Source: Devosia aurantiaca (GTDB lineage: Bacteria; Pseudomonadota; Alphaproteobacteria; Rhizobiales; Devosiaceae). Taken from it: a DNA stretch of 64,000 bases. Below the pieces are notes generated by a model. The model was not told the DNA's origin and searched no databases. It worked only from the letters and a program-made list of their open reading frames with translations. Shown here piece by piece: positions 1 to 64,000 of the stretch; the first letter of the stretch is position 1, and the number at the start of each line of letters is the position of its first letter. The stretch lies in the NCBI RefSeq assembly GCF_011058215.1, contig NZ_JAALFG010000003.1:248001-312000 (forward strand). Reading direction: 5' to 3'. A program made the position numbers and the translations under genes.

Positions 1-57
1 CAAATCCAGGACAACGCCCCCGGCGTGCGAGCCGTGCTGGAGCTTCCAGCCAGCTAG
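1..57 (+). CDS. C-terminal end of a sensor histidine kinase (partial)
   Basis: Only the last 18 codons are in the window, ending with TAG at 55-57. The translated tail reads ...NAPGVRAVLELPAS. This looks like the final strand of a HATPase_c domain, where kinases carry a G-x-R/A-x-hydrophobic-x-L-P ending. The gene runs in from upstream and sits 42 bp before glnE on the same strand. The identification rests on this short motif alone, so the family is likely but not certain. Confidence 0.45.
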   Translation, partial: QIQDNAPGVRAVLELPAS

Positions 58-99
58 CCCGTCTTGCCCGTCCCCCGGCCAGCGCGCTATGCCTCAAAA

Positions 100-2978
100 A
101 TGAGCACCTCTCTCTCGCCCCTGCCATCTACCCCTCATTCTTCGTTTGACGCCCTGCTGCCTGAGCTCGGACCGGCGGAAGCGACTGCATTCGGGAAAGC
201 CGAAGGCCTGCTCGGCCCGCTGCTTCAATCGGCGCCTTATCTATTGAACCTGGCGAAGACACATGCTGCTTGGTTGGCCGAGGCACTGGAGGGCAGTGCC
301 GATCAAGCTTTTACCGATTTGCTCGCCGAGGTCGAGAAAGTTGGGCTTAACGGGGATGAGCTGGCTGTCAGTCTAGCTCTCCGCCGTGCCAAAGGACGCA
401 CGGCGCTTCTGGCCGCTGTCGCCGAGACGGGTGGGGTTTGGACCACCGCCCGCGCGACCGAGGCCTTGTCGGATTTGGCCGACGCTGCGCTGGAAGCGGC
501 GCTTAATCTCCTGATGCGGCAAGCCGCGGAAAAAGGTCAGCTCGCGATCCCCTCGGATCAGGCGATTGCAGCCAATTCCGGCCTCGCGCTCTTTGCACTC
601 GGCAAGCATGGCGGTCGCGAGCTCAACTACTCTTCGGACATCGACATCGTCGCCTTCTTCGATCCGCAAAAACTGGTGCTGAAGGAGCCGAGCGAAGCCA
701 CCAAGATCTATTCGCGCATCGTGCAGAAGCTGGTCGGGCTAATGCAGGACCAGCAGGCGGGTGGCTACGTATTCCGCACCGATCTGCGACTGCGCCCAGA
801 TCCTGGCTCCACCCCCGTTGCGCTCTCTGTTGACGCTGCCTTGGCCTATTACGAAGTCCGTGGGCAAAACTGGGAACGCGCGGCCTGGATCAAGGCGCGG
901 CCCTGCGCCGGCGACAAGGCGGTGGGCGAGGCCTTCCTCAAGGAACTGGCCCCCTATGTCTGGCGCAAGCACCTCGATTTCGCGACCATCGCCGATATTC
1001 AGGCCATGAAGCGCCAGATCAACGTTTCCAAGAAGGTCGGCGATATTCGCGTCGAGGGCCACAATGTCAAACTCGGCCGCGGCGGTATTCGCGAGATCGA
1101 GTTTTTTACCCAGACGCAGCAGTTGATCGCCGGCGGTCGCGACAAGGCTCTGCGCGTGCGCCCGACGACCCAGGCCTTGGCGGCACTGGCCGCAGCGAAC
1201 TGGATCGCGCCGAAAACGGCCGAAGAATTGACCGAGACTTATTGGTTTTTGCGAGCCGTGGAAAATCGGCTGCAGATGTTGAGGGATGAGCAGACCCACA
1301 TCATGCCCGACACCGCCGAGGGTGTTGCCGTCATCGCGCGACTAATGGGGAGCCTGATCAGGTTCGGTTCGAGCAGCGCTACCGTGCGGCGCTTGAACTT
1401 GTTGCACGCTATTACGCCGAGCTTTTTACCGAAGGCGACACCCTTGGATCGGGCGAAGGCAACCTGGTCTTCACCGGCAGCGACGATGACCCGGGAACGC
1501 TCGAAACCCTCTCAGGCCTCGGCTTTGCCGATCCGCACAAGGCGATCGAGACCGTTCGCAAATGGCATTATGGCGGCTATGCCGCGACCCGAACTGCCGC
1601 AGCTCGCGCTCACCTGACCGAACTGCTCCCCGCCTTGCTGACGACATTGGGTCGAGCCGGCAATGCCGACGAAGCCTTGGCACGCATGGACAACTTCCTG
1701 TCGCGCCTGCCCGGCGGGGTTCAGCTCTTCGCCCTGCTGCGCAATCACGAGCAGCTGCGCACCCTGCTGGTGCAGTTCATGGCCTCCGCGCCACGCATGG
1801 CGGAGGCCGTGATCCACCGTGCCCATGTGGTCGATGGGCTCATCGACCCCGCCTTTGCCAACGATGTCACCCATCGCGATGTGCTTGTGGCAAAAGTCGA
1901 CGCCTTTCTGGGCGATGCGCGCTCCTACGAAGAGCTGATCGACCGCGCTCGCATCATCGGCCAGGAGCAAAAATTCCTTATCGCCGCTGGCCTTCTGTCC
2001 GGCACGGTCAGCGCTGCCGGGGCAGGGGAGCAGTTCACCGCCCTCGCCGAAACGCTGCTGCGCCGGCTTTTTGATCGCGTCCAGGACGAGTTCGCCATCC
2101 GCCACGGTCGCATAGAGGGCGCGAAAGTCGCGCTGCTGGGCTTCGGCAAGATGGCGAGCGGGGAAATGACCTTTACCTCCGATCTCGACTTCATTCTCTT
2201 GTATGACGCGCCCGAAATCGACTCCGACGGCGAAAAGGGTCTTGGGCCCGCACATTATTTCGCTCGGCTCACCCAGCGGCTTGTGGCGGCGGTATCGGCC
2301 CCGACCTCGGAAGGCGTGCTCTACGAAGCCGATATGCGGCTGCGCCCCTCCGGCAATGCAGGGCCGCTAGCCACCAGCCTTGCCGGTTTCAAAGCCTACC
2401 ATCGCGACAACGCCTGGACCTGGGAACATCTGGCGCTGAGCCGCGCGCGGGTTATCGCCTCGACCGCCAACTTCGGCGCCGAGGTCGATGCCGCCATCGG
2501 CAAAATCATGCAGCGCCCTCGTGATCTGTCGAAAACCATCGACGACGTCCTGTCCATGCGCGCGTTGATGACTAGGGAGCGCAAGCCACGTCATGCCTTC
2601 GATCTCAAACTCGCTGCGGGCGGGTTGGTGGACCTTGAGTTCATCGCTCAATCCTCACAGCTGGTTTCGGGCGCTGCCATCGATCTTCCCCAGGCACCCA
2701 CTGCCAAGGTGCTCGCTCAGGCGGGGCGCATCGGCCTTGTTCCCGAAGGGCAGAGACTGGCGGAAATCCATGGCGTCTATTCCACCATCCTTCAGGTCAT
2801 GAGTTCAGCGCTCATCAGCCCGTTTAAGGAAGAAGCGTGGTCACCAGCTTTCAAGGAGTTGCTGGCGCAGCTCGCGCACTATCCCGATTTCGACCGACTG
2901 GCTTTGGATGTTGCCGCAATGCAGGCCGAAGTCTCGGCGGCAGCTGCTGCCTGGTACGAGAAGGCGAGAAGCCTCTAG
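100..2978 (+). CDS. glnE: Bifunctional glutamine synthetase adenylyltransferase / deadenylase, frameshifted
   Basis: GlnE attaches AMP to, and removes it from, glutamine synthetase under control of PII, tuning nitrogen assimilation in the cytoplasm. Two nucleotidyltransferase domains are visible: ALGKHGGRELNYSSDIDI near residue 166 and GFGKMASGEMTFTSDLDF near residue 680. Each carries the G-K and S-D-x-D metal-binding pattern. The ATG at 100 (MSTSLSPLPS) is chosen over the in-frame TTG at 64. The reading frame breaks at 1345-1350 (ATGGGG). One extra base there turns the out-of-frame GSLIRFGSSS into G-EPDQVRFEQRYR and rejoins the second half, giving about 959 residues, a normal length. As written, the first frame runs on to a stop at 1617. 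A sequencing deletion is the simplest reading. Its 3' end abuts a convergent kinase gene with 1 bp between the stops. Confidence 0.93.
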
Positions 2979-2979
2979 C

Positions 2980-4380
2980 CTACTCTGCGGCGACCAGGGC
3001 GGCAGCTGCGGGCTCGATGGGCAGGGAGATCGCTACGGTGGTCCCGAGCGATGGGCTCGAGTCGATCGCTATGTGACCGCCGCTGAGTTCGGCGATAGCG
3101 CGGGCGATGGATATGCCGAGGCCTGGGCCCACGCCATCCTTGGTAAAGGTCGCGTCGCCCAGCGCAAACGGCTGGCTGAGGCTTGCGAGGCGCTCCTCAT
3201 CCATGCCGATGCCCGTATCGCTGACCTCGATGACGACGCCGTCATCCGCCGCAAAGCTGGCCAGGGTCACCGAGCCACCGCGGCTCGTGAACCGCACCGC
3301 GTTGTCGACGATATTGCCGAGCATGCGCGTCAGCCCTAGCCGATCGCCGCGCAGGACCGCACCTGTGCTCTTGCCGACGACAAACCGAATACCTGACCGC
3401 TGCATCTGCCCCTGGAAGCGACGCACTACAGTGTCGATCACCTCATCAAGGAGGATCGCGTCCTGGCGCAGCGGCCTCTGGCCGCTTTCGAGTTCCGTGA
3501 GATCGAGGATCGCGGCGAAGGTAGAGAGCAGATGCTCCCCGGAGGCCTTGATCGACTGGACATATTCGGCATAGCGCCGGTCGCCGAGCGAACCATAGGT
3601 CTCATGCCTCATCAGGTCGGCAAAGCCGATGATGTGATTGAGCGGCGTGCGGATATCGTGGCTGAGATGGGCGAGGAAGTTGGTCTTGGCTTGGCTGGCG
3701 GCCTCGGCCTTGAGCTTTTCCTCGTGATAGCGGCGGGCGAGCTGCCGCTGGTCTTCCCGGATCGCCGTAATCAGGGCATCGGTGCGCTTGCGCTCGGTGA
3801 CGTCCGAGACGAGGGTCATGAAGGCGCCGGCGCCGAGCGGGCGTTCGTCGATGCGAAGGACGGAGCCGTCGTCGCGGTGCAGTTCGAGGAGGCGGCTGCT
3901 GTTGTCTTCGCCGACCACCTTCATATAGCCGCCGGCAATCAGGCGGCTAACGGCCTGATGGTAGGTGATGTCGGCGTCGTCGATATCGAGTCTGGTTCGA
4001 TATTGATCATTGCAAACAATGAGTTGGCCCGCCGTAGTCCAGCAGGCGACGCCCATAGGGATGGCTGCAGCCAGCTCGAGGTAGCTGTCGCGCTGCACCG
4101 GATCGGTGGCGCTGCTGCGGCGGCGCGTGGCGAGGGCGGTATAGATGGCAGCCAAGGCAAAGGCAATGGCGCCGCGACCGGCAACACCCTCCAAGTCACT
4201 GAGATCGTTGAGACTTGTGACCGTGTCGTAGGCGAGAAAGAGGGTGGCGGCGAGGAAGGCGGTGGTGGCGACCGGGGCGAGGCGGTGGAGGCGGAAGCTA
4301 TGAGGCCGAAGTCGGCGTTTTGTTCCTGGGCCGGCGCGGAATCCGAGTGCGCCGGCGCCGGATACCTCCGACGACCGCAT
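2980..4380 (-). CDS. Membrane-bound PAS sensor histidine kinase, PleC/PdhS-like
   Basis: A predicted inner-membrane two-component kinase of about 466 residues. Two hydrophobic helices lie near residues 30-55 and 65-85, followed by a PAS-like region around 105-190. The HisKA phosphoacceptor is HLSHDIRTPLNHIIGFADLM near residue 230. The HATPase domain shows an N box (NIVDNAVRF), the G1 box VSDTGIGM and a GPGLGISIARAI G2 box. The wording of the HisKA region resembles the PleC/DivJ/PdhS group that controls the alphaproteobacterial cell cycle, but no partner regulator is adjacent. I prefer the ATG at 4380 because GGAG lies 6 nt upstream. An in-frame ATG at 4392 would add four residues. The leader contains an inverted repeat described separately. 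Confidence 0.85.
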   Translation of the reverse strand: MRSSEVSGAGALGFRAGPGTKRRLRPHSFRLHRLAPVATTAFLAATLFLAYDTVTSLNDLSDLEGVAGRGAIAFALAAIYTALATRRRSSATDPVQRDSYLELAAAIPMGVACWTTAGQLIVCNDQYRTRLDIDDADITYHQAVSRLIAGGYMKVVGEDNSSRLLELHRDDGSVLRIDERPLGAGAFMTLVSDVTERKRTDALITAIREDQRQLARRYHEEKLKAEAASQAKTNFLAHLSHDIRTPLNHIIGFADLMRHETYGSLGDRRYAEYVQSIKASGEHLLSTFAAILDLTELESGQRPLRQDAILLDEVIDTVVRRFQGQMQRSGIRFVVGKSTGAVLRGDRLGLTRMLGNIVDNAVRFTSRGGSVTLASFAADDGVVIEVSDTGIGMDEERLASLSQPFALGDATFTKDGVGPGLGISIARAIAELSGGHIAIDSSPSLGTTVAISLPIEPAAAALVAAE

Positions 4381-4399
4381 GAAATTCTCCATTATTGAA

Positions 4400-4454
4400 G
4401 GGGTTTAGCCCCAAACCAAACTAACCCTGAACAAGTTATGAATCGGTTTGGGGC
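4400..4454 (-). promoter_or_regulatory. Inverted repeat with alternative pairing in the leader of the PAS kinase gene
   Basis: GCCCCAAACC (4408-4417) and GGTTTGGGGC (4445-4454) are perfect 10-bp inverted copies with a 27-nt spacer. CCCC at 4409-4412 can also pair with GGGG at 4400-4403, so the two folds exclude each other. On the minus strand the element ends about 10 nt before the Shine-Dalgarno of the kinase gene. It may be an operator or a translation-controlling leader. The function is inference. Confidence 0.4.
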
Positions 4455-4582
4455 AGGCTGTCCAGAGCCCGAAATGGTGGTTTCGGGAAGGATGGAAAAA
4501 AGCGGAATCGGCTGAATCACTTAGCCGAAAGAAATAGTTTTCTAGCGTTTGAAAGGCGATGTGCTAGCGGAGGGTTAGCCTT

Positions 4583-7216
4583 TCACGCGCCCAGGATGCG
4601 GTCGAGAATTTCTCCCACATTACGGCTCAGCTGGTGCTGGGATTTAAGCGCTTCCAGAGCCGCTTTCCCGCTCTCGCGACGGCCCGCCTCGAGCGTCGGC
4701 AAGACGCGGAAGCCGGTGAGCACGCGCGAGGCGACCTGCGGATTGACCTTGTCGATTTCAGCGACCGCTTCGGTGATGAAGCGGAAGCCGGCACCGTCGG
4801 CGCGCGCGAACTGGCTGGGATTGGTCATGACGAAACTGCCGAGCAGCGAGCGCAGGCGGTTCGGATTGGTCTTGGGAAAATCCGGCGCGGCGAGCGTGGC
4901 GCGCATGCGCTCGATGACACCGTCGTCCGAGGCTTGTGCGGAGGCGGTGAGCCACTTGTCGAAGACCAGCGGATCACCCGCAAAGCGCGTGCGGAAATCG
5001 CCGAGGAGAGCCTGGGCATTGCCGGTCCAGTGCCGGGCCGCCAGTGCCATGGCGGCGTATCGGTCGGTCATGTTGGTCGCGGCGTTGTATTGCGCTTCGG
5101 CCAGGTCGCTGCGACCGGCGCCGGCCACCAGGAGATTGAGCAGGCCGGTGCGGAGCGATCGTTCTCCGGCCTGTTTCGCATCCGGGCTATAGGCGGCGGA
5201 AGTCTCGAGCGATCGGTACATGGCCTCAAGCCTGGCTTCGATCGGCTTGACCAGAGCGACCAGCAGATCGTGCCGCGCCTTGGCAACGGCGTCGGGGTCG
5301 ACATCCTTGCCGATGTGACGGCCGATGCTGCTTTCACCCGGAATGGCGATGACATTGGCTTTGAAGGCTTCGTCGAGTTCCGGATTCTCAAGCGTATCGA
5401 CGATCGCCTGCCGCAGGCCATCAAGGTCGCTGTCTGCCCGAGGCCGGCCCTGGGCGGCGCCGGCGATCAGATTGGTCAGAACGGTCTGCAAGGCATCCCA
5501 GCGGTTGAACGGATCGCTGTCATGGCCGGCCAGGAACAGGAGGTCTGACTGGCTGAGGCTGGAGCTGACCTTCACCGGCGCGGAAAAGCCGCGGAACAGC
5601 GACGGGATTGGCTTGTTGGCGATGCCCGTAAATCGCAGCGTGACGCTGGGTTGATCAAGGAGGATGAGGTCGTCCTTGACCGTACCGCCCGAAACGCCGC
5701 TCCAGCTCATCTCGCTGCCGTTCGGGCCAACAAGACCGAAGCGCACCGGGATGAGCAGGGGTTGCTTGTCCGGCTGGCCCGGAGTCGGCTCGACCTTCTG
5801 GGTAAGGGTCAGCGAATAGGTCTGGCTCGCCGCATCATAGCTGTCAGAGACGGTTATCTGCGGGGTCCCGGCCTGCAGGTACCAGATGCCGAACTGGCGG
5901 AGATCAGTTCCCGTCGCGTCTTCGAAGACTTTGAGGAATGCCTCGATGGTCGTCGCTTCTCCGTCGTGGCGCTCGAAGTAAAGGTCCATGCCCTTGCGGA
6001 AGCCGGCCTCGCCCAAAAGCGTCGCCAGCATGCGGACGATCTCGGCGCCTTTTTCGTAGACCGTGGTCGTATAGAAGTTGTTGATCTCGCGGAAACTATC
6101 GGGACGGGGCGGGTGCGCTAGCGGACCGCCGTCTTCGGGAAATTGCGAGCTGCGCAGGTTCTGCACGTCATGGATGCGCTGCACCGGGCGGCTGCGTTCG
6201 TCCGAGGTGAATTCCTGGTCGCGATAAACCGTCAGGCCTTCCTTGAGGCAGAGCTGGAACCAGTCGCGGCAGGTGATGCGATTGCCGGTCCAGTTGTGAA
6301 AATATTCGTGCGCAATGACGCGCTCGATGGAGTGATAATTGGCGTCGGTTACCGTGTTCGGCTCGGCAAACACCAGCTTGTCGTTGAAGATGTTGAGGCC
6401 CTTGTTCTCCATGGCCCCGAAGTTGAAATCGGAAACGGCGACAATGTTGAAGACGTCGAGATCGTATTCACGGCCGAAGCGGCGCTCGTCCCAGGCCATG
6501 GAGCGCTTGAGGCTGTCCATGGCGTAGTGGCACTCGTTCTCCTTGCCATGGGTGCAGTAGATGGCGAGGTCCACCTTGCGGCCGCTTTGCGTGGTAAAAC
6601 TGTCCGTGATCGAACCAAGATCGCCCGCGACCAGCGCAAAGAGGTATGCCGGCTTGGGGAAGGGGTCTTCCCAAAGCGCAAAGTGCAGGCCGTCGCCGGC
6701 ATCGCCCTTGTCGATCAGGTTACCGTTCGAAAGCAGCACAGGCGCGACTGCCAAAGGTGCCGTGATCCGGACCTTGAATGGCGCCAAAACGTCCGGGCGA
6801 TCGAGGTAATAGGTAATGCGGCGGAAGCCTTCGGGCTCGCATTGGGTGCACCATGTGCCCGACGAGCGATAAAGGCCCATGAGCTTGGTATTGGCCTCGG
6901 GCTGCAGCATGACTTCGGTGTCGAGCACGAAGCGACGATTTGGCGGCTCGACCACGGTCAGGCTATCGGCATCCGCGGCATAGGCCGAAAGCACCAGCGG
7001 CAGCCCGTCGATGGCAATGGTTTCAAGCTTGAGGCCATCGCCGTTCAGCACCAGCGGCGTACCCGGCGCAGTGTCATCGCGCGGCTCGATCGTCAGTTGC
7101 GCGCGTACGCGGGTCGCTTCCTCGAGGATCCGAAAGTCCAGATCTACTGACACAATGCGGTATGGGGTCGGCGCATAGTCCTTGAGGTAGATGGTCTGTT
7201 CGGTGTCAGTGCGCAT
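4583..7216 (-). CDS. pepN: Aminopeptidase N (M1 family zinc metallopeptidase)
   Basis: Removes N-terminal amino acids from peptides in the cytoplasm, completing protein turnover. The 877-residue product matches the length of bacterial PepN. It shows the substrate-binding GAMENKG motif near residue 265, then the zinc site HEYFHNW with the second glutamate in LKEGLTVYRDQEF about 20 residues later, so all catalytic residues are present. The C-terminal alpha-helical half (roughly 540-877) is typical of the E. coli-type enzyme. The frame stays open another 44 codons upstream, but MRTDTEQTIYL at 7216 matches usual PepN N-termini and is chosen. It stands alone, divergent from the ABC exporter gene. 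An 8-bp stem (4550-4557 with 4578-4585) includes the stop codon and may help 3'-end formation. Confidence 0.95.
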   Translation of the reverse strand: MRTDTEQTIYLKDYAPTPYRIVSVDLDFRILEEATRVRAQLTIEPRDDTAPGTPLVLNGDGLKLETIAIDGLPLVLSAYAADADSLTVVEPPNRRFVLDTEVMLQPEANTKLMGLYRSSGTWCTQCEPEGFRRITYYLDRPDVLAPFKVRITAPLAVAPVLLSNGNLIDKGDAGDGLHFALWEDPFPKPAYLFALVAGDLGSITDSFTTQSGRKVDLAIYCTHGKENECHYAMDSLKRSMAWDERRFGREYDLDVFNIVAVSDFNFGAMENKGLNIFNDKLVFAEPNTVTDANYHSIERVIAHEYFHNWTGNRITCRDWFQLCLKEGLTVYRDQEFTSDERSRPVQRIHDVQNLRSSQFPEDGGPLAHPPRPDSFREINNFYTTTVYEKGAEIVRMLATLLGEAGFRKGMDLYFERHDGEATTIEAFLKVFEDATGTDLRQFGIWYLQAGTPQITVSDSYDAASQTYSLTLTQKVEPTPGQPDKQPLLIPVRFGLVGPNGSEMSWSGVSGGTVKDDLILLDQPSVTLRFTGIANKPIPSLFRGFSAPVKVSSSLSQSDLLFLAGHDSDPFNRWDALQTVLTNLIAGAAQGRPRADSDLDGLRQAIVDTLENPELDEAFKANVIAIPGESSIGRHIGKDVDPDAVAKARHDLLVALVKPIEARLEAMYRSLETSAAYSPDAKQAGERSLRTGLLNLLVAGAGRSDLAEAQYNAATNMTDRYAAMALAARHWTGNAQALLGDFRTRFAGDPLVFDKWLTASAQASDDGVIERMRATLAAPDFPKTNPNRLRSLLGSFVMTNPSQFARADGAGFRFITEAVAEIDKVNPQVASRVLTGFRVLPTLEAGRRESGKAALEALKSQHQLSRNVGEILDRILGA

Positions 7217-7535
7217 GAAAGATCCAGTTTTGCATCGTGGGTGGAGAACACGGAAGCGTGAAATCTGTGGCTGGAAGGTTACAGCCGACTCTGCCGTTCC
7301 ATGTATTCTACGCGGCTCTTGGCTGCATAGCCCAGTTCTCACCGTCAATTAAGACGGGATTGGGGAAGGGCCTTGCGCCCATCGCTCCTCTGCCTCGAAA
7401 TTGCGACGGCAAGAGCGCTCGACTGAAGAAATAAAGCAGTCTCGTTCGTCATACGAGAAGCCCTGCCTGCTGCGAGAGGACGCAGCCGGCCGGGCGCGAT
7501 GTCCCGACGACTGCAGGAAAAACAAGGTAGCGACA
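7217..7535. other. Divergent intergenic region pepN / ABC exporter
   Basis: This 319-bp stretch separates two divergently transcribed genes and should hold both promoters. Open frames cross it but none has a convincing start or family resemblance. I see no repeat, hairpin terminator or clear sigma-70 boxes. Confidence 0.5.
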
Positions 7536-9386
7536 ATGTTTCGTTGGTTTGAGCAAAGGCTGGATCCCTATCCAGTCGGCGAACCGGTTGAGCCGCCCAA
7601 AGGGCTCCTGGCATTCTGTCTTCATTATAGCCATGGCGCCAAGAAGTGGCTGGCGCTGATGGCCGCCGCTGCGGCTGGCGTTGCCATCGGCGAAATCATC
7701 GTCTTCGGCTTTATCGGCGACGTGGTGAACTGGCTGGCCGATGCCAATCCGGAGACGTTTCTCCAGACCGATGGCTGGAAGCTGGCGCTGATGGGCGCGA
7801 TGATCGTCTTCATCGTGCCCGGCATCGCGCTGGTCTCGACACTCACGATGAACCAGACGCTGCTCGGCAATTTCCCGCAGCGCATCCGCTGGATGGCGCA
7901 TCGCTACCTGATCCGTCAGTCGATGAGCTACTTCCAGGACGAGTTTGCCGGCCGCATCGGCGCCAAGCTGATGCAGACCTCGCTCGCCGTCCGCGAAGTG
8001 GTGATGAAGCTCCTGGACATGCTGGTCTATGTGACGGTGTATTTCACCGGCGCGGTAATCCTGGCAGCGTCCGCCGACTGGCGCCTGGCTCTGCCGTTCA
8101 TCGCCTGGCTCGTCGCTTATATTTCAATCATGGTCTACTTCATCCCGCGCATGGGCAAGATTTCCCAGGCGCAGGCCGATGCGCGCTCACTGATGACCGG
8201 CCGCATCGTTGACAGCTACACCAATATCGCGACCGTCAAGCTCTTCAGCCATTCGAACCGTGAGGAAACGTTTGCCAAGGAGGCGATGGACCAGTTCCTG
8301 GACACCGTCTACCGGCAGATGCGGTTCTTTTCGATGCTCAACATGCTGGTGCTGTGGAGCAATGCTCTGCTGCTGTTTTCGGTTGGAGCGACCGGTATCT
8401 GGCTTTGGCTGAACGGGCTGATGTCGCCGGGTGCACTCGCCGTCTCGCTGGGCCTCGTCATGCGCTTCCAGGGCATGAGCCAGTGGGTGATGTGGGAAAT
8501 GTCCTCGCTGTTCGAAAATATCGGCACGGTGCGGGACGGCATTTCCTCGATTTCGCTGCCGCGCGTCGTCGCCGACAAGCCGGACGCCAAGCCGCTGCCG
8601 CCGGTTACGGGCGACATAAAGTTCGAGAACGTCTCGTTCCATTATGGAAAGAAGTCGGGCGTCATCGAGAACCTCAACCTTCACATCCGTCCGGGCGAAA
8701 AGATCGGCCTGGTGGGGAGGTCGGGTGCCGGCAAGTCGACCGTGGTCAACCTGATGCTGCGGTTCTATGACCGCGCGGAAGGGCGCATCCTCATCGACGG
8801 GCATGACATCGCCAATGTCACGCAGGACTCCCTGCGCGCCAATATCGGCGTCGTGACGCAAGACACATCGCTGCTGCATCGCTCGGTACGCGACAACATC
8901 CTTTACGGCCGCCCAGACGCGACCGAAGAAATGATGCTGGCGGCAGCCGAGCAGGCGGAGGCGCACAACTTCGTGGGTGGGCTGACCGACCCGCAGAACC
9001 GCACGGGCTTCGATGCCCATGTCGGCGAACGCGGCGTCAAGCTCTCGGGCGGACAGCGGCAGCGTATCGCCATTGCCCGCGTGCTTCTCAAGAACGCGCC
9101 GATCCTGGTGCTGGACGAAGCGACCTCGGCGCTGGATTCCGAGGTCGAAGCCGCAATCCAGAGCCAGTTGCAGATGCTGATGCATGGCAAGACGGTGATC
9201 GCCATCGCCCACCGCCTCTCGACCATCGCCATGATGGATCGGCTGGTGGTGCTCGACAAGGGCGCCATCGTCGAGCAGGGGACGCATTCCCAACTCGTCA
9301 ATTCCGGCGGCATCTATAGCCAGCTCTGGAACCGCCAAAGCGGCGGCTTCCTGGAACTGGACGATGCCGAGGACGCGGCGGAGTAG
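7536..9386 (+). CDS. ABC exporter half-transporter (permease fused to ATPase), first of a pair
   Basis: A 616-residue inner-membrane exporter subunit. An N-terminal six-helix transmembrane domain (about residues 40-340) is fused to an ATPase. Walker A GRSGAGKST is near residue 394, the signature LSGGQRQRIAIARVLL near 502, Walker B ILVLDEATSALDSE near 523, and the H-loop IAIAHRLST follows, all intact. The ATG at 7536 (MFRWFEQRLDPYP) has an AAGG sequence upstream. A paralogue with the same layout lies 444 bp downstream on the same strand, so the two probably form a heterodimer. The fold is close to MsbA/BmrCD-type multidrug or lipid exporters. The substrate cannot be told from the sequence. Confidence 0.88.
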   Translation: MFRWFEQRLDPYPVGEPVEPPKGLLAFCLHYSHGAKKWLALMAAAAAGVAIGEIIVFGFIGDVVNWLADANPETFLQTDGWKLALMGAMIVFIVPGIALVSTLTMNQTLLGNFPQRIRWMAHRYLIRQSMSYFQDEFAGRIGAKLMQTSLAVREVVMKLLDMLVYVTVYFTGAVILAASADWRLALPFIAWLVAYISIMVYFIPRMGKISQAQADARSLMTGRIVDSYTNIATVKLFSHSNREETFAKEAMDQFLDTVYRQMRFFSMLNMLVLWSNALLLFSVGATGIWLWLNGLMSPGALAVSLGLVMRFQGMSQWVMWEMSSLFENIGTVRDGISSISLPRVVADKPDAKPLPPVTGDIKFENVSFHYGKKSGVIENLNLHIRPGEKIGLVGRSGAGKSTVVNLMLRFYDRAEGRILIDGHDIANVTQDSLRANIGVVTQDTSLLHRSVRDNILYGRPDATEEMMLAAAEQAEAHNFVGGLTDPQNRTGFDAHVGERGVKLSGGQRQRIAIARVLLKNAPILVLDEATSALDSEVEAAIQSQLQMLMHGKTVIAIAHRLSTIAMMDRLVVLDKGAIVEQGTHSQLVNSGGIYSQLWNRQSGGFLELDDAEDAAE

Positions 9387-9393
9387 TCTTCTT

Positions 9394-9661
9394 CCTTCTC
9401 CCCGTGTGGGAGAAGGTGCCCGAAGGGCGGATGAGGGGTCCTTCACTGACTTCGAGCGAGCGGAGACCCCCTCATCCGTCTCGGCCTACGGCCGATCCAC
9501 TTCCCCGCGAGGGGAGAAGGGAGGCGGAGGCGGCCCTTGTTTACCTCTCCCTTGTGGGAGAGGTCGACGCGCAGCGGCGGGTGAGGGGCCTGCTGCGATG
9601 ATCCAAAGGCCCCCTCACCCGGCTCGCAAGAGCGATCCGACCTCTCCCCCGAAGGGAGAGG
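9394..9661. repeat. Two tandem double-hairpin palindromic elements
   Basis: Unit 1 (about 9394-9520) begins with the hairpin CCTTCTCCC-cgtgt-GGGAGAAGG (9394-9416), continues through GATGAGGGG and its inverse CCCCTCATC, and ends in CCCC-gcga-GGGG. Unit 2 has hairpins CCTCTCCC-ttgt-GGGAGAGG (9544-9563) and CCTCTCCC-ccgaa-GGGAGAGG (9641-9661). They flank the inverse pair GTGAGGGGCCT (9581-9591) and AGGCCCCCTCAC (9607-9618). A related unit lies at 22655-22782. Elements of this look are common in intergenic DNA of Hyphomicrobiales. They carry no coding capacity, and the RNA could fold into a cloverleaf-like structure between the two ABC genes. Confidence 0.85.
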
Positions 9662-9691
9662 TGAAGAAACGACAAACCAAGGAGAACCCAG

Positions 9692-9778
9692 ATGGGTGAC
9701 ATCATCACGATCCGAGACCTTTCCCATCCCGGCGCAAGCGCAGCCAGGCACACCAAATCGGACCGATACCGAACCTGA
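9692..9778 (+). CDS. Possible 28-codon leader ORF before the second ABC gene
   Basis: An ATG at 9692 follows an AAGGAG Shine-Dalgarno (9679-9684), stronger than that of the ABC gene itself. It opens 28 codons (MGDIITIRDLSHPG...) ending in TGA at 9776-9778. The ORF starts 31 bp after a palindromic repeat and stops 52 bp before the ABC start at 9831. It could be a translated leader peptide, a small protein, or a relic of an older N-terminus. I know no family for it, and ORFs this short arise by chance. Confidence 0.25.
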   Translation: MGDIITIRDLSHPGASAARHTKSDRYRT

Positions 9779-9830
9779 TCCGGACCCACGAAAGTCCCAT
9801 CAGGCGCGGCTCAGCTAAGAGCTCAGAACA

Positions 9831-11693
9831 ATGTTCAACCGCGTCATCAACTACTTCGACAACCTTTATGCCCCCACCGCACTGGCCCAAGACCGCCAGC
9901 CGCCCATGGGCATCAATGCCTTTGTTGGCTACTTCGTCAGCCAATTCCGGGGCGCCTTTATCCTTCGCATCATCTGTGTCGCCATCGGTGCCGTCGCCGA
10001 TGCGCTGATGCCTGTCTTTGTCGGCCTCGTGGTCGGCATGTTGGCCACCACGCCGCCGGGGCAGATCTTCGACCTGCACGGCCGGACCCTGCTGTTGATG
10101 GTGGTGGTCGTCGTCCTCGTGAGGCCGACAACTTTTCTCCTCGACACGCTGATCCGCAACCATGCCATCGTGCCCAACCTCGTCGATATCGTCCGCTGGC
10201 AAAGCCATTGGCACGTCATCCGACAGAGCTGGACCTATTTCCAGAACGACTTTGCCGGGCGCATCGCCAACAAGGTCATCCAGGCCGGCGAGGCCATCGA
10301 GATCGGGGTCAACCTCACGATCGACGCAGCCTGGTACGCGCTGGTCTTTGTCATCGTGGCGGTGGTCGTCCTGGCGCAACTCGACCCGGTTCTGTTGTTG
10401 CCCATCGGGGTGTGGCTGCTGGTCTATGCCGTGCTCTTCACCATCACCATGCCGCTGATCGCCCGCTATTCCGAAACGCTTTCGGAAGCCAAGTCGGTGA
10501 TGACGGGGCGCATCGTCGATAGCTACACCAATATCCAGACGCTCAAGACCTTCGCCAGTGGCGAGCACGAGGACCAGTATGTCGCCGAAAGCGTCACGCT
10601 GCATGTGGTCGAGTTCCGCAAGCTCATGCGGGTCTTTACGTACATGTGGTCGGTGCTGTTTCTGCTCAATGCAGGCCTGGTGGTCTCGGTAACCTGGCTG
10701 GCTTTGGCTGGCTGGAACCAGGGCACGCTGAGCGCGGCGGCGGTGGCGACGGCCATTCCCTTCGTCCTGCAGATCATGAACATGAGCGGCTGGATCCTCG
10801 AGATCGGCTCCAACGTGTTCCGCCAGGTCGGCACCACCAAGGACTCGATGGAAACTATCGCCCAGCCGTTGACCATGCTCGACGCGCCCGCGGCCAAGCC
10901 GCTCGAGGTCACCAAGGGGGAGCTGGTCTATGACAATGTCAGCTTCAACTACTGGCGCGGCAAGGCCGGCTCGGTGATCGACGAGTTCTCGCTCAGGGTG
11001 GCGCCGGGCGAGAAAATCGGGCTCGTCGGCCGGTCGGGTTCAGGCAAGTCGACGCTGGTGAACCTGGCGCTGCGCATGTTCGATGTGCAGGAAGGATCGA
11101 TCCGCATCGACGGGCAGGACGTGCGCGAGGTGACGCAGGAAAGCGTGCGGGCGGCCATCGGGCTTGTCAGCCAGGACACGTCGCTGCTGCATCGGTCGGT
11201 GCGGGAGAACCTCATCTACGGTCGCCAGGATGCTACCGAGGAGGAGATGATCCGCGCCGCCGTGCAGGCCAATGTGCATGACGTCATCATGGGCCTTTCC
11301 GACCCCGAGGGCCGGCGGGGCTACGAGGCGCAGGTGGGCGAGCGCGGCGTCAAGCTATCCGGCGGGCAGCGGCAGCGCATCGCCATTGCCCGCGTCCTGC
11401 TCAAGAACGCGCCGATCCTGGTTCTGGACGAAGCGACGTCGGCGCTCGACAGCGAGGTCGAGGCGGCGATCCAGGAGCAGTTGACGCAGTTGATGGCGGG
11501 CAAGACGGTGATTGCCATCGCCCATCGCCTCTCGACCATCGCGGCCATGGACCGGCTCGTGGTGCTGGAGCAGGGGCGGATCGTCGAGGAGGGAACCCAT
11601 GCCCAGCTGCTGGCGCGGGGCGGGCATTATGCCATGCTCTGGCAGCGGCAGTCGGGCGGCTTCCTCGATCTCGACGCCGGCGCGACGGCGTAG
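9831..11693 (+). CDS. ABC exporter half-transporter (permease fused to ATPase), second of a pair
   Basis: A 620-residue exporter subunit. A six-helix transmembrane domain occupies about residues 30-340. The ATPase has Walker A GRSGSGKST near residue 400, signature LSGGQRQRIAIARVLL near 508, Walker B ILVLDEATSALDSE near 530 and H-loop IAIAHRLST. The ATPase half is nearly identical in its motifs to the upstream paralogue, while the N-terminus (MFNRVINYFDNLYAPTALA) differs, as expected for partners in a heterodimer. Both nucleotide sites look catalytically competent, unlike exporters with one degenerate site. The ATG at 9831 has only a weak ribosome-binding site. It ends 5 bp from a convergent GGDEF-EAL gene. 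The substrate is unknown. Confidence 0.87.
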   Translation: MFNRVINYFDNLYAPTALAQDRQPPMGINAFVGYFVSQFRGAFILRIICVAIGAVADALMPVFVGLVVGMLATTPPGQIFDLHGRTLLLMVVVVVLVRPTTFLLDTLIRNHAIVPNLVDIVRWQSHWHVIRQSWTYFQNDFAGRIANKVIQAGEAIEIGVNLTIDAAWYALVFVIVAVVVLAQLDPVLLLPIGVWLLVYAVLFTITMPLIARYSETLSEAKSVMTGRIVDSYTNIQTLKTFASGEHEDQYVAESVTLHVVEFRKLMRVFTYMWSVLFLLNAGLVVSVTWLALAGWNQGTLSAAAVATAIPFVLQIMNMSGWILEIGSNVFRQVGTTKDSMETIAQPLTMLDAPAAKPLEVTKGELVYDNVSFNYWRGKAGSVIDEFSLRVAPGEKIGLVGRSGSGKSTLVNLALRMFDVQEGSIRIDGQDVREVTQESVRAAIGLVSQDTSLLHRSVRENLIYGRQDATEEEMIRAAVQANVHDVIMGLSDPEGRRGYEAQVGERGVKLSGGQRQRIAIARVLLKNAPILVLDEATSALDSEVEAAIQEQLTQLMAGKTVIAIAHRLSTIAAMDRLVVLEQGRIVEEGTHAQLLARGGHYAMLWQRQSGGFLDLDAGATA

Positions 11694-11698
11694 AACGA

Positions 11699-13659
11699 TC
11701 AGCTGGCGGCGCTGAGCCGCCGGCTGTCCTCATTGGCAAGATAGCTTTCCAGCTTGGCGACGGGCATCGGGCGACCGAAGAGGTAGCCCTGCATGACGTG
11801 ACCGCCAAGCGACACCAGTGCCTCAAGCTGCTCCTCGGTCTCGATGCCCTCAAACACGCAGGAAATGCCGAGGTTCCGGCAGAGGTCGACCATGGTCTTG
11901 ATGATGGCGCGGCTGGCAGCGTCGGTGGTCACTTCGGCCACAAAGGAGCGGTCGATCTTGATGCGGTGCAGCGGCAGCTTCTGCACATGCGTGAGGCTCG
12001 AGTGGCCGGTGCCGAAATCATCGAGCGCAATGCGGGCGCCAAGGCCAAGCAGCGCCAGGAGCGAAACGTTGGCCTGTCGCAGATCGCGCATCACGGCGGT
12101 CTCGGTGATCTCGAAATCGAGACGGCAGGGGCGGGGATAGGCTTTGACGAGATTGACCAGCTGCTCGATGGCGGCGAGTGAGCCGATGTCGTGGGCGGAG
12201 AGATTGACCGAGAGGCGCATGCCGCGCGGCAGGGTGGCGCTGATTTCGAGCGCCTTGCGCAGGACGATTTGGGTAATGCGGCAAATCTGGCCGATGCGCT
12301 CGGCCATGGGGATGAACTCGGCCGGCGAGACTTCGCCCAGGATCGGACTGCGCCAGCGGGCCAGTGCCTCAAAGCCGGTGGTGACGCCGGCCGCGACGTC
12401 GAACTGGGGCTGCAGCAGGATGTAAATCTCGTTGTCGAGATCGGCACTGTGGAGCAACTGCTCCATCTGGCGCACCTTGATCAGCTCGCTGGCGTGACGC
12501 TCGGTGAAGAGCACTGCGCCACCGCGGGCTTCGCGCTTGGCGACCCAGGTGGCGTAATCGGCATGGTCGTAGAGGCTATCGGCGGTATCGCCCGGGCGCG
12601 ATGCGGCAATGCCCATTGAGGCGGTGATCCGAACGGTACCGAGCGGCATTTCGAAGGACTGGCTGAAGACGCCGCGGATCACTTCCGCGCAGCGCTGCTG
12701 CGCAGCGGTGTCGGTGGGCTCCGGCATGATCAGCGCAAAGGTGCCCCCTTCGAGCCGGGCCAGAAACGTCGTGTCGCGCTTGACCTGCTCGATGCGGCGG
12801 GCGATCTCGGCCATGACCTGATCGCCGGTGATCTGGCCAAAGATCTCGTTGACCGATTTGAAGTTGTCGATGTCGATGCGAGCAACCGCGATCGACTTGC
12901 CGGACTGCTGCGCTTCGGCAAGTTTTTCGCGCAATTGCCGCTCAAAACACCGGCGGTTGGGCACGCCCGTGAGACTGTCGAGATTGGCCAGCTTGTGGTT
13001 CTCGTCGAGCAGGCGCAGCGTGTCGCCCTGGCTTGCAAGGATATTAGCGCGCGATGCGATCAGCGCCGCAAAATCCTTGTTGTTGTTGAGGAGGATCACC
13101 AACAACACGGCCACGACCAGGACCATGTTGATGGCAATGGCGATCAGCGTTTCCTCGCCGGTCATCAGGAAAAAGCAGTGAAGGGCACGAGGACGCAGAT
13201 GCCGACGGCGAGGGCCGCAGAGCGAACATGCATCAGGCAGAAGATGCAGCCGATCGTGGTAATGCCCATGTAGAACGCGATCTGCGAGCGCAAAAAGGCA
13301 TCGCCATAGGGGTAGAGGCTAAAGCTCCAGGCAGTAAAGCCGATGGCGAGGCCTGCTCCTGCCCAGACCATGGCGCGCAGGCGGACATCGGCCAAGGCGA
13401 CGCTCACATCCTCGCTACGCGTGCGATACCACATGAGGGTACGGAAGACGCAGACCAGGGTGAGGACTGCGGGGATATAAACAGTCAGCTCGATCGGCGC
13501 GACGCCATGGTAGGTCGACGCCAGAATAACGGTATTGGCCACAAGCATTGCATAAAGCAGCGGCACTTGCCGACGGACGGCCTTCCATTGCGCAACCTTG
13601 AGGTCGGGTGCTGCAGCTGGATCGGTGGCGATGTCGCGATACTGTCGTAAAACGGACAT
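11699..13659 (-). CDS. Membrane GGDEF-EAL cyclic-di-GMP protein, frameshifted, degenerate GGDEF
   Basis: Predicted to break down the second messenger c-di-GMP at the inner membrane. After repair the product is about 653 residues: an N-terminal block of five or six hydrophobic helices (about 30-190), a GGDEF domain (about 225-385) and an EAL domain (about 400-640). The GGDEF signature is replaced by EGGTF, so cyclase activity is unlikely. The EAL domain keeps FEALARW, NLSAHDI, DDFGTGHSSL, KIDRSFV and the final E in FEGIETEEQ, so phosphodiesterase activity is plausible. The frame breaks in a T run near 13170: one added T joins VPFTAF to FLMTGEETL. The ATG at 13659 has GAAAGG 7 nt upstream and is preferred over 13677. 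Confidence 0.88.
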
Positions 13660-13862
13660 GTACTGGCCTTTCGGCAAGAAAGTAGCCGGTCAAAGCCTAA
13701 TAGTTTCGTAAGGCAAAACGCGGCTTCTGCGCTCGGGTTGTTCCGTAAATGCCGAAGCCGAATAAAACCTCGGCGACCCCATTGGAACGACGCGGTCCTC
13801 CCGCTAGAACAGGCATCGAAATCGATTGCACCGGCAAAGCAAGCCGGGCCGAGGAGACCACT

Positions 13863-16382
13863 ATGGCCATTGCCAGCCACAACACTGCCCTTGCCCTGAA
13901 CGGCGAGTTTAGCCTTTCAAGCCCAACGCGCGAAATCGCGACGACGATCACTTTGCCCGGTGACGTCCATGGCGCGCTGCTGGCGGCCGATCTCATTCCC
14001 GATCCCTATTACGGCGAGAACGAGAAGGTGGTGATGTGGGTCAACGAGACCGCCTGGTCGGTCGAGCGCCGCTTCACAGCCTCGGAAACAGATGTCGACG
14101 GCTACCTGACGCTGACGCTGGCCGAGGTCGACTGTATCGCGACCATTTTCCTCAACGGCGAAGTGGTGGCCCGCACCGACAATAGCTTCGTTCGTCACGA
14201 CATCGACGTGACCGGCAAGGTGCACGCCGGCGACAATACGATGCGCATTGATTTCGATATCGCGCCGGACGTTGCCAAGGCCCGCGCTGACGCCCATCCA
14301 TTCCCGATCCCGTTCACCAAGAACTACCAGACCAACGGCCTGGCCGGCATCCACATGAACTTCATCCGCAAGGCTGCCTGCCATGCCGGGTGGGACTGGG
14401 GCATCTGCACCATGCCAATCGGCGTCTACGGCACGATGAGCCTGCGCAAGGCGCGGCTGGCGCGGCAGGAAAGCGTGCAGGTCGACCAGACCCACGGCGA
14501 GAAGTTGGTCAAACTCGCTGTAAAGACTCGTCTATTTGCCTTCGCTCATGGTGAGGTGGAACTTGAGCACAGGATCGATGGTCAGGTCGTGACCAACACC
14601 GTGACAGTGCAAAAGGGCGAGAACGTCTTCACACACAACATCACCATCCAGAACCCGCGCATTTGGTGGCCGGCCGGGCAGGGCGAGCAGCCGCTTTACG
14701 AGCTGACCACCAATCTTGAAGGCGAAGTGACGACCCGCAAGATCGGCCTGCGCAAACTCGAATGGGTCGTCGAAAAAGACGAGATCGATCACACATTCAA
14801 GTGCCGTATCAACGGCCGCGACATCACCATGATGGGCGCCAATTGGATCCCGGCCGACGCCATTCCCAGCCGCGTGACGCCGGACGTGATCCGCGATTTG
14901 CTCGATAGCGCCAAGGCCGCCAACATGAACATGCTGCGCATCTGGGGCGGCGGGCAGTATGAGCCGGACTATTTCTACGATCTCTGCGACGAGCTCGGTA
15001 TCCTGATCTGGCACGATTTCATGTTTGCCTGCATGAGCTACCCGTCCGATCGCCCCTTCCTCGACAGCGTGCGGATCGAAATCACCCAACAGGTGCGCCG
15101 CCTTAGCCACCATGCCTCGATTGCCCTCTGGTGCGGCGACAACGAGGTCATCGGCTCGCTCGGCTGGTATCCCGAAACCAAGGCGGCGCCGGAGCGCTAC
15201 GTCGCCAATTACGACCGGCTCAACTCCATGCTCGGCAATATCGTCGAGGACGAAGACCCGGCCCGTCGCTTCTGGCCGTCCTCGCCGTCCATGGGCTATC
15301 TCGATTTCTCCGACGGCTGGCATGCCGATACGCGCGGCGACACGCATTATTGGGACGTTTGGCACTCGGCCAAGAGCTTTGACGCCTATCGCACGGTCAA
15401 TCCGCGCTTTGCCTCCGAATTCGGCTTTCAGAGCTTTACCTCGATGAATGTCATCGAGACCTTTGCGGAACCCAAGGATCGCAATCCGTCCTCGCCGGTA
15501 ATGGAAAACCACCAGCGCAACAATGGCGGCAATGCACGCATCCTCGAGACCATGACGCGCTATTTCCGCTTTCCGCGCGATTTCGACCAAATGGTGTTCC
15601 TGAGCCAGATCCAGCAGGGCCTCGCGATCAAAACCGCCATCGAATACTGGCGCTCCACCAAGCCGCGCTGCATGGGCACGCTTTATTGGCAAATCAACGA
15701 CATCTGGCCGGTGGCGAGCTGGTCGAGCCTCGACTATGGCGGGCAGTGGAAGCTGATGCACTATATGGCGCGTCGCTTCTACAACCTGGTCAACGTCGTC
15801 GCCGTGCCGGAAATCACCGAAGTCCGCACCAATTCACGCGGGACGCCGGTCGAGAACCAGCTGCCCGACCGTATCGTGCTCAAGGCCATCAACGACACCG
15901 GCCGGCCGGTTTCGATCAAGCTCGAGGTTCAAGCGGTCAAGGTCAGTGGCGAAAGCCGCAGGCTCTTCGGCGGCAATTCGGCTGTGGGCGCCGATGCGGC
16001 CATCGCCGTGACCGAGATTCCCTATGGGGACCTTGCGGCCGACGAATTCCTGTTTTTCGTCTGGACCGACGCGCAGGGTAGGGTGCTGGGCGAGAACGAC
16101 TATTTCCCGCAGCCCTACAAGGCGTATGAACTGGTGCCGGCGACGGTTTCGAGCACATGGTCGGATCGGGACGGGCTAGCCGTTCTGACGCTCGAGGCGG
16201 ACAAGCCCGCCTTCTTTGCCACGGCAACCGTGGATGCGCCGGGCTATTTCTCCGACAATGCCCTAACGCTGTTGCCGGGGCGGCTGGTGGAACTGGTCTT
16301 CCACCCGCGCCATGGCCGCCAGGTGCGTTCGGCTGAGCTGGCGGGGTCGTTGCAGGTTCGGCATTTGGCAGAGACGTTTTGA
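13863..16382 (+). CDS. Beta-mannosidase, glycoside hydrolase family 2
   Basis: Hydrolyses terminal beta-linked mannose from manno-oligosaccharides. The 839-residue protein has the family 2 layout: jelly-roll sugar-binding domain (about 1-175), immunoglobulin-like domain, TIM barrel (about 290-600) and C-terminal beta domains. The acid/base glutamate is in CGDNEV near residue 423 and the nucleophile is probably the glutamate in SEFGFQS near 518. WGGGQYEPDYFYD and HDFMFACMSYP are typical of beta-mannosidases. The ATG at 13863 is chosen because GAGGAG lies just upstream, although the frame is open from 13749. No signal peptide is evident, so it is probably cytoplasmic and acts on imported oligosaccharides. 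No transporter for these is adjacent. Confidence 0.9.
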   Translation: MAIASHNTALALNGEFSLSSPTREIATTITLPGDVHGALLAADLIPDPYYGENEKVVMWVNETAWSVERRFTASETDVDGYLTLTLAEVDCIATIFLNGEVVARTDNSFVRHDIDVTGKVHAGDNTMRIDFDIAPDVAKARADAHPFPIPFTKNYQTNGLAGIHMNFIRKAACHAGWDWGICTMPIGVYGTMSLRKARLARQESVQVDQTHGEKLVKLAVKTRLFAFAHGEVELEHRIDGQVVTNTVTVQKGENVFTHNITIQNPRIWWPAGQGEQPLYELTTNLEGEVTTRKIGLRKLEWVVEKDEIDHTFKCRINGRDITMMGANWIPADAIPSRVTPDVIRDLLDSAKAANMNMLRIWGGGQYEPDYFYDLCDELGILIWHDFMFACMSYPSDRPFLDSVRIEITQQVRRLSHHASIALWCGDNEVIGSLGWYPETKAAPERYVANYDRLNSMLGNIVEDEDPARRFWPSSPSMGYLDFSDGWHADTRGDTHYWDVWHSAKSFDAYRTVNPRFASEFGFQSFTSMNVIETFAEPKDRNPSSPVMENHQRNNGGNARILETMTRYFRFPRDFDQMVFLSQIQQGLAIKTAIEYWRSTKPRCMGTLYWQINDIWPVASWSSLDYGGQWKLMHYMARRFYNLVNVVAVPEITEVRTNSRGTPVENQLPDRIVLKAINDTGRPVSIKLEVQAVKVSGESRRLFGGNSAVGADAAIAVTEIPYGDLAADEFLFFVWTDAQGRVLGENDYFPQPYKAYELVPATVSSTWSDRDGLAVLTLEADKPAFFATATVDAPGYFSDNALTLLPGRLVELVFHPRHGRQVRSAELAGSLQVRHLAETF

Positions 16383-16407
16383 GCTGAGGGTGCGGTGAAG
16401 GTTGCCT

Positions 16408-16615
16408 GACCCCCACCCGGCCTCCCCTTTAGGAGGGCGCTGTTCATAAAGACGCGGATAGGATTGTTCATCGCCTCCCTCCCCTTGATGGGGAGGGAAT
16501 GAGGGTGGGGGGTGGGGCCGCATTCTAACCTGTGTGCTTTGCTCCACCCCACCCAGCTTCGCTAAGGCCTGCCGGCCCAGCTTCGCTACCCCTCCCCCTC
16601 AAGGGGAGGGAGGGG
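16408..16615. repeat. Intergenic GC-rich hairpin repeats between beta-mannosidase and EamA genes
   Basis: Most of the gap 16383-16735 is structured non-coding DNA. CCCTCCCC-ttgat-GGGGAGGG (16477-16497) and CCTCCCC-ctcaa-GGGGAGG (16591-16609) are hairpins. CCCAGCTTCGCTA is repeated directly at 16552-16564 and 16576-16588. It resembles the other palindromic elements in general style but has a different core sequence, so it is probably a second repeat family. Confidence 0.75.
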
Positions 16616-16735
16616 CTGACGTGATGTGTTGGTGGCCTTGGGCTTTAGCCTGGTCGAGAGTGCACTCACCGGTTGACTTGCCGCGCCCGGTCAGCCATCG
16701 CTCGCCTGCGCCCCTGAAGGCGACCTGGATGTTTG

Positions 16736-17647
16736 ATGCCCGCCGTTTCCCCGATCGAGAGCCGTGCCAATTTCGGCATCATGCTGGTTCTGGCCTCGCA
16801 GCTGGTTCTGCTGGTGCTCGATATCTCGGCCAAATGGCTTTCGGTCGAGGGGATACCGACGACCGAAATCGTCTTCATGCGCTACAGCATGCATCTGATT
16901 TTGCTGGTGTTGCTGTTTCTGCCGGTCAGCGGACGCGCGCTGTTTCAGAGCAATAATCTCAAGCTTGAGCTCCTCCGCGGGGCCTGTCTTTTGGTCACCA
17001 CCGGGCTCAACTTCCTGGCCATGAAGTTCTTGCCGCTGACGGTGACCAGCGCCATCCAGTTCACCTCGCCGCTGATCATCTGCGCCATGTCCGGACCCTT
17101 GCTGGGAGAGAAAGTCGGCTGGCGGCGGTGGCTCGCCATCGGCGTGGGTTTTGTCGGCATCCTGATCATCGTGCGGCCGGGATCGGAAGCGTTCCATCCG
17201 GCAGCGCTGCTGAGCCTCGGATGCGCATTCTTTCTGGCGCTGTTCTCGATCCTGACGCGTAAGCTTGCAGGCGTCGACACCGCGCTGACGCAGCAATTTT
17301 ACGCCGGGGTGACGCCCATCATCCTCTTGCTGCCGATCGCCTTTACCGGCTGGACCTGGCCGAGCCTGCCGATCTCCTGGGTCGCCTTCTTCATCATGGG
17401 CGCGGCCGGGCTTGGCGGGCACTTCCTCAACTCGGTGGCGCATCGCTTCGCCTCGCCCGCGACGCTGGCGCCGTTCAGCTATTTGAGCCTTATCTACCTC
17501 TCGATCGCCAGCTGGCTGATCTTCAAGCAGCCGCCCGACCAGTGGTTTATCCTGGGCGTTGCGGTGATCGTCGCCAGCGGGCTCTATATCTGGCTGCGCG
17601 AACGGCAACTGGCCAAGCGCGCATCGGCTTTGGACATCGATCCTTAG
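16736..17647 (+). CDS. EamA/DMT-superfamily membrane transporter
   Basis: A 303-residue inner-membrane protein with about ten hydrophobic helices in two repeated halves, the EamA layout (drug/metabolite transporter superfamily). The middle motif FTSPLIICAMSGPLLGEKVGWRRW and the end of the second half are typical of the family, which exports amino acids, nucleobases or other metabolites. The substrate cannot be inferred. The ATG at 16736 (MPAVSPIESR) is preferred; an in-frame TTG directly before it is less likely. Its stop codon overlaps that of the convergent NADH dehydrogenase gene by 4 bp. Confidence 0.83.
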   Translation: MPAVSPIESRANFGIMLVLASQLVLLVLDISAKWLSVEGIPTTEIVFMRYSMHLILLVLLFLPVSGRALFQSNNLKLELLRGACLLVTTGLNFLAMKFLPLTVTSAIQFTSPLIICAMSGPLLGEKVGWRRWLAIGVGFVGILIIVRPGSEAFHPAALLSLGCAFFLALFSILTRKLAGVDTALTQQFYAGVTPIILLLPIAFTGWTWPSLPISWVAFFIMGAAGLGGHFLNSVAHRFASPATLAPFSYLSLIYLSIASWLIFKQPPDQWFILGVAVIVASGLYIWLRERQLAKRASALDIDP

Positions 17648-18936
17648 CCCTTGTCGACTTCCTCCAGCGGCTTGGTGTGTGGCGCCATGCCGTGGGTGAT
17701 CAGCCTTGAGCTGCGATTGCCGGTGAGGTAGATCCAGAGCCAGCTGATGGTGATGAAGATACGGGTGCGGGTTTCGACCAGGAAGTAGATGTGGGCGAGG
17801 CCCCAGACCCACCAGGCCAGTCCGCCCTTGAGCTTGATCCAGCCGAAATCGATGATGGCGGAGCGCTTGCCGATGGTGGCGAGATCGCCGGCGTGGCTGT
17901 AGCGGAAGGGGCCGGGCGCGGGCTGGCCGGCAAATTTTCGGCGCAGCAAGTCGGCCACGTAGCGGCCCTGTTGCTTGGCGGCGGGAGCGATGCCGGGTAC
18001 CGGCTTGCCGTTCTCGCGCAGCACGGAGGCGGCGTCGCCGATGACGAAGACATTGGGGTGGCCGGGCACGGACAAGTCTGGCGCGACCTTTATGCGGCCG
18101 GCCTTGTCGCCCTCGATGCCCAGCCATTTTGCCACGGGCGAGGCTGCAACGCCGGCACCCCAGATGATGGTCTTGGCCTCGAGGCGCTGGTCGCCAAAGG
18201 TGACGCCGTCCGCATCGACTGCGGTGACGGGTTTGCCCAGCTCCACGTCGACGCCCATCTTGCGCAGCGATCGGAGCGCGTAGCTGGAAAGATCGTCGTC
18301 GAAATTGCCGAGGATCTTGTCGCCGCCCTCGATCAGGACGACGCGCATTTCGCGCGGGTCGATGGTCTGGAACTGGCCGCGGAGGCTGGCGCGACCGAGT
18401 TCGACGATGGCTCCGGCCATTTCGACGCCGGTCGGACCGCCGCCGATCAGCGCGAATGTAAGCAGCGCCTTGCGGCGGGACGGATCGGTCTCGCGCTCGG
18501 CAGCTTCGAAGGCCAGCAACAGCTTGCGGCGAATGGCGGTGGCGTCCTCGACGGTCTTGAGGCCGGGCGCGAAAGCCTCCCACTCGTCGTGACCGAAATA
18601 GGCATGTCTCGCGCCGGTGGCGAGGATGAGGCTGTCATAGCTTTCGCGCGAGCCGTCTTCGAGCAGCACCGCACGATCGGCCGCGTCGACGCCGGTGACG
18701 GTCGCCATGATGACGCGGACGTTTTGGTGGTAGCGCAGGAGGTGGCGGATGGGCCAGGCGATCTCGGAGGGGCTCAGCGCCGCGGTGGCGACTTGATAAA
18801 GCAGGGGCTGAAAGAGGTGGTGGTTGCGCCGGTCGATCAGCACCACGTCGCAATCGACCGCACCGAGCGACTTGGCCGCCAAGAGGCCGCCAAAGCCTCC
18901 GCCAACGATGACGACGCGGTGCTTGCGGTCTGCCAT
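17644..18936 (-). CDS. ndh: Type II NADH:quinone oxidoreductase (FAD-dependent)
   Basis: Passes electrons from NADH to the quinone pool without pumping protons, at the inner face of the membrane. The 430-residue protein starts with the FAD-binding fingerprint VVIVGGGFGGLLAAKSL. A second nucleotide-binding fold follows at LIGGGPTGVEMAGAI near residue 165 for NADH, then the FAD-contacting VFVIGDAAS near 295. A hydrophobic C-terminal stretch (IFITISWLWIYL) would anchor it in the membrane. HHLFQPLLYQVATAALSPSEI is strongly characteristic of Ndh enzymes. GGGAG lies upstream of the ATG at 18936. It is divergent from dusA and ends in a TTAG stop overlap with the EamA gene. Confidence 0.92.
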   Translation of the reverse strand: MADRKHRVVIVGGGFGGLLAAKSLGAVDCDVVLIDRRNHHLFQPLLYQVATAALSPSEIAWPIRHLLRYHQNVRVIMATVTGVDAADRAVLLEDGSRESYDSLILATGARHAYFGHDEWEAFAPGLKTVEDATAIRRKLLLAFEAAERETDPSRRKALLTFALIGGGPTGVEMAGAIVELGRASLRGQFQTIDPREMRVVLIEGGDKILGNFDDDLSSYALRSLRKMGVDVELGKPVTAVDADGVTFGDQRLEAKTIIWGAGVAASPVAKWLGIEGDKAGRIKVAPDLSVPGHPNVFVIGDAASVLRENGKPVPGIAPAAKQQGRYVADLLRRKFAGQPAPGPFRYSHAGDLATIGKRSAIIDFGWIKLKGGLAWWVWGLAHIYFLVETRTRIFITISWLWIYLTGNRSSRLITHGMAPHTKPLEEVDKG

Positions 18937-19033
18937 TGGGTCTCCCTCTTGCTGCCTATTGGGGAACAGGCGGGCCCGGTTCCGGTTGCATGGCGGATTT
19001 GGCGCCGCCGCACTTATGCGCTAAAGCAGCGCC

Positions 19034-20035
19034 ATGAGCACTGCCGAGATAAACCGGACGCGCCGCTTTTCCGTGGCACCGATGATCGACTGGACCGACC
19101 GGCATTGCCGGACGCTGCATCGGCTGCTGACGCGCAATGCGCTTCTGTTCACCGAGATGATCGTGACCGGCGCAATCGTCCATGGCGATGCCGAGCGGCA
19201 CCTGCGCTTCGGCGCGCATGAGGGGCTGGTGGCGCTGCAGCTGGGTGGCTCGGACCCGGCCGATCTCGCCCAGGCCATTCGCATCGCTGAGCCCTTCGGC
19301 TTTGCCGAATATAACCTCAATGTCGGCTGCCCTTCCGACCGGGTGCAATCGGGTAAGTTCGGCGCTTGCCTGATGGCCGAGCCCGATCTTGTAGCCGACT
19401 GCGTGCGCGCCATGCGCGAGGCGACGGACCGGCCGGTGACGGTCAAGTGCCGCATCGGTATCGACGACCAGGATACCGAGGAAAGCCTCGATCGGTTTGC
19501 CGACAGGATCGTCGCGGCCGGGGTCGACGCCGTTTACGTGCATGCCCGCAAGGCCTGGCTGCAGGGGCTGAGCCCCAAGGAAAACCGCACCATTCCGCCG
19601 CTCGATTATCCGCGCGTCTATCGCCTGCGCGAACGGTTGCAGCCGCTGCCGATGGCGATCAATGGCGGCATCGAGACGCTGGAGCAGGCAGAAGCGCACC
19701 TCAAGCACATGGACGGGGTGATGCTGGGGCGTGCCGCCTACAACAATCCGATGCTCCTGGCGGAGGTCGACGCCCGCATTTTTGGCGATGTGCATGAGGT
19801 GCCGGATCTCGCAGCGATCATGCATGCGATGGCGGAGTATGCGGAGGCGGAGCTGACGGCTGGCGATGCCCGGCTCAACAATATCGCACGGCACATGCTG
19901 GGCCTTGCCAATGGCCGGCCCGGTGCCAAGCAGTTCCGCCAGATCCTCAGCGTCGATGCCGCTAAGCGCGGGGCGGGGCCCGAGGTGATGATGCGGGCCC
20001 TGGCCGCCGTCGAGCCGCTTGCCGAAGCGGTCTAG
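19034..20035 (+). CDS. dusA: tRNA-dihydrouridine(20/20a) synthase DusA
   Basis: An FMN enzyme that reduces uridine to dihydrouridine in the D-loop of tRNA. The 333-residue length is standard. The N-terminus FSVAPMIDWTDRHCR binds FMN. The catalytic cysteine is in NVGCPSDRVQSGKFGACLM near residue 98, and VTVKCRIGIDD is the tRNA/FMN-binding stretch of the DusA subfamily. INGGIET and GVMLGRAAYNNP complete the TIM barrel. The ATG at 19034 has only a weak ribosome-binding site. The stop codon overlaps the convergent protease gene in CTAG. Confidence 0.95.
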   Translation: MSTAEINRTRRFSVAPMIDWTDRHCRTLHRLLTRNALLFTEMIVTGAIVHGDAERHLRFGAHEGLVALQLGGSDPADLAQAIRIAEPFGFAEYNLNVGCPSDRVQSGKFGACLMAEPDLVADCVRAMREATDRPVTVKCRIGIDDQDTEESLDRFADRIVAAGVDAVYVHARKAWLQGLSPKENRTIPPLDYPRVYRLRERLQPLPMAINGGIETLEQAEAHLKHMDGVMLGRAAYNNPMLLAEVDARIFGDVHEVPDLAAIMHAMAEYAEAELTAGDARLNNIARHMLGLANGRPGAKQFRQILSVDAAKRGAGPEVMMRALAAVEPLAEAV

Positions 20036-20718
20036 TCGACCAGCTCCAGCGCGTTCTGCGTGACGCTGTAGCGGCTCAGCGTTTCAAGGAATGTCATGCC
20101 CAAAAGGCTCTGTTCGAGCGCGCCGGCATTGGCGACAAAGGCCGTGATATTGCGGCGTGATATGCCGCCGACCTCGATCGACTCGAGCCGGACGCGTGCC
20201 GCCATGCCCTGGCCATTGGCGGTCGAAACCGGCACCGAATAGCGCAGGTTGTCGGTATCGATGCCCGCTTCCTGGGCGTCGCGAACGGTCAGGACCACGG
20301 CGCTGGCGCCGGTATCGAATACCATGGGCGTCGTGTGCCCGTTGATCGTGGCATTGACCTCAAAATGTCCACCCATGCCGCGCCGGAAGGTTGCGGTGCC
20401 GCCTTCGGTATCCACGAGGGCAACGCCGGGCTGGATCTCGCCGGCGACGCGGCCGACAATGCCGGTGAGCTCGTCGCGATAGGCATAGCCGACCATGGCG
20501 ACGGCAAACAGTCCCGCCCACATGAAGAGACCGCCGACCAGTTCACGGAAGCGGTGGGTGCGGGTGAAGAGGCCGCCGGCGAAGATGATGAGGATGATGA
20601 CCAGCGGCAAAAGCTGCGCCGTTTGCATCTGTGACAGCCCTATCATGCTGCCGGCATCGGCGCTGATCATGAGGACGATGCCAGCTGCGACCAGAAGGGC
20701 GATGCCGATAAAGATCAT
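20032..20718 (-). CDS. Membrane-anchored retropepsin-like aspartic protease (TIGR02281 type)
   Basis: A 228-residue protein with about three hydrophobic N-terminal helices (residues 1-75) followed by a periplasm-facing aspartic protease domain. The single D-T-G site is in MVFDTGASAVVL near residue 138, so it would act as a dimer like other clan AA retropepsins. Such TIGR02281 proteins are common in alphaproteobacteria but their substrates are mostly unknown. AAGGGAG lies upstream of the ATG at 20718. It is divergently spaced from nothing obvious: cobS follows on the same strand 63 bp upstream of its start. Confidence 0.8.
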   Translation of the reverse strand: MIFIGIALLVAAGIVLMISADAGSMIGLSQMQTAQLLPLVIILIIFAGGLFTRTHRFRELVGGLFMWAGLFAVAMVGYAYRDELTGIVGRVAGEIQPGVALVDTEGGTATFRRGMGGHFEVNATINGHTTPMVFDTGASAVVLTVRDAQEAGIDTDNLRYSVPVSTANGQGMAARVRLESIEVGGISRRNITAFVANAGALEQSLLGMTFLETLSRYSVTQNALELVD

Positions 20719-20781
20719 GCTGGCGATTCTCCCTTGGTCTACCCTTCCGATAAAGGGACTAGCAGCGGCGATTTCAAGGCG

Positions 20782-21532
20782 TCAGACGAAGATCAATAGG
20801 ACGGTGAGCACGGCGACCTCGCCCAGAGCGCCGGCCGCGCCAACGAGGTCGCCGGTTTGCCCGCCTACGAGGCGTTGGCAGAGCAGGCTCCAGGACCATA
20901 TCACAAGCGTAAGCACCGGCAGAGCGGCCAGTACACCCATCGCCGGAACGCCGCTCAGAAACATCAAGACGACGGCTATTGCCGCGCCAATAACAAACTG
21001 TCGCCGAGGCAGGGCACCGGCCGTCGCGGCCGCGCCTTCGGGACGCGCAAGCGGCAGTGCGACCGCCAACCACAGCGATGCCGAACGGCCCGCAATATTG
21101 GCGGCCAGCCACAGCAGGCCGGCCAGCAGCGGATCTGTAAGAGCCACACTGCCAAGCGCCGTCACCCGGATCAGGAGCAAGAGGCAGAGCGCGGCAACGC
21201 CGTAGCTGCCATGACGGCTGTCTTTCAGGATTTCGAGGCGGCGAAGGCGTGTGTGGCCGCCAAAGAGTCCGTCGGCGGCATCCGCCAGCGCGTCCTCCGT
21301 CATGGCGCCGCCGACCACGACCATGCTCGCGACCGATAGGGCCGCGGCAAAAAAGAGCGGCAGGCCAAGCGCGACGCCGCCCACCAGGATGGCGATCGGA
21401 ATTACGCCCATGATCACGGCAGCGACCGGCAGCACCACGGCGATGCGCCCGAGCTCAGGGCGCTCATGCGGCGCGCGACCCGTCGGCAGGCGCGAAAAGA
21501 ACCCGCAATGCCATGAGGAGGTCGTCCCTCAA
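20782..21532 (-). CDS. cobS: Adenosylcobinamide-GDP ribazoletransferase CobS (cobalamin synthase), frameshifted
   Basis: A membrane enzyme that joins the nucleotide loop to adenosylcobinamide-GDP in the last step of vitamin B12 synthesis. The body of the protein shows TEDALADAADGLFGG and LEILKDSRHGSYGV, hallmark motifs, with several membrane helices after them. The N-terminus sits in another frame: LRDDLLMALR, then after removing one G of the run at 21502-21504, FFSRLPTGRAPHERPELGRIA, which joins VVLPVAAVIMG. The repaired length is about 249 residues, normal for CobS. This is the only break in the window that looks like an insertion. The start is uncertain: TTG at 21532 or ATG at 21514. It is divergent from cobT, its pathway partner. 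Confidence 0.88.
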
Positions 21533-21632
21533 CCGCAGGACATGGGCTTTGGCATTTGGCGTCAATTGCAATCGGCTCCGGAATGGGCAACAAGGCGGCG
21601 CCCCGACCCCTCCTAGCATGCTGGAGCCAGCC

Positions 21633-22652
21633 ATGCCCGCTCTCAACCCTGCCTTTGCCGATATTGTCGAGTTGCTGATCGCAGTGCCTGATGGCGACGA
21701 TAAGGCAGTGGAGGCCGTGCGCCAGCGCGATAGCCAACTGACCAAGCCGCCAGGCTCGCTGGGCAAGCTCGAAGAGCTGGTGGAGTTTCTGGCCCGCTGG
21801 CAGCATCGCGCCAAACCACGGCTCGGCAATCCGATGGTCACGATTTTTGCGGGCAATCATGGCGTGACCGACCAGGGCGTGTCGGCCTTTCCGCGCGAAG
21901 TTACCGCGCAGATGGTCGCCAACTTCACCAATGGCGGCGCCGCGATCTCGCAGATCTGCGCCCTGCACGAGATCAATCTGCGCGTCTTCGAACTGGCGCT
22001 GGAACTGCCGACCGGCGACATCACGCGCGAGTCGGCGCTCGACGACAACATGTGCGCGGCGACCATCGCCTATGGCATGGAAGCCGTGGCAGGCAAGCCG
22101 GACCTCATCTGCCTTGGCGAAATGGGCATCGGCAACACCACAATCGCCGCGGCAATCTATGCTGCGCTTTATGGGGGTACGGGTGCCGATTGGGTGGGCC
22201 GCGGCACGGGCGTCGACGATGCCGGCCTGGGGCGAAAGATCGACGCCGTCGATCGGGCCCTGGCGCTTCACCGCGAGGGCATCGAGCATCCGCTCGATAT
22301 ACTTGCCCGCCTCGGCGGCCGCGAGGTTGCCGCGATGCTCGGCGCCATCGTTGCCGCGCGGCACCAGAAGGTGCCGGTGATCATCGATGGCTATGTTGCG
22401 ACCGCTGCGGCCGCGATCGCGCATGCCGTTAACCCGGCAGCGATCAACCACTGCCTTTTTGCCCATGTCTCTGCCGAGGGCCGCCATGCCCTGGTGCTGG
22501 AGAAGATGGGCCAGACCGGTCTCTTGGACCTCGGCATGCGGCTGGGCGAAGGGAGCGGGGCGGCGCTGGCCGCGGTCATGGCCAAGACCGCGCTGCACCT
22601 GCACGAGAACATGGCGACGTTTGAAAGCGCTGGTGTGAGTGGGAACGCCTAA
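21633..22652 (+). CDS. cobT: Nicotinate-nucleotide--dimethylbenzimidazole phosphoribosyltransferase CobT
   Basis: Makes alpha-ribazole phosphate, the lower ligand precursor that CobS attaches to cobinamide. The 339-residue protein shows DSQLTKPPGSLGKLE, the loop that covers the active site, then FAGNHGVTDQGVSAFP, the GEMGIGNTT motif, and the catalytic glutamate region GMRLGEGSGAALA. The ATG at 21633 is chosen because GGAG lies 8 nt upstream; another ATG at 21618 has no ribosome-binding site. It is divergent from cobS with about 100 bp between, too little for a cobalamin riboswitch, and I see none. A palindromic repeat starts 2 bp after its stop. Confidence 0.95.
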   Translation: MPALNPAFADIVELLIAVPDGDDKAVEAVRQRDSQLTKPPGSLGKLEELVEFLARWQHRAKPRLGNPMVTIFAGNHGVTDQGVSAFPREVTAQMVANFTNGGAAISQICALHEINLRVFELALELPTGDITRESALDDNMCAATIAYGMEAVAGKPDLICLGEMGIGNTTIAAAIYAALYGGTGADWVGRGTGVDDAGLGRKIDAVDRALALHREGIEHPLDILARLGGREVAAMLGAIVAARHQKVPVIIDGYVATAAAAIAHAVNPAAINHCLFAHVSAEGRHALVLEKMGQTGLLDLGMRLGEGSGAALAAVMAKTALHLHENMATFESAGVSGNA

Positions 22653-22654
22653 AA

Positions 22655-22782
22655 AGGCCCCCTCACCGGCCCAAGAGGGCCGACCTCTCCCCCAAGGGAG
22701 AGGTGTCGCTCCGCGACCGCCGCTTGCCCCCACCTCTCCCTCTGGGGGAGAGGTCGCCGCGACGCGGCGGGTGAGGGGGCCT
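22655..22782. repeat. Palindromic element with 13-bp terminal inverted repeats
   Basis: The element is bounded by AGGCCCCCTCACC (22655-22667) and its exact inverse GGTGAGGGGGCCT (22770-22782). Inside are two hairpins of the CCTCTCCC...GGGAGAGG kind. The same parts occur in unit 2 at 9544-9661 but there with the hairpins outside. Its last two bases form part of the stop codon of the convergent DUF6683-like gene. Confidence 0.85.
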
Positions 22783-23395
22783 ACTTAGTTACAGCCTTCG
22801 GCTGGAACCCTTCCGGTCCGGGTGCAAGGCTGAGCAAATCCACCTTCATCTGCTGCCGGAACCGCAGTACCGAAGCGGCTGCGAGTTTCTTGAGCGTTGC
22901 CACGTCCTTGCGCTCGACCGCATCGTTGAGCGCCGCGTGCAGGACCAGAAAGTCGAGAATATAGCCCTCGGCCAGTTGCTGCCGCTGCTGGTCCGTCGTG
23001 GTGCGGAAACCGCTGTCGCCGGCAAAGGCCAGTTCGAGCTGTCGCTTGATCGGGGCGTTGTCGATCTTGGTGCCGTAGGCGCCATTGGCGGTGATCCAGT
23101 TGAGCACCCAGAAGGATGTCAGCGCATCGGCGACATTGCCCGTCCTCAAGCCGTCGGCGGCGACCAGTTCCTGCCAGATTTCGGCTGGCGTGCGTTCGGC
23201 GAAGGCCGCGGTCAGCATCTCGCGAGTCTTAACGCCTGCGGACCAGCGAATGTTGGTCAGATATTCGCGTTGCAGGCGCGCCGATATTGTCGGCGACGCA
23301 CGATAGCTGGTGTCGAAGGCCGGAGCCTCCTGTGCGAGGGGCGCGGCAACGGCGAGCATAAGGGAGAGCAAAGCGGGCGCGGCAAAACGGATCAT
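22781..23395 (-). CDS. Secreted DUF6683-like protein of unknown function
   Basis: A 204-residue protein with a clear signal peptide (MIRFAAPALLSLMLAVAAPLAQ). The mature part is helical and shows GLRTGNVADALTSFWVLNW followed by a long helical region, which resembles the DUF6683 family. That family assignment is from memory of the motif, so it is moderate. No catalytic motif is visible. The ATG at 23395 is preferred over 23443 because it starts the signal peptide and has GGAGG 4 nt upstream. The stop codon TAG (22781-22783) is partly made by the adjoining palindromic repeat. Confidence 0.7.
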   Translation of the reverse strand: MIRFAAPALLSLMLAVAAPLAQEAPAFDTSYRASPTISARLQREYLTNIRWSAGVKTREMLTAAFAERTPAEIWQELVAADGLRTGNVADALTSFWVLNWITANGAYGTKIDNAPIKRQLELAFAGDSGFRTTTDQQRQQLAEGYILDFLVLHAALNDAVERKDVATLKKLAAASVLRFRQQMKVDLLSLAPGPEGFQPKAVTK

Positions 23396-23447
23396 GAGGC
23401 CTCCATCGACCTCGATAGAGGCGCAAACTTGACCGAACCGCAAGGTG

Positions 23448-24983
23448 CTAGCCAGCAGCCGAATAGATTTCGAGCCGATTGCGCTTCTCGATCACCGGGG
23501 CAAGAGCGTCCATGACGCGCGCGCGCGGGAAGGTCGCGATCACTTCGGTGCCGAAGCGGAGCTTGGAGAACAGATCGAAGCGGCCCTGATGAAGGTCCAT
23601 AATCTTTTGCACGATCGGCAGACCGAGGCCCGCGCCCTGTTCGGCGGTTTTTTGCGCCAGCGAGCCCTGGCCGAAGGACGAGAGCACGGTCTCGATCTCG
23701 TTTTCGGGAATGCCGGGACCATTGTCCTTGACCGAAATTAGCTGTCCGCCGTCGCCGCTGCGCTGCACCACAAGGACGATGCGGCCCTGTTGCGGCGTGA
23801 ACTTGATGGCGTTGGAGAGGAGGTTCAGCACCACCTGGCGGATGGCACGCTCGTCGCCCCAGAGTTTTGGCAGATTGTCGCCGACGCTGAACACCAGCTC
23901 GATGCCCTTGGATTTGGCGCGCAGCTCCATCATGCGCTTGCAGTCCGCGGCGATATCGACGAGCGACACGGCCTCCTCATTGAGCTCATACTTGCCCGCT
24001 TCAATGCGGCTGAGATCGAGCAGCTCGTTGATGAGGTTGAGAAGATGCTGGCCGCTCGAATGGATGTCGCCGGCATATTCCTTGTATTGCGGCACATTGT
24101 GGGAGCCCAGGAGCTCGGACTTCAGCACTTCGGAAAAGCCGATAATGGCGTTGAGCGGCGTGCGCAGCTCATGGCTCATCGTGGCAAGGAACTGCGACTT
24201 GGCGATATTGGCCTGCTCGGCATGGCGGCGGGCTTCGTCCGACATGTTGCGCGCTTCTTCGAGCTCGGAAATCAGCGTGTCCTTTTCGGACTGGTGCGAA
24301 ATGGTTTCGAGCTCGGACGTGTGCAGTTGGCGGGCGAGGAAAACGAAGAAGACCTCGCCGCAAATGGTGACGGCGGCGAGCGTGTAGTTGAGCGTCCCAC
24401 CCTGGGTGAGGAGCGCGATGGAAACCGTTAGCGTCACCGGCAGGGTGCTCATGATCGTCGCAGGCGGCAGGGTGTGCGTGGCGACGGCGTTGCTGGCGAC
24501 GCCGACCAGCGCCATGGCGAACATCACCGGCGTCAGGTCTGGAGAATGGGCAAAGAAGGTGAAGAGCGCGAGCAAAGACAGCGCGATGCCGCTGACCGAT
24601 TCTGCCGCGACGAAATTGGTGGTCCAGCGCGCCGCGTTGAACTTGGCCGGGTCGCTGCGCTTGAAGCGCTGCGCCGCGAGCACGACGATCAGGAGGCAGG
24701 AAATGACGAGGCCGGCCCACAGCGCCGCAATGATGATCGGGACCCAAAAACTCGCGACGATCGCCAGGATGCCGACAATGGCGGCCATCGGCAGCGCAGC
24801 ATTGATGCGCGAGGCGGCATAATCGTTGATGAGTTCGAAATCGAAATCGGCGCGCGTGCCCGAACTCGATGTCAGACGCTGGCGTGCTTCAAGCACGGTC
24901 TTCTGTGCGGTGCGCTTGCCGTCGCCGGCAACGCGTGCACGGACCTCGGCATCGGTGGCCGGCAGGGACGCCATGGGACTCAT
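23448..24983 (-). CDS. Membrane sensor histidine kinase, PleC/DivJ-like
   Basis: A 511-residue kinase. The N-terminal half has about six hydrophobic helices (residues 45-225) with no large periplasmic loop, then a coiled-coil stretch (SELEEARNMSDEARRHAEQA). The phosphoacceptor is FLATMSHELRTPLNAIIGFS near residue 270, and the HATPase domain has VLNLLSNAIKFT, SVKDNGPGIP and GAGLGLPIVQKIM. The region after the histidine (SGQHLLNLINELLDLSRIEAGK) matches kinases of the DivJ/PleC cell-cycle group. Which of them it equals cannot be decided here. The start at 24983 (MSPMASLPATD) is tentative; ATG at 24974 is the alternative. It is divergent from an Lrp regulator. Confidence 0.85.
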   Translation of the reverse strand: MSPMASLPATDAEVRARVAGDGKRTAQKTVLEARQRLTSSSGTRADFDFELINDYAASRINAALPMAAIVGILAIVASFWVPIIIAALWAGLVISCLLIVVLAAQRFKRSDPAKFNAARWTTNFVAAESVSGIALSLLALFTFFAHSPDLTPVMFAMALVGVASNAVATHTLPPATIMSTLPVTLTVSIALLTQGGTLNYTLAAVTICGEVFFVFLARQLHTSELETISHQSEKDTLISELEEARNMSDEARRHAEQANIAKSQFLATMSHELRTPLNAIIGFSEVLKSELLGSHNVPQYKEYAGDIHSSGQHLLNLINELLDLSRIEAGKYELNEEAVSLVDIAADCKRMMELRAKSKGIELVFSVGDNLPKLWGDERAIRQVVLNLLSNAIKFTPQQGRIVLVVQRSGDGGQLISVKDNGPGIPENEIETVLSSFGQGSLAQKTAEQGAGLGLPIVQKIMDLHQGRFDLFSKLRFGTEVIATFPRARVMDALAPVIEKRNRLEIYSAAG

Positions 24984-25207
24984 ACTCGTTACTAAAACAG
25001 TGCGAAAAGAACGCATTCGCGACGCTATGCGGAGGACCTTAGGGGAGCGTGGTTAACACCCGGTTTCGCCTCGACGGCCAATTGTGGAGAACGCGGTTGC
25101 GAAATGGTCGCGCAATTTTATTGCGCTGGATGGGCCGATATGGCACTGATCACAGCGCTGACGCGGGGTTCAAACGGTCAGAACGCAATCTGATTTCAGG
25201 GGAGAAG

Positions 25208-25693
25208 GTGGCGCTGGACAAGATCGATCGGAAAATTTTGTCGCTGCTGCAAAAGGATGCGACCATGCCGGTGGCCGAAATCGGCCGCAAGGTGGGGCTT
25301 TCCACCACCCCCTGCTGGCGCCGTATCCAGAAGATGGAAGAAGACGGCGTCATCCAGCGCCGTGTCGCCGTGCTCGATCCCAGCAAGGTCAATGTCGGGG
25401 TGACGGTGTTCGTCTCGGTCAAGACCAACGAGCACAACGAAGCCTGGATGCGCAAGTTTTCCGGGGTGATCGACGAGTTCCCCGAAGTCGTCGAATTCTA
25501 CCGCATGAGCGGAGATGTCGATTACCTGATGCGCGTGGTCGTGCCCGACATCCACGCCTATGACACGTTCTACAAGCGGCTGATCAGCAAGATCAATCTC
25601 ACCGACGTGAGCTCAGCCTTCGCCATGGGGCAGATCAAGTACACGACAGCGCTGCCGCTCGACTTTGCCATCGTCGTCGACGACGACAAATAG
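25208..25693 (+). CDS. Lrp/AsnC family transcriptional regulator
   Basis: A 161-residue DNA-binding regulator. The N-terminal winged helix-turn-helix is LDKIDRKILSLLQKDATMPV and IGRKVGLSTTPCWRRIQKME, followed by the ligand-binding RAM domain (about 65-150) with the typical MSGDVDYLMRVVVPD. Family members sense amino acids and usually control amino-acid transport or catabolism. The GTG at 25208 is chosen because GGGGAG lies just upstream and the product then begins MALDKIDRKIL, the usual Lrp start. The frame is open further upstream without similarity. Its target is not evident from neighbours, as moaA is convergent and a kinase is divergent. Confidence 0.92.
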   Translation: MALDKIDRKILSLLQKDATMPVAEIGRKVGLSTTPCWRRIQKMEEDGVIQRRVAVLDPSKVNVGVTVFVSVKTNEHNEAWMRKFSGVIDEFPEVVEFYRMSGDVDYLMRVVVPDIHAYDTFYKRLISKINLTDVSSAFAMGQIKYTTALPLDFAIVVDDDK

Positions 25694-25696
25694 GCT

Positions 25697-26697
25697 CTAG
25701 CCGCCGGTGACGCTCATGTGCCGGGCGACGGCGGGCTCGGTGCGGGTGCGGTCGAGCACGAAATCGTGGCCCTTGGGCTTGATGATCATGGCGTGGTCGA
25801 GGGCGACGTCGAGGCCTTCGAGACCACCGTCGCGGAGGGCATCGCGCAGGTTCATCTGATCGTCCTGCCCAAGGCAGAGAAAGAGCTGGCCGGTGGCGGT
25901 GAGGCGCACGCGGTTGCAGCTTTCGCAGAAATTGTGGCTCATCGGCGTGATGAAGCCCAGCGTGCCGCCGGTCTCGACGACATGGACATAGCGGGCAGGG
26001 CCGCCGGTGTGCGCTTGTCGAGCTTGGTGAGCGTATAGCGGCGCGACAGCCGGTCGTGCAGCTCGCGCAGGGGCACGTAGGTGTCGACGCGGTCGAGCCC
26101 GACTTCGCCGAGCGGCATGCCCTCGATCAGCGTCAGGCCCAGTCCGCGGCCATGCGCCCAAGCCATCATCGGCTCGATCTCGTCGTCGTTGATGCCGCGC
26201 ATGGCGACCATGTTGATCTTGATCTTGAGGCCCGCGGCTTGCGCGGCGTCGACCCCAGCGATGACCTGGTCGAGCCGGCCGCGACGGGTAATCTCGGCAA
26301 AGCGCTGCGGGTCGAGCGTATCGATCGAGACATTAAGCCGACGCACGCCGGCTGCGAACAGGCCCTCTGCATGCTTGGCGAGCTGGCTGCCATTGGTGGT
26401 GAGGGTCAGCTCTTCGAGTCCATGGCCGATGCGGCTGCCAAGGCTGCGCACGAGATCCATGATGTCGCGGCGCACGAGGGGCTCGCCGCCGGTAAGGCGG
26501 ATCTTGGTCGTGCCGCGCGCGATAAAGGCGCCCGCGATGGCCTCGACTTCCTCAAAGCTCAGCACTTCCTTTTTGGGCAAAAAGGTCATGTCTTCGGCCA
26601 TGCAGTAGACGCAGCGGAAGTCGCAGCGGTCCGTTACCGATATCCGCAGATAGGAAATCTGGCGGCCGAAGCTGTCGATGAGGGGACGGGCAGTCAT
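25697..26697 (-). CDS. moaA: GTP 3',8-cyclase MoaA (molybdenum cofactor synthesis), frameshifted
   Basis: A radical SAM enzyme that turns GTP into the first intermediate of molybdopterin. The N-terminal cluster is CDFRCVYC and the second iron-sulfur site is [20 protein letters not shown], both complete. [11 protein letters not shown] is the SAM-binding GGEP motif. The frame breaks near 26010-26017: KLDKR joins [12 protein letters not shown] if one base is added or two removed. The minus-strand repeat CGCACACC suggests a slip on the AC pair. Repaired length is 332-333 residues, and the gene ends in the standard C-terminal glycines (TGG). No other mo-cofactor genes are nearby. It converges with the Lrp gene with 3 bp between stops. 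Confidence 0.93.
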
Positions 26698-26730
26698 GAC
26701 GCTTATGCTAGCGCAAGTTGGCCCCTGCGA

Positions 26731-26761
26731 AAACGAAAAAGGCCGCCCAGGTGGCGGCCTT
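26731..26761 (-). terminator. Rho-independent terminator after the L,D-transpeptidase gene
   Basis: AAGGCCGCC-acctgg-GCGGCCTT-type stem on the minus strand, followed by a run of T (A run at 26735-26740 on the plus strand). It lies 24 bp past the L,D-transpeptidase stop and just upstream of moaA. Confidence 0.85.
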
Positions 26762-26784
26762 ATCGCAAAGCTTGGTGTCAGACC

Positions 26785-27377
26785 TTAGTGGTTGACGATG
26801 ATCTTGGCGCCGACGGCGACGCGTTCGTAAAGATCGGTGATGTCTTCATTTGTGAGGCGGATGCAGCCAGAGGAGACGGCCTGGCCGATCGACCACGGCT
26901 CTGACGTGCCATGCACGCGATATAGGGTCGAGCCGATATAGAGGGCGCGGGCGCCCAGCGGGTTGTCCGGGCCGCCGGGCATATAGGCGGGAAGATCGGG
27001 AACGCCTTGCGCATGGCGGCGGGCGGGGTCCAGCCGGGCCACTCGGCCTTGCGGGTGATGCGGTTGGTGCCGGACCAGGTGAAGCCTTCGCGGCCCACGC
27101 CGATGCCGTATTTGAGAGCCTTGCCATCTTCAAGCACGAGGTAAAGGCGGCGTTCACTGGTCTCGATCACGATTGTGCCCGGCTTCTGGGTGGTTTCGTA
27201 ATCGACGATCGACTTCTTGATCGGGCTGCCGGAGCGGCCCGGGGTCGCCGAAGCCTCCACATTCTCGAACTGGTTGGTCGACGGGTTATACCACTGCGCC
27301 GCCGCGGCAGGCGCCATTGCGCTCACCGACAACACGGCAGACATGCCGATCGCCAGAGCAAATTTGAGAATGTTCAT
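26785..27377 (-). CDS. L,D-transpeptidase (YkuD domain), secreted, frameshifted
   Basis: Crosslinks peptidoglycan stem peptides (3-3 links) or attaches proteins to them in the periplasm. After repair it has about 197 residues: signal peptide MNILKFALAIGMSAVLSVSA with an AAA-type cleavage site, then the YkuD domain from about residue 60. The catalytic motif HGTSEPWSIGQAVSSGCIRL holds the histidine, serine-glycine and active cysteine. The frame breaks near 27000-27004: one added base gives AMRKxVPDLPAYMPGGPDNP, the standard family sequence. The ATG is at 27377. A terminator follows the gene. Members of this type are abundant in Hyphomicrobiales, where 3-3 crosslinks are prominent. Confidence 0.9.
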
Positions 27378-27618
27378 TCTACTTGGCCTCAGGGGAAACG
27401 CGCAGGCTCGATTCGATACCGCGACAATTAGCGCTACTTACTTCGAGTGGTGAAAACGCGGAAGATCAAACGCCTCGTTTCCGCCACAAGTGCCTCATCA
27501 TCGCCTTATTGTGTTGCTGCGCGGTTACAGTGGATGTTTACCAAGTTCTAAACTGCGCGATGCTGTGCTTGACAGGATGATCGGCAAGACAGCATGCGCG
27601 GTGCTTTCGGGAGGGAAG

Positions 27619-28316
27619 ATGAGCGAAGCATTGAAGCGCGAAGCGGCCGCCATGGCGTTGACGCAGGTGCAGTCCGGCATGCGACTTGGTCTGGGGACTG
27701 GATCGACGGCGCGCCACTTCGTCGATCTTTTGGGTGAAAAGGTTGCCGGAGGGCTCGACGTCATCTGCGTACCCACGTCCGAAGTCACCGCCGCACAGGC
27801 GAAGGGCCTCCACATTCCGCTTTCGGATCTCGAAACACTGGACCGGCTCGACCTGACGGTAGACGGCGCGGATGAATTGGATGGGGCGCTCAATCTGATC
27901 AAGGGCGGGGAGGGGCACTGCTGCGCGAAAAGATCGTCGCTGCTGCATCCGATGCCATGATCGTTATTGCCGACGGCTCCAAGCTCGTCGAAACGCTCGG
28001 TCAGTATCCGCTGCCGATCGAGGTCAACCGTTTCGGCCTCGGCGCCACGCGGCACCTGGTCGAGGAAACCATGCGCCGTCACGGCGGCACTGGTGACTTG
28101 AAACTGCGCGGCCGGGGAGCCGGGACGCCCTACGAGACCGATGGTGGGCACCTGATCCTCGACGCATTTTTTGGCCGCATTTCCGATCCAGAAGCGCTCT
28201 CCATTGACCTTCTGAACATTCCGGGAGTTGTCCAGCACGGGCTCTTCCTGCATATGTGCAGCAAGGCTTACGTGGCGACGCCCAATGGCGTCGAAACGCT
28301 GCAACGAGATTTCTGA
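27619..28316 (+). CDS. rpiA: Ribose-5-phosphate isomerase A, frameshifted
   Basis: Interconverts ribose-5-phosphate and ribulose-5-phosphate in the pentose phosphate pathway. [20 protein letters not shown] binds the phosphate, TVDGADELD holds the catalytic aspartates, and LIKGG[11 protein letters not shown] is the next conserved stretch. The frame breaks within GGGCGGGGAGGGGC (about 27903-27916): one added base restores [20 protein letters not shown]. The repaired length is 232 residues, standard for RpiA. The ATG at 27619 has GGAGGGAAG directly upstream. A DUF2059 gene follows 18 bp later, as is often seen in this order. A TTGACA box occurs at 27569 but without a good -10 partner. Confidence 0.93.
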
Positions 28317-28334
28317 TCGGGGACACAAGAGAAG

Positions 28335-28856
28335 ATGGCATTGAACGGGACGGGGATGCGCGGTGCCAAGGCGCTGCTGTGTGCGGTAATGGCTGCGGGC
28401 GTGTTTACCTTTGCCGCGCCGGCCTTTGCACAGGAAGTGGCGCCCGAACAGCTGGCGCTGGCCCGCAAATATGTCGACCTTACCGACAATGGAGCGATCT
28501 TCGAAACCACGGTGGTCGAAACCGGCATCGCCACCATGCAGCAGATCACCCAGCAGAACCCCGAACTCGGCGTCCAGACCGAGGAAGTGATCGGCGAGGT
28601 CATCAAGGAATATAATGGCCGCAAGGGCGAGTTGCTCGACCAGTTCGCGCGCCTTTATGCCATGCGCTTCACCATGGAAGAGCTGACCGCCATCGTCGCC
28701 TTCTATGAATCGCCGACCGGCCAGAAGCTTGCCAGCGCCAATAGCGAGCTCAACCAGGATCTGAGCCGCGTGCTGCAGGTCTATACCAACAACCTGCGCA
28801 CCGAATTCTTCGCCAAGGTCCGCGGCGGCCTTCGCGCCAGGGGCGTCGAGCTCTGA
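28335..28856 (+). CDS. Secreted DUF2059 protein
   Basis: A 173-residue protein with an N-terminal signal peptide (hydrophobic core ALLCAVMAAGVFTFAAPAFA) and a helical DUF2059 domain. ARLYAMRFTMEELTAIVAF and FYESPTGQKL are the characteristic stretches of that family. Its function is unknown. It follows rpiA by 18 bp, with AAGAGAAG before the ATG, and is likely cotranscribed with it. A strong terminator lies 20 bp past the stop and closes the unit. Confidence 0.85.
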   Translation: MALNGTGMRGAKALLCAVMAAGVFTFAAPAFAQEVAPEQLALARKYVDLTDNGAIFETTVVETGIATMQQITQQNPELGVQTEEVIGEVIKEYNGRKGELLDQFARLYAMRFTMEELTAIVAFYESPTGQKLASANSELNQDLSRVLQVYTNNLRTEFFAKVRGGLRARGVEL

Positions 28857-28876
28857 GCGAGCGATAAACGAGCATC

Positions 28877-28904
28877 GACCCCGCCCGAGAGCGGGGTCTT
28901 TTTT
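28877..28904 (+). terminator. Rho-independent terminator of the rpiA-DUF2059 unit
   Basis: Perfect 8-bp stem GACCCCGC / GCGGGGTC (28877-28884 and 28891-28898) with a 6-nt loop, followed by six T. Confidence 0.93.
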
Positions 28905-28960
28905 GTGCGGGCACTGACATTACATTCATCGGCAGTTGACGATGAACGGGGGCGATACGG

Positions 28961-30334
28961 ATGAGCTTCGATTATGATCTCGTGGTCATTGGCGCCGGTT
29001 CGGGCGGCGTTCGTGCTGCGCGCATGGCGGCGACCTATGGCGCCAAGGTTGCCATCGTCGAGGAATTCCGGGTCGGGGGCACCTGCGTCATCCGCGGCTG
29101 CGTGCCCAAGAAGCTTTATGTCTATGCCTCGCGCTTCAAGGACCAGTTTGAGATTGCCGAAAGCTTTGGCTGGCAGGTCGATGCAAGTTTCGACTGGCCG
29201 ACGCTTGTCGCTGCCAAGGAGAAGGAAATCTCCCGGCTCGAGCACGCCTATGTTTCCAATCTCGAAAAGCCCGGCGCCGAAGTCATTCGTGACCGCGCCG
29301 TGGTCACCGGTCCCAATAGCGTCCGGCTGATCAATGGCGACCGCGAGCTCAGCGCCAAGATCATCCTGGTCGCGACGGGTGCCCACCCGTTCATCCCTGA
29401 CATTCCCGGCAAGGAATTGGCGATTACCTCCAACGAGGCCTTCGACCTGCCTTCTCTGCCGCGCTCGATCCTGATCGAAGGCGGCGGCTATATCTCGGTC
29501 GAGTTTGCCACCATCTTTGCCGGCCTTGGGGTCCACGTGACGCTGGTCTATCGCGGCACCTGCATCCTGCGCGAATTCGACATGGACATGCGCGTCGGCC
29601 TCGAGGCGGGTCTCACCGAGCGCGGCGTGCGCATCATCTACCAGACACGCATCGAGCAACTGGCCAAGACCGGCGACGACATCACGGCAACCTTCAGCGA
29701 TGGGGTTTCGGCGCCGTTCGGCGCCATCATGTTCGCAACCGGCCGCCGGCCCAATACCAAGGGCCTCGGTCTTGAAGAGGCTGGCGTCAAGCTTAATGAC
29801 AATGGCGCCGTCGAGGTCGACCGCTATTCGAAGAGTTCCGTGCCGTCGATCTACGCGGTGGGCGACGTGACCGGTCGCATCCAGTTGACACCGGTTGCCA
29901 TTCGCGAAGGCCAGTATTTCGCCGAGACGGTGTTCAACGACAATCCGCAGGCGGTGGACCTGTCGCTGATCCCGACGGCCGTGTTCTCGGAGCCGGAAAT
30001 CGGCGTCATCGGCCTCACCGAGATCGAGGCGGCGACGCATGGCGACATCGACGTCTACCTTGCCCGCTTCCGGCCGATGCAGAACACGCTGTCGGACCGC
30101 ACCGAGCGCATGATCATCAAGCTGATCACCGAAAAGGACGGCGGCAAGGTGCTGGGCGTGCACATCCAGGGTCCGAGCGCCGCCGAGATGATCCAGATGG
30201 TGGCGATCGCCGTGGGTATGGGGGCAAACAAGGCCGATCTTGATCGCACCATCGCGCTCCACCCATCGGCCGCCGAGGAGCTCGTGACCTTCAAGGCTCC
30301 GACATATGTCTACCGCAATGGTGAAAAGGCCTAG
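28961..30334 (+). CDS. gor: Glutathione-disulfide reductase
   Basis: Reduces oxidised glutathione with NADPH in the cytoplasm. The 457-residue flavoprotein starts with the FAD motif LVVIGAGSGGVRAARMAA. The redox pair is in GGTCVIRGCVPKKLYVYAS near residue 42. The NADPH fold is at LIEGGGYISVEFATIFAGLG near 170, and the C-terminal catalytic base is in ALHPSAAEELVTF. IRGCVPKK separates it from lipoamide dehydrogenases. It has its own transcription start region after the preceding terminator and stands 79 bp before the DAHP synthase gene. Confidence 0.95.
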   Translation: MSFDYDLVVIGAGSGGVRAARMAATYGAKVAIVEEFRVGGTCVIRGCVPKKLYVYASRFKDQFEIAESFGWQVDASFDWPTLVAAKEKEISRLEHAYVSNLEKPGAEVIRDRAVVTGPNSVRLINGDRELSAKIILVATGAHPFIPDIPGKELAITSNEAFDLPSLPRSILIEGGGYISVEFATIFAGLGVHVTLVYRGTCILREFDMDMRVGLEAGLTERGVRIIYQTRIEQLAKTGDDITATFSDGVSAPFGAIMFATGRRPNTKGLGLEEAGVKLNDNGAVEVDRYSKSSVPSIYAVGDVTGRIQLTPVAIREGQYFAETVFNDNPQAVDLSLIPTAVFSEPEIGVIGLTEIEAATHGDIDVYLARFRPMQNTLSDRTERMIIKLITEKDGGKVLGVHIQGPSAAEMIQMVAIAVGMGANKADLDRTIALHPSAAEELVTFKAPTYVYRNGEKA

Positions 30335-30413
30335 CCCTTTGTCCCTTGGCACGGGGGCGGCGGCTTGCTAGATCGCCCGGCAGCCGAGTGAACCGGCACA
30401 AGCGAGATCAAAG

Positions 30414-31790
30414 ATGACCACCTGGACCCCGAGCTCCTGGCGCAATAAGCCGATCAAGCAGGTTCCTGCTTATCCCGACGCGGCAGCGCTAGAAAACGCC
30501 GAGCGGCAGCTTGCGACCTTTCCGCCGCTGGTCTTTGCCGGCGAGGCCCGTGATCTTAAGTCCCGCCTGGCCGCCGTCTCCCGCGGCGAAGCATTCCTCT
30601 TGCAGGGCGGCGATTGCGCCGAAAGCTTTGCCGAGCATGGCGCCGACCATATCCGCGATTTCTTCCGCGTCTTCCTGCAGATGGCTGTGGTCTTGACCCA
30701 TGGCGCGTCCAAGCCCGTCGTCAAGGTTGGGCGCGTCGCCGGCCAGTTCGCCAAGCCCCGATCGGCCGACACCGAAGTGATCGATGGCGTCGAGCTGCCC
30801 AGCTATCGCGGCGACATCATCAATGCCATCGAGTTCACTGAAGGCGCCCGCGTTCCCGATCCCGATCGCATGCTGCAGGCCTATCGGCAGTCGGCCGCGA
30901 CGCTCAACCTCCTGCGCGCCTTCTCGACCGGCGGCTATGCCGAACTGACCCGCATCCACGAATGGACCATGGGCTTCATGAAGGGCTCCAATTGGGAGAC
31001 CCGTTTCGAGGAAGTGGCGCGCAAGATCGACGACGCCATCACATTCATGTCGGCGCTCGGCATCAATCCGGACAACACCTCGGCGCTTCGCCAGACGAGC
31101 TTCTACACCAGCCACGAAGCCCTGCTGCTCGGCTATGAAGAAGCGCTCACCCGCCGCGACTCGATCACCAACAATTGGTACGCGACCTCCGGCCACATGC
31201 TCTGGATCGGCGATCGCACGCGCAACCCGGACGAGGCGCATGTCGAGTATTTTGCCGGCATCCACAACCCGATCGGCATCAAGTGCGGCCCGAGCCTTGC
31301 CAATGATGACCTGTTGCGCCTGCTCGACCGGCTGAACCCGACCGACGAAGCTGGCCGCATCACGCTGATTTCGCGCTTCGGTGCGGATAAGGTGCATGAG
31401 CACCTGCCGCGTCTGATCGAGACTGTGCAGAAGGCCGGCCGCACCGTCGTCTGGTGCTGCGACCCCATGCATGGCAACACGATCAAGGCCTCGACCGGTT
31501 ACAAGACACGCCCCTTCGAGCGGGTGCTGACCGAAGTGCGCAACTTCTTCGATGTCCACCGCGAGATGGGCACCTATGCCGGCGGCGTCCATATCGAAAT
31601 GACCGGCGACGATGTCACCGAATGCGTCGGTGGCGTTTCTGCCGTCACCGAAACGACGCTTTCGGACCGTTACAACACTTATTGCGATCCGCGCCTCAAT
31701 GCGAGCCAGGCCCTCGAACTGGCCTTCCTCGTCGCCGAGGAAGTGCATGCGCAAAAGCCTGTGCGCGAACACCGGATGGCGGGCGAGTAA
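30414..31790 (+). CDS. aroG: 3-deoxy-7-phosphoheptulonate synthase, class II (plant type)
   Basis: First enzyme of the shikimate pathway, joining phosphoenolpyruvate and erythrose-4-phosphate. The 458-residue length and the motifs [47 protein letters not shown] and [12 protein letters not shown] are those of the class II (plant and mycobacterial) enzyme, not the short E. coli type. The metal ligands include the cysteine in GGDCAESF and the histidine in DPMHGNT. No regulatory domain is fused. The ATG at 30414 has a weak ribosome-binding site. The symbol aroG is used loosely, as naming differs among organisms. Confidence 0.93.
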
Positions 31791-31874
31791 CTCGCCATAT
31801 GGTGATCTGGTGCTCGACGAGACGCGTAGCGCTACGGTTGTGGTAAGACTTGGTGGTGTAGGGGCCGACACGGA

Positions 31875-33787
31875 ATGCTGACATCCTTGTTCCCCAATGC
31901 AAGCGAGGCAACGCGATCCCGTCTCGACCAAGACCCGACCATAAAGCTCTTCAACGACTTCGATTGGGCATCTACGCGTCTGGGCCCGATTCCGGACTGG
32001 CCCGAACGCTGCTGCGCGGTGCGGTGCGCACCATGGTTGTGGCGGCAACACCCATGGTCATGCTGGTCGGCGACGAGGGCGAACTGCTGTACAATGACGC
32101 CTATGCAAAGTTTGCGGGCAACAAGCATCCGCACATTTTCGGCATGCCGGCACTTCAGGCCTGGCCGGAGATTGCCGACTTCAACCGCGGCAATATCGAA
32201 CGCGGCATGCGCGGCGAGTCCTGGACCTTGCAGGACCAGCACCTGCTGCTCGATCGCCATGGCACGCTCGAGCCGGGCTGGATGGACCTTTATTACAGCC
32301 CCATCGTCAGCGATGACGGCGAGCCCATCGGCACGCTCTGCATCGTGCATGAGACCACGGCGAGGGTTTTGACCGAAAGCGCCCTGGCGCGCAGCGAAGA
32401 GCGCCTCTCGATGGCGGTCTCCGGCACCAATCTGGTCGGCACCTGGGACTGGGACGTGCTCAATAATCGCGTCACCAGCGACGCCCGCTTTGCCGAACTT
32501 TATGGCATCGATCCGGAACAGGCGGCGCTCGGCCTGCCGATAGAAGAGTTCTTCAAGGGCATCCATCCCGACGATGTCGAGCGTGTCGGTCGCGAGATCG
32601 AAAAGGTGCTGACGGACGGCTCGCCCTTTCATTCCGAATATCGTGTCGTAACCGAAAGCGGCGTGGTGTGGGTCCTGGCCTCGGGTAGGCCGCGGCTGAA
32701 TGAGCAAGGGCAGGCGGTTCGGTTCCCGGGCGTTTCGGTCAACATCACCGAGCAGAAGCAGGTTTCGGAGGCGCTTTCGGCCAGCGAGCTGCGCTTCCGC
32801 ACGCTGGCCGACACCATGCCGCAAATGGTGTGGTCGACCCTGCCGGACGGTTTTCACGATTATTACAACGCCCGCTGGTATGAGTTTACCGGCGTTCCGG
32901 AAGGCACTACCGATGGCGAGGGGTGGAACGACGTGTTCCATCCCGAGGACCAGGCCCGCGCCTGGGCCACGTGGCGCCATTCGCTGGAGACCGGAGAGCC
33001 CTACCAGATCGAATATCGGTTGCGGCACCATAGCGGGCAGTATCGCTGGACCCTGGGCCGCGCCCTGCCGATCCGCGACGGGCAGGGCCAGATCCTGCGC
33101 TGGATCGGCACCTGCACCGATATCCACGAATCGCGCCATGCCGCGGACGAGCGCGAACTGGTGGCGCAGGAGCTCAGCCACCGCATCAAGAACATCTTTG
33201 CCGTGCTGACCGGCATCATCAGCCTGTCCGCCCGCAATCATCCCGAAGCCAAGCCGTTCGCCGATCAGCTCCGGCAGCGCGTGTTCGCGCTCGGCGAGGC
33301 ACATGACTTCGTGCGGCCGCACAGCCATCTGTCGTCATCGCGGGACGGACAGGGCATGCTCTCGGCGCTGGTCGATCGCCTGATGCGCGCCTATCGGCAG
33401 GAAGATGAGCAGCGCGTGGTCTTTGCCGGCGACGACATCGCTATCGACGATGCCACGGCGACGCCGCTGGCGCTGCTGTTCCACGAATTGGCTACCAATG
33501 CCGCAAAGTATGGGGCGCTTTCCAGCGACGACGGCAAGGTGGTCATCACCGGGTCGGAAACCGAAGACGAGTACAGCCTCACCTGGCGCGAGACCGATGG
33601 CCCAGTGACGGTCGAGCCGGAAAAGCTCAGCGGCTTCGGCACGCGTCTGGTGCAGATGTCGGTCGAGGGGCAGATGCGTGGCAAGGTCGAGCGCCACTGG
33701 TTGCCAGAGGGGCTGGTCGTCGAGGTGACCCTGCCCAAGGATGCGCTCAGCCGATCGTCGCGACTGCGCTCGGCGCCGGACGCCTAG
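31875..33787 (+). CDS. HWE-family sensor histidine kinase with three PAS domains, frameshifted
   Basis: A soluble two-component kinase of about 637 residues after repair. Three PAS-type domains precede the kinase: residues about 20-160 (FDWASTRLGPIPDWP and YNDAYAKFAGN), about 175-300 and about 305-425 (DYYNARWYEFTG). The phosphoacceptor region VAQELSHRIKNIFAVLTGII, the N box FHELATNAAKYGALS and the WRETDGP signature define the HWE/HisKA_2 group, found mostly in alphaproteobacteria and often in light or stress sensing. No LOV cysteine motif is seen. The frame breaks near 32006: one added base turns WPERCCAVRC into WPExLLRGAVRTM. A lone receiver gene is convergent, its stop overlapping in CTAG, and is the natural partner candidate. 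Confidence 0.88.
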
Positions 33788-34206
33788 CTGGCGAGGCCGG
33801 CATTGCCGGAAAAGGTGAAAAGCTTGAGCTTCTTGGGCGGCTTGGCTTCTTCGGCTACGTGACGAGCTACCGCGAAATTCAGCACATCGCGAAGATCGCG
33901 CTCGGTTGCGGGCTTGGGCAGGACGCCTACGGTACCCGGCACCCCGTCTCCGAGTTGGGTCGGGTTGGCAGTCATGAACACCACCGTCACCCCATGCGTC
34001 TGCGCCAGGATCTTGCCGATCGTTGCCCCGGTCGGGCCGTCGCGCAGGTTAAGATCGACTAGCGCGATATCGGTATTCTGCGCCTTCGCCAATGCCGACT
34101 TCTGATCCGCCGCTATGCCGACGGGGTCATGGCCCATGTCGGCCACGACATACTCGATTTCGGTTGCGACGATGATCTCGTCTTCGACGATCAGAATTCG
34201 GTACAT
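33784..34206 (-). CDS. Single-domain response regulator
   Basis: A 140-residue receiver domain with no output domain. The acidic pocket is VEDE near residue 8, the phosphorylated aspartate is in LVDLNLRDG near residue 51, and the conserved threonine and lysine are in FMTANP and LPKPA. A basic, glycine-rich tail follows (about residues 120-140). Lone receivers beside HWE kinases commonly act as phosphate sinks or relay proteins. It is convergent with the HWE kinase gene, so the pairing is plausible but not an operon. No clear ribosome-binding site precedes the ATG at 34206. Confidence 0.87.
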   Translation of the reverse strand: MYRILIVEDEIIVATEIEYVVADMGHDPVGIAADQKSALAKAQNTDIALVDLNLRDGPTGATIGKILAQTHGVTVVFMTANPTQLGDGVPGTVGVLPKPATERDLRDVLNFAVARHVAEEAKPPKKLKLFTFSGNAGLAS

Positions 34207-34360
34207 GAGGAGGGCATAACTTCGAAAACAATAACAGAGTACGCGGAACTCAACCTGCCGACGTTGGTTGCAGAAAATTCTCGCGCTGGCAGGCTTGTGA
34301 ACAGATTATGACGCGAACGGTTACCAAAGCTGCAAGCTCCGGGCAATTGGCTTGGCTTGC

Positions 34361-34376
34361 TCTCACCCGGGTGAGA
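34361..34376. promoter_or_regulatory. Perfect 16-bp palindrome upstream of nadE
   Basis: TCTCACCCGGGTGAGA reads identically on both strands. It lies 45 bp before the nadE start, where an operator would overlap a promoter. No T run follows, so it is not a terminator. The binding protein is unknown. Confidence 0.5.
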
Positions 34377-34421
34377 AGTTAAGTCTGCCCAGCACCTTCC
34401 GATTATCAGGCCCGCTCCACC

Positions 34422-36089
34422 GTGACCGATCAGCTCCGCATTGCCCTCGCCCAGCTCAATCCCAAGGTGGGCGATCTCCAAGGCAATCTGGCGCTTGCCC
34501 GTAAAGCGCTTGCTGACGCGAAGGCCGCCAAGGCGGACATTCTGATGTTCTCCGAGCTGTTTCTGACCGGCTACTTTCCGGACGACCTGCTGTTCAAGCC
34601 TAAGTTTATCCGCGATGCCGTCGAGGCGGCCCAAGAGCTGGCGCGCGAAACCGATCGCAGCGATGTCACGCTGATCCTTCCGACCATCTGGCAGGACAGC
34701 AATGGGCTCCACAACGCGGTGATCGTTGCCGAGAACGGCGAAATCGTCGCTGTCCGCCTCAAGCGCGAACTGCCCAACACCGACGTCTTCTACGAAAAGC
34801 GCTATTTCACCGCTGGCCCACTGGCTGAGCCGGTGACGATCAAGGGTGTCTCGATTGGCATTCCGATCTGTGAGGACATCTGGCACCAGTCGGTCTGCGA
34901 ACACCTCGCCATGCGCGGCGCCGAAATCCTGCTCTGCCCCAATGGCTCGCCCTATTGGCGCAACAAGCAGCATGTCCGCAAAAATCTCGTCCGCGCCCGC
35001 ACCGGCGAAGATCAGATCCCGCTGTTGTATCTCAACCAGGTTGGTGGCCAGGACGAGCTCGTCTATGACGGCGCCTCCTTCGGCATGGAGCCGGGCGACC
35101 GGATGGTGTTCCAGGGCAAGTCATTCGAGGCCGATTTCATACTCAGCACCTGGCAGCGCGGCGAGAAGGGTTGGACTTGCACGCAAGGCATCGTCACCGA
35201 GCTGACCTCGGTCGACGAAGCCCCCTGGCGCGCCTGTGTGCTCGGGCTGCGCGACTATGTGCACAAGAACGGCTTCAACCATGTCGTGCTCGGCCTTTCC
35301 GGCGGCATCGACAGCGCCGTGGTTGCCGCCATGGCCGTCGACGCCTTCGGGCCGGACAAGGTGCACTGCATCATGCTGCCCTACCGCTATACGTCCGAGG
35401 CCAGCATCAAGGACGCCAAGGAATGCGCCGAACTGCTCGGCGTGCGCTACGATGTGGTGTCCATCGGCGATCCGGTCGACCATGCGCTCGAACAGCTGGC
35501 GCCGATCTTCGGGGACCGCCCATCCGACCTTGCCGAGGAAAACATCCAGAGCCGCATGCGCGGCGTGGTGTTGATGGGGGTGAGCAACAAGCTTGGTTCC
35601 ATGCTGCTGACCACCGGCAACAAGAGCGAAATGGCCGTCGGCTACGCCACCATCTATGGCGACATGAACGGGGGCTATAATCCGCTCAAGGACATGCTGA
35701 AGATGGACGTCTATCGCCTCGCCGCCTGGCGCAATGCCCATCTCCCCGGCGACAGTCTTGGCCCGTCCGGCATGGTCATCCCGCAAAACATCATCGACAA
35801 GGCGCCGAGCGCCGAACTGCGGCCGGACCAGAAGGACCAGGATAGCCTGCCGCCTTACCCGGTGCTCGATGCATTGCTCACGGCCATGATCGAGGAAGAG
35901 CAATCGGTTGCCGACATGGTGGCCGATGGTTTCGAGAGCGACCTCGTGCTGCGCATCCAGCGTCTGGTCAACATCGCCGAATACAAGCGCCGCCAGGCGC
36001 CTCCCGGACCAAAGCTTACGCCCAAGGCGTTTGGCCAGGGCCGCCGCTACCCCATCACCAATGGCTTCAAGGATACCGTCGTCGGATGA
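34422..36089 (+). CDS. nadE: Glutamine-hydrolysing NAD+ synthase
   Basis: Makes NAD from deamido-NAD, ATP and glutamine, the last step of NAD synthesis. The 555-residue protein fuses a nitrilase-like glutaminase (about 1-260) to the synthase (about 270-555). The glutaminase triad is the glutamate in FSELFLTGY, the lysine in LKRELPN and the cysteine in IPICEDIW. The ATP pyrophosphatase loop is LGLSGGIDSAVVAAMAV. Start is GTG at 34422, giving MTDQLRIALAQLNP, which matches the family start, though no good ribosome-binding site is seen. Its last four bases (ATGA) overlap gltX, so the two are coupled. A palindrome upstream may control the pair. Confidence 0.95.
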   Translation: MTDQLRIALAQLNPKVGDLQGNLALARKALADAKAAKADILMFSELFLTGYFPDDLLFKPKFIRDAVEAAQELARETDRSDVTLILPTIWQDSNGLHNAVIVAENGEIVAVRLKRELPNTDVFYEKRYFTAGPLAEPVTIKGVSIGIPICEDIWHQSVCEHLAMRGAEILLCPNGSPYWRNKQHVRKNLVRARTGEDQIPLLYLNQVGGQDELVYDGASFGMEPGDRMVFQGKSFEADFILSTWQRGEKGWTCTQGIVTELTSVDEAPWRACVLGLRDYVHKNGFNHVVLGLSGGIDSAVVAAMAVDAFGPDKVHCIMLPYRYTSEASIKDAKECAELLGVRYDVVSIGDPVDHALEQLAPIFGDRPSDLAEENIQSRMRGVVLMGVSNKLGSMLLTTGNKSEMAVGYATIYGDMNGGYNPLKDMLKMDVYRLAAWRNAHLPGDSLGPSGMVIPQNIIDKAPSAELRPDQKDQDSLPPYPVLDALLTAMIEEEQSVADMVADGFESDLVLRIQRLVNIAEYKRRQAPPGPKLTPKAFGQGRRYPITNGFKDTVVG

Positions 36090-37414
36090 GCGTCACCGTT
36101 CGCTGGGCCCCGTCGCCAACCGGCCGCATTCACCTGGGCAATGCCCGCCCAGCTTTGCTGAACTGGTTCTTCGCCCGCCGCCATGGCGGCCGTTACGTGC
36201 TGCGCATGGACGATACCGATCTCGCGCGTTCGACCCGCGATTTTGCCGACGGCATCGAAGAGGACCTGAGCTGGCTCGGCGTCACGCCGGACCTTTTGGT
36301 CCGCCAGTCCGAGCGGACGGACCTCTACGACACCGCCCGTGACAGGCTGATTGCCGCCGGCCGGCTCTATCCCTGCTACGAGACCGAGGACGAGCTCGAC
36401 CGCAAGCGCTCCCGCGCCCGCCTCCTTGGCAAGCCGCCGATCTACGATCGCGCCGCGCTTGAGCTTTCCGCCGAAGACCGCGCCCGCCTCGAAGCCGAAG
36501 GACGAAAGCCGCATTGGCGGTTCAAGCTCGACGGTCGCCCCGTGCAGTTCGACGATGTGATCAAGGGTCCGCAGACCGTCAACACCGCCTCGATGTCTGA
36601 CCCGGTGCTTATTCGCGCCGACGGCTCCTACCTTTATACGCTGCCCTCGGTGGTCGACGACATCGACCTCGGCATCACCCATGTGATCCGCGGCGAGGAC
36701 CACGTCTCCAATACCGGCACGCAGATCGAAATCTTCGAAGCCTTGGGCGGCCCGGTGCCGACCTTCGGCCACCACAATCTTCTGACCGACGCGCAGGGGC
36801 AGGGCTTTTCCAAGCGCCTCGGCTCACAGTCTGTCCGCGACTTTCGTGAGGAAGGCTACGAGCCTCTGGCCATCGCCACCGTTGCGACGCTCACCGGCAC
36901 GAGCCTACCGGTCGAGCCCTATGCCAGCCTCGATGCGATCGCCGAGCGGCTCGACTTTTCCATGGTTTCGCATGGCTCGGCCCGTTTCGATCCCGCCGAA
37001 CTCGATGGCCTAAATGCCAAGCTGCTCCACGCTATGCCCTACGAGGAAGCGGCTCCGCGCTTGTCATCCATGGGGCTCGAAGGAGAAGCCATCTGGCTGC
37101 TTCTGCGCGAGAACCTGGTCAAGTTCCCCGACATCGCGGAATGGTCGAAGATCCTCGTTGGCCCGATGGAGCCGGTGATCGCGCCCGAGGATCAGGATTT
37201 CCTGGCACTCGCCAAGGCGCTGTTGCCGCCCGAGCCCTGGGACGAGACGACCTGGGGGCATTGGACGGAAACGCTCAAGACCACGACCGGCCGCAAGGGC
37301 AAGGCCCTGTTCCTGCCGCTGCGCATGGCGCTGACCGGCCGCCACGATGGCCCAGAGCTTAAGAGCCTGCTTGTCCTGCTTGGGCGTAAGGCGTGTCTGG
37401 ACCGACTACCCTGA
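36086..37414 (+). CDS. gltX: Glutamyl-tRNA synthetase, short form
   Basis: Charges tRNA with glutamate. The HIGH-type motif is PSPTGRIHLGNARPALLNW near residue 8 and the KMSKS-type motif is FSKRLGS near residue 236. The 442-residue length is shorter than the usual 470-500, with a compact anticodon-binding end. Alphaproteobacteria often carry two GltX enzymes, and this resembles the second, shorter kind, whose tRNA preference may differ. It overlaps nadE by ATGA and is translationally coupled to it. Its 3' end overlaps the convergent DUF2865 gene by 56 bp. Confidence 0.92.
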   Translation: MSVTVRWAPSPTGRIHLGNARPALLNWFFARRHGGRYVLRMDDTDLARSTRDFADGIEEDLSWLGVTPDLLVRQSERTDLYDTARDRLIAAGRLYPCYETEDELDRKRSRARLLGKPPIYDRAALELSAEDRARLEAEGRKPHWRFKLDGRPVQFDDVIKGPQTVNTASMSDPVLIRADGSYLYTLPSVVDDIDLGITHVIRGEDHVSNTGTQIEIFEALGGPVPTFGHHNLLTDAQGQGFSKRLGSQSVRDFREEGYEPLAIATVATLTGTSLPVEPYASLDAIAERLDFSMVSHGSARFDPAELDGLNAKLLHAMPYEEAAPRLSSMGLEGEAIWLLLRENLVKFPDIAEWSKILVGPMEPVIAPEDQDFLALAKALLPPEPWDETTWGHWTETLKTTTGRKGKALFLPLRMALTGRHDGPELKSLLVLLGRKACLDRLP

Positions 37415-38501
37415 CCTTCTTGTCGCCGAACTGAACCACGCGCAGCGTCTCGGCCGGTGCCACATTGGCCGGACGCGCCGGCTCGCCCGGGCCGGCAGGA
37501 CGGGGGCGGGGCAGGGGCACGTCGACCATGGCGAGATCGGTCACCGGCTGGGCGGCCACGGCCGCCTGTACCGGCACGACGCCGCGCGGATCGCGCAGGG
37601 GCATGGGAAAGCTCAGGCCATTGATGTCGAGCATGGCCCGGCTACTGCCATCGCCGGTGCTGGCCATGGTCACGGCACCGTTTGACGTCGGCGTCGCACG
37701 ACAGCTGGCGCTCTCGTCGAAATCGTTGCGATAGGCAAAGGCCTGGGGGAGCGAGGTATACATCTGCCCCGACATGTTGCGCATCTGCTCGGGCTCCTGG
37801 CCCGGATTGTCGTAGAAATAAAGCTCGACGGGGGTATTGGGACATGACGCCTGGCAGGTCTGCGCATCGTTGCCGACATAGTCGGTCAGCGTCGAATAGC
37901 TAATGGGCCAGAAATAGCCGTCGCTGAGCCGCACGCAAACCGTGCGCACGGTCGAATAGCCCTGATACTGCCAATAGTCGCCGCCATCGACGAAATCGCC
38001 ATCGGTGAAATCGCCTTCCGACGTGGTGCCGAAGATGCGGTCGAAGATCGACTGGCGCTCGCTACTGAAGGTCGCGCTGGAACCGGCATTGCAACCAAAG
38101 CGCGCCATTTCCTGGAGGATCGCCTCGCGCTGACCGGCCACGGCATTGGCAGTCTCGACCGATTGGCTGACCTCGGCATATTGCCGTCGCAGGTCGAGCA
38201 CGTCGCGGGCAATGAGCTGGCACTGCTGCGTCAGCACCCGCCCGGCCTTGGCATCGTCGTTGCAGCCCTGGCGGATATACTGGCTTTCCGCATCCTGCAC
38301 GGCGCGCTGTAGCTGACGCGCCGAATTGGTATTGCCGTCGATCTGGCGGAAATCGCCATTGCGGTCGAACTGCGCCAAGGCGCCCTGCAGCTGCGCGCAT
38401 TGCGCGGCTTGCGCATGCGCCGCCTCGACGTCGAGCGCCAAAACGATCAGCGACAACAGGAGCAGGCCAAGAGCGCGCAGGCCGGTCGAAGAAAAAGCCA
38501 C
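37359..38501 (-). CDS. Secreted DUF2865 protein
   Basis: A 380-residue protein with an N-terminal hydrophobic signal (LRALGLLLLSLIVLALDVEA) and a cysteine-containing DUF2865 domain. The stretch VCVRLSDGYFWPISYST, followed by CQASCPNTPVELYFY, is the family signature. A helical region (about 30-150) with paired cysteines precedes it, and a proline/alanine-rich tail closes it. The function is unknown; the family is typical of Hyphomicrobiales. Its last 18 codons overlap the convergent gltX end. Confidence 0.83.
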   Translation of the reverse strand: MAFSSTGLRALGLLLLSLIVLALDVEAAHAQAAQCAQLQGALAQFDRNGDFRQIDGNTNSARQLQRAVQDAESQYIRQGCNDDAKAGRVLTQQCQLIARDVLDLRRQYAEVSQSVETANAVAGQREAILQEMARFGCNAGSSATFSSERQSIFDRIFGTTSEGDFTDGDFVDGGDYWQYQGYSTVRTVCVRLSDGYFWPISYSTLTDYVGNDAQTCQASCPNTPVELYFYDNPGQEPEQMRNMSGQMYTSLPQAFAYRNDFDESASCRATPTSNGAVTMASTGDGSSRAMLDINGLSFPMPLRDPRGVVPVQAAVAAQPVTDLAMVDVPLPRPRPAGPGEPARPANVAPAETLRVVQFGDKKVRVVGPDTPYAQAGQAGS

Positions 38502-38642
38502 TAGATATTCCCGTCCATGGGCCGCAACCGTCGCGACCCTTTGGCCCTTAAGACATCGCTAGGACACATGGCAACATTATAGCTGTGCCCGCGACACCGT
38601 GGTAGCGCGTCCGGGTCACTGTCGAGAAGAAGCAGCACGAAG

Positions 38643-39656
38643 ATGAAACTCGCGACCCTCCGCAACGGCCGTCCCGATGGACAGCTCGTGATCGTCTCCA
38701 ACGACCTGAGCCGCTTTGTCTCGGCAGGCCGCATCGCGCCGACCCTGCAGGCGGCGCTCGACGGCTGGGATGCCTTGGCACCGGGCCTTTCTGCACTGGC
38801 GGCGCAGCTCGAGGTCGGCGACATTGCCGGGCAGGTGTTCGAAGCCAAGCTGGCCCATGCCCCGCTGCCGCGCGCTTTCCAGTGGATCGATGGCTCTGGT
38901 TACATGAGCCACCTTGAACGCGTGCGCTCGCTCAAGGGCAGCAAGGATGCGGAACTGCAATCGGTTCGCCCGCTGCTCTACCAGGGTGCCTCTGATTCGC
39001 TTTCTGGACCGACGGATCCGCTCCCGATCTATGGCGATGACTTGGCGCTCGATTTCGAAGCCGAAGTCGCCATCATCATCGGCGCCGTTCCGATGCGCGC
39101 CACGCGCGAACAGGCAAGCGCCGCTATCCGCCTGGTAACGTTGATCAATGACGTCTCGCTGCGCCGGCTGGTGGCCGATGATCTCCAGAATGGATTTGGC
39201 TTCTTCCATTCCAAACCTTCGACCGCCTTTGCGCCGGTCGCCGTGACGCTGGATAGCCTGGGCGAGCGCTGGCGCAACAATCGCCTTCATCTTCCAGTCC
39301 GCGTCGAGGTCAACGGCACCCTCTACGGCCAGCCCAATGCCGGCGTCGGCGTGCATTTCGATTTCCTCGACCTGATCGTCGAGGCTGCGCGAACCCGCAA
39401 CCTTGCGGCAGGAACCATCATCGGCGGGGGCACCATCTCCAATGCCCATGACGAAACGCTACCGATCAAATCGAACGGCATAGGTTTTGCCTGTATCGCC
39501 GAGGCGCGAACTGCCGAGAAGGCCAAGTTTGGTGGCGCCCGCACGCCCTTCCTCAAGGCCGGTGACGAAGTCCGCATCTTTGCCGTGGACAACGGCAGCG
39601 CACCCGTTTTCGGCAGCATCGCGCAACGCGTCGAAGCAGGTAACATTCCCGTGTAG
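38643..39656 (+). CDS. Fumarylacetoacetate hydrolase-family protein
   Basis: A 337-residue metal-dependent enzyme of the FAH family, which cleaves or decarboxylates beta-diketo acids in aromatic and sugar-acid breakdown. The core is DLALDFEAEVAIIIG, where the metal-binding acidic residues sit, and GYGFFHSKP-like FGFFHSKPSTAFAPV. TIIGGGTISNAH follows. The N-terminal part (MKLATLRNGRPDGQLVIVS) is of the longer FAA-hydrolase type seen beside homogentisate genes, but none are here, so the substrate is open. The ATG at 38643 has a poor ribosome-binding site. A terminator follows. Confidence 0.87.
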   Translation: MKLATLRNGRPDGQLVIVSNDLSRFVSAGRIAPTLQAALDGWDALAPGLSALAAQLEVGDIAGQVFEAKLAHAPLPRAFQWIDGSGYMSHLERVRSLKGSKDAELQSVRPLLYQGASDSLSGPTDPLPIYGDDLALDFEAEVAIIIGAVPMRATREQASAAIRLVTLINDVSLRRLVADDLQNGFGFFHSKPSTAFAPVAVTLDSLGERWRNNRLHLPVRVEVNGTLYGQPNAGVGVHFDFLDLIVEAARTRNLAAGTIIGGGTISNAHDETLPIKSNGIGFACIAEARTAEKAKFGGARTPFLKAGDEVRIFAVDNGSAPVFGSIAQRVEAGNIPV

Positions 39657-39712
39657 CCGTTGGGGATGACAGCCACACGTGAGACGCTTGGATTGTCGCC
39701 TCCAAAGCGATT

Positions 39713-39737
39713 GGGCGACCTTCGGGTCGCCCTCTTT
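39713..39737 (+). terminator. Rho-independent terminator after the FAH-family gene
   Basis: Perfect stem GGGCGACC / GGTCGCCC (39713-39720, 39725-39732) with a TTCG tetraloop, followed by a T-rich stretch. The rest of the 271-bp gap to cysS shows nothing I can name. Confidence 0.9.
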
Positions 39738-39927
39738 TGTTTTGCGCTTGCTTTCTGCCGCAGGCCCGGCCAATCTCGTGCGCTATGAAGACCCCGTGCA
39801 CCATTACCTGGTTCATTATTACCTGCTAACTCAAGCGTTGGCGGAGCGGTCTTCTTCATCCTCATAAAGCAAATGGATAGAGCCTCTCCCGCCAGAGCAC
39901 GATTTCGTCTGGCCAAGAGACTTTCCG

Positions 39928-41306
39928 ATGACGGCAAAGCCGCAGCTTTCGCTCTACAACACGCTCCATCGCGCCAAGGCGCCATTTACGCCGATGGATG
40001 CGAGCAATGTGCGGCTCTATGCCTGCGGCCCGACGGTCTATGACTTCGCCCATATCGGCAATGGCCGCGCCGCCATCGTCTTCGACCTGCTGTTTCGGCT
40101 CCTGCGTCACAGCTATGGCGCCGAGCACGTCACCTATGTGCGTAACATCACCGACGTCGACGACAAGATCAACGCCCGCGCCTTGCGCGACTTTCCCGAG
40201 TTGCCGCTCAACGACGCCATCCGCCGGGTAACTGAGACCACGGCTGCGCAATACCAGAAGGACGTCGCGGCCCTCAGCTGCCTCGAGCCGACGGTGCAAC
40301 CGCGCGCGACCGACAATATCGAGGGCATGCAAAAGCTGATCACGACGCTGATCGGCCGTGGTCATGCCTATGTCGCGGAAGGCGAAGTGCTGTTCGCGGT
40401 CGACTCCATGGAAGATTATGGCCAGCTTTCCGGGCGCAATCTCGACGACAATCTCGCCGGCGCCCGCATCGCCGTCGACACGCACAAGCGCAATCCGGCT
40501 GACTTCGTGCTCTGGAAACTGTCCTCCGCCGACGAACCCGGCTGGGAGAGCCCCTGGGGCCGCGGCCGGCCCGGCTGGCATATCGAATGCTCGGCCATGT
40601 CGGAGCGTTACCTTGGCGAAACCTTCGATATTCACGGCGGCGGGCTCGACCTCATCTTCCCGCACCACGAAAACGAAGTCGCCCAGTCCCGCTGCGCCCA
40701 TGGCTCGCACGCCATGGCCAATGTCTGGATGCATAACGGCTTCCTCCAGGTAGAGGGCCAGAAGATGAGCAAGTCGCTCGGCAACTTCTTCACCATCCAC
40801 CAGCTGCTGGAAACCAAAGACTTCGGCGGCCGCAAATGGCCGGGCGAAGCGCTGCGGCTGGCCATATTGATGACGCATTACCGCGAGCCGATCGATTTCT
40901 CCCAGCGGCGCCTCGAAGAAGCGGTGACCCTGCTCGAAAAATGGGAACGCGCTGCGGGCGACGCCGAGCCGGCATCCGACTTGTCTCCAGACCTCGTCGA
41001 TCGCCTCGCCCCGATGATCTCGACACGCCCGGCGCCATCGGCCGCATCCATGCCCTGTTCATGGACGAGGGCCGGGCCGCCGACGGGCTCGCGCTGGCTG
41101 CCCTGATGGGCATCCAGATCAAGCGCGAAGTGGCCGAGGACACCGGCGTCGCGAGCAAAGTCGCCGAACGCCTCGATGCCCTTAACAGCAAGGATTTCGC
41201 CAAAGCTGACGCCATCCGCAAGGACTTGGCCGAGCAAGGCATTGCCTTGATGGACTACAAGGATGAAGCTGGCCAGCGGCAGACGAAATGGGAGGTGAAG
41301 CGGTGA
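39928..41306 (+). CDS. cysS: Cysteinyl-tRNA synthetase, frameshifted
   Basis: Charges tRNA-Cys and is essential. The zinc-binding start [19 protein letters not shown] holds the HIGH motif, the middle holds [10 protein letters not shown] and [11 protein letters not shown], and [10 protein letters not shown] is the KMSKS loop. The frame breaks in CCCC at 41009-41012: a fifth C gives [21 protein letters not shown] and rejoins the C-terminal domain. Repaired length is 459 residues, standard. As written, the ORF stops at 41106, losing about 100 residues. In an essential gene this argues for a sequencing error. It leads a same-strand run with VOC, two GFA genes and cimA. Confidence 0.95.
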
Positions 41307-41378
41307 TGCGCAAGCTCCTGACATCGGCTGACGCAACACATCGGTTTCGTGGCCTTCTTTAACGCGAGGAGACTTCCC

Positions 41379-41759
41379 ATGATCGACCACACCGGCATCT
41401 TCGTTTCGGACTGGTCCCGCGGCCGCGCCTTTTACGACGCAGTATTCAAGGCGCTTGGGGGCAGCTGCATGTCGGAGATCCCGACCGAGTATACTGGCGG
41501 CTTCCATGTCTGCGGCTACGGTCGGGACGTGCCTGTCTTTTGGCTGAGCGAAAGCAAGGAGGCAGGCCCCGGTCGCCATACCGCTTTCGCCGCTCGCACC
41601 CGCGCCGAAGTGGACGCCTTCTATGCAGCCGCGATCGCTGCGGGTGGCAAGGACAATGGTGGACCCGGCATCCGGACCGAGTACAGCCCCAATTACTATG
41701 CCGCCTTCGTCTACGATCCGGACGGCAACAATATCGAAGCAGTGTGTCATGCCCCTTAG
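41379..41759 (+). CDS. VOC (glyoxalase/bleomycin-resistance fold) family protein
   Basis: A 126-residue protein with the paired beta-alpha-beta-beta-beta modules of the VOC superfamily: MIDHTGIFVSDWSRGRAFYD at the start and FVYDPDGNNIEAVCHAP at the end. The latter carries the metal-ligand glutamate. Members are metal-dependent lyases, dioxygenases or resistance proteins, and the reaction here is unknown. GAGGAG lies 9 nt before the ATG at 41379, which is why the upstream in-frame ATG is not used. It overlaps the first GFA gene by 11 bp, so translation is probably coupled. Confidence 0.87.
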   Translation: MIDHTGIFVSDWSRGRAFYDAVFKALGGSCMSEIPTEYTGGFHVCGYGRDVPVFWLSESKEAGPGRHTAFAARTRAEVDAFYAAAIAAGGKDNGGPGIRTEYSPNYYAAFVYDPDGNNIEAVCHAP

Positions 41760-42222
41760 TGATGCCCATACCGGCGGCTGCCAATGCGGGGCGGTGCGCT
41801 TTCGCGTGACGCGCCTGGGGCGGCCGTCGATCTGTCATTGCCGCATGTGCCAGAAGGCGTTCGGCGGCTTCTTTGGCCCATTGGTTACGGCGCATAATGC
41901 CGTTTGGACTCGTGGGGAGCCCAAGTGGTTCCAGAGCTCGGATGCCGCCCGCCGCGCCTTTTGCGGCGAGTGCGGCACGCCGCTCGCCTATGAAACGCGC
42001 TTCGGCCTCGAACTGGCCATCGGCACCTTCGACGATCCCACCGTTGCCGCACCGGAAATACAGGTCAACCCGGACGACAAGCTGCCCTTCTTCGACACGC
42101 TGACCAGCATTCCGGTGCGGCACGAGGTCAGCGACGAGTGGCGCGACTTCATGGCCGGCATCCACTCCAACCAGCATCCGGACCACGATACCGAGGCCTG
42201 GCCGCCCAAGGGAGACGCTTGA
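41749..42222 (+). CDS. GFA-family (CENP-V/GFA) zinc protein, first of two
   Basis: A 157-residue protein of the glutathione-dependent formaldehyde-activating (GFA) family, a small zinc beta-fold. The zinc ligands are visible in GGCQCGAVRF, ICHCRMCQKAFGG and FCGECGTPL. Family members help form S-hydroxymethylglutathione or bind related adducts, but many have no proven reaction. It overlaps the VOC gene upstream by 11 bp and touches the second GFA gene by a TGATG junction at 42220-42224. The two GFA proteins share layout but are clearly diverged. Confidence 0.85.
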   Translation: MPLSDAHTGGCQCGAVRFRVTRLGRPSICHCRMCQKAFGGFFGPLVTAHNAVWTRGEPKWFQSSDAARRAFCGECGTPLAYETRFGLELAIGTFDDPTVAAPEIQVNPDDKLPFFDTLTSIPVRHEVSDEWRDFMAGIHSNQHPDHDTEAWPPKGDA

Positions 42223-42716
42223 TGGACCGCGTGGATATCGAGGTGAGCGGCGGTTGCCAGTGTGGCGCGGTGCGCTACCATGCGACGCAGATGCTGGACA
42301 ATGCCCATATCTGCCACTGCCGCATGTGCCAGAAGGCGGCGGGCAATATCTTTATCGCCCTGGTTGCCGCGCCCAAGGATGCCGTCACTTGGACCCGCGG
42401 CACGCCGGGACGCTTTCGCAGCTCAGAGCACGTCGATCGCGGATTTTGTGCACAATGCGGTACGCCGCTCTTTTATGAGACGATAACCGGCGACCGCATC
42501 AACTTCACCATCGGCTCGCTCGACCATCCCGAGCTGTTCCCGCCCAGGACCAGCGATGGCAACGAGGGCAAGGTGCCCTGGTTCGAGAGCATCCTCAGCC
42601 TTCGCGACAACGGTACGACCGGGAGCGGACCGGATGACGATGCCGCCTGGGCCGCTGCCATCGCAAGCAGCAATCGTCAGCATCCCGACTACGATACCCA
42701 AGTCTGGCCTGAGTAG
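42222..42716 (+). CDS. GFA-family (CENP-V/GFA) zinc protein, second of two
   Basis: A 164-residue paralogue of the preceding gene. The zinc-site motifs GGCQCGAVRY, ICHCRMCQKAAGN and FCAQCGTPLFYE are all kept. It begins within the stop codon of its partner (TGATG), which implies translational coupling, and ends 3 bp before cimA. The tail SSNRQHPDYDTQVWPE echoes the first copy's HSNQHPDHDTEAWPP, which supports tandem duplication. Whether they form a heteromer is inference. Confidence 0.85.
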   Translation: MDRVDIEVSGGCQCGAVRYHATQMLDNAHICHCRMCQKAAGNIFIALVAAPKDAVTWTRGTPGRFRSSEHVDRGFCAQCGTPLFYETITGDRINFTIGSLDHPELFPPRTSDGNEGKVPWFESILSLRDNGTTGSGPDDDAAWAAAIASSNRQHPDYDTQVWPE

Positions 42717-42719
42717 ACC

Positions 42720-44360
42720 ATGTCCCGCACCCGCCTTTATCTCTTCGACACCACCCTGCGCGACGGTGCCCAAACCGCTGGCGTCGAATTCTCGCTCGAG
42801 GACAAGATCGCCATTACTGCGATGCTCGAAGAGCTGGGTGTCGACTATATCGAAGGCGGCTATCCCGGGGCCAACCCGGTTGACACGGCCTTCTTCGAAC
42901 AGCGCCGCACCAAAAGGGCGAGCTTCACCGCCTTTGGCATGACCAAGAGGGCAGGGCGCTCGGCGGACAATGATCCGGGCGTGCAGGCGCTTCTTCAATC
43001 CCAAGCCGATGCCACCTGCTTCGTCGCCAAGGCCTGGGACTATCAGGTCGAGCTGGCGTTGGGCTCAACCACGGACGAGCATCTCGAAGGGCTAGCCGAG
43101 ACGGTGCGCGTTGCGGCGGCGGCTGGCAAGGAAGTGCTGATCGATCTCGAACACTTCTTCGATGGCTATAAGGCCAATCCGACCTATGCGCTGGCCTGCG
43201 TCACGGCGGCCCTCGACGCTGGCGCGCGCTGGGTTGTGCTGTGCGACACCAATGGCGGCACGATGCCGTCGGAAGTGCGCGAAATCGTCGGCACGGTTCT
43301 CGAACATGCGCCCGGTGAAAAGCTCGGCATCCACCCCCATGACGATACCGGCCAGGCAGTGGCAAATGCGCTCGCCGCCATCGAGATGGGTGTCTGCCAG
43401 GTGCAAGGCACGCTCAATGGCTTGGGCGAACGCTGCGGCAATACCAACCTCGTGTCGCTGATCCCGACGCTCATGCTCAAACCCTATTATGCGCAGCGTT
43501 TCGAGACTAGCATCACCCTCGAGCGGCTCGCGCGCCTCACCCACATTTCGCGCGCCTTTGACGATCGCCTCAACCGCGCCCCGGCCCGGCAGGCGCCCTA
43601 TGTCGGCGCTTCGGCCTTCGCCACCAAGGCCGGCATCCATGCGTCCGCTCTGCTCAAGGATTTTTCGACCTACGAGCATGTTACGCCCGAAAGCGTCGGT
43701 AACGAACGAAGCATCATGGTCTCGCAACAGGCTGGAAAATCCAATCTCCTGACCGCGTTGGCCCGTCACGACATCCGCATCGAAAAGGACGATCCGCGCC
43801 TTGAAAAACTGCTGGCCGAAGTCAAGCAGCGCGAGGCCTTCGGCTATTCCTATGACGGCGCTGACGCTTCGTTCTGCGTGCTGGCGCACGAAGTTTTGGG
43901 CACGCTGCCGAGCTTCTTTGAAGTCGAGCATTACCGGGCCATGGTCGAGCGCCGCCACAATGCGCAGGGCGAAGAAATGACGGTCACCGAAGCCGTGGTG
44001 AAACTGCGCATCGACGGCGAATTGCTGATGTCGGTGGCCGAAGGCAACGGCCCCGTCAACGCGCTGGACCAGGCCCTGCGCAAGGATTTGGGCAAGTATT
44101 CTGCGCTGATCGAGGATGTCGAACTCGCCGACTTCAAGGTGCGTATCCTGGACGGCGGCACGGGCGCGGTCACCCGTGTACTGGTCGAAAGCCGCGACGC
44201 TTCGGGCGAACGATGGGTCACCATCGGCGTATCGCCCAATATTATTGATGCGTCCTTTGAAGCTCTATATGAATCCATTACATACAAGCTGTTGAAAACA
44301 GAAGCGGCTCTGGGATCGACGGTAACGGCACATCGCCGGCCAGTGCTGGCTGCCGGCTGA
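42720..44360 (+). CDS. cimA: (R)-citramalate synthase
   Basis: Condenses pyruvate and acetyl-CoA to citramalate, a threonine-independent entry to isoleucine synthesis. The 546-residue protein starts LYLFDTTLRDGAQTAGVEFS, the DTTLRDG signature with GAQ. HPHDDTGQAVANAL supplies the metal-binding histidines, and GLGERCGNTNL is the third signature. The C-terminal allosteric domain (about 400-530) is present, so isoleucine feedback is plausible. It starts 3 bp after the second GFA gene and is probably transcribed with it. A related 2-isopropylmalate synthase is the main alternative, but the N-terminal wording fits CimA better. Confidence 0.92.
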   Translation: MSRTRLYLFDTTLRDGAQTAGVEFSLEDKIAITAMLEELGVDYIEGGYPGANPVDTAFFEQRRTKRASFTAFGMTKRAGRSADNDPGVQALLQSQADATCFVAKAWDYQVELALGSTTDEHLEGLAETVRVAAAAGKEVLIDLEHFFDGYKANPTYALACVTAALDAGARWVVLCDTNGGTMPSEVREIVGTVLEHAPGEKLGIHPHDDTGQAVANALAAIEMGVCQVQGTLNGLGERCGNTNLVSLIPTLMLKPYYAQRFETSITLERLARLTHISRAFDDRLNRAPARQAPYVGASAFATKAGIHASALLKDFSTYEHVTPESVGNERSIMVSQQAGKSNLLTALARHDIRIEKDDPRLEKLLAEVKQREAFGYSYDGADASFCVLAHEVLGTLPSFFEVEHYRAMVERRHNAQGEEMTVTEAVVKLRIDGELLMSVAEGNGPVNALDQALRKDLGKYSALIEDVELADFKVRILDGGTGAVTRVLVESRDASGERWVTIGVSPNIIDASFEALYESITYKLLKTEAALGSTVTAHRRPVLAAG

Positions 44361-44369
44361 CTTGGATCT

Positions 44370-46652
44370 GTGGAGAATAAACTGGCCGAAACCGCTTCGA
44401 AACGACCACTAGCCCTGACCATCGGGGCGGCCGCGGTCACCTTAGTCGTTATTCTTGGCGTGTTGACCGGCCCATCCGTCGTCACCTGCTTCAATAGCCC
44501 TGATGGCATGGGCCAGTGTTTGCGCGGCCGAATGGTCGATGTCGGCCTGATTCCCGCGCCACCCGCTGCTGCAATTGCCGATACCGAGGCTGCGGACGAT
44601 GCCGAAGCTGTTGCTGATGCCGCTACGCCTGAAGAGACACCCGCATCGGACGTGGCGGTAACGGACGAGCCGGCGCTCGAAGTTGCGCCACCCGCCGCAG
44701 CGGCGGCCGAGACGGTACCGAGCGCGGACGACGTCGTCACCGCAACCTTCGGCTTGCTGCGGGCCGAGCCCGATGGCTCCGTAGTCATCGCCGGCAGTGG
44801 CACGCCGGGCAGCGAAGTGGAAGTTTTTGCTAATGGCGAGCCGCTTGGCGTTGCGACCGTCGAAAACAGCGGCGATTGGGTCATCGTTCCCGAAGAGCCG
44901 CTGCCACCCGGCGGCCTAGAAATCACCCTCGGCGAAGCGGGCAAGCCAGGCACAGCCGACGAATCCTTCATCGTCGTGATCGACGAAGACAAGACTACCC
45001 AGCCGCTTGTCGTTGCCAGCACGCCGGGCGAAGCCAGCGAAGTGCTGCAGGGCCTGACAGCCCCGGCCGACATCGCGATCGCCCAAGCAGAAGCGGCCGA
45101 CGAGCCATCAGCGGACCCAGCGGTCGCCGGGTCTACGCCTGACACCGAAGCTGCGCCTGAAGCGGCGACAGCGACAGTGCCGGATGCAGAATTGGCGGTG
45201 GAAGAAGATGCTGGCGAAACCACCGAAGCGCCGGGGTCTACCGCTGGAGCTCCCGAGACGGCCGAAGCGCCGGACGCTGTTGATGAAGCAGCGCCCGAAG
45301 CGACTGACGAGGATTTGGCTGTTGCAGCGCTGCCCGAGGCAGATGAGCCAGCCCCAGCCGTCGAGACTGGTGAGCCCGCAAACGCAACTGCCGAGACGCA
45401 GCCCGCCGCCAACGCCGGCAGCGAACCTGCTATTGCCTCGGTCGAAGAGCCTGCTGCCGCGCTAGAGGACGATCGGTCCGTTGCAACAGCTGCACCTCCG
45501 AGCGAAGTCCCGAATGAGCCAGAAACCGTCGACGCCATCATCGACATGCTGCCGCCCACGATCGACGCCATCGAAAAGGAAGGCGATCGCACCTTCTTCG
45601 CCGGTGCCGGACCTGAGGGCGGCACGGTGCGCCTTTATGTCGACGATCAGTTCGTCGCCGATGCCGAAGTCGCGGATGGACGCTGGCTGGTCGAAGCTGG
45701 GGACGTGCTCGACGATCCAAGCCAGCGCGTCCGCGTGGACCTTCTGCGCGAGGGGTCTGCCGAGGTCGCTGCCCGGGCCGAGGTGAACTTCGTCGTTGAA
45801 CTCCCCGAGGCAGAAGAGCCGATTGCCGTTGCCCAGGCCGAACAGGAACAGGAGCCGCAACCGGCTCCCGAGGCCGCTGCTGATTCGCCGTCATCGACGG
45901 CATCGGCAACGTCATCTGAGTCAACGTCGGCCACCGAACCAGCAACGCCTGCTCAGCCGGCGGCAACGCCGGAGCAGCCTGCTGCCCCGGCACAGCCCGA
46001 AACGGCACAGGCTAATTCACCAGCAGCACCGGCGGTAGAACCGACGCCAACGTCGCCGGCGAACCAGCCGCAGTCTGCCGGTCAGTCTACCCAAGCGGCA
46101 GCAGAGCCAGACGAACCGGCTAGTTCTGTTGGTACTACGGAGCCCGAACCGGTCCCGGAACCAATCGTCACTGCAGAAGCGACCACGCCGCCGCCTGACT
46201 CGGAAGAGCCGGCTCAGACCAGTGTGCCTCCTGAACCCATTGCAGAGACGGCACCGGCTAATGCGCCGACAGCAAGCCCGGCACCAGCGCAGGCGGTGCC
46301 CGCAGAGGCCGACCCAGTTGCCGAGCCTGAACCTGCGGTTAGCCCTGAGCCGGCCGTCGAGCCGCAGCCAGAAGCACAGCCGCAGCCACAAGCCGCGCCG
46401 CAAACCGTTGCCCAGCCTGAACCTGAGGTGCCCACCATGGTGGCGGTGTCGCTCGGCGATCCGGAAGCGCAGCGATTTGCGTCCGGCAAGGCCATTATCC
46501 GCCGCGGCGACAATCTGTGGACGATCGCGCGTCGCGTCTACGGCGAAGGCATCAAGTACACCACGATCTACGATGCCAATACCGGACAGATTCGCGACCC
46601 GGATCGCATCTATCCGGGTCAGGTTTTCGACCTGCCCGAAGAGTTGCAATAA
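44370..46652 (+). CDS. Membrane-anchored LysM protein with long Pro/Ala/Glu-rich linkers
   Basis: A 760-residue protein built as follows: short cytoplasmic start, one transmembrane helix (LTIGAAAVTLVVILGVLTG, about residues 16-36), an acidic Ala/Glu-rich segment, an Ig-like unit (about 125-225), a long Pro/Ala/Glu-rich stretch, a second Ig-like unit (about 390-480), a further Pro/Ala/Gln-rich stretch (about 490-690) and a C-terminal LysM domain (RRGDNLWTIARRVYGEGIKY). It is likely to stand in the periplasm and bind peptidoglycan. Start is GTG at 44370, 9 bp after cimA. The low-complexity parts make long antisense ORFs that are not genes. Its precise role is unknown. Confidence 0.83.
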   Translation: MENKLAETASKRPLALTIGAAAVTLVVILGVLTGPSVVTCFNSPDGMGQCLRGRMVDVGLIPAPPAAAIADTEAADDAEAVADAATPEETPASDVAVTDEPALEVAPPAAAAAETVPSADDVVTATFGLLRAEPDGSVVIAGSGTPGSEVEVFANGEPLGVATVENSGDWVIVPEEPLPPGGLEITLGEAGKPGTADESFIVVIDEDKTTQPLVVASTPGEASEVLQGLTAPADIAIAQAEAADEPSADPAVAGSTPDTEAAPEAATATVPDAELAVEEDAGETTEAPGSTAGAPETAEAPDAVDEAAPEATDEDLAVAALPEADEPAPAVETGEPANATAETQPAANAGSEPAIASVEEPAAALEDDRSVATAAPPSEVPNEPETVDAIIDMLPPTIDAIEKEGDRTFFAGAGPEGGTVRLYVDDQFVADAEVADGRWLVEAGDVLDDPSQRVRVDLLREGSAEVAARAEVNFVVELPEAEEPIAVAQAEQEQEPQPAPEAAADSPSSTASATSSESTSATEPATPAQPAATPEQPAAPAQPETAQANSPAAPAVEPTPTSPANQPQSAGQSTQAAAEPDEPASSVGTTEPEPVPEPIVTAEATTPPPDSEEPAQTSVPPEPIAETAPANAPTASPAPAQAVPAEADPVAEPEPAVSPEPAVEPQPEAQPQPQAAPQTVAQPEPEVPTMVAVSLGDPEAQRFASGKAIIRRGDNLWTIARRVYGEGIKYTTIYDANTGQIRDPDRIYPGQVFDLPEELQ

Positions 46653-46656
46653 TCGC

Positions 46657-46680
46657 AAACGGCGCCTGCGGGCGCCGTTT
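46657..46680 (+). terminator. Strong hairpin after the LysM gene
   Basis: Perfect 10-bp stem AAACGGCGCC / GGCGCCGTTT with a TGCG loop, starting 4 bp past the stop. The T tail is only three bases, so termination may be partial. Confidence 0.75.
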
Positions 46681-46793
46681 CCCATGGGGATTGACCTTTG
46701 CAGGCAAACTCACCATGTTCCATCGTAATCCACCGATCAAGCATGAGCCCGGGCGTTTCGCGCGCCTCGATCATGCGCAGACAAGCGGCGCCC

Positions 46794-47111
46794 ATGCGTG
46801 ACGACGACATTGCCAATATTATGCGGGCCTTGGGCCATCCGGTCCGGCTCGAAATTTTGCGGATCCTCGCCAGCCAGCAGGGTCAATGCTGCTGTGGCGA
46901 TGTGACCGAAAGCCTGACGCTTGCCCAGTCGACGGTGTCCCAGCACATCAAGGTCTTGCTCGATGCCGGGCTGATCGAGCGCAAGGCGCAGGGCACGCGC
47001 AACCGCTACTGCATCAGTCACGACAAGCTTGGTGAACTCAATTCCGCTTTCGGCGGTCTACTCGAGGGGCTCGCCCCGCTCGTTGCGAGCAAGGAAGCGG
47101 AACCCGCCTGA
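46794..47111 (+). CDS. ArsR-family winged-helix regulator
   Basis: A 105-residue repressor-type regulator. The helix-turn-helix covers IMRALGHPVRLEILRILASQ through LAQSTVSQHIKVLLDAGLIE. QCCCGDV, just before the recognition region, resembles the metal- or thiol-sensing cysteine site of ArsR proteins. The ATG at 46794 (MRDDDIANIM) is chosen as the usual family start; earlier in-frame ATGs exist at 46743 and 46773. Its stop overlaps the start of the Atm1-type exporter (TGATG at 47109-47113), so it most likely controls that gene and itself. Confidence 0.88.
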   Translation: MRDDDIANIMRALGHPVRLEILRILASQQGQCCCGDVTESLTLAQSTVSQHIKVLLDAGLIERKAQGTRNRYCISHDKLGELNSAFGGLLEGLAPLVASKEAEPA

Positions 47112-49006
47112 TGTCCCTAGACAATTCTGGAAAGAAGCCGTCCGTCAGCGCGGACGAAGGCTCCGTATTCTCCACAGTTCGCAATCTTTGGCCCTATATG
47201 TGGCCCGATGGGCGGCCTGATCTTAAGCTTCGCGTGAGCCTCGCGATCGCTGCGCTGCTCGCCAGCAAGGTAGCGACCACGCTGGTGCCCTTCGCCTATA
47301 AGGGCATCATCGATAGCCTTGATGGCTCGACGCCCAATACGGCGCTGATCCTCGGCATGGCCGTGCCGATCGTCCTCGTCATCGCCTATGTGATGGGCAA
47401 CATCATCGATGCCGGCTTCCAGCAGCTGCGCGACGTGCTTTTCGCCAGCGTGGGCCAGCATGCCGTGCGCAAGCTGGCGCTGCAGACCTTCCACCACATG
47501 CATCGCTTGTCGCTGCGCTTTCACCTGCAGCGGCGCACCGGTGGGTTGTCCCGCGTCATCGAGCGCGGCACCAAGGGCATCGAAACGGTGGTGCGTTTCG
47601 CCATGCTCAACATCGCGCCGACCATCGTCGAGTTTGTGGTGGTTGCGATCATCTTCGTCTGGCTGTTTGGGATCAGCTATCTCGGCGTCCTGGTGGTGAT
47701 GATCTGGGCCTATCTTTATTTCACCATCAAAGCCTCGAACTGGCGCATCGCCATCCGTCGCGAGATGAACGACAGCGATACCGACGCCAACGGCAAGGCC
47801 ATCGACAGCCTCCTCAACTTCGAAACGGTAAAATATTTCGCCAACGAGAAGATGGAGGCCGATCGCTTCGACAGGGCCATGGCCGGCTACGAGCGCTCCG
47901 CCATCCGCATCTGGACCTCGCTGGGCTTCCTCAATTTCGGCCAGGCGATCATCTTCTACGCCGGCTTTCTGATCATCTCGATCATGTCGATCATGGGCGT
48001 GATGAACGGCACGCTAACGCTAGGCGACTTCGTCCTGCTCAACACTTTCCTGATGCAGATCTACCGGCCGCTCAACTTCATCGGCTTCGTTTATCGCGAA
48101 TTGCGGCAGGGCCTGACTGACATTGAAGAAATGTTCAAGCTGCTCGATCGCGATCCGGAAATCACCGACAAGCCCGGCGCGGGGCAGCTCGAAATCACCG
48201 GCCCGGTCATCCGCTTCGAGGACGTGCATTTTCACTACGATCCCGATCGCCCGATCCTTAGAGGCGTGAGCTTCGAGGTGCCAGCTGGCAAGACCGTCGC
48301 TATCGTGGGACCGACGGGCGCCGGCAAATCGACGATCTCGCGCCTCTTGTTCCGCTTCTATGACGTGGTTGGCGGCCGCATCACCATCGACGGGCAGGAC
48401 CTGCGCGATGTGACGCAGGAGAGCCTGCGCTCAGCCATAGGCATGGTGCCGCAGGACACGGTGCTCTTCAACGACACCATCGGCTACAATATCGAATACG
48501 GGCGTCCCGGCGCCTCCGAAGAGGGAATCAAGCAAGCCGCTGCGATGGCGCAGGTCGGCACCTTTATCGAGGCTTTGCCCAGGGGCTATGACACGCCGGT
48601 CGGCGAGCGGGGGCTGAAGCTGTCCGGCGGCGAGAAGCAGCGTGTCGCCATCGCGCGCACCATCCTCAAGTCGCCCTCGATCCTGATCCTCGACGAGGCT
48701 ACTTCAGCGCTCGACACCAAGACTGAACGCGACATCCAGCAGGCGCTCGACGTTGTTTCGCGCAATCGCACCACCGTGGTGATCGCCCACCGTCTGTCGA
48801 CCGTCGTCAATGCTGACGAAATTCTAGTGCTGCGCGAAGGCCAGGTCGCCGAACGCGGCAGCCACTTCCACCTCCTCGCCCAGGACGGTCTTTACGCCCA
48901 GATGTGGAACCGCCAGCGTGAAGCCAGCGAAGCGGCCGAGCGCCTGGCTCAGACCCAGGACGACCCTGATGGCTTCGTGAAGCGCGGCGCGCCTGCGGCG
49001 GAGTAG
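47111..49006 (+). CDS. Atm1-type ABC exporter (glutathione-conjugate / heavy-metal family)
   Basis: A 631-residue homodimeric exporter half: six transmembrane helices (about 40-340) and an ATPase with Walker A GPTGAGKST near 398, signature LSGGEKQRVAIARTIL near 508 and Walker B ILILDEATSALDTK. LSLRFHLQRRTGGLSRVIERGTKGIE and NYLNFETVKYFANE-like LLNFETVKYFANE are the hallmarks of the Atm1/HMT group, which exports glutathione-bound sulfur or metal species. Coupling to an ArsR gene suggests metal or thiol-stress control. A bidirectional terminator follows. Confidence 0.9.
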   Translation: MSLDNSGKKPSVSADEGSVFSTVRNLWPYMWPDGRPDLKLRVSLAIAALLASKVATTLVPFAYKGIIDSLDGSTPNTALILGMAVPIVLVIAYVMGNIIDAGFQQLRDVLFASVGQHAVRKLALQTFHHMHRLSLRFHLQRRTGGLSRVIERGTKGIETVVRFAMLNIAPTIVEFVVVAIIFVWLFGISYLGVLVVMIWAYLYFTIKASNWRIAIRREMNDSDTDANGKAIDSLLNFETVKYFANEKMEADRFDRAMAGYERSAIRIWTSLGFLNFGQAIIFYAGFLIISIMSIMGVMNGTLTLGDFVLLNTFLMQIYRPLNFIGFVYRELRQGLTDIEEMFKLLDRDPEITDKPGAGQLEITGPVIRFEDVHFHYDPDRPILRGVSFEVPAGKTVAIVGPTGAGKSTISRLLFRFYDVVGGRITIDGQDLRDVTQESLRSAIGMVPQDTVLFNDTIGYNIEYGRPGASEEGIKQAAAMAQVGTFIEALPRGYDTPVGERGLKLSGGEKQRVAIARTILKSPSILILDEATSALDTKTERDIQQALDVVSRNRTTVVIAHRLSTVVNADEILVLREGQVAERGSHFHLLAQDGLYAQMWNRQREASEAAERLAQTQDDPDGFVKRGAPAAE

Positions 49007-49025
49007 GACGCCAGCAACCACCAAC

Positions 49026-49055
49026 AAAAAGGCCCGCATCGCTGCGGGCCTTTTT
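49026..49055. terminator. Bidirectional terminator between the Atm1 and RND genes
   Basis: AAAAAGGCCCGCA...TGCGGGCCTTTTT forms a stem of about 13 bp with a short loop. T runs lie on both strands, so it can serve both convergent genes. Confidence 0.92.
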
Positions 49056-49076
49056 GCATTCTCTGAGCTGGTCGTT

Positions 49077-52000
49077 CTACTCCGCCGCATCCCTGCGGCT
49101 GACGACGGTGACCCCATTGGCTTCTTTTTCCACGAGGCCCACGTCCTTGGAGACGATGTAGCGACGGGCACCGTCAGCGTTTTCAGGGACTTCCACTGCC
49201 ATGCCGTCGAAGCCGGCCGGTGCGGCCATGGCTGGCTTGCGGCGGAAGGGGCTGGCGATCCAGTTGCCGAGGCGCGCAAAGAGCGAGCCGAACCAGCGCA
49301 TCTGGGCCCACATCACCGTTGGCGCAGTGATCATCACCGGCACCATGATGAGGGTGAGGAGCGTCGAGAAGAAGAGGCCCGACACCAGCGCCGCCGAAAG
49401 GTGGATGAACCACGAGCCGGCTAGGCCGCCGATGACGATCTCGCGGCGGATGAAGTCGAACTCGACATTGGCCCACATCGGGATCACGCCGAGCGCGGTG
49501 AGGAACGCGGTCAGCAGCACGGGACGGACGCGCTGACTCACTGTCAGAAGCATGGCCTTGACCGCTTCAACACCCTCATGGCGATGGTAGTCGTTATAGG
49601 TGTCGATCAGAACGATGCCGTTCTTCACCACGATACCGGCGAGCGCGACGATGCCGAGACCGGTCATGATGGCCGAGAAGGTCATCCCCGTTGCCAGCAT
49701 GCCGAGCAACACGCCGGCCACCGACATGACCACGGTCGAGAGCGTCACCATCACCTGGTAGAAGCTGTTGTACTCGAGCAGCAGCACGAAGAAGATGATG
49801 GCCATGGCCATGCCCAGGGCCTGGACGATGAACGCGTTTGCGTCACCCGCCTGCTCTTCGGCACCGCCGAAAACGACATTCACGCCTTCCGGGAAGTTCT
49901 GTTCGGCGATCCAGGTCTGGAGTTCGGCAACCTTGTCGGTGGCGTAGACGCCCTCGGGCAGGTTGGTGAGGCCAGCCGCGACATTCATCACGTAAGCCTG
50001 GTTGCGGCGCTGGATGTTGGCGACCTTGGGCACGGGTGTGCGATCGATGAAGTTGGACACAGGCACCAGGCCCTGCGGCGTGGCGATACGCATCGAGTCG
50101 AGCGCGGCAAAAGTGCGCTCTTCTTCCGGCAGGCGAACACGAATGTCGAGTTCGTCGCCGGTTTCACTGTCGCGATAGGTGCCAAGCTTCACGCCCGAGG
50201 TGATGAGCTGCACGTAGGGGGCAAGCTCGCGCACGCCGATCCCATACTTGCCCGCTTCCGCGCGATCGACGGTGATCTGCCAGTCGATGCCGGGGAGGGG
50301 CGTCCGTCTTCGGCGTCGACAACTTCGGGCCAGGTTGCGAGCTCGTTGCGGATCGCGGTGACGACCGGAACGAGATCATCGTAGTTCTGGCTCTCGACCC
50401 GCATATTGAGGTCCTTGCCAGCGGGCGGACCGTTTTCTGCGGCGAGGAGCTGGATGTCGAGGCCGGCAAAGCCGGAGACGCGCTCACGGATGTCGGCGAA
50501 GATCTGTTCGGCCGGGACGCGATGGTTCCAGTTGGTGAACTGCAGCTGGAAGTTGCCGATCGTATCCGGAGGCGTCGTCGAGAAGGCGCCGGTCGAGCCG
50601 AACTGCATGATCACGTCCTGGATGCCGTTGACCTGCATGATCTCGTCCTCGATCTCCATCAGGAGGTCGCGGATTTCCTCGGGCGAGTAATTGCCCCGGC
50701 CGACGACGGCGACGGTCGCAAATTCGGGCTCGGAGGCCGGGAAGGCTTCGGTGCCGGTCGGGTTTTGCGCATAAGTGACGAAGATCATCGCAATGATGCC
50801 GAAACCAACAGCCAGCGTCGGCAGCGGCCAATGCAGCAGCTTTTCCATGATGCGAACATAGATGCCGGTAAGGCCGCCGACTTTCTTGGAGTCGAACTTG
50901 TCCGGATACATGACGATATCCGCCTTGGCCTTCGCCTTTTCGTCCACATGGGTGGAGGCAATGACCGAACCGATCACCGGCATGAAGATCAAGGCCGAGA
51001 TGAAGGACGCGATCATGACGATGATCACGATGGTCGGCAGATAGCTCATGAACTTGCCGATGATACCCGGCCAGAACAGCAGCGGAATAAAGGCGCCGAG
51101 GGTCGTCGCGGTCGCGCCGACAACCGGCACGAACATCTTGCGCATGGCCATGATGAAGGCTTCCCGCTTGGGCACGCCTTCCATGAGTTTTCGCTCAGCA
51201 TATTCGACCACCACCACGGGGTCGTCGACAAGCACGCCGACCGCGATCACGAGCCCGAACATCACCATCATGTTGATGGTCATGCCCAGCATCTCGGCGA
51301 CCAGGAACGCCATCATGAAGGAGAGCGGGATCGAAAGACCGATCATGATCGCGGGGCGCACGCCGAGCGTAGCCACGCAGGTGATCAGCACGAGCGCCAC
51401 GGCGGTCAGCACGGCCGCCTCCAGCGAGCGGAAGAGGCTCTGCGTGGTTTCTGCCTGGTCGAGGAAGAAGGAGTAACTGACCCCGCTCGGCCATTCCTTA
51501 GCCAGTTCGGCTGTTGTGGCGCGAACCTGCTCGGACACGTCGATGATGTTGGTGCCAAGCTTCTTGCTGACGCCCAGGATCAGGGCAGGGGAGCCGTTGA
51601 CCTGGGTATATTCGGTGGCATCGGCCAGGGTGCGCGTGATGGTCGCCACGTCGCCAAAGGTGACGATGGTGTTGCCATCGGTCTTGAGCGGCAGGTTGTA
51701 GACGTCCTCGGCATTGGTGATGAGGCCGGGGACCTCGATGTTGAACGAGCCCTGTCCGGTGTTGAGCGTGCCGCCCGGCACGACCATGTTGTTGCGGGCG
51801 AGCGCATCAAAAAGCTGGTTGGCGGTTAGGCCATAGGTTTCGAGGCGGAGGAGATCGACGCGAACTTCGAGCTGCTCGTCGCGGGCGCCGGAAAGCGTTG
51901 CCTCGCGGACGTCGCCAAGCGCCTCAAGCGCGTCCTGCAACTGCTCGGCGCGGCGCACCAGTTCCTTTTCCGGCGCATCGCCATAAACGGCAACGGAAAT

Positions 52001-52417
52001 GACGGCGCCGCCGACGAGGTCGACTTCGGACACGGTGGGGTCCATGGCGTCGGTCGGCAGTTTCGCCTTAATCGCGTCAATGCGGGCGCGCGTATCCTGC
52101 AGCGCCTGATCCTTGTCGGCGTTGATGTCGAACTCAAGGAAGATCGAGGCGTGACCTGTCGTCGAGGTCGAGGTGATGTTGGAAAGGTTGGGCAGATTGG
52201 CTAATTCCTCCTCAGCCGGCTTGGCGAGGAGGTTTTCGGCGTCGCGGGGCGACACGCCAGTCTGGGTGATCGAGACATAGAGATAGGGAATGTCGATCGC
52301 CGGGAAGCTTTCCTTGGGCATGCTGACATAGGCGGCGGTGCCCGCGCCCAGGATCAGCAGCATGACCGTCAGGACGACACGCGGCATCCTCAAGATACGT
52401 TCGATAAAATCGAGCAT
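49077..52417 (-). CDS. RND-family multidrug efflux permease, frameshifted
   Basis: A proton-driven inner-membrane pump of about 1113 residues after repair, the usual size. MLDFIERILRMPRVV and KESFPAIDIPYLYV begin it, and the proton-relay acids are in VGVLVDDPVVVVEYAERK near residue 405. The lysine of the relay is in GIVVKNGIVLID in the second half. The P after the two D residues (VDDP rather than VDDA) is a small variation. The frame breaks in GGGG at 50297-50300: one more G gives DGRPLPGIDWQI and rejoins the halves. It lies 11 bp after the adaptor gene. No outer-membrane channel gene is present, so a TolC-like partner must be encoded elsewhere. Confidence 0.93.
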
Positions 52418-52428
52418 GGCTGCGGTCC

Positions 52429-53697
52429 TTAGCTGGCGGTTGCTTCAGCAGACGTGACAGTGGCCGGGCTGGCATCGACTTCCTGCCCGGCGGTAACATT
52501 TTCCTGGCCAACGGTGATGACGTCGGCGACTGCAGGCAGGCCAGTGACCCAGACGCCGGCACGCGTATCGTTGACGATGGTCACCGCGTGGAAGGCAACC
52601 TTGCCCTCTTCGACAGTGCGCACGCCCAGCATGCCATCATCGTCCAGCGTCAGCACGGACTGCGGCAAGAGATGCCCCGGCGCGGTGCCGATATTGACAA
52701 CGGCTTCGGCAGTGACGCCGTCCCGGATGGCATAATCGTCATTGGGGATCTCGATTTCGGCCGGGAAGGCGCGCGTTGCGGCGTCTGCAACCGACGAGAT
52801 GTAGGTGACCTTGCCATCGATGGTCTGGCCGGTGACGGTCTTTATCGTGGCATCGAGACCGGTATGGGCAAGGCCGATATGAGCCTCGGGCACCATGCTG
52901 GTGAAGACCATCGGATTAAGCTGAACGATGGTGGCGCAGGGCGATCCGGCACTCAGCATCGACCCCTGGACGGCGACCGGATCTTGCACAAGGCCGGCAA
53001 CCTTCGCGACGATTTCGGTGCGGTCGAGTTCGGCGCGGGCATTGTCGAGCCCGGCTTGCGCCTGGCTGACACCCGCACGAGCTTGGGCCAGCGCGACTTC
53101 GACGGCATTGGCCGTGTTTGCTGCGGCCAGGCCCCGATCGCGCAGATCGACATTGGTGCTGGCATTAAGCTCTGCCTGGGCGAGCGCGGCATTGGCCTGC
53201 TGAAGGCCGGCCTCGGCCTGGGTAACGGCGGCAGCGCGGGTGCCCTGGTCGAGCGTGCAAAGCGGATCGCCCACCTCGACGCGCTGACCCTTGGCGACAT
53301 GGACGACGTCGACGGTGCCAGCAGTTTCGGCAACGGCCGAGATCGTGGCCTTGGCCTGGGTGCGACCGCGGAGCGGCACTTCGATCGGCATTGGTTCGGC
53401 GGTGAACTTCTGGACGCGCACGCTCTGCTTGGGAGCAGAAGCGCCGGTGGTCTGTTCGACGCGCTGGGCGATGGTCAGCGCCGGGTCGACATCGGGCTCG
53501 TGGGGATGCGCCAGCACGCCGGCATCCGCTAGCCTTGTCGCGATCGGACCATGGTCCTCGCCCTCGATCACCGAAACGATCGGCTTTTCGCCATTTCCAG
53601 GACCCTGGCCGCCTTGAACGAGGGTGCCAGTCGCCAGCCAGCCGCCCGCAAGCAGCAGGAGGCAAAGTGCCAGACCGTATGAAAATAGTGCCCGCAT
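52429..53697 (-). CDS. RND efflux periplasmic adaptor (membrane fusion protein)
   Basis: A 422-residue adaptor joining the RND pump to an outer-membrane channel. It has a membrane anchor (SYGLALCLLLLAGGWLATG), then about 80 residues of unassigned acidic sequence, a barrel-sandwich domain around VDVVHVAKGQRVEVGDPLC, an alpha-hairpin of alternating Ala/Gln helices (about 155-235) and the beta-barrel region. The N-terminal extension is longer than in AcrA-type adaptors. It sits 11 bp from both the padR gene before it and the permease after it, so the three form one operon. Confidence 0.9.
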   Translation of the reverse strand: MRALFSYGLALCLLLLAGGWLATGTLVQGGQGPGNGEKPIVSVIEGEDHGPIATRLADAGVLAHPHEPDVDPALTIAQRVEQTTGASAPKQSVRVQKFTAEPMPIEVPLRGRTQAKATISAVAETAGTVDVVHVAKGQRVEVGDPLCTLDQGTRAAAVTQAEAGLQQANAALAQAELNASTNVDLRDRGLAAANTANAVEVALAQARAGVSQAQAGLDNARAELDRTEIVAKVAGLVQDPVAVQGSMLSAGSPCATIVQLNPMVFTSMVPEAHIGLAHTGLDATIKTVTGQTIDGKVTYISSVADAATRAFPAEIEIPNDDYAIRDGVTAEAVVNIGTAPGHLLPQSVLTLDDDGMLGVRTVEEGKVAFHAVTIVNDTRAGVWVTGLPAVADVITVGQENVTAGQEVDASPATVTSAEATAS

Positions 53698-53708
53698 GAG
53701 ATTGCCCC

Positions 53709-54260
53709 TTACTCAGCTGCGTTCTTGCGCGGTTCTGCTCGCGCCAATGTGATCAAATCGGACATGTGGGTGAGCATGTGCTTTTCCGCAAGCTGCAACA
53801 TGGCGCGGCCATAATCGATGACCCACTTGTCTGCCGCGCTGCAATCCTCCTTGCCGCACGCCGTTTCGAGGCGCCTCAGGCCCGAACGGGTCCGCTCCAG
53901 CATCTCGTTGCAACGGGCTTCGACCAGGTCGGCCGGGAGGATGTGCGCGAAGCGCGCGAACAAAAGGAAGGGGCTGCGGAACATGTCCTCCCCGAGCGGC
54001 GCGCCGAGTTCATCGGCGAACACGCTACGGCCCAGCTCGGTAATAGAATAGACCTTACGCGCAGGCTTGCCATCCTGCTGCTCGGTGCGGCTGGTGACGA
54101 GCTTTTCGTCCTCGAGCTTGGCCAGCGCCGGATAGATCGAGCCGTAGCTCGCCTCGACGAAATAGGAAAACTCTTCCTCCGTACACATACGGCGGATATC
54201 GTAACCGCTGGCGTCCCCGTCATAGAGGATCGAAAGGCAAAGCGTTCGGACGTTCATCAT
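53709..54260 (-). CDS. PadR-family transcriptional regulator
   Basis: A 183-residue repressor. The winged helix spans NVRTLCLSILYDGDASGYDI to SYGSIYPALAKLEDEKLVTS, the PadR signature. The C-terminal helical part (about 90-180) is the dimerisation domain. It is first gene of the padR-adaptor-RND operon with 11-bp gaps, so it very probably represses that operon until a substrate is present. The upstream region carries two inverted repeats that are candidate operators. The ATG at 54260 is followed directly by a second ATG; the ribosome-binding site is weak. Confidence 0.9.
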   Translation of the reverse strand: MMNVRTLCLSILYDGDASGYDIRRMCTEEEFSYFVEASYGSIYPALAKLEDEKLVTSRTEQQDGKPARKVYSITELGRSVFADELGAPLGEDMFRSPFLLFARFAHILPADLVEARCNEMLERTRSGLRRLETACGKEDCSAADKWVIDYGRAMLQLAEKHMLTHMSDLITLARAEPRKNAAE

Positions 54261-54274
54261 AGGTTCCGGAGGGC

Positions 54275-54305
54275 TATATCAGCCCGATATATGCTGGCCG
54301 TATAT
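54275..54305 (-). promoter_or_regulatory. Two overlapping inverted repeats upstream of padR (candidate operator)
   Basis: TATATC-agccc-GATATA (54275-54291) is a perfect 6-bp inverted repeat. ATATA-tgctggccg-TATAT (54287-54305) is a second one sharing the middle arm. Both lie 15-45 bp upstream of the padR start, in AT-rich sequence unusual for this genome. PadR proteins generally bind such dyads and repress themselves. The binding itself is inference. Confidence 0.6.
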
Positions 54306-54438
54306 ATGTGCAGCCGGCATGCCGCAAGCAATACGCTGCTTGCGAATTCGCAGATCAGTTAAGCACTGCTTGCATGAACCAAGATTTTGCGGCTCGCCGA
54401 AAGGTTTAGCAGCCAGACTTTAGCAAAGTATGGCCAAA

Positions 54439-55254
<816 letters not shown>

Positions 55255-55345
55255 GGCGGCACCAGGGATAAAGGTCGCGCTGCTTTACGACGCTGGCCGA
55301 TCCCTGGCAATTGCCTGCAAGAGCAGGGTTTTACCTGCGCCCGCT

Positions 55346-56131
55346 TTAGCGGAGCAAACCCTGCCCGCCGTCGATCCAGACCGGCGTGCCAGTGATGTGG
55401 CGAGATGCTTCCGAAGACAGGAAGAGGATGAGGTCGGCGACGTCTTCCGCCTTGCCCGGCTTGCCGCCGGTGATCGGGATATCGCCTTCCGGAAACTCGA
55501 CCGGGACCTCGGATTTTTCCTTGTTCCGCTGCTCGGTATTGTCGCTGATCTCGCTTTCGATGGCGCCGGGGCATACGGCATTGACGCGGATGTTGCGCTG
55601 GCCCAGTTCGAGCGCCAGCTGCTGCGCCATGGCGACTTGCGCTGCCTTGGTGGCGGAATAGGCCGTCGCGCCGGGCGTGCCGAAGGCTCTTGTGCCGTTG
55701 ATCGAGGAGACGATGACGATGGCGCCGCCGCCGTCTTTTTCGAGCTCCGGGACGGCGTGGTGAATGGTGAGATAGGTGCCGCGCAGGTTGACCGTGATGG
55801 TCTTGTCCCACTCGTCGGGCTCGAGCTCGTCGATCGGCGCCCAGACGCCGTTGATGCCGGCATTTGCGACAACGATATCCAGGCGTCCGAACTTCTCGAC
55901 CGTTTGTGCGACGAGACTTTTCATCGCCGCATCGTCGGTCGTGTCGGCAGCGACGGCCAGCGCCTTGCCGCCGGCTTTCTCGATTTCGGCGGCGGTCTTG
56001 TCGATCTCTTCCTTGGTGCGGCTCATGACCACGACCGAAGCGCCTTCGCTTCCGAGGGCCAGGGCTGCAGCTCTGCCGATCCCTGACCCGGCACCGGTCA
56101 CCAGTGCCACTTTTCCCGCCAAAATGCTCAT
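55346..56131 (-). CDS. Short-chain dehydrogenase/reductase
   Basis: A 261-residue classical SDR. The NAD(P) fingerprint is VTGAGSGIGRAAALAL near residue 10, the structural motif is NAG (VVANAG) near 89, and the active pair is YSATK near 160 with the catalytic serine in IVIVSSINGTRA. The C-terminus ends TPVWIDGGQGLLR. The substrate is unknown. AGGAGA lies 8 nt before the ATG at 56131. It lies 58 bp after the AGE-family gene on the same strand, so it may use the same sugar, but that is inference. Confidence 0.88.
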   Translation of the reverse strand: MSILAGKVALVTGAGSGIGRAAALALGSEGASVVVMSRTKEEIDKTAAEIEKAGGKALAVAADTTDDAAMKSLVAQTVEKFGRLDIVVANAGINGVWAPIDELEPDEWDKTITVNLRGTYLTIHHAVPELEKDGGGAIVIVSSINGTRAFGTPGATAYSATKAAQVAMAQQLALELGQRNIRVNAVCPGAIESEISDNTEQRNKEKSEVPVEFPEGDIPITGGKPGKAEDVADLILFLSSEASRHITGTPVWIDGGQGLLR

Positions 56132-56189
56132 CTGCCGTCTCCTGCGCTAACCGGGGGCTAACGCATCGAACGGCGCAAAGGTTGTTCGG

Positions 56190-57460
56190 TCAGTGGCCGA
56201 GCGTCTTGACGTGGTCCGCTTCCATGATGCCGTGGGTGAGGCTGCCGCCGGCAGGGTAGAGCGGGATAAGGCAGGCCTGGAGCGCGTGGTAGATGTCGGG
56301 CTTGCCGACAAAGAGGCGCGACGTCGGCGTCAGGTCTTCCTTGAGCTCGCTGAGCCAGCCGCCACGCTCGTGATCGATGACGTGGTTCTCGGCAAAGTCC
56401 CAGAGCTTGCGATACCAGACCTGGAAAAATTCGTCCTTGTCATGCGCACCGATAAAGCCAGCGGCGCCGATCGCCTCGGCAACGGGCCACCAGAGTTTTT
56501 CGCGCATAATCGGCTGATTGTTCCAGTCGAGAGTGTAGAAGAAGCCGCCGTGCTTCTTGTCCCAGCCCAGCTCGATGGCCTGGCGGAACAAGCTGCGGGC
56601 GGCCTCGGGCATCCAGGAATGTTCCTTGCGGGTGAGCACGAAGAGCTGGAACAGGAGGCGCGACCATTCGAGAGCATGGCCGGGCGTGGTGCCGGAGGGG
56701 CGGAACATTTCGGAGCCGGCAAAATCCTGGTCGACGCGCCAATCCTCGTGGAAATGTTCGGCCACGCGGAAATCGAGCTTCATGGCGTTGCGGCGGATGA
56801 TGAGGTCGGCAATGCGCTTGGCCTTGTCGAGATAGCGCTTGTTGCCGGTCGCCTCGTAGGCCGCCATCAGCGCTTCGGTCATGTGCATGTTGGAGTTCTG
56901 GCCGCGATAGGTCGAGATCTGGCGCCAATCGTTGCCGAACTCGTCGCGCACGGCGCCGACCTTGTCGTCCCAGAAGCGGGTGTCGATGATGTTGGTGACG
57001 TCGGCGATTACCTGATCGGCCAGGGGTGGCCGACGAGCTTGGCGCTCGAGGCGGCAAGGAGCACGAAGGCATGGCCATAGGCCTGCTTGCTGGCATCGGC
57101 ATGGCCGTCGTCATCGAGCGACCAGACATAGCCGCCATGCTGGGCGTCGCGATGCTTTTCCCAGAGGTAGCGCATGCCATGGTCGACAACTTCGTCCGAG
57201 CCGGGACGGCCGATCAGGCTGCCGATCACCGCGCAATGGATCATGCGCGTGGTGACATGAATCTGCCGGACCGGGTTTTGCGGCGACAGCGGCTCGCCAT
57301 CGTCGCTGAGCTCGTGGAAACCGCCTGCGGGGTTGATCGAGGCTGACTCGAAGAAATCGAAAAGGTTATTGGCCTGCCGCATCAGGTATTGGCGGTGAAA
57401 CGGCCGCGACTGCCATGGGCTCGCATTGGTGCTGGGCAGGTGAAATGCGGCGTCGCTCAT
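56190..57460 (-). CDS. AGE-family sugar epimerase/isomerase, frameshifted
   Basis: A member of the N-acylglucosamine 2-epimerase family (alpha/alpha-barrel), which interconverts mannose and fructose, glucose and mannose or similar sugars. Repaired length is about 423 residues. VRQIHVTTRMIHCAVIG near residue 60 and the region around EMFRPSGTTPGHALEWSRLL near residue 230 hold the catalytic histidines, and HGGYVW and GGWLSEL are family traits. The frame breaks in GGGG at 57023-57026: one added base gives VGHPLADQVIADVTN. The ATG at 57460 has GGAGG upstream. The exact sugar is not resolved; mannose isomerase is a good guess given the beta-mannosidase elsewhere in the window. Confidence 0.88.
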
Positions 57461-57525
57461 GCTGTGTCCTCCGGCAGGTCCGCAGCTTGTAGCGAACGGC
57501 CGGAAACGATGCAATTTGGTTTAGC

Positions 57526-58469
57526 TCAGCGCGCGTAGAAGCCTTCGACCCGCGCCACTTCGTCTGCTGAGCCAAGGATCACCGGAACGCGCTGGTGGAT
57601 GCCGGTGGGTTCAACGTCGAGGATCGACTGGGTTCCGGTGGTCGAGCGTCCGCCGGCGCCCTCGACGAGCCAAGCCATTGATTCGCTTCGTAGAGGAGGC
57701 GCAGGCGGCCGCCTTTGCTCTGCGTTTCGCTGTCGAGCGGATAAAGGAAGATGCCCCCGCGCATCAGGATGCGGTGGATGTCGGCGACCATGGAGCCGAC
57801 CCAGCGCATGTTATAGCGCTTGCCGGCAGGCCCGGTTTCTCCGGCGACGCTTTCGCTGACATAGGCGCTGGTGGCTGCGTCCCAGAAGCGTTCACGCGCC
57901 GTGTTGATGGCAAATTCACCCGACGCGGCGGGAATGGCGGCCGTGTTGACGGTCAGCTGCCACTGACCCTGCTCATCAAGGGTGAAAACGCTGGTTCTTC
58001 CGGCGATGCGCAAGGTCAGGCTCGTGGCTGGCCCATAGGCGACATAGCCGGCGGCGATCTGTCCCGTGCCTTTTTGCAGCAGCCCGCCCGCGGCCGGAAG
58101 CACGGAGAAAATGGTGCCCACGGTGACGTTGACGTCAAGGTTCGAGGAGCCATCCAGCGGGTCGGTGGCGACGATGAAGCGGCCTTCGCTTGCCAGATCA
58201 ACCGCTTCATCCAGCTCTTCCGAAATCAGAATCGAAATGGCGGGATTTGCTGCTAAGTGCTTGATAACAATGTCGTTGGAGATGACATCGAGCGCCTTCT
58301 GCGCCTCTCCCTGGACGTTGGTCGCGCCGGCTAGACCCGTATGCCCGCTGATCGGCGCCTGCCGGAGCTCCGCAGCGATGTCGACACACGCTGCCGCCAT
58401 GGAGGCTATAGTGCTGGCAAGCGCGGCATCATCGGTCTCGGTGCTCAGCCAGTCGGGCAGGGTGGTCAT
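57526..58469 (-). CDS. fbp: Fructose-1,6-bisphosphatase class I, frameshifted
   Basis: Hydrolyses fructose-1,6-bisphosphate, needed for gluconeogenesis. [20 protein letters not shown] near residue 90 is the metal-binding FBPase signature, with SEELDEAVD before it and [18 protein letters not shown], the substrate-binding end, later. The frame breaks near 57678: one added base turns [11 protein letters not shown] into [20 protein letters not shown], and the protein then ends EGFYAR. Repaired length is about 314 residues. The ATG at 58469 has AAGGAG upstream; a longer frame begins at 58541. Confidence 0.93.
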
Positions 58470-58614
58470 CGGCAGCTCCTTGTTAAGGGCTTTGTGTGGA
58501 ATGGCGGCTGCCGAGGCAAGGCCGACTTTCGGGTGAGCCACAACACGAGCAGGCAGCTTCTTTCACAAGCGACCATCGCCGCAGCAAAGCGTTTCTCTCG
58601 GCGGCGCTGCCACA

Positions 58615-58638
58615 GGAGTTTACAGCTTGTTAAACTCC
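58615..58638. promoter_or_regulatory. Perfect 8-bp inverted repeat in the fbp / small ORF intergenic region
   Basis: GGAGTTTA-cagcttgt-TAAACTCC lies between divergent fbp and the 28-codon ORF, 43 bp before the latter. It may be an operator or RNA hairpin. It lacks a T run. The rest of 58470-58680 shows nothing else I can name. Confidence 0.45.
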
Positions 58639-58680
58639 AGCCAGCTGGTAGTCTTTGATGGACATCGTTGCGGATCCATC

Positions 58681-58767
58681 ATGCCCAAGCTTTACCTGCA
58701 ATACGTTTCCTACGCCGCTCTGTTTGCGGCGCTCGTGCTGGGTTTTGCGGTCACCACTTTCGGCTAG
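58681..58767 (+). CDS. 28-residue single-helix membrane protein
   Basis: MPKLYLQYVSYAALFAALVL continues with GFAVTTFG and stops at TAG. About 20 residues form one hydrophobic helix, which is unusual for random sequence. Its stop shares CTAG (58764-58767) with the convergent DUF6894 gene, exactly as at four other convergent junctions here, which supports it being a gene. The ribosome-binding site is weak. No family is known to me. Confidence 0.45.
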   Translation: MPKLYLQYVSYAALFAALVLGFAVTTFG

Positions 58768-59042
58768 TGCAGCCGCGCCGGTTCGATCGGCGTTGCCGGG
58801 CCCGAGCCGATTTGTGGGCCTGCCCAAAACACCACATATAGCAGCTCCTGGCCGCCTTCGTCGGTGATCTCGATGGAGCGCGCTTCTTCCACTTCGGCGC
58901 CCTCTGCCGCGGCGCGTTCGATGATCGCCTTGCCGATTTCGGCAGCGTTATGCTCGGCGGCATCGAGGTCTGGGAATTCGGTACCCGTGCGGTCGGGAAT
59001 CAGTCGGTCATCGGTGCGATAATGGAAATAGTAGCGCGGCAT
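58764..59042 (-). CDS. DUF6894 small protein
   Basis: A 92-residue protein starting MPRYYFHYRTDDRLIPDRTG and continuing with FPDLDAAEHNAAEIGKAI, the opening signature of DUF6894. ITDEGGQELLYVVF follows. The family is widespread and often multicopy in Hyphomicrobiales and has no known function. It sits alone between the small membrane ORF and the flavin reductase gene. Confidence 0.85.
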   Translation of the reverse strand: MPRYYFHYRTDDRLIPDRTGTEFPDLDAAEHNAAEIGKAIIERAAAEGAEVEEARSIEITDEGGQELLYVVFWAGPQIGSGPATPIEPARLH

Positions 59043-59095
59043 GGCATTCCCCGTTCCGGCGGAACAACGATGCTTTTGCCGATCGGTTGCCCGGC

Positions 59096-59646
59096 CTAGC
59101 CGATTGGACCGACGCTGCCATAGTCACGCTGATGCCAGATCAGCGGCGTGCGCGCCGTGTCGGTCTCGGCTTCGATGATGGCCCCAGCGTAGAGCACATG
59201 CGTGCCGGTTTCCATAGCGCCGATCACTTCGCAATCGAGCGACGACACCGCGCCTTGGAGTTGCGGCTGTCCCGACGGCCAATGGCTCCATTCCCCGAGC
59301 GAAAAGCGGTCCGTCGTATCGAGCTTGCCGGCGAATGAATCGGCGATCTCGGCCTGCCGGTCGGACAGGAGGGCAACGGAGAAACAGCCGGTGCGGGCGA
59401 TGATGTCGGCCAACCGGCTGACGATATCGATGGAAACGAGGATCGTCGGCGGCTGGTTGGAGAGCGACATCACCGATGTGGCTGTGCGCCCAACCCGCTC
59501 GTCCCCCGCCGGGCAGTGACGACATGAACACTCGACGCCACAGCGGCCATGGCCGTCCGAAACTCGCTGTCGCTGATGGCGGGGCGGCGCAGAGGCCGCA
59601 AAGCCATGCTGTCGGGAAGCTCGAAATCGGGTGTGATGGCATTCAT
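59096..59646 (-). CDS. Flavin reductase-like FMN-binding split-barrel protein, frameshifted
   Basis: A 183-residue (repaired) protein of the flavin reductase family, which reduces free FMN or FAD with NAD(P)H for a partner oxygenase. FRTAMAAVASSVHVVTARRG starts the fold, and TATSVMSLSNQPPTILVSID is the flavin-binding core; GCFSVALLSDRQ and GAVSSLDCEV follow. The frame breaks in the C run at 59503-59507: one more base gives ARRGDERVGRTATSV. The ATG is at 59646. No oxygenase gene is near; the divergent neighbour is a truncated globin. Confidence 0.88.
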
Positions 59647-59797
59647 GCTGGATTGTCGCTCTTGTGAGTAGGGGGTCAACGCGACTCAACCCGGTTTGGC
59701 TTCCGCCGGCCTCCCTTGTCATCTAAGAGCCCTCACACTATTTTCCAAGGCATGGCTTCCAAAGTGCCACCCCTCCCAAATTTCAGGACTGCAGATC

Positions 59798-60289
59798 ATG
59801 CCGGACGCTGATCGTCCGCCGCTCGGCAGCCAGCACCAGCGCATCGGCTGGAACACGCCGGAAGGTCTCGACGAGGCGATGATCCGGGCCGTGGTCGCCG
59901 AATTCTATGCGCGTGCCAGGCAGGATGACGTGATTGGGCCGGTCTTCAACCGCGTCATCCTGGGCCCGGAATGGCCGAGACACCTTGAGACGATCGCTGA
60001 TTTCTGGAGCTCGATGCTGCTGGGCAGTGGCCGCTATGGCGGCAGGCCAATGCCAAGGCACATGGCCATCCCCGAACTCAGCGACGTCCATTTCATGCGC
60101 TGGCTGCGGCTTTTCCGCGAAACGGTGACCGAGCTTTGCCCGCCCGAGATCGCGTCGATCTTCATCGAGCGGTCCGAGCGCGTCGGCAATTCCTTCCGCA
60201 TGAACATCGCCATGCGCCGCGGCGACGACATCATGACCATGGGCCAGCTGAAGCGCGAGCCCGCGCCTGTTTGGACGCCCGAAGACTAG
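59798..60289 (+). CDS. Group III truncated hemoglobin
   Basis: A 163-residue heme protein of the small globin family. AVVAEFYARARQDDVIGPVF covers the B and early helices, TIADFWSSMLLGSGRYGG the E region, and PELSDVHFMRWLRLFRETV the F/G region where the proximal histidine should be, in SDVHF. The lack of the usual glycine pairs and the RYGG-RPMPRHM stretch fit group III. Such globins may bind oxygen or nitric oxide in the cytoplasm. The ATG at 59798 has AGGA 10 nt upstream. Its stop overlaps the convergent hydrolase stop in CTAG. Confidence 0.85.
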   Translation: MPDADRPPLGSQHQRIGWNTPEGLDEAMIRAVVAEFYARARQDDVIGPVFNRVILGPEWPRHLETIADFWSSMLLGSGRYGGRPMPRHMAIPELSDVHFMRWLRLFRETVTELCPPEIASIFIERSERVGNSFRMNIAMRRGDDIMTMGQLKREPAPVWTPED

Positions 60290-61088
60290 GCCAGGCGGGT
60301 GAGGAAATTCAGCACGGCCGTGTTGAAGAGGTCCGGCTTTTGCACCGGCGCAAAATGCGTCACGCCGGGGAGGTCGACAAAGGTCGTGCCGGGGATGGTC
60401 TCGGCAATATAGCGGGCGTGTTCGGGCCGGATAAACTCGTCGCCTTCAGCCTGAGCAATCGTCACCGGGACAGCGACGCTGCGCAGATCCTCCGCGGAAT
60501 AATTCGGCTGCTCGCGCTGCATGATCTGAAGCGCAGCGCTCATGGCATCGAACTGCTCGGGCTTCGGCGATAGCGCCGCATAATCCTTCTGGTGCCGCTC
60601 GAGGCATTTGCCGATCCGATCCGACATCATGAAGGGCACGGCGCCGGTGCTGTCGACATTGCAAGCAAAAAGAAGACGCCGCTGACACGTTGCGGCTGTT
60701 GCTTGGCCATGGCGAGCCCGGTGCAGGCGCCATCGCTCCACCCCACCACGGCCGCACGGGCGATATTGAGGTGGTCCAGCACGGCGAAGGCATCTAGCGC
60801 CATGTCGGCATAGGCGAAGGCGCCACTGTTCCAGCTGCTTCGCCCATGGCCGCGGCTGTCCATGACGATGACCCGGTAGCCAGCATCGAGCAGGGCAGGG
60901 ACCTGATGCCCGAAATTGTTGGCATTGCCCATTCCGCCATGCAGCAGCAATACGGCGGGACCGGAGCCCCAGCCGGCAAACCAGAGCCGCGTTTCATCGC
61001 GCTCGATCATCTCGCCGCCTGGCGGCAGCGGTGGCGGTCCGTCGGCGGCAAAGATTTCGAGCCCATCGTCGCTGAATGGCTGAACCAT
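60286..61088 (-). CDS. Alpha/beta hydrolase, frameshifted
   Basis: A 267-residue (repaired) alpha/beta-hydrolase. The oxyanion region is LLLHGGMGNANNFG, DSRGHGRSSW is the next conserved loop, the nucleophile elbow is VVGWSDGACTGL with the serine near residue 115, and the catalytic histidine is in PGVTHFAPV near the end. The frame breaks in the A run at 60667-60671: one more base gives GVFFFACNVDSTGA. The ATG at 61088 has GGGAGG upstream. The substrate is unknown. Confidence 0.87.
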
Positions 61089-61207
61089 GGTGACCTCCCT
61101 CTCTCGACATAGCGACGAACGAGAACGCCCTTTTTCGACAGCGTCGTCGCCTTTCCTCGGGCCAGACTTTGGGCAAGTATGCGCCACCTAAAGGAGGAAA
61201 TCATTTC

Positions 61208-62203
61208 ATGAGCTTTCGTGCACTCGTGACCCAGGCGCCGGTCGATGGCGAAACGAAGTCGGTTGTCGAGGTACTGGACGATGATCGCCTGCCGCAGGGC
61301 GACGTCACCGTGGACGTGGAATGGGCCGGGCTCAACTACAAGGATGGCCTTTGCCTCACCGGGCAGGGCGGGCTGGTGCGCAATTTTCCCCATGTTGCAG
61401 GCATCGATTTTGCCGGTACGGTCCGCGCCAGCGACGATGCTCGTTACGCTGCGGGCGACAAGGTTGTGCTCACCGGTTGGCGAGTCGGCGAAACGCATTG
61501 GGGCGGCTATAGCGAGCGGGCGCGGGTCAAGGCCGATTGGCTGGTGCCGCTGCCGACGGGTTTGTCGACGCGCGACGCCATGATGGTCGGCACGGCGGGT
61601 CTGACGGCCATGCTGGCGATCAACCGGCTTCAAGACATGGGCCTAAGGCCGGGTGCGGGGGAGGTCTTGGTCACAGGAGCGGCAGGCGGCGTCGGATCGA
61701 TCGCGGTCATGCTGTTGGCGCGGCTCGGCTACCAGCCGGCCGCACTGTCAGGTCGCCCGAAACACGGCGATATGCTACGCCAGCTCGGCGCCACTGAGAT
61801 CATCGACCGAGCCGAATTTTTGGCGCAGCCGGACAAGCCGCTGGAATCGGCGCGCTTCGTGGCCGCGATCGACAGCGTTGGTGGCGATATCCTCGGCAAG
61901 CTCTTGCGCCAGATCAGCTATGGCGGATCAGTGGCCAGCATCGGCAATGCAGCCGGCATCGGGCTCAGCACCAATGTCCTGCCCTTCATCCTCCGCGGCG
62001 TGAACCTTTTGGGCATCGACAGCGTCATGCAGCCCTTCGAGTCGCGTGTGATGGCTTGGCAACGCCTGGCGGAACTCTTTGATCCGTCTGCCTATGGCAG
62101 CAATGTCGAGGCGATCGGCTTGGCCGCTTTACCCGATAAGGCGGCGGCAATCCTGCGCGGCGAGGTGCGCGGACGCGTGCTGGTCAATCCGCACGCACAA
62201 TAA
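61208..62203 (+). CDS. acuI: Acrylyl-CoA reductase-type MDR oxidoreductase
   Basis: A 331-residue zinc-free medium-chain reductase that, in AcuI, reduces acrylyl-CoA to propionyl-CoA with NADPH. The catalytic tyrosine region is WAGLNYKDGLCLTGQGG, the cofactor fold is VLVTGAAGGVGSIAVMLL near residue 150, and HVAGIDFAGTV and FPHVAGID are AcuI/YhdH traits. It is preceded by a full AAAGGAGG ribosome-binding site 10 nt before the ATG. A strong terminator follows. The reaction is inferred from the family. Confidence 0.9.
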   Translation: MSFRALVTQAPVDGETKSVVEVLDDDRLPQGDVTVDVEWAGLNYKDGLCLTGQGGLVRNFPHVAGIDFAGTVRASDDARYAAGDKVVLTGWRVGETHWGGYSERARVKADWLVPLPTGLSTRDAMMVGTAGLTAMLAINRLQDMGLRPGAGEVLVTGAAGGVGSIAVMLLARLGYQPAALSGRPKHGDMLRQLGATEIIDRAEFLAQPDKPLESARFVAAIDSVGGDILGKLLRQISYGGSVASIGNAAGIGLSTNVLPFILRGVNLLGIDSVMQPFESRVMAWQRLAELFDPSAYGSNVEAIGLAALPDKAAAILRGEVRGRVLVNPHAQ

Positions 62204-62205
62204 GA

Positions 62206-62245
62206 AAAGCCCGGATGCCAAGGAGGGAACTGGCATCCGGGCTTT
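62206..62245 (+). terminator. Terminator after acuI
   Basis: Perfect 15-bp stem AAAGCCCGGATGCCA / TGGCATCCGGGCTTT with a 10-nt loop, 2 bp past the stop. The T run is short, but the stem is very stable. Confidence 0.9.
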
Positions 62246-62330
62246 CATGTCGACAGGCGGGCGCTAGGCCCCGGGAGGGAGGGCCTGGGCCCTGCGCACC
62301 AGCAGTCCCGAAGGACCGCGAGCGTAGCTC

Positions 62331-62504
62331 TTAGTTCCTGCCGATGTTGCGGAAGGCGACGGGGTCGATACCCAGGCTCTCGAGGTGCTTGGCCTTGGGC
62401 GCCCGGCCAGCTTCGACTGCCGCCGACACAGCAGCTGCGCTGCTGAACACAGTGGCAAAGGTGTCGAGGGTCGCAAAGAACTTGTTCTTGCGCGGGGTGC
62501 TCAT
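62331..62504 (-). CDS. Conserved-looking 57-residue small protein
   Basis: MSTPRKNKFFATLDTFATVF opens a 57-residue basic protein ending with LESLGIDPVAFRNIGRN. The ending resembles tails of small basic proteins common in Hyphomicrobiales, such as the DUF1127 kind, but I cannot assign it. GGAGAAAG lies before the ATG at 62504, which favours that start over 62516. It is convergent with acuI, with the terminator between. Confidence 0.6.
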   Translation of the reverse strand: MSTPRKNKFFATLDTFATVFSSAAAVSAAVEAGRAPKAKHLESLGIDPVAFRNIGRN

Positions 62505-62630
62505 GGCTTTCTCCATCGGGCGATCCGGGCCAATTCCCGTTCGTTTCCATGACACCTAAATGGTCTCGTTAGGCCGTCCTCGGTAGGGGCGGATTGCTCA
62601 AAGGAGCTATGCGCCAGGGGTAAGCCGCCC

Positions 62631-62837
62631 TTATTTTCCCGATGCGCTGGGCCTTCGGAAGAGCTCTTCGAGCCGCAATAGGGCGACGAGGTGGATGTTT
62701 TCCCGCGTCACCGGATCCTTGAGGCATCGCACATCGGTCACGACGGTAAAGAGCGCGCCGTTGCGCGTGCCGGAGGCGCAAAATTCCAGTTTTGTCCGCG
62801 CCGGATGATAGCGCGCCCACTTCACCTCGAACTGCAT
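62631..62837 (-). CDS. Hypothetical 68-residue protein
   Basis: I do not recognise this protein. It starts MQFEVKWARYHPARTKLEFC and has a likely beta-rich first half and a helical end (NIHLVALLRLEELFRR). GAGGG lies 7 nt before the ATG at 62837. No membrane segment, signal or metal motif is seen. It lies between the small protein gene and divergent glsA. Confidence 0.5.
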   Translation of the reverse strand: MQFEVKWARYHPARTKLEFCASGTRNGALFTVVTDVRCLKDPVTRENIHLVALLRLEELFRRPSASGK

Positions 62838-62964
62838 GCCAACCCTCTTTGCACCCTTGAGGTCATAGCGGCGCCGCCAGCAGGCGTCATGTCAAAAGAG
62901 CAAGAGCAGGCTGGATCGTTTCGGGCGCCGCGCGGTTTGAGTTCGGCAACACAGAAGGTGAGCC

Positions 62965-63939
62965 TTGACCGAACTTCAGCACGACGCCCAAAAGCTGCAA
63001 ACCATGCTCGACGACATCGTGTCGGAAGTGACGGAAAAAGCGCCAAAGCTTTTCGAAGAGGCCACCCAGATCGCGGAAGACCTCGGCAAGCCCAAGCCGC
63101 GAAAGGCCGATTTTGATCGCTTCGGGATCGCCGTCTTCACCCGCGACGGGGCTTTGGTGAAGGCAGGCAATGCCGGCACCGGCTTTCCCATCCAATCCAT
63201 CTCCAAGGTCTTTGCCCTCGAAGTGGCGCTGGAAGCCTTGGGCGAAAGCCTGTGGAAGCGCGTGGGGCGGGAGCCATCGGGTGACGCCTTCAACTCGATC
63301 ATCGATCTCGAGCGCCAGAAGGGCATCCCGCGCAACCCCTTCATCAACTCGGGCGCGCTGGTCGTCGTCGATGCGCTGCTCGATGTCGACCAAGACCCCA
63401 ATGGCTGTGTCATGCGTTTTGTCGAACATCATCTGGATGGCGAAAAGGCGAGCTACGACAAGGATGTGATGGAAAGCGACCGCACCGGCGGCAATCTCAA
63501 CCGCTCCCTGATGTTCATGGCCAAGCACCATGGCAACCTCAAGCATGAGGTCGCCGAGGTCATGGAGGCCTATGTCCATCAATGCGCCATCACCCTCGAT
63601 TGCGCAGGGCTGGCCAAGGCCGGGCGCTTCCTGATGCATGAGCGACCGGACGAGCGCTCCGAGCGCCCCTATGGTGACGCGCGCCGGGGCCGCCGCGTGC
63701 TGTCGATCATGATGATGTGCGGCATGTATGATGGCTCGGGCGACTTTTCCTACCGCGTCGGCCTGCCGGCCAAGTCCGGTGTCGGCGGCGGCATTCTAGC
63801 GATTGCGCCGCATACAGCATCCATCGCCGCGTGGTCGCCGGCGTTGGACCCCATGGGGAACAGCTGGCTCGGCGTGCTCGGCCTCGAACTCCTGGCGAAA
63901 CGCACCGACTGGTCGGTGTTTGGCAGGACGCGCGGTTGA
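62965..63939 (+). CDS. glsA: Glutaminase A
   Basis: Hydrolyses glutamine to glutamate and ammonia. The 324-residue serine-dependent enzyme carries the S-x-x-K motif in GFPIQSISKVFALEVAL near residue 76, then NPFINSGALVVVDALL with the conserved asparagine and serine, and CGMYDGSGDFSYRVGLPAKS holding the conserved tyrosine. GVGGGILAI is the final signature. Start is TTG at 62965 with GAAGGTGAG upstream, giving MTELQHDAQ, as no in-frame ATG lies near. A short AraC gene end is convergent after it. Confidence 0.93.
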   Translation: MTELQHDAQKLQTMLDDIVSEVTEKAPKLFEEATQIAEDLGKPKPRKADFDRFGIAVFTRDGALVKAGNAGTGFPIQSISKVFALEVALEALGESLWKRVGREPSGDAFNSIIDLERQKGIPRNPFINSGALVVVDALLDVDQDPNGCVMRFVEHHLDGEKASYDKDVMESDRTGGNLNRSLMFMAKHHGNLKHEVAEVMEAYVHQCAITLDCAGLAKAGRFLMHERPDERSERPYGDARRGRRVLSIMMMCGMYDGSGDFSYRVGLPAKSGVGGGILAIAPHTASIAAWSPALDPMGNSWLGVLGLELLAKRTDWSVFGRTRG

Positions 63940-63950
63940 AGCGGCTCTGA

Positions 63951-64000
63951 TCAGGAGACGATCGTGTCGCGGCGCATCTCGGTCGGCGTCATGCCATAGG
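63951..64000 (-). CDS. C-terminal end of an AraC-family regulator (partial)
   Basis: Only the last 15 codons plus part of another are in the window, ending in TGA. The tail YGMTPTEMRRDTIVS matches the end of AraC helix-turn-helix domains, where an F/Y-G-x-S/T-P-x-x-x-R pattern closes the second helix-turn-helix. The gene extends beyond the window edge. Confidence 0.55.
   Translation of the reverse strand, partial: YGMTPTEMRRDTIVS

Follow-up and report, generated by a model that had tools for sequence, protein, structure and literature searches.

Why should a gap between two genes of the reverse strand hold, on the forward strand, an open reading frame of only 28 residues? The frame lies in a 64,000-nucleotide stretch of the Devosia aurantiaca genome (hereafter the window; the genome is G000 among our labels) and runs from an ATG at 58681 to a TAG at 58767 (MPKLYLQYVSYAALFAALVLGFAVTTFG). 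On one side of the gap stands a class-1 fructose-1,6-bisphosphatase (FBPase) gene (57579-58469, reverse strand, in an ORF that extends up to 58541 and whose start is probably the ATG at 58469), on the other a gene for a DUF6894 protein (58764-59042, reverse strand; Pfam PF21834 at 7.5e-16), the usual neighbour of this slot. In most relatives it is NAD-glutamate dehydrogenase (GDH), not FBPase, that borders the slot; GDH has no match at E<=1e-30 in G000 and its sister G072, as in 7 of the 75 Devosia genomes overall. The first-pass annotation had suggested that the frame is a real single-helix microprotein, with an 8-bp inverted repeat upstream and a CTAG stop shared with the DUF6894 gene, and the frame, the repeat and the shared stop are all present. 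The encoded helix is single and hydrophobic (about residues 9-25) and by Kyte-Doolittle hydropathy long enough to span a membrane, its best 17-residue mean being 2.08 in the window and 1.86-2.46 across 30 copies. We propose, with a probability of about 0.6, that the frame is the gene for a small single-pass inner-membrane protein of the sulfate regulon, born from an eroded sbp gene.

A protein of 28 residues is one that gene finders would miss, and the one here has the look of a real gene conserved in Devosia. With a profile built from 14 copies, the stand-alone ORF is found in 32 of 75 Devosia genomes (one genome per species) at E<=1.7e-11, and a DNA search of 61 genomes detected, in nine congeners, a conserved block that spans the ORF and the region before it. 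When this profile was run at E<=0.001 on 61 genomes from the other genera of the family, it gave three matches, all in frames of at least 349 codons. The selection tests used the 30 copies for which the profile search gave a locus, leaving out G064 and G068. Over 373 of the 435 pairs, the others being saturated or too close, the median dN/dS is 0.21; pN/pS is 0.35 in frame and rises to 1.57 and 1.61 in the two alternative forward frames. The reverse frames score 1.63, 0.48 and 1.90, the low value among them being as expected where third positions are shared. By codon position, the Fitch changes number 63, 54 and 198, a distribution matched in extremity by none of 20000 shuffles, and between G000 and G072 the microprotein codons differ at four synonymous and no nonsynonymous sites. 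The reading frame is thus under purifying selection, more than chance would produce. The first-pass annotation had staked its case on conservation of start and helix in relatives, and both are conserved; the gene-like behaviour that it suspected is borne out at the codon level.

Most copies are slightly longer than the one in the window: 28 of 30 have 31-32 residues, often with a tail of the HAGxxF type, and the tail ends in F in 20 of the 28 tailed copies, while Sbp is without such a tail. The copies of G000 and G072 have no tail and one extra residue near the N-terminus, and the G000 lineage, having lost the tail, may be on a different path from the others. The shared CTAG (58764-58767), which stops the microprotein ORF on the forward strand and the ORF 58764-59042 on the reverse strand, is confined to these two genomes among the 30 aligned copies. 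The first-pass annotation proposed a search upstream of DUF6894 genes in other genomes; DUF6894 is convergent, and the ORF does not lie transcriptionally upstream of it. In G016 (L067, 5361-6136), two ORFs that by eye resemble a split transposase lie between DUF6894 and an intact microprotein gene.

Database searches identify no domain in the product. Pfam returned no family for the window microprotein or for one 31-residue orthologue, NCBIfam none for the former and one match below cut-off (0.27) for the latter, and the mature periplasmic binding domain (PF13531 / TIGR00971) is absent by both. A weak Shine-Dalgarno-like stretch, GCGGA (58670-58674, forward strand), lies 6 nt before the ATG and might serve as a ribosome-binding site, judging by its sequence. 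No intrinsic terminator was found in 58440-59060; of the 30 copies, 7 have terminator-like hairpins in the roughly 110 nt that follow the ORF, against 1.8 expected by shuffling, and a downstream terminator is not a general feature of the copies.

The upstream region is more telling. The inverted repeat (58615-58638) consists of two 8-bp arms, GGAGTTTA (58615-58622) and TAAACTCC (58631-58638), 100% complementary and separated by an 8-nt spacer. Its pairing is perfect only in G000, falls to 6 of 8 in G072 and ranges from 2 to 7 of 8 over the 29 other copies, which rules it out as a regulatory element: the first-pass annotation was right about its existence, not about its standing as an element of its own. 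What is conserved at this place is GTTTAC followed by CTTGTTAA, the start of a promoter-like block. The repeat overlaps GTTTAC and the -35-like part of that block, an incidental overlap not beyond chance. The core of the block, CTTGTTAAACTCCAGCCAGCTGGTAGTCTTT (58626-58656, forward strand), ends 24 nt before the ATG and comprises a -35-like CTTGTT (58626-58631), a 17-nt spacer and a -10-like TAGTCT (58649-58654). A strict sigma-70 consensus scan of the region found no promoter, and the -35 and -10 labels are assignments that we infer. Placed 30 nt before the core is a conserved element, GCAAAGCGTTTC (58584-58595, forward strand), possibly an activator site, and GTTTAC (58618-58623, forward strand) is kept directly before the core in microprotein copies and is absent from the sbp and cysT consensus.

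In its general form the block consists of the core CTTGnnAnnCnCnACnnnnnnGnTAGnnTTT and, some 30 nt before it, a second element of the form GCAAAnnnTTTtC. Even when 3 mismatches are tolerated, the genome of the window contains a single instance of the microprotein version. Scanning 12 chosen genomes for the general block with at most one mismatch gave 24 matches, versus 2 for the reversed control, and 20 of the 24 precede sbp (8), the microprotein (5), cysT (4), cysA (1, in one genome), an orphan signal-peptide ORF (1) or an Rrf2 gene (1), the remaining 4 lying inside or before other or unclear genes. Eleven of these loci were read directly and the rest placed by coordinates. The names cysT, cysW and cysA are those we presume from position and Pfam class, the C-terminal domain of CysA scoring below cut-off. 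The microprotein of G001 escaped the scan, as did the stand-alone ORFs of G019, G026, G065 and G070, all of which have blocks that fit more poorly. Scored on upstream regions, with identical sbp or cysT motifs counted once, at least 13 of 15 block positions are present in 29 of 30 microprotein copies (11 in the other); at least 11 of 15 are reached in 31 of 33 regions upstream of sbp and in 9 of 13 upstream of cysT, and the regions that fall short have 8-10. The block therefore goes with sulfate-uptake genes (sbp, cysT and, in one genome, cysA). If the sulfate-uptake regulon is defined, as here, by the two-part promoter block of sbp and cysT, the microprotein gene belongs to it, and the microprotein is probably made when the sulfate-uptake genes are on; to call this a sulfate regulon would be to name it after its target genes.

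The link to sbp extends into the coding sequence. When the microprotein profile (14 sequences) was compared with the first 60 residues of Sbp (8 chosen sequences), hhalign gave 97.5% over 27 columns, and in the genome of the window the profile ranks the Sbp signal peptide (0.0012) directly behind the ORF itself, the next match standing at 0.38. The microprotein helix seems to be homologous to the Sbp signal peptide, even if Ala/Leu-rich helices can align by composition. This relation and that to the sulfate-uptake promoter had been overlooked by the first-pass annotation. With Sbp (NCBIfam NF008022 / TIGR00971; PF13531) the microprotein shares the helix sequence, the promoter block and, across clades, the slot; it differs in having no mature solute-binding domain, with a stop after the helix or after a short tail, and in the window copy the A-x-A motif is missing as well. 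We also considered whether the Sbp signal peptide is itself unusually conserved, and rejected this: its mean pairwise identity is 0.66 in SbpA versus 0.65 in the paralogue SbpB, with 0.81 for the mature part of either (9 of the 10 genomes intended, G016 being left out).

The distribution of the two genes over the slot is orderly. In 28 Devosia genomes sbp sits at the slot next to GDH (the G095 copy runs off its contig). Of the 32 microprotein genomes, 29 have the ORF between DUF6894 and either GDH (27) or FBPase (G000 and G072); in G081 and G086 a contig end interrupts the locus and leaves one flank visible, the ORF of G064 is elsewhere, beside fbp, and the slots of G004 and G020 were assigned by coordinates. 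G002, G025 and G092 hold both genes, the microprotein first and then a roughly 64% identical sbp with a promoter block of its own. In a tree of concatenated GDH, DUF6894 and globin (70 of 75 genomes with at least one of these genes; row labels were added by us), all 30 rows of one clade (SH-aLRT 88) carry the microprotein, and its sister clade, likewise large (99), has 33 rows, 28 with sbp, three with orphan signal peptides and two with empty slots, neither block nor ORF match being present at the slot of G067 and G089. The same tree places G000 and G072 beside G019, G026, G065 and G070, which we dismiss as an artefact: G000 and G072 are without GDH and the other four contribute GDH only to the concatenation, and Sbp identity to G000 (92% in G068, 89% in G001) points to the microprotein clade.

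Apart from the microprotein, stand-alone signal-peptide ORFs are present in eight genomes of Devosia and in one genus besides. Those of G027 and G097 stop directly after an A-x-A-like motif, and in G007 the signal peptide is followed by an unrelated tail, the block being visible upstream in all three. Five more, of 43-48 residues, reside at another locus with the block (scores of 13, 13, 14 and 13 in G019, G026, G022 and G065; visible in G070, its parts there standing one base further apart than in the pattern). In these, substitutions fall differently on helix and tail. Between G019 and G026 the helix part shows 9 synonymous and 4 nonsynonymous differences in 31 codons and the tail 0 and 13, and between G065 and G070 the counts are 9 and 2 in 28 codons and 3 and 14; the contrast is less clean between G022 and G070 (11 and 9 in the helix part, 2 and 14 in the tail). 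A 46-residue signal-peptide-like ORF without an A-x-A motif follows a 13/15 block in a different genus of the family (G127, L228). In G117 (L229), also outside Devosia, a 66-residue ORF reads into eroded Sbp sequence behind a 13/15 block, an intermediate that supports loss of the sbp body as the direction of change. A candidate ORF in G154 is without the block (7/15).

As to who might control the block, an Rrf2-like gene adjoins the stand-alone ORF at the three loci examined (G019, G026 and G070; identified by Pfam at one). The Rrf2-family gene beside stand-alone signal-peptide ORFs (L083, 4792-5220; L179) is a candidate regulator, as is another Rrf2-like gene, in G065, that has the promoter block upstream; a LysR-type activator was also considered.

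On the reading that we prefer, the sbp body at the slot would have been lost, or the 5' end of sbp duplicated, with promoter and signal peptide staying behind, and this remainder would have been kept as the microprotein. It is possible that the product inserts N-in/C-out, like a signal peptide, and that at least in the G000 lineage, where the A-x-A site has been lost, it stays uncut in the membrane. Perhaps its action there, when sulfate is limiting, is to bind a membrane partner, which would not have to be the CysTWA permease. One may object that what stays behind after loss of the sbp body is simply a functionless relic in slow decay. Erosion intermediates do exist, among them the 66-residue ORF of G117, the unrelated tail of G007 and the empty slots of G067 and G089. 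Moreover, 10 of 75 Devosia genomes have neither an Sbp (E<=1e-20) nor a CysW (E<=1e-40) match, CysW being sought among the best 32 first-look candidates scored per genome, and 9 of the 10 carry a stand-alone signal-peptide ORF: the microprotein in G005, G020 and G035, another such ORF in G019, G022, G026, G027, G070 and G097, and neither in G061. This last figure cuts both ways, since it fits plain erosion as well. A dN/dS of 0.21, the excess of third-position changes, the presence of the gene in 30 of 30 rows of its clade and a terminal F foreign to Sbp all speak against decay, and we regard a relic as unlikely for the gene as a whole, possible as it is for some lineages.

Another way to account for tailed copies would be a precursor from which signal peptidase I, cutting after an A-x-A-like triple, frees a short secreted peptide such as GPLFF. 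A lenient triple of this kind is present in 26 of 30 copies, or 26 of the 28 tailed ones, in addition to the frequent final F. However, the window copy and that of G072 have neither site nor tail, and in the G019/G026 pair it is the helix that is conserved and not the tail; this reading strikes us as rather improbable, cleavage staying open for the relatives and not for the copy in the window. A dedicated accessory subunit or regulator of the CysTWA sulfate permease would be a special case of the reading that we prefer. It would suit a promoter block common to the microprotein and the sulfate-uptake genes, and small membrane proteins that bind transporters, KdpF and AcrZ, are known. But the three genomes that keep the microprotein without an Sbp or CysW match make a role solely as a CysTWA subunit unlikely, and six others (G002, G009, G011, G025, G091 and G092) have only a 51-53% identical CysW paralogue, so that we rate this narrower version as quite improbable. 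Least probable of all would be a small membrane toxin of the TimP or type I kind, repressed by an antisense RNA. In size and shape TimP offers a parallel, but the microprotein has the promoter block found at uptake genes and is retained in synteny, and no Rfam match lies in 58400-59100 (a DNA alignment of 13 of the 30 copies was made for the RNA-family question).

The preferred reading, of a membrane protein derived from a signal peptide, has partial precedents. KdpF, AcrZ and MgtS, small bacterial proteins that cross the membrane once, modulate transporters, and by description the microprotein is like them in size and in its one helix, its presumed origin from a signal peptide being the difference. 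Neither this gene nor a stand-alone Sbp signal peptide is described in the titles and abstracts found with the limited terms and literature searched. According to one report, TimP of Salmonella is a 38-residue, largely N-terminal signal-sequence protein of the inner membrane that is apparently not cut and is toxic when overproduced (PMC7667032), indicating that this membrane can house a signal-sequence protein that apparently stays uncut. The microprotein is likewise short and largely a signal sequence, a likeness of size and shape, and its promoter block, in contrast, ties it to sulfate-uptake genes.

It is tempting to go further and suppose that the Sbp signal peptide has several times become an independent gene in Devosiaceae, driven by the sulfate-uptake promoter (counting the microprotein clade, the ORFs of G027 and G097, the five ORFs elsewhere and the 46-residue ORF of the other genus), with the helix itself having a membrane job when sulfate is limiting, perhaps also once cleaved from Sbp. 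Recurrent retention of the signal peptide, including in nine of the ten Sbp- and CysW-less Devosia, would mean that the helix has such a job, and we hold this wider idea only tentatively. If the preferred reading is true, a discarded targeting sequence seems to have become its own gene, and new small membrane proteins could arise where the gene of a secreted protein erodes until promoter and signal peptide are left, a route along which intermediates are still visible. It would then be a testable claim that a signal-peptide helix can be retained in its own right.

Sulfate uptake in genomes with a reduced CysTWA set may follow another course. Among 26 chosen genomes, G005 and G035 encode a long SulP-type transporter and G020 only a 236-codon frame. 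The eight genomes with no A-type CysW and a long SulP transporter (G002, G005, G009, G011, G025, G035, G091 and G092) may have replaced CysTWA by it, and a long SulP transporter is also present in some CysTWA genomes (G010, G016 and G033).
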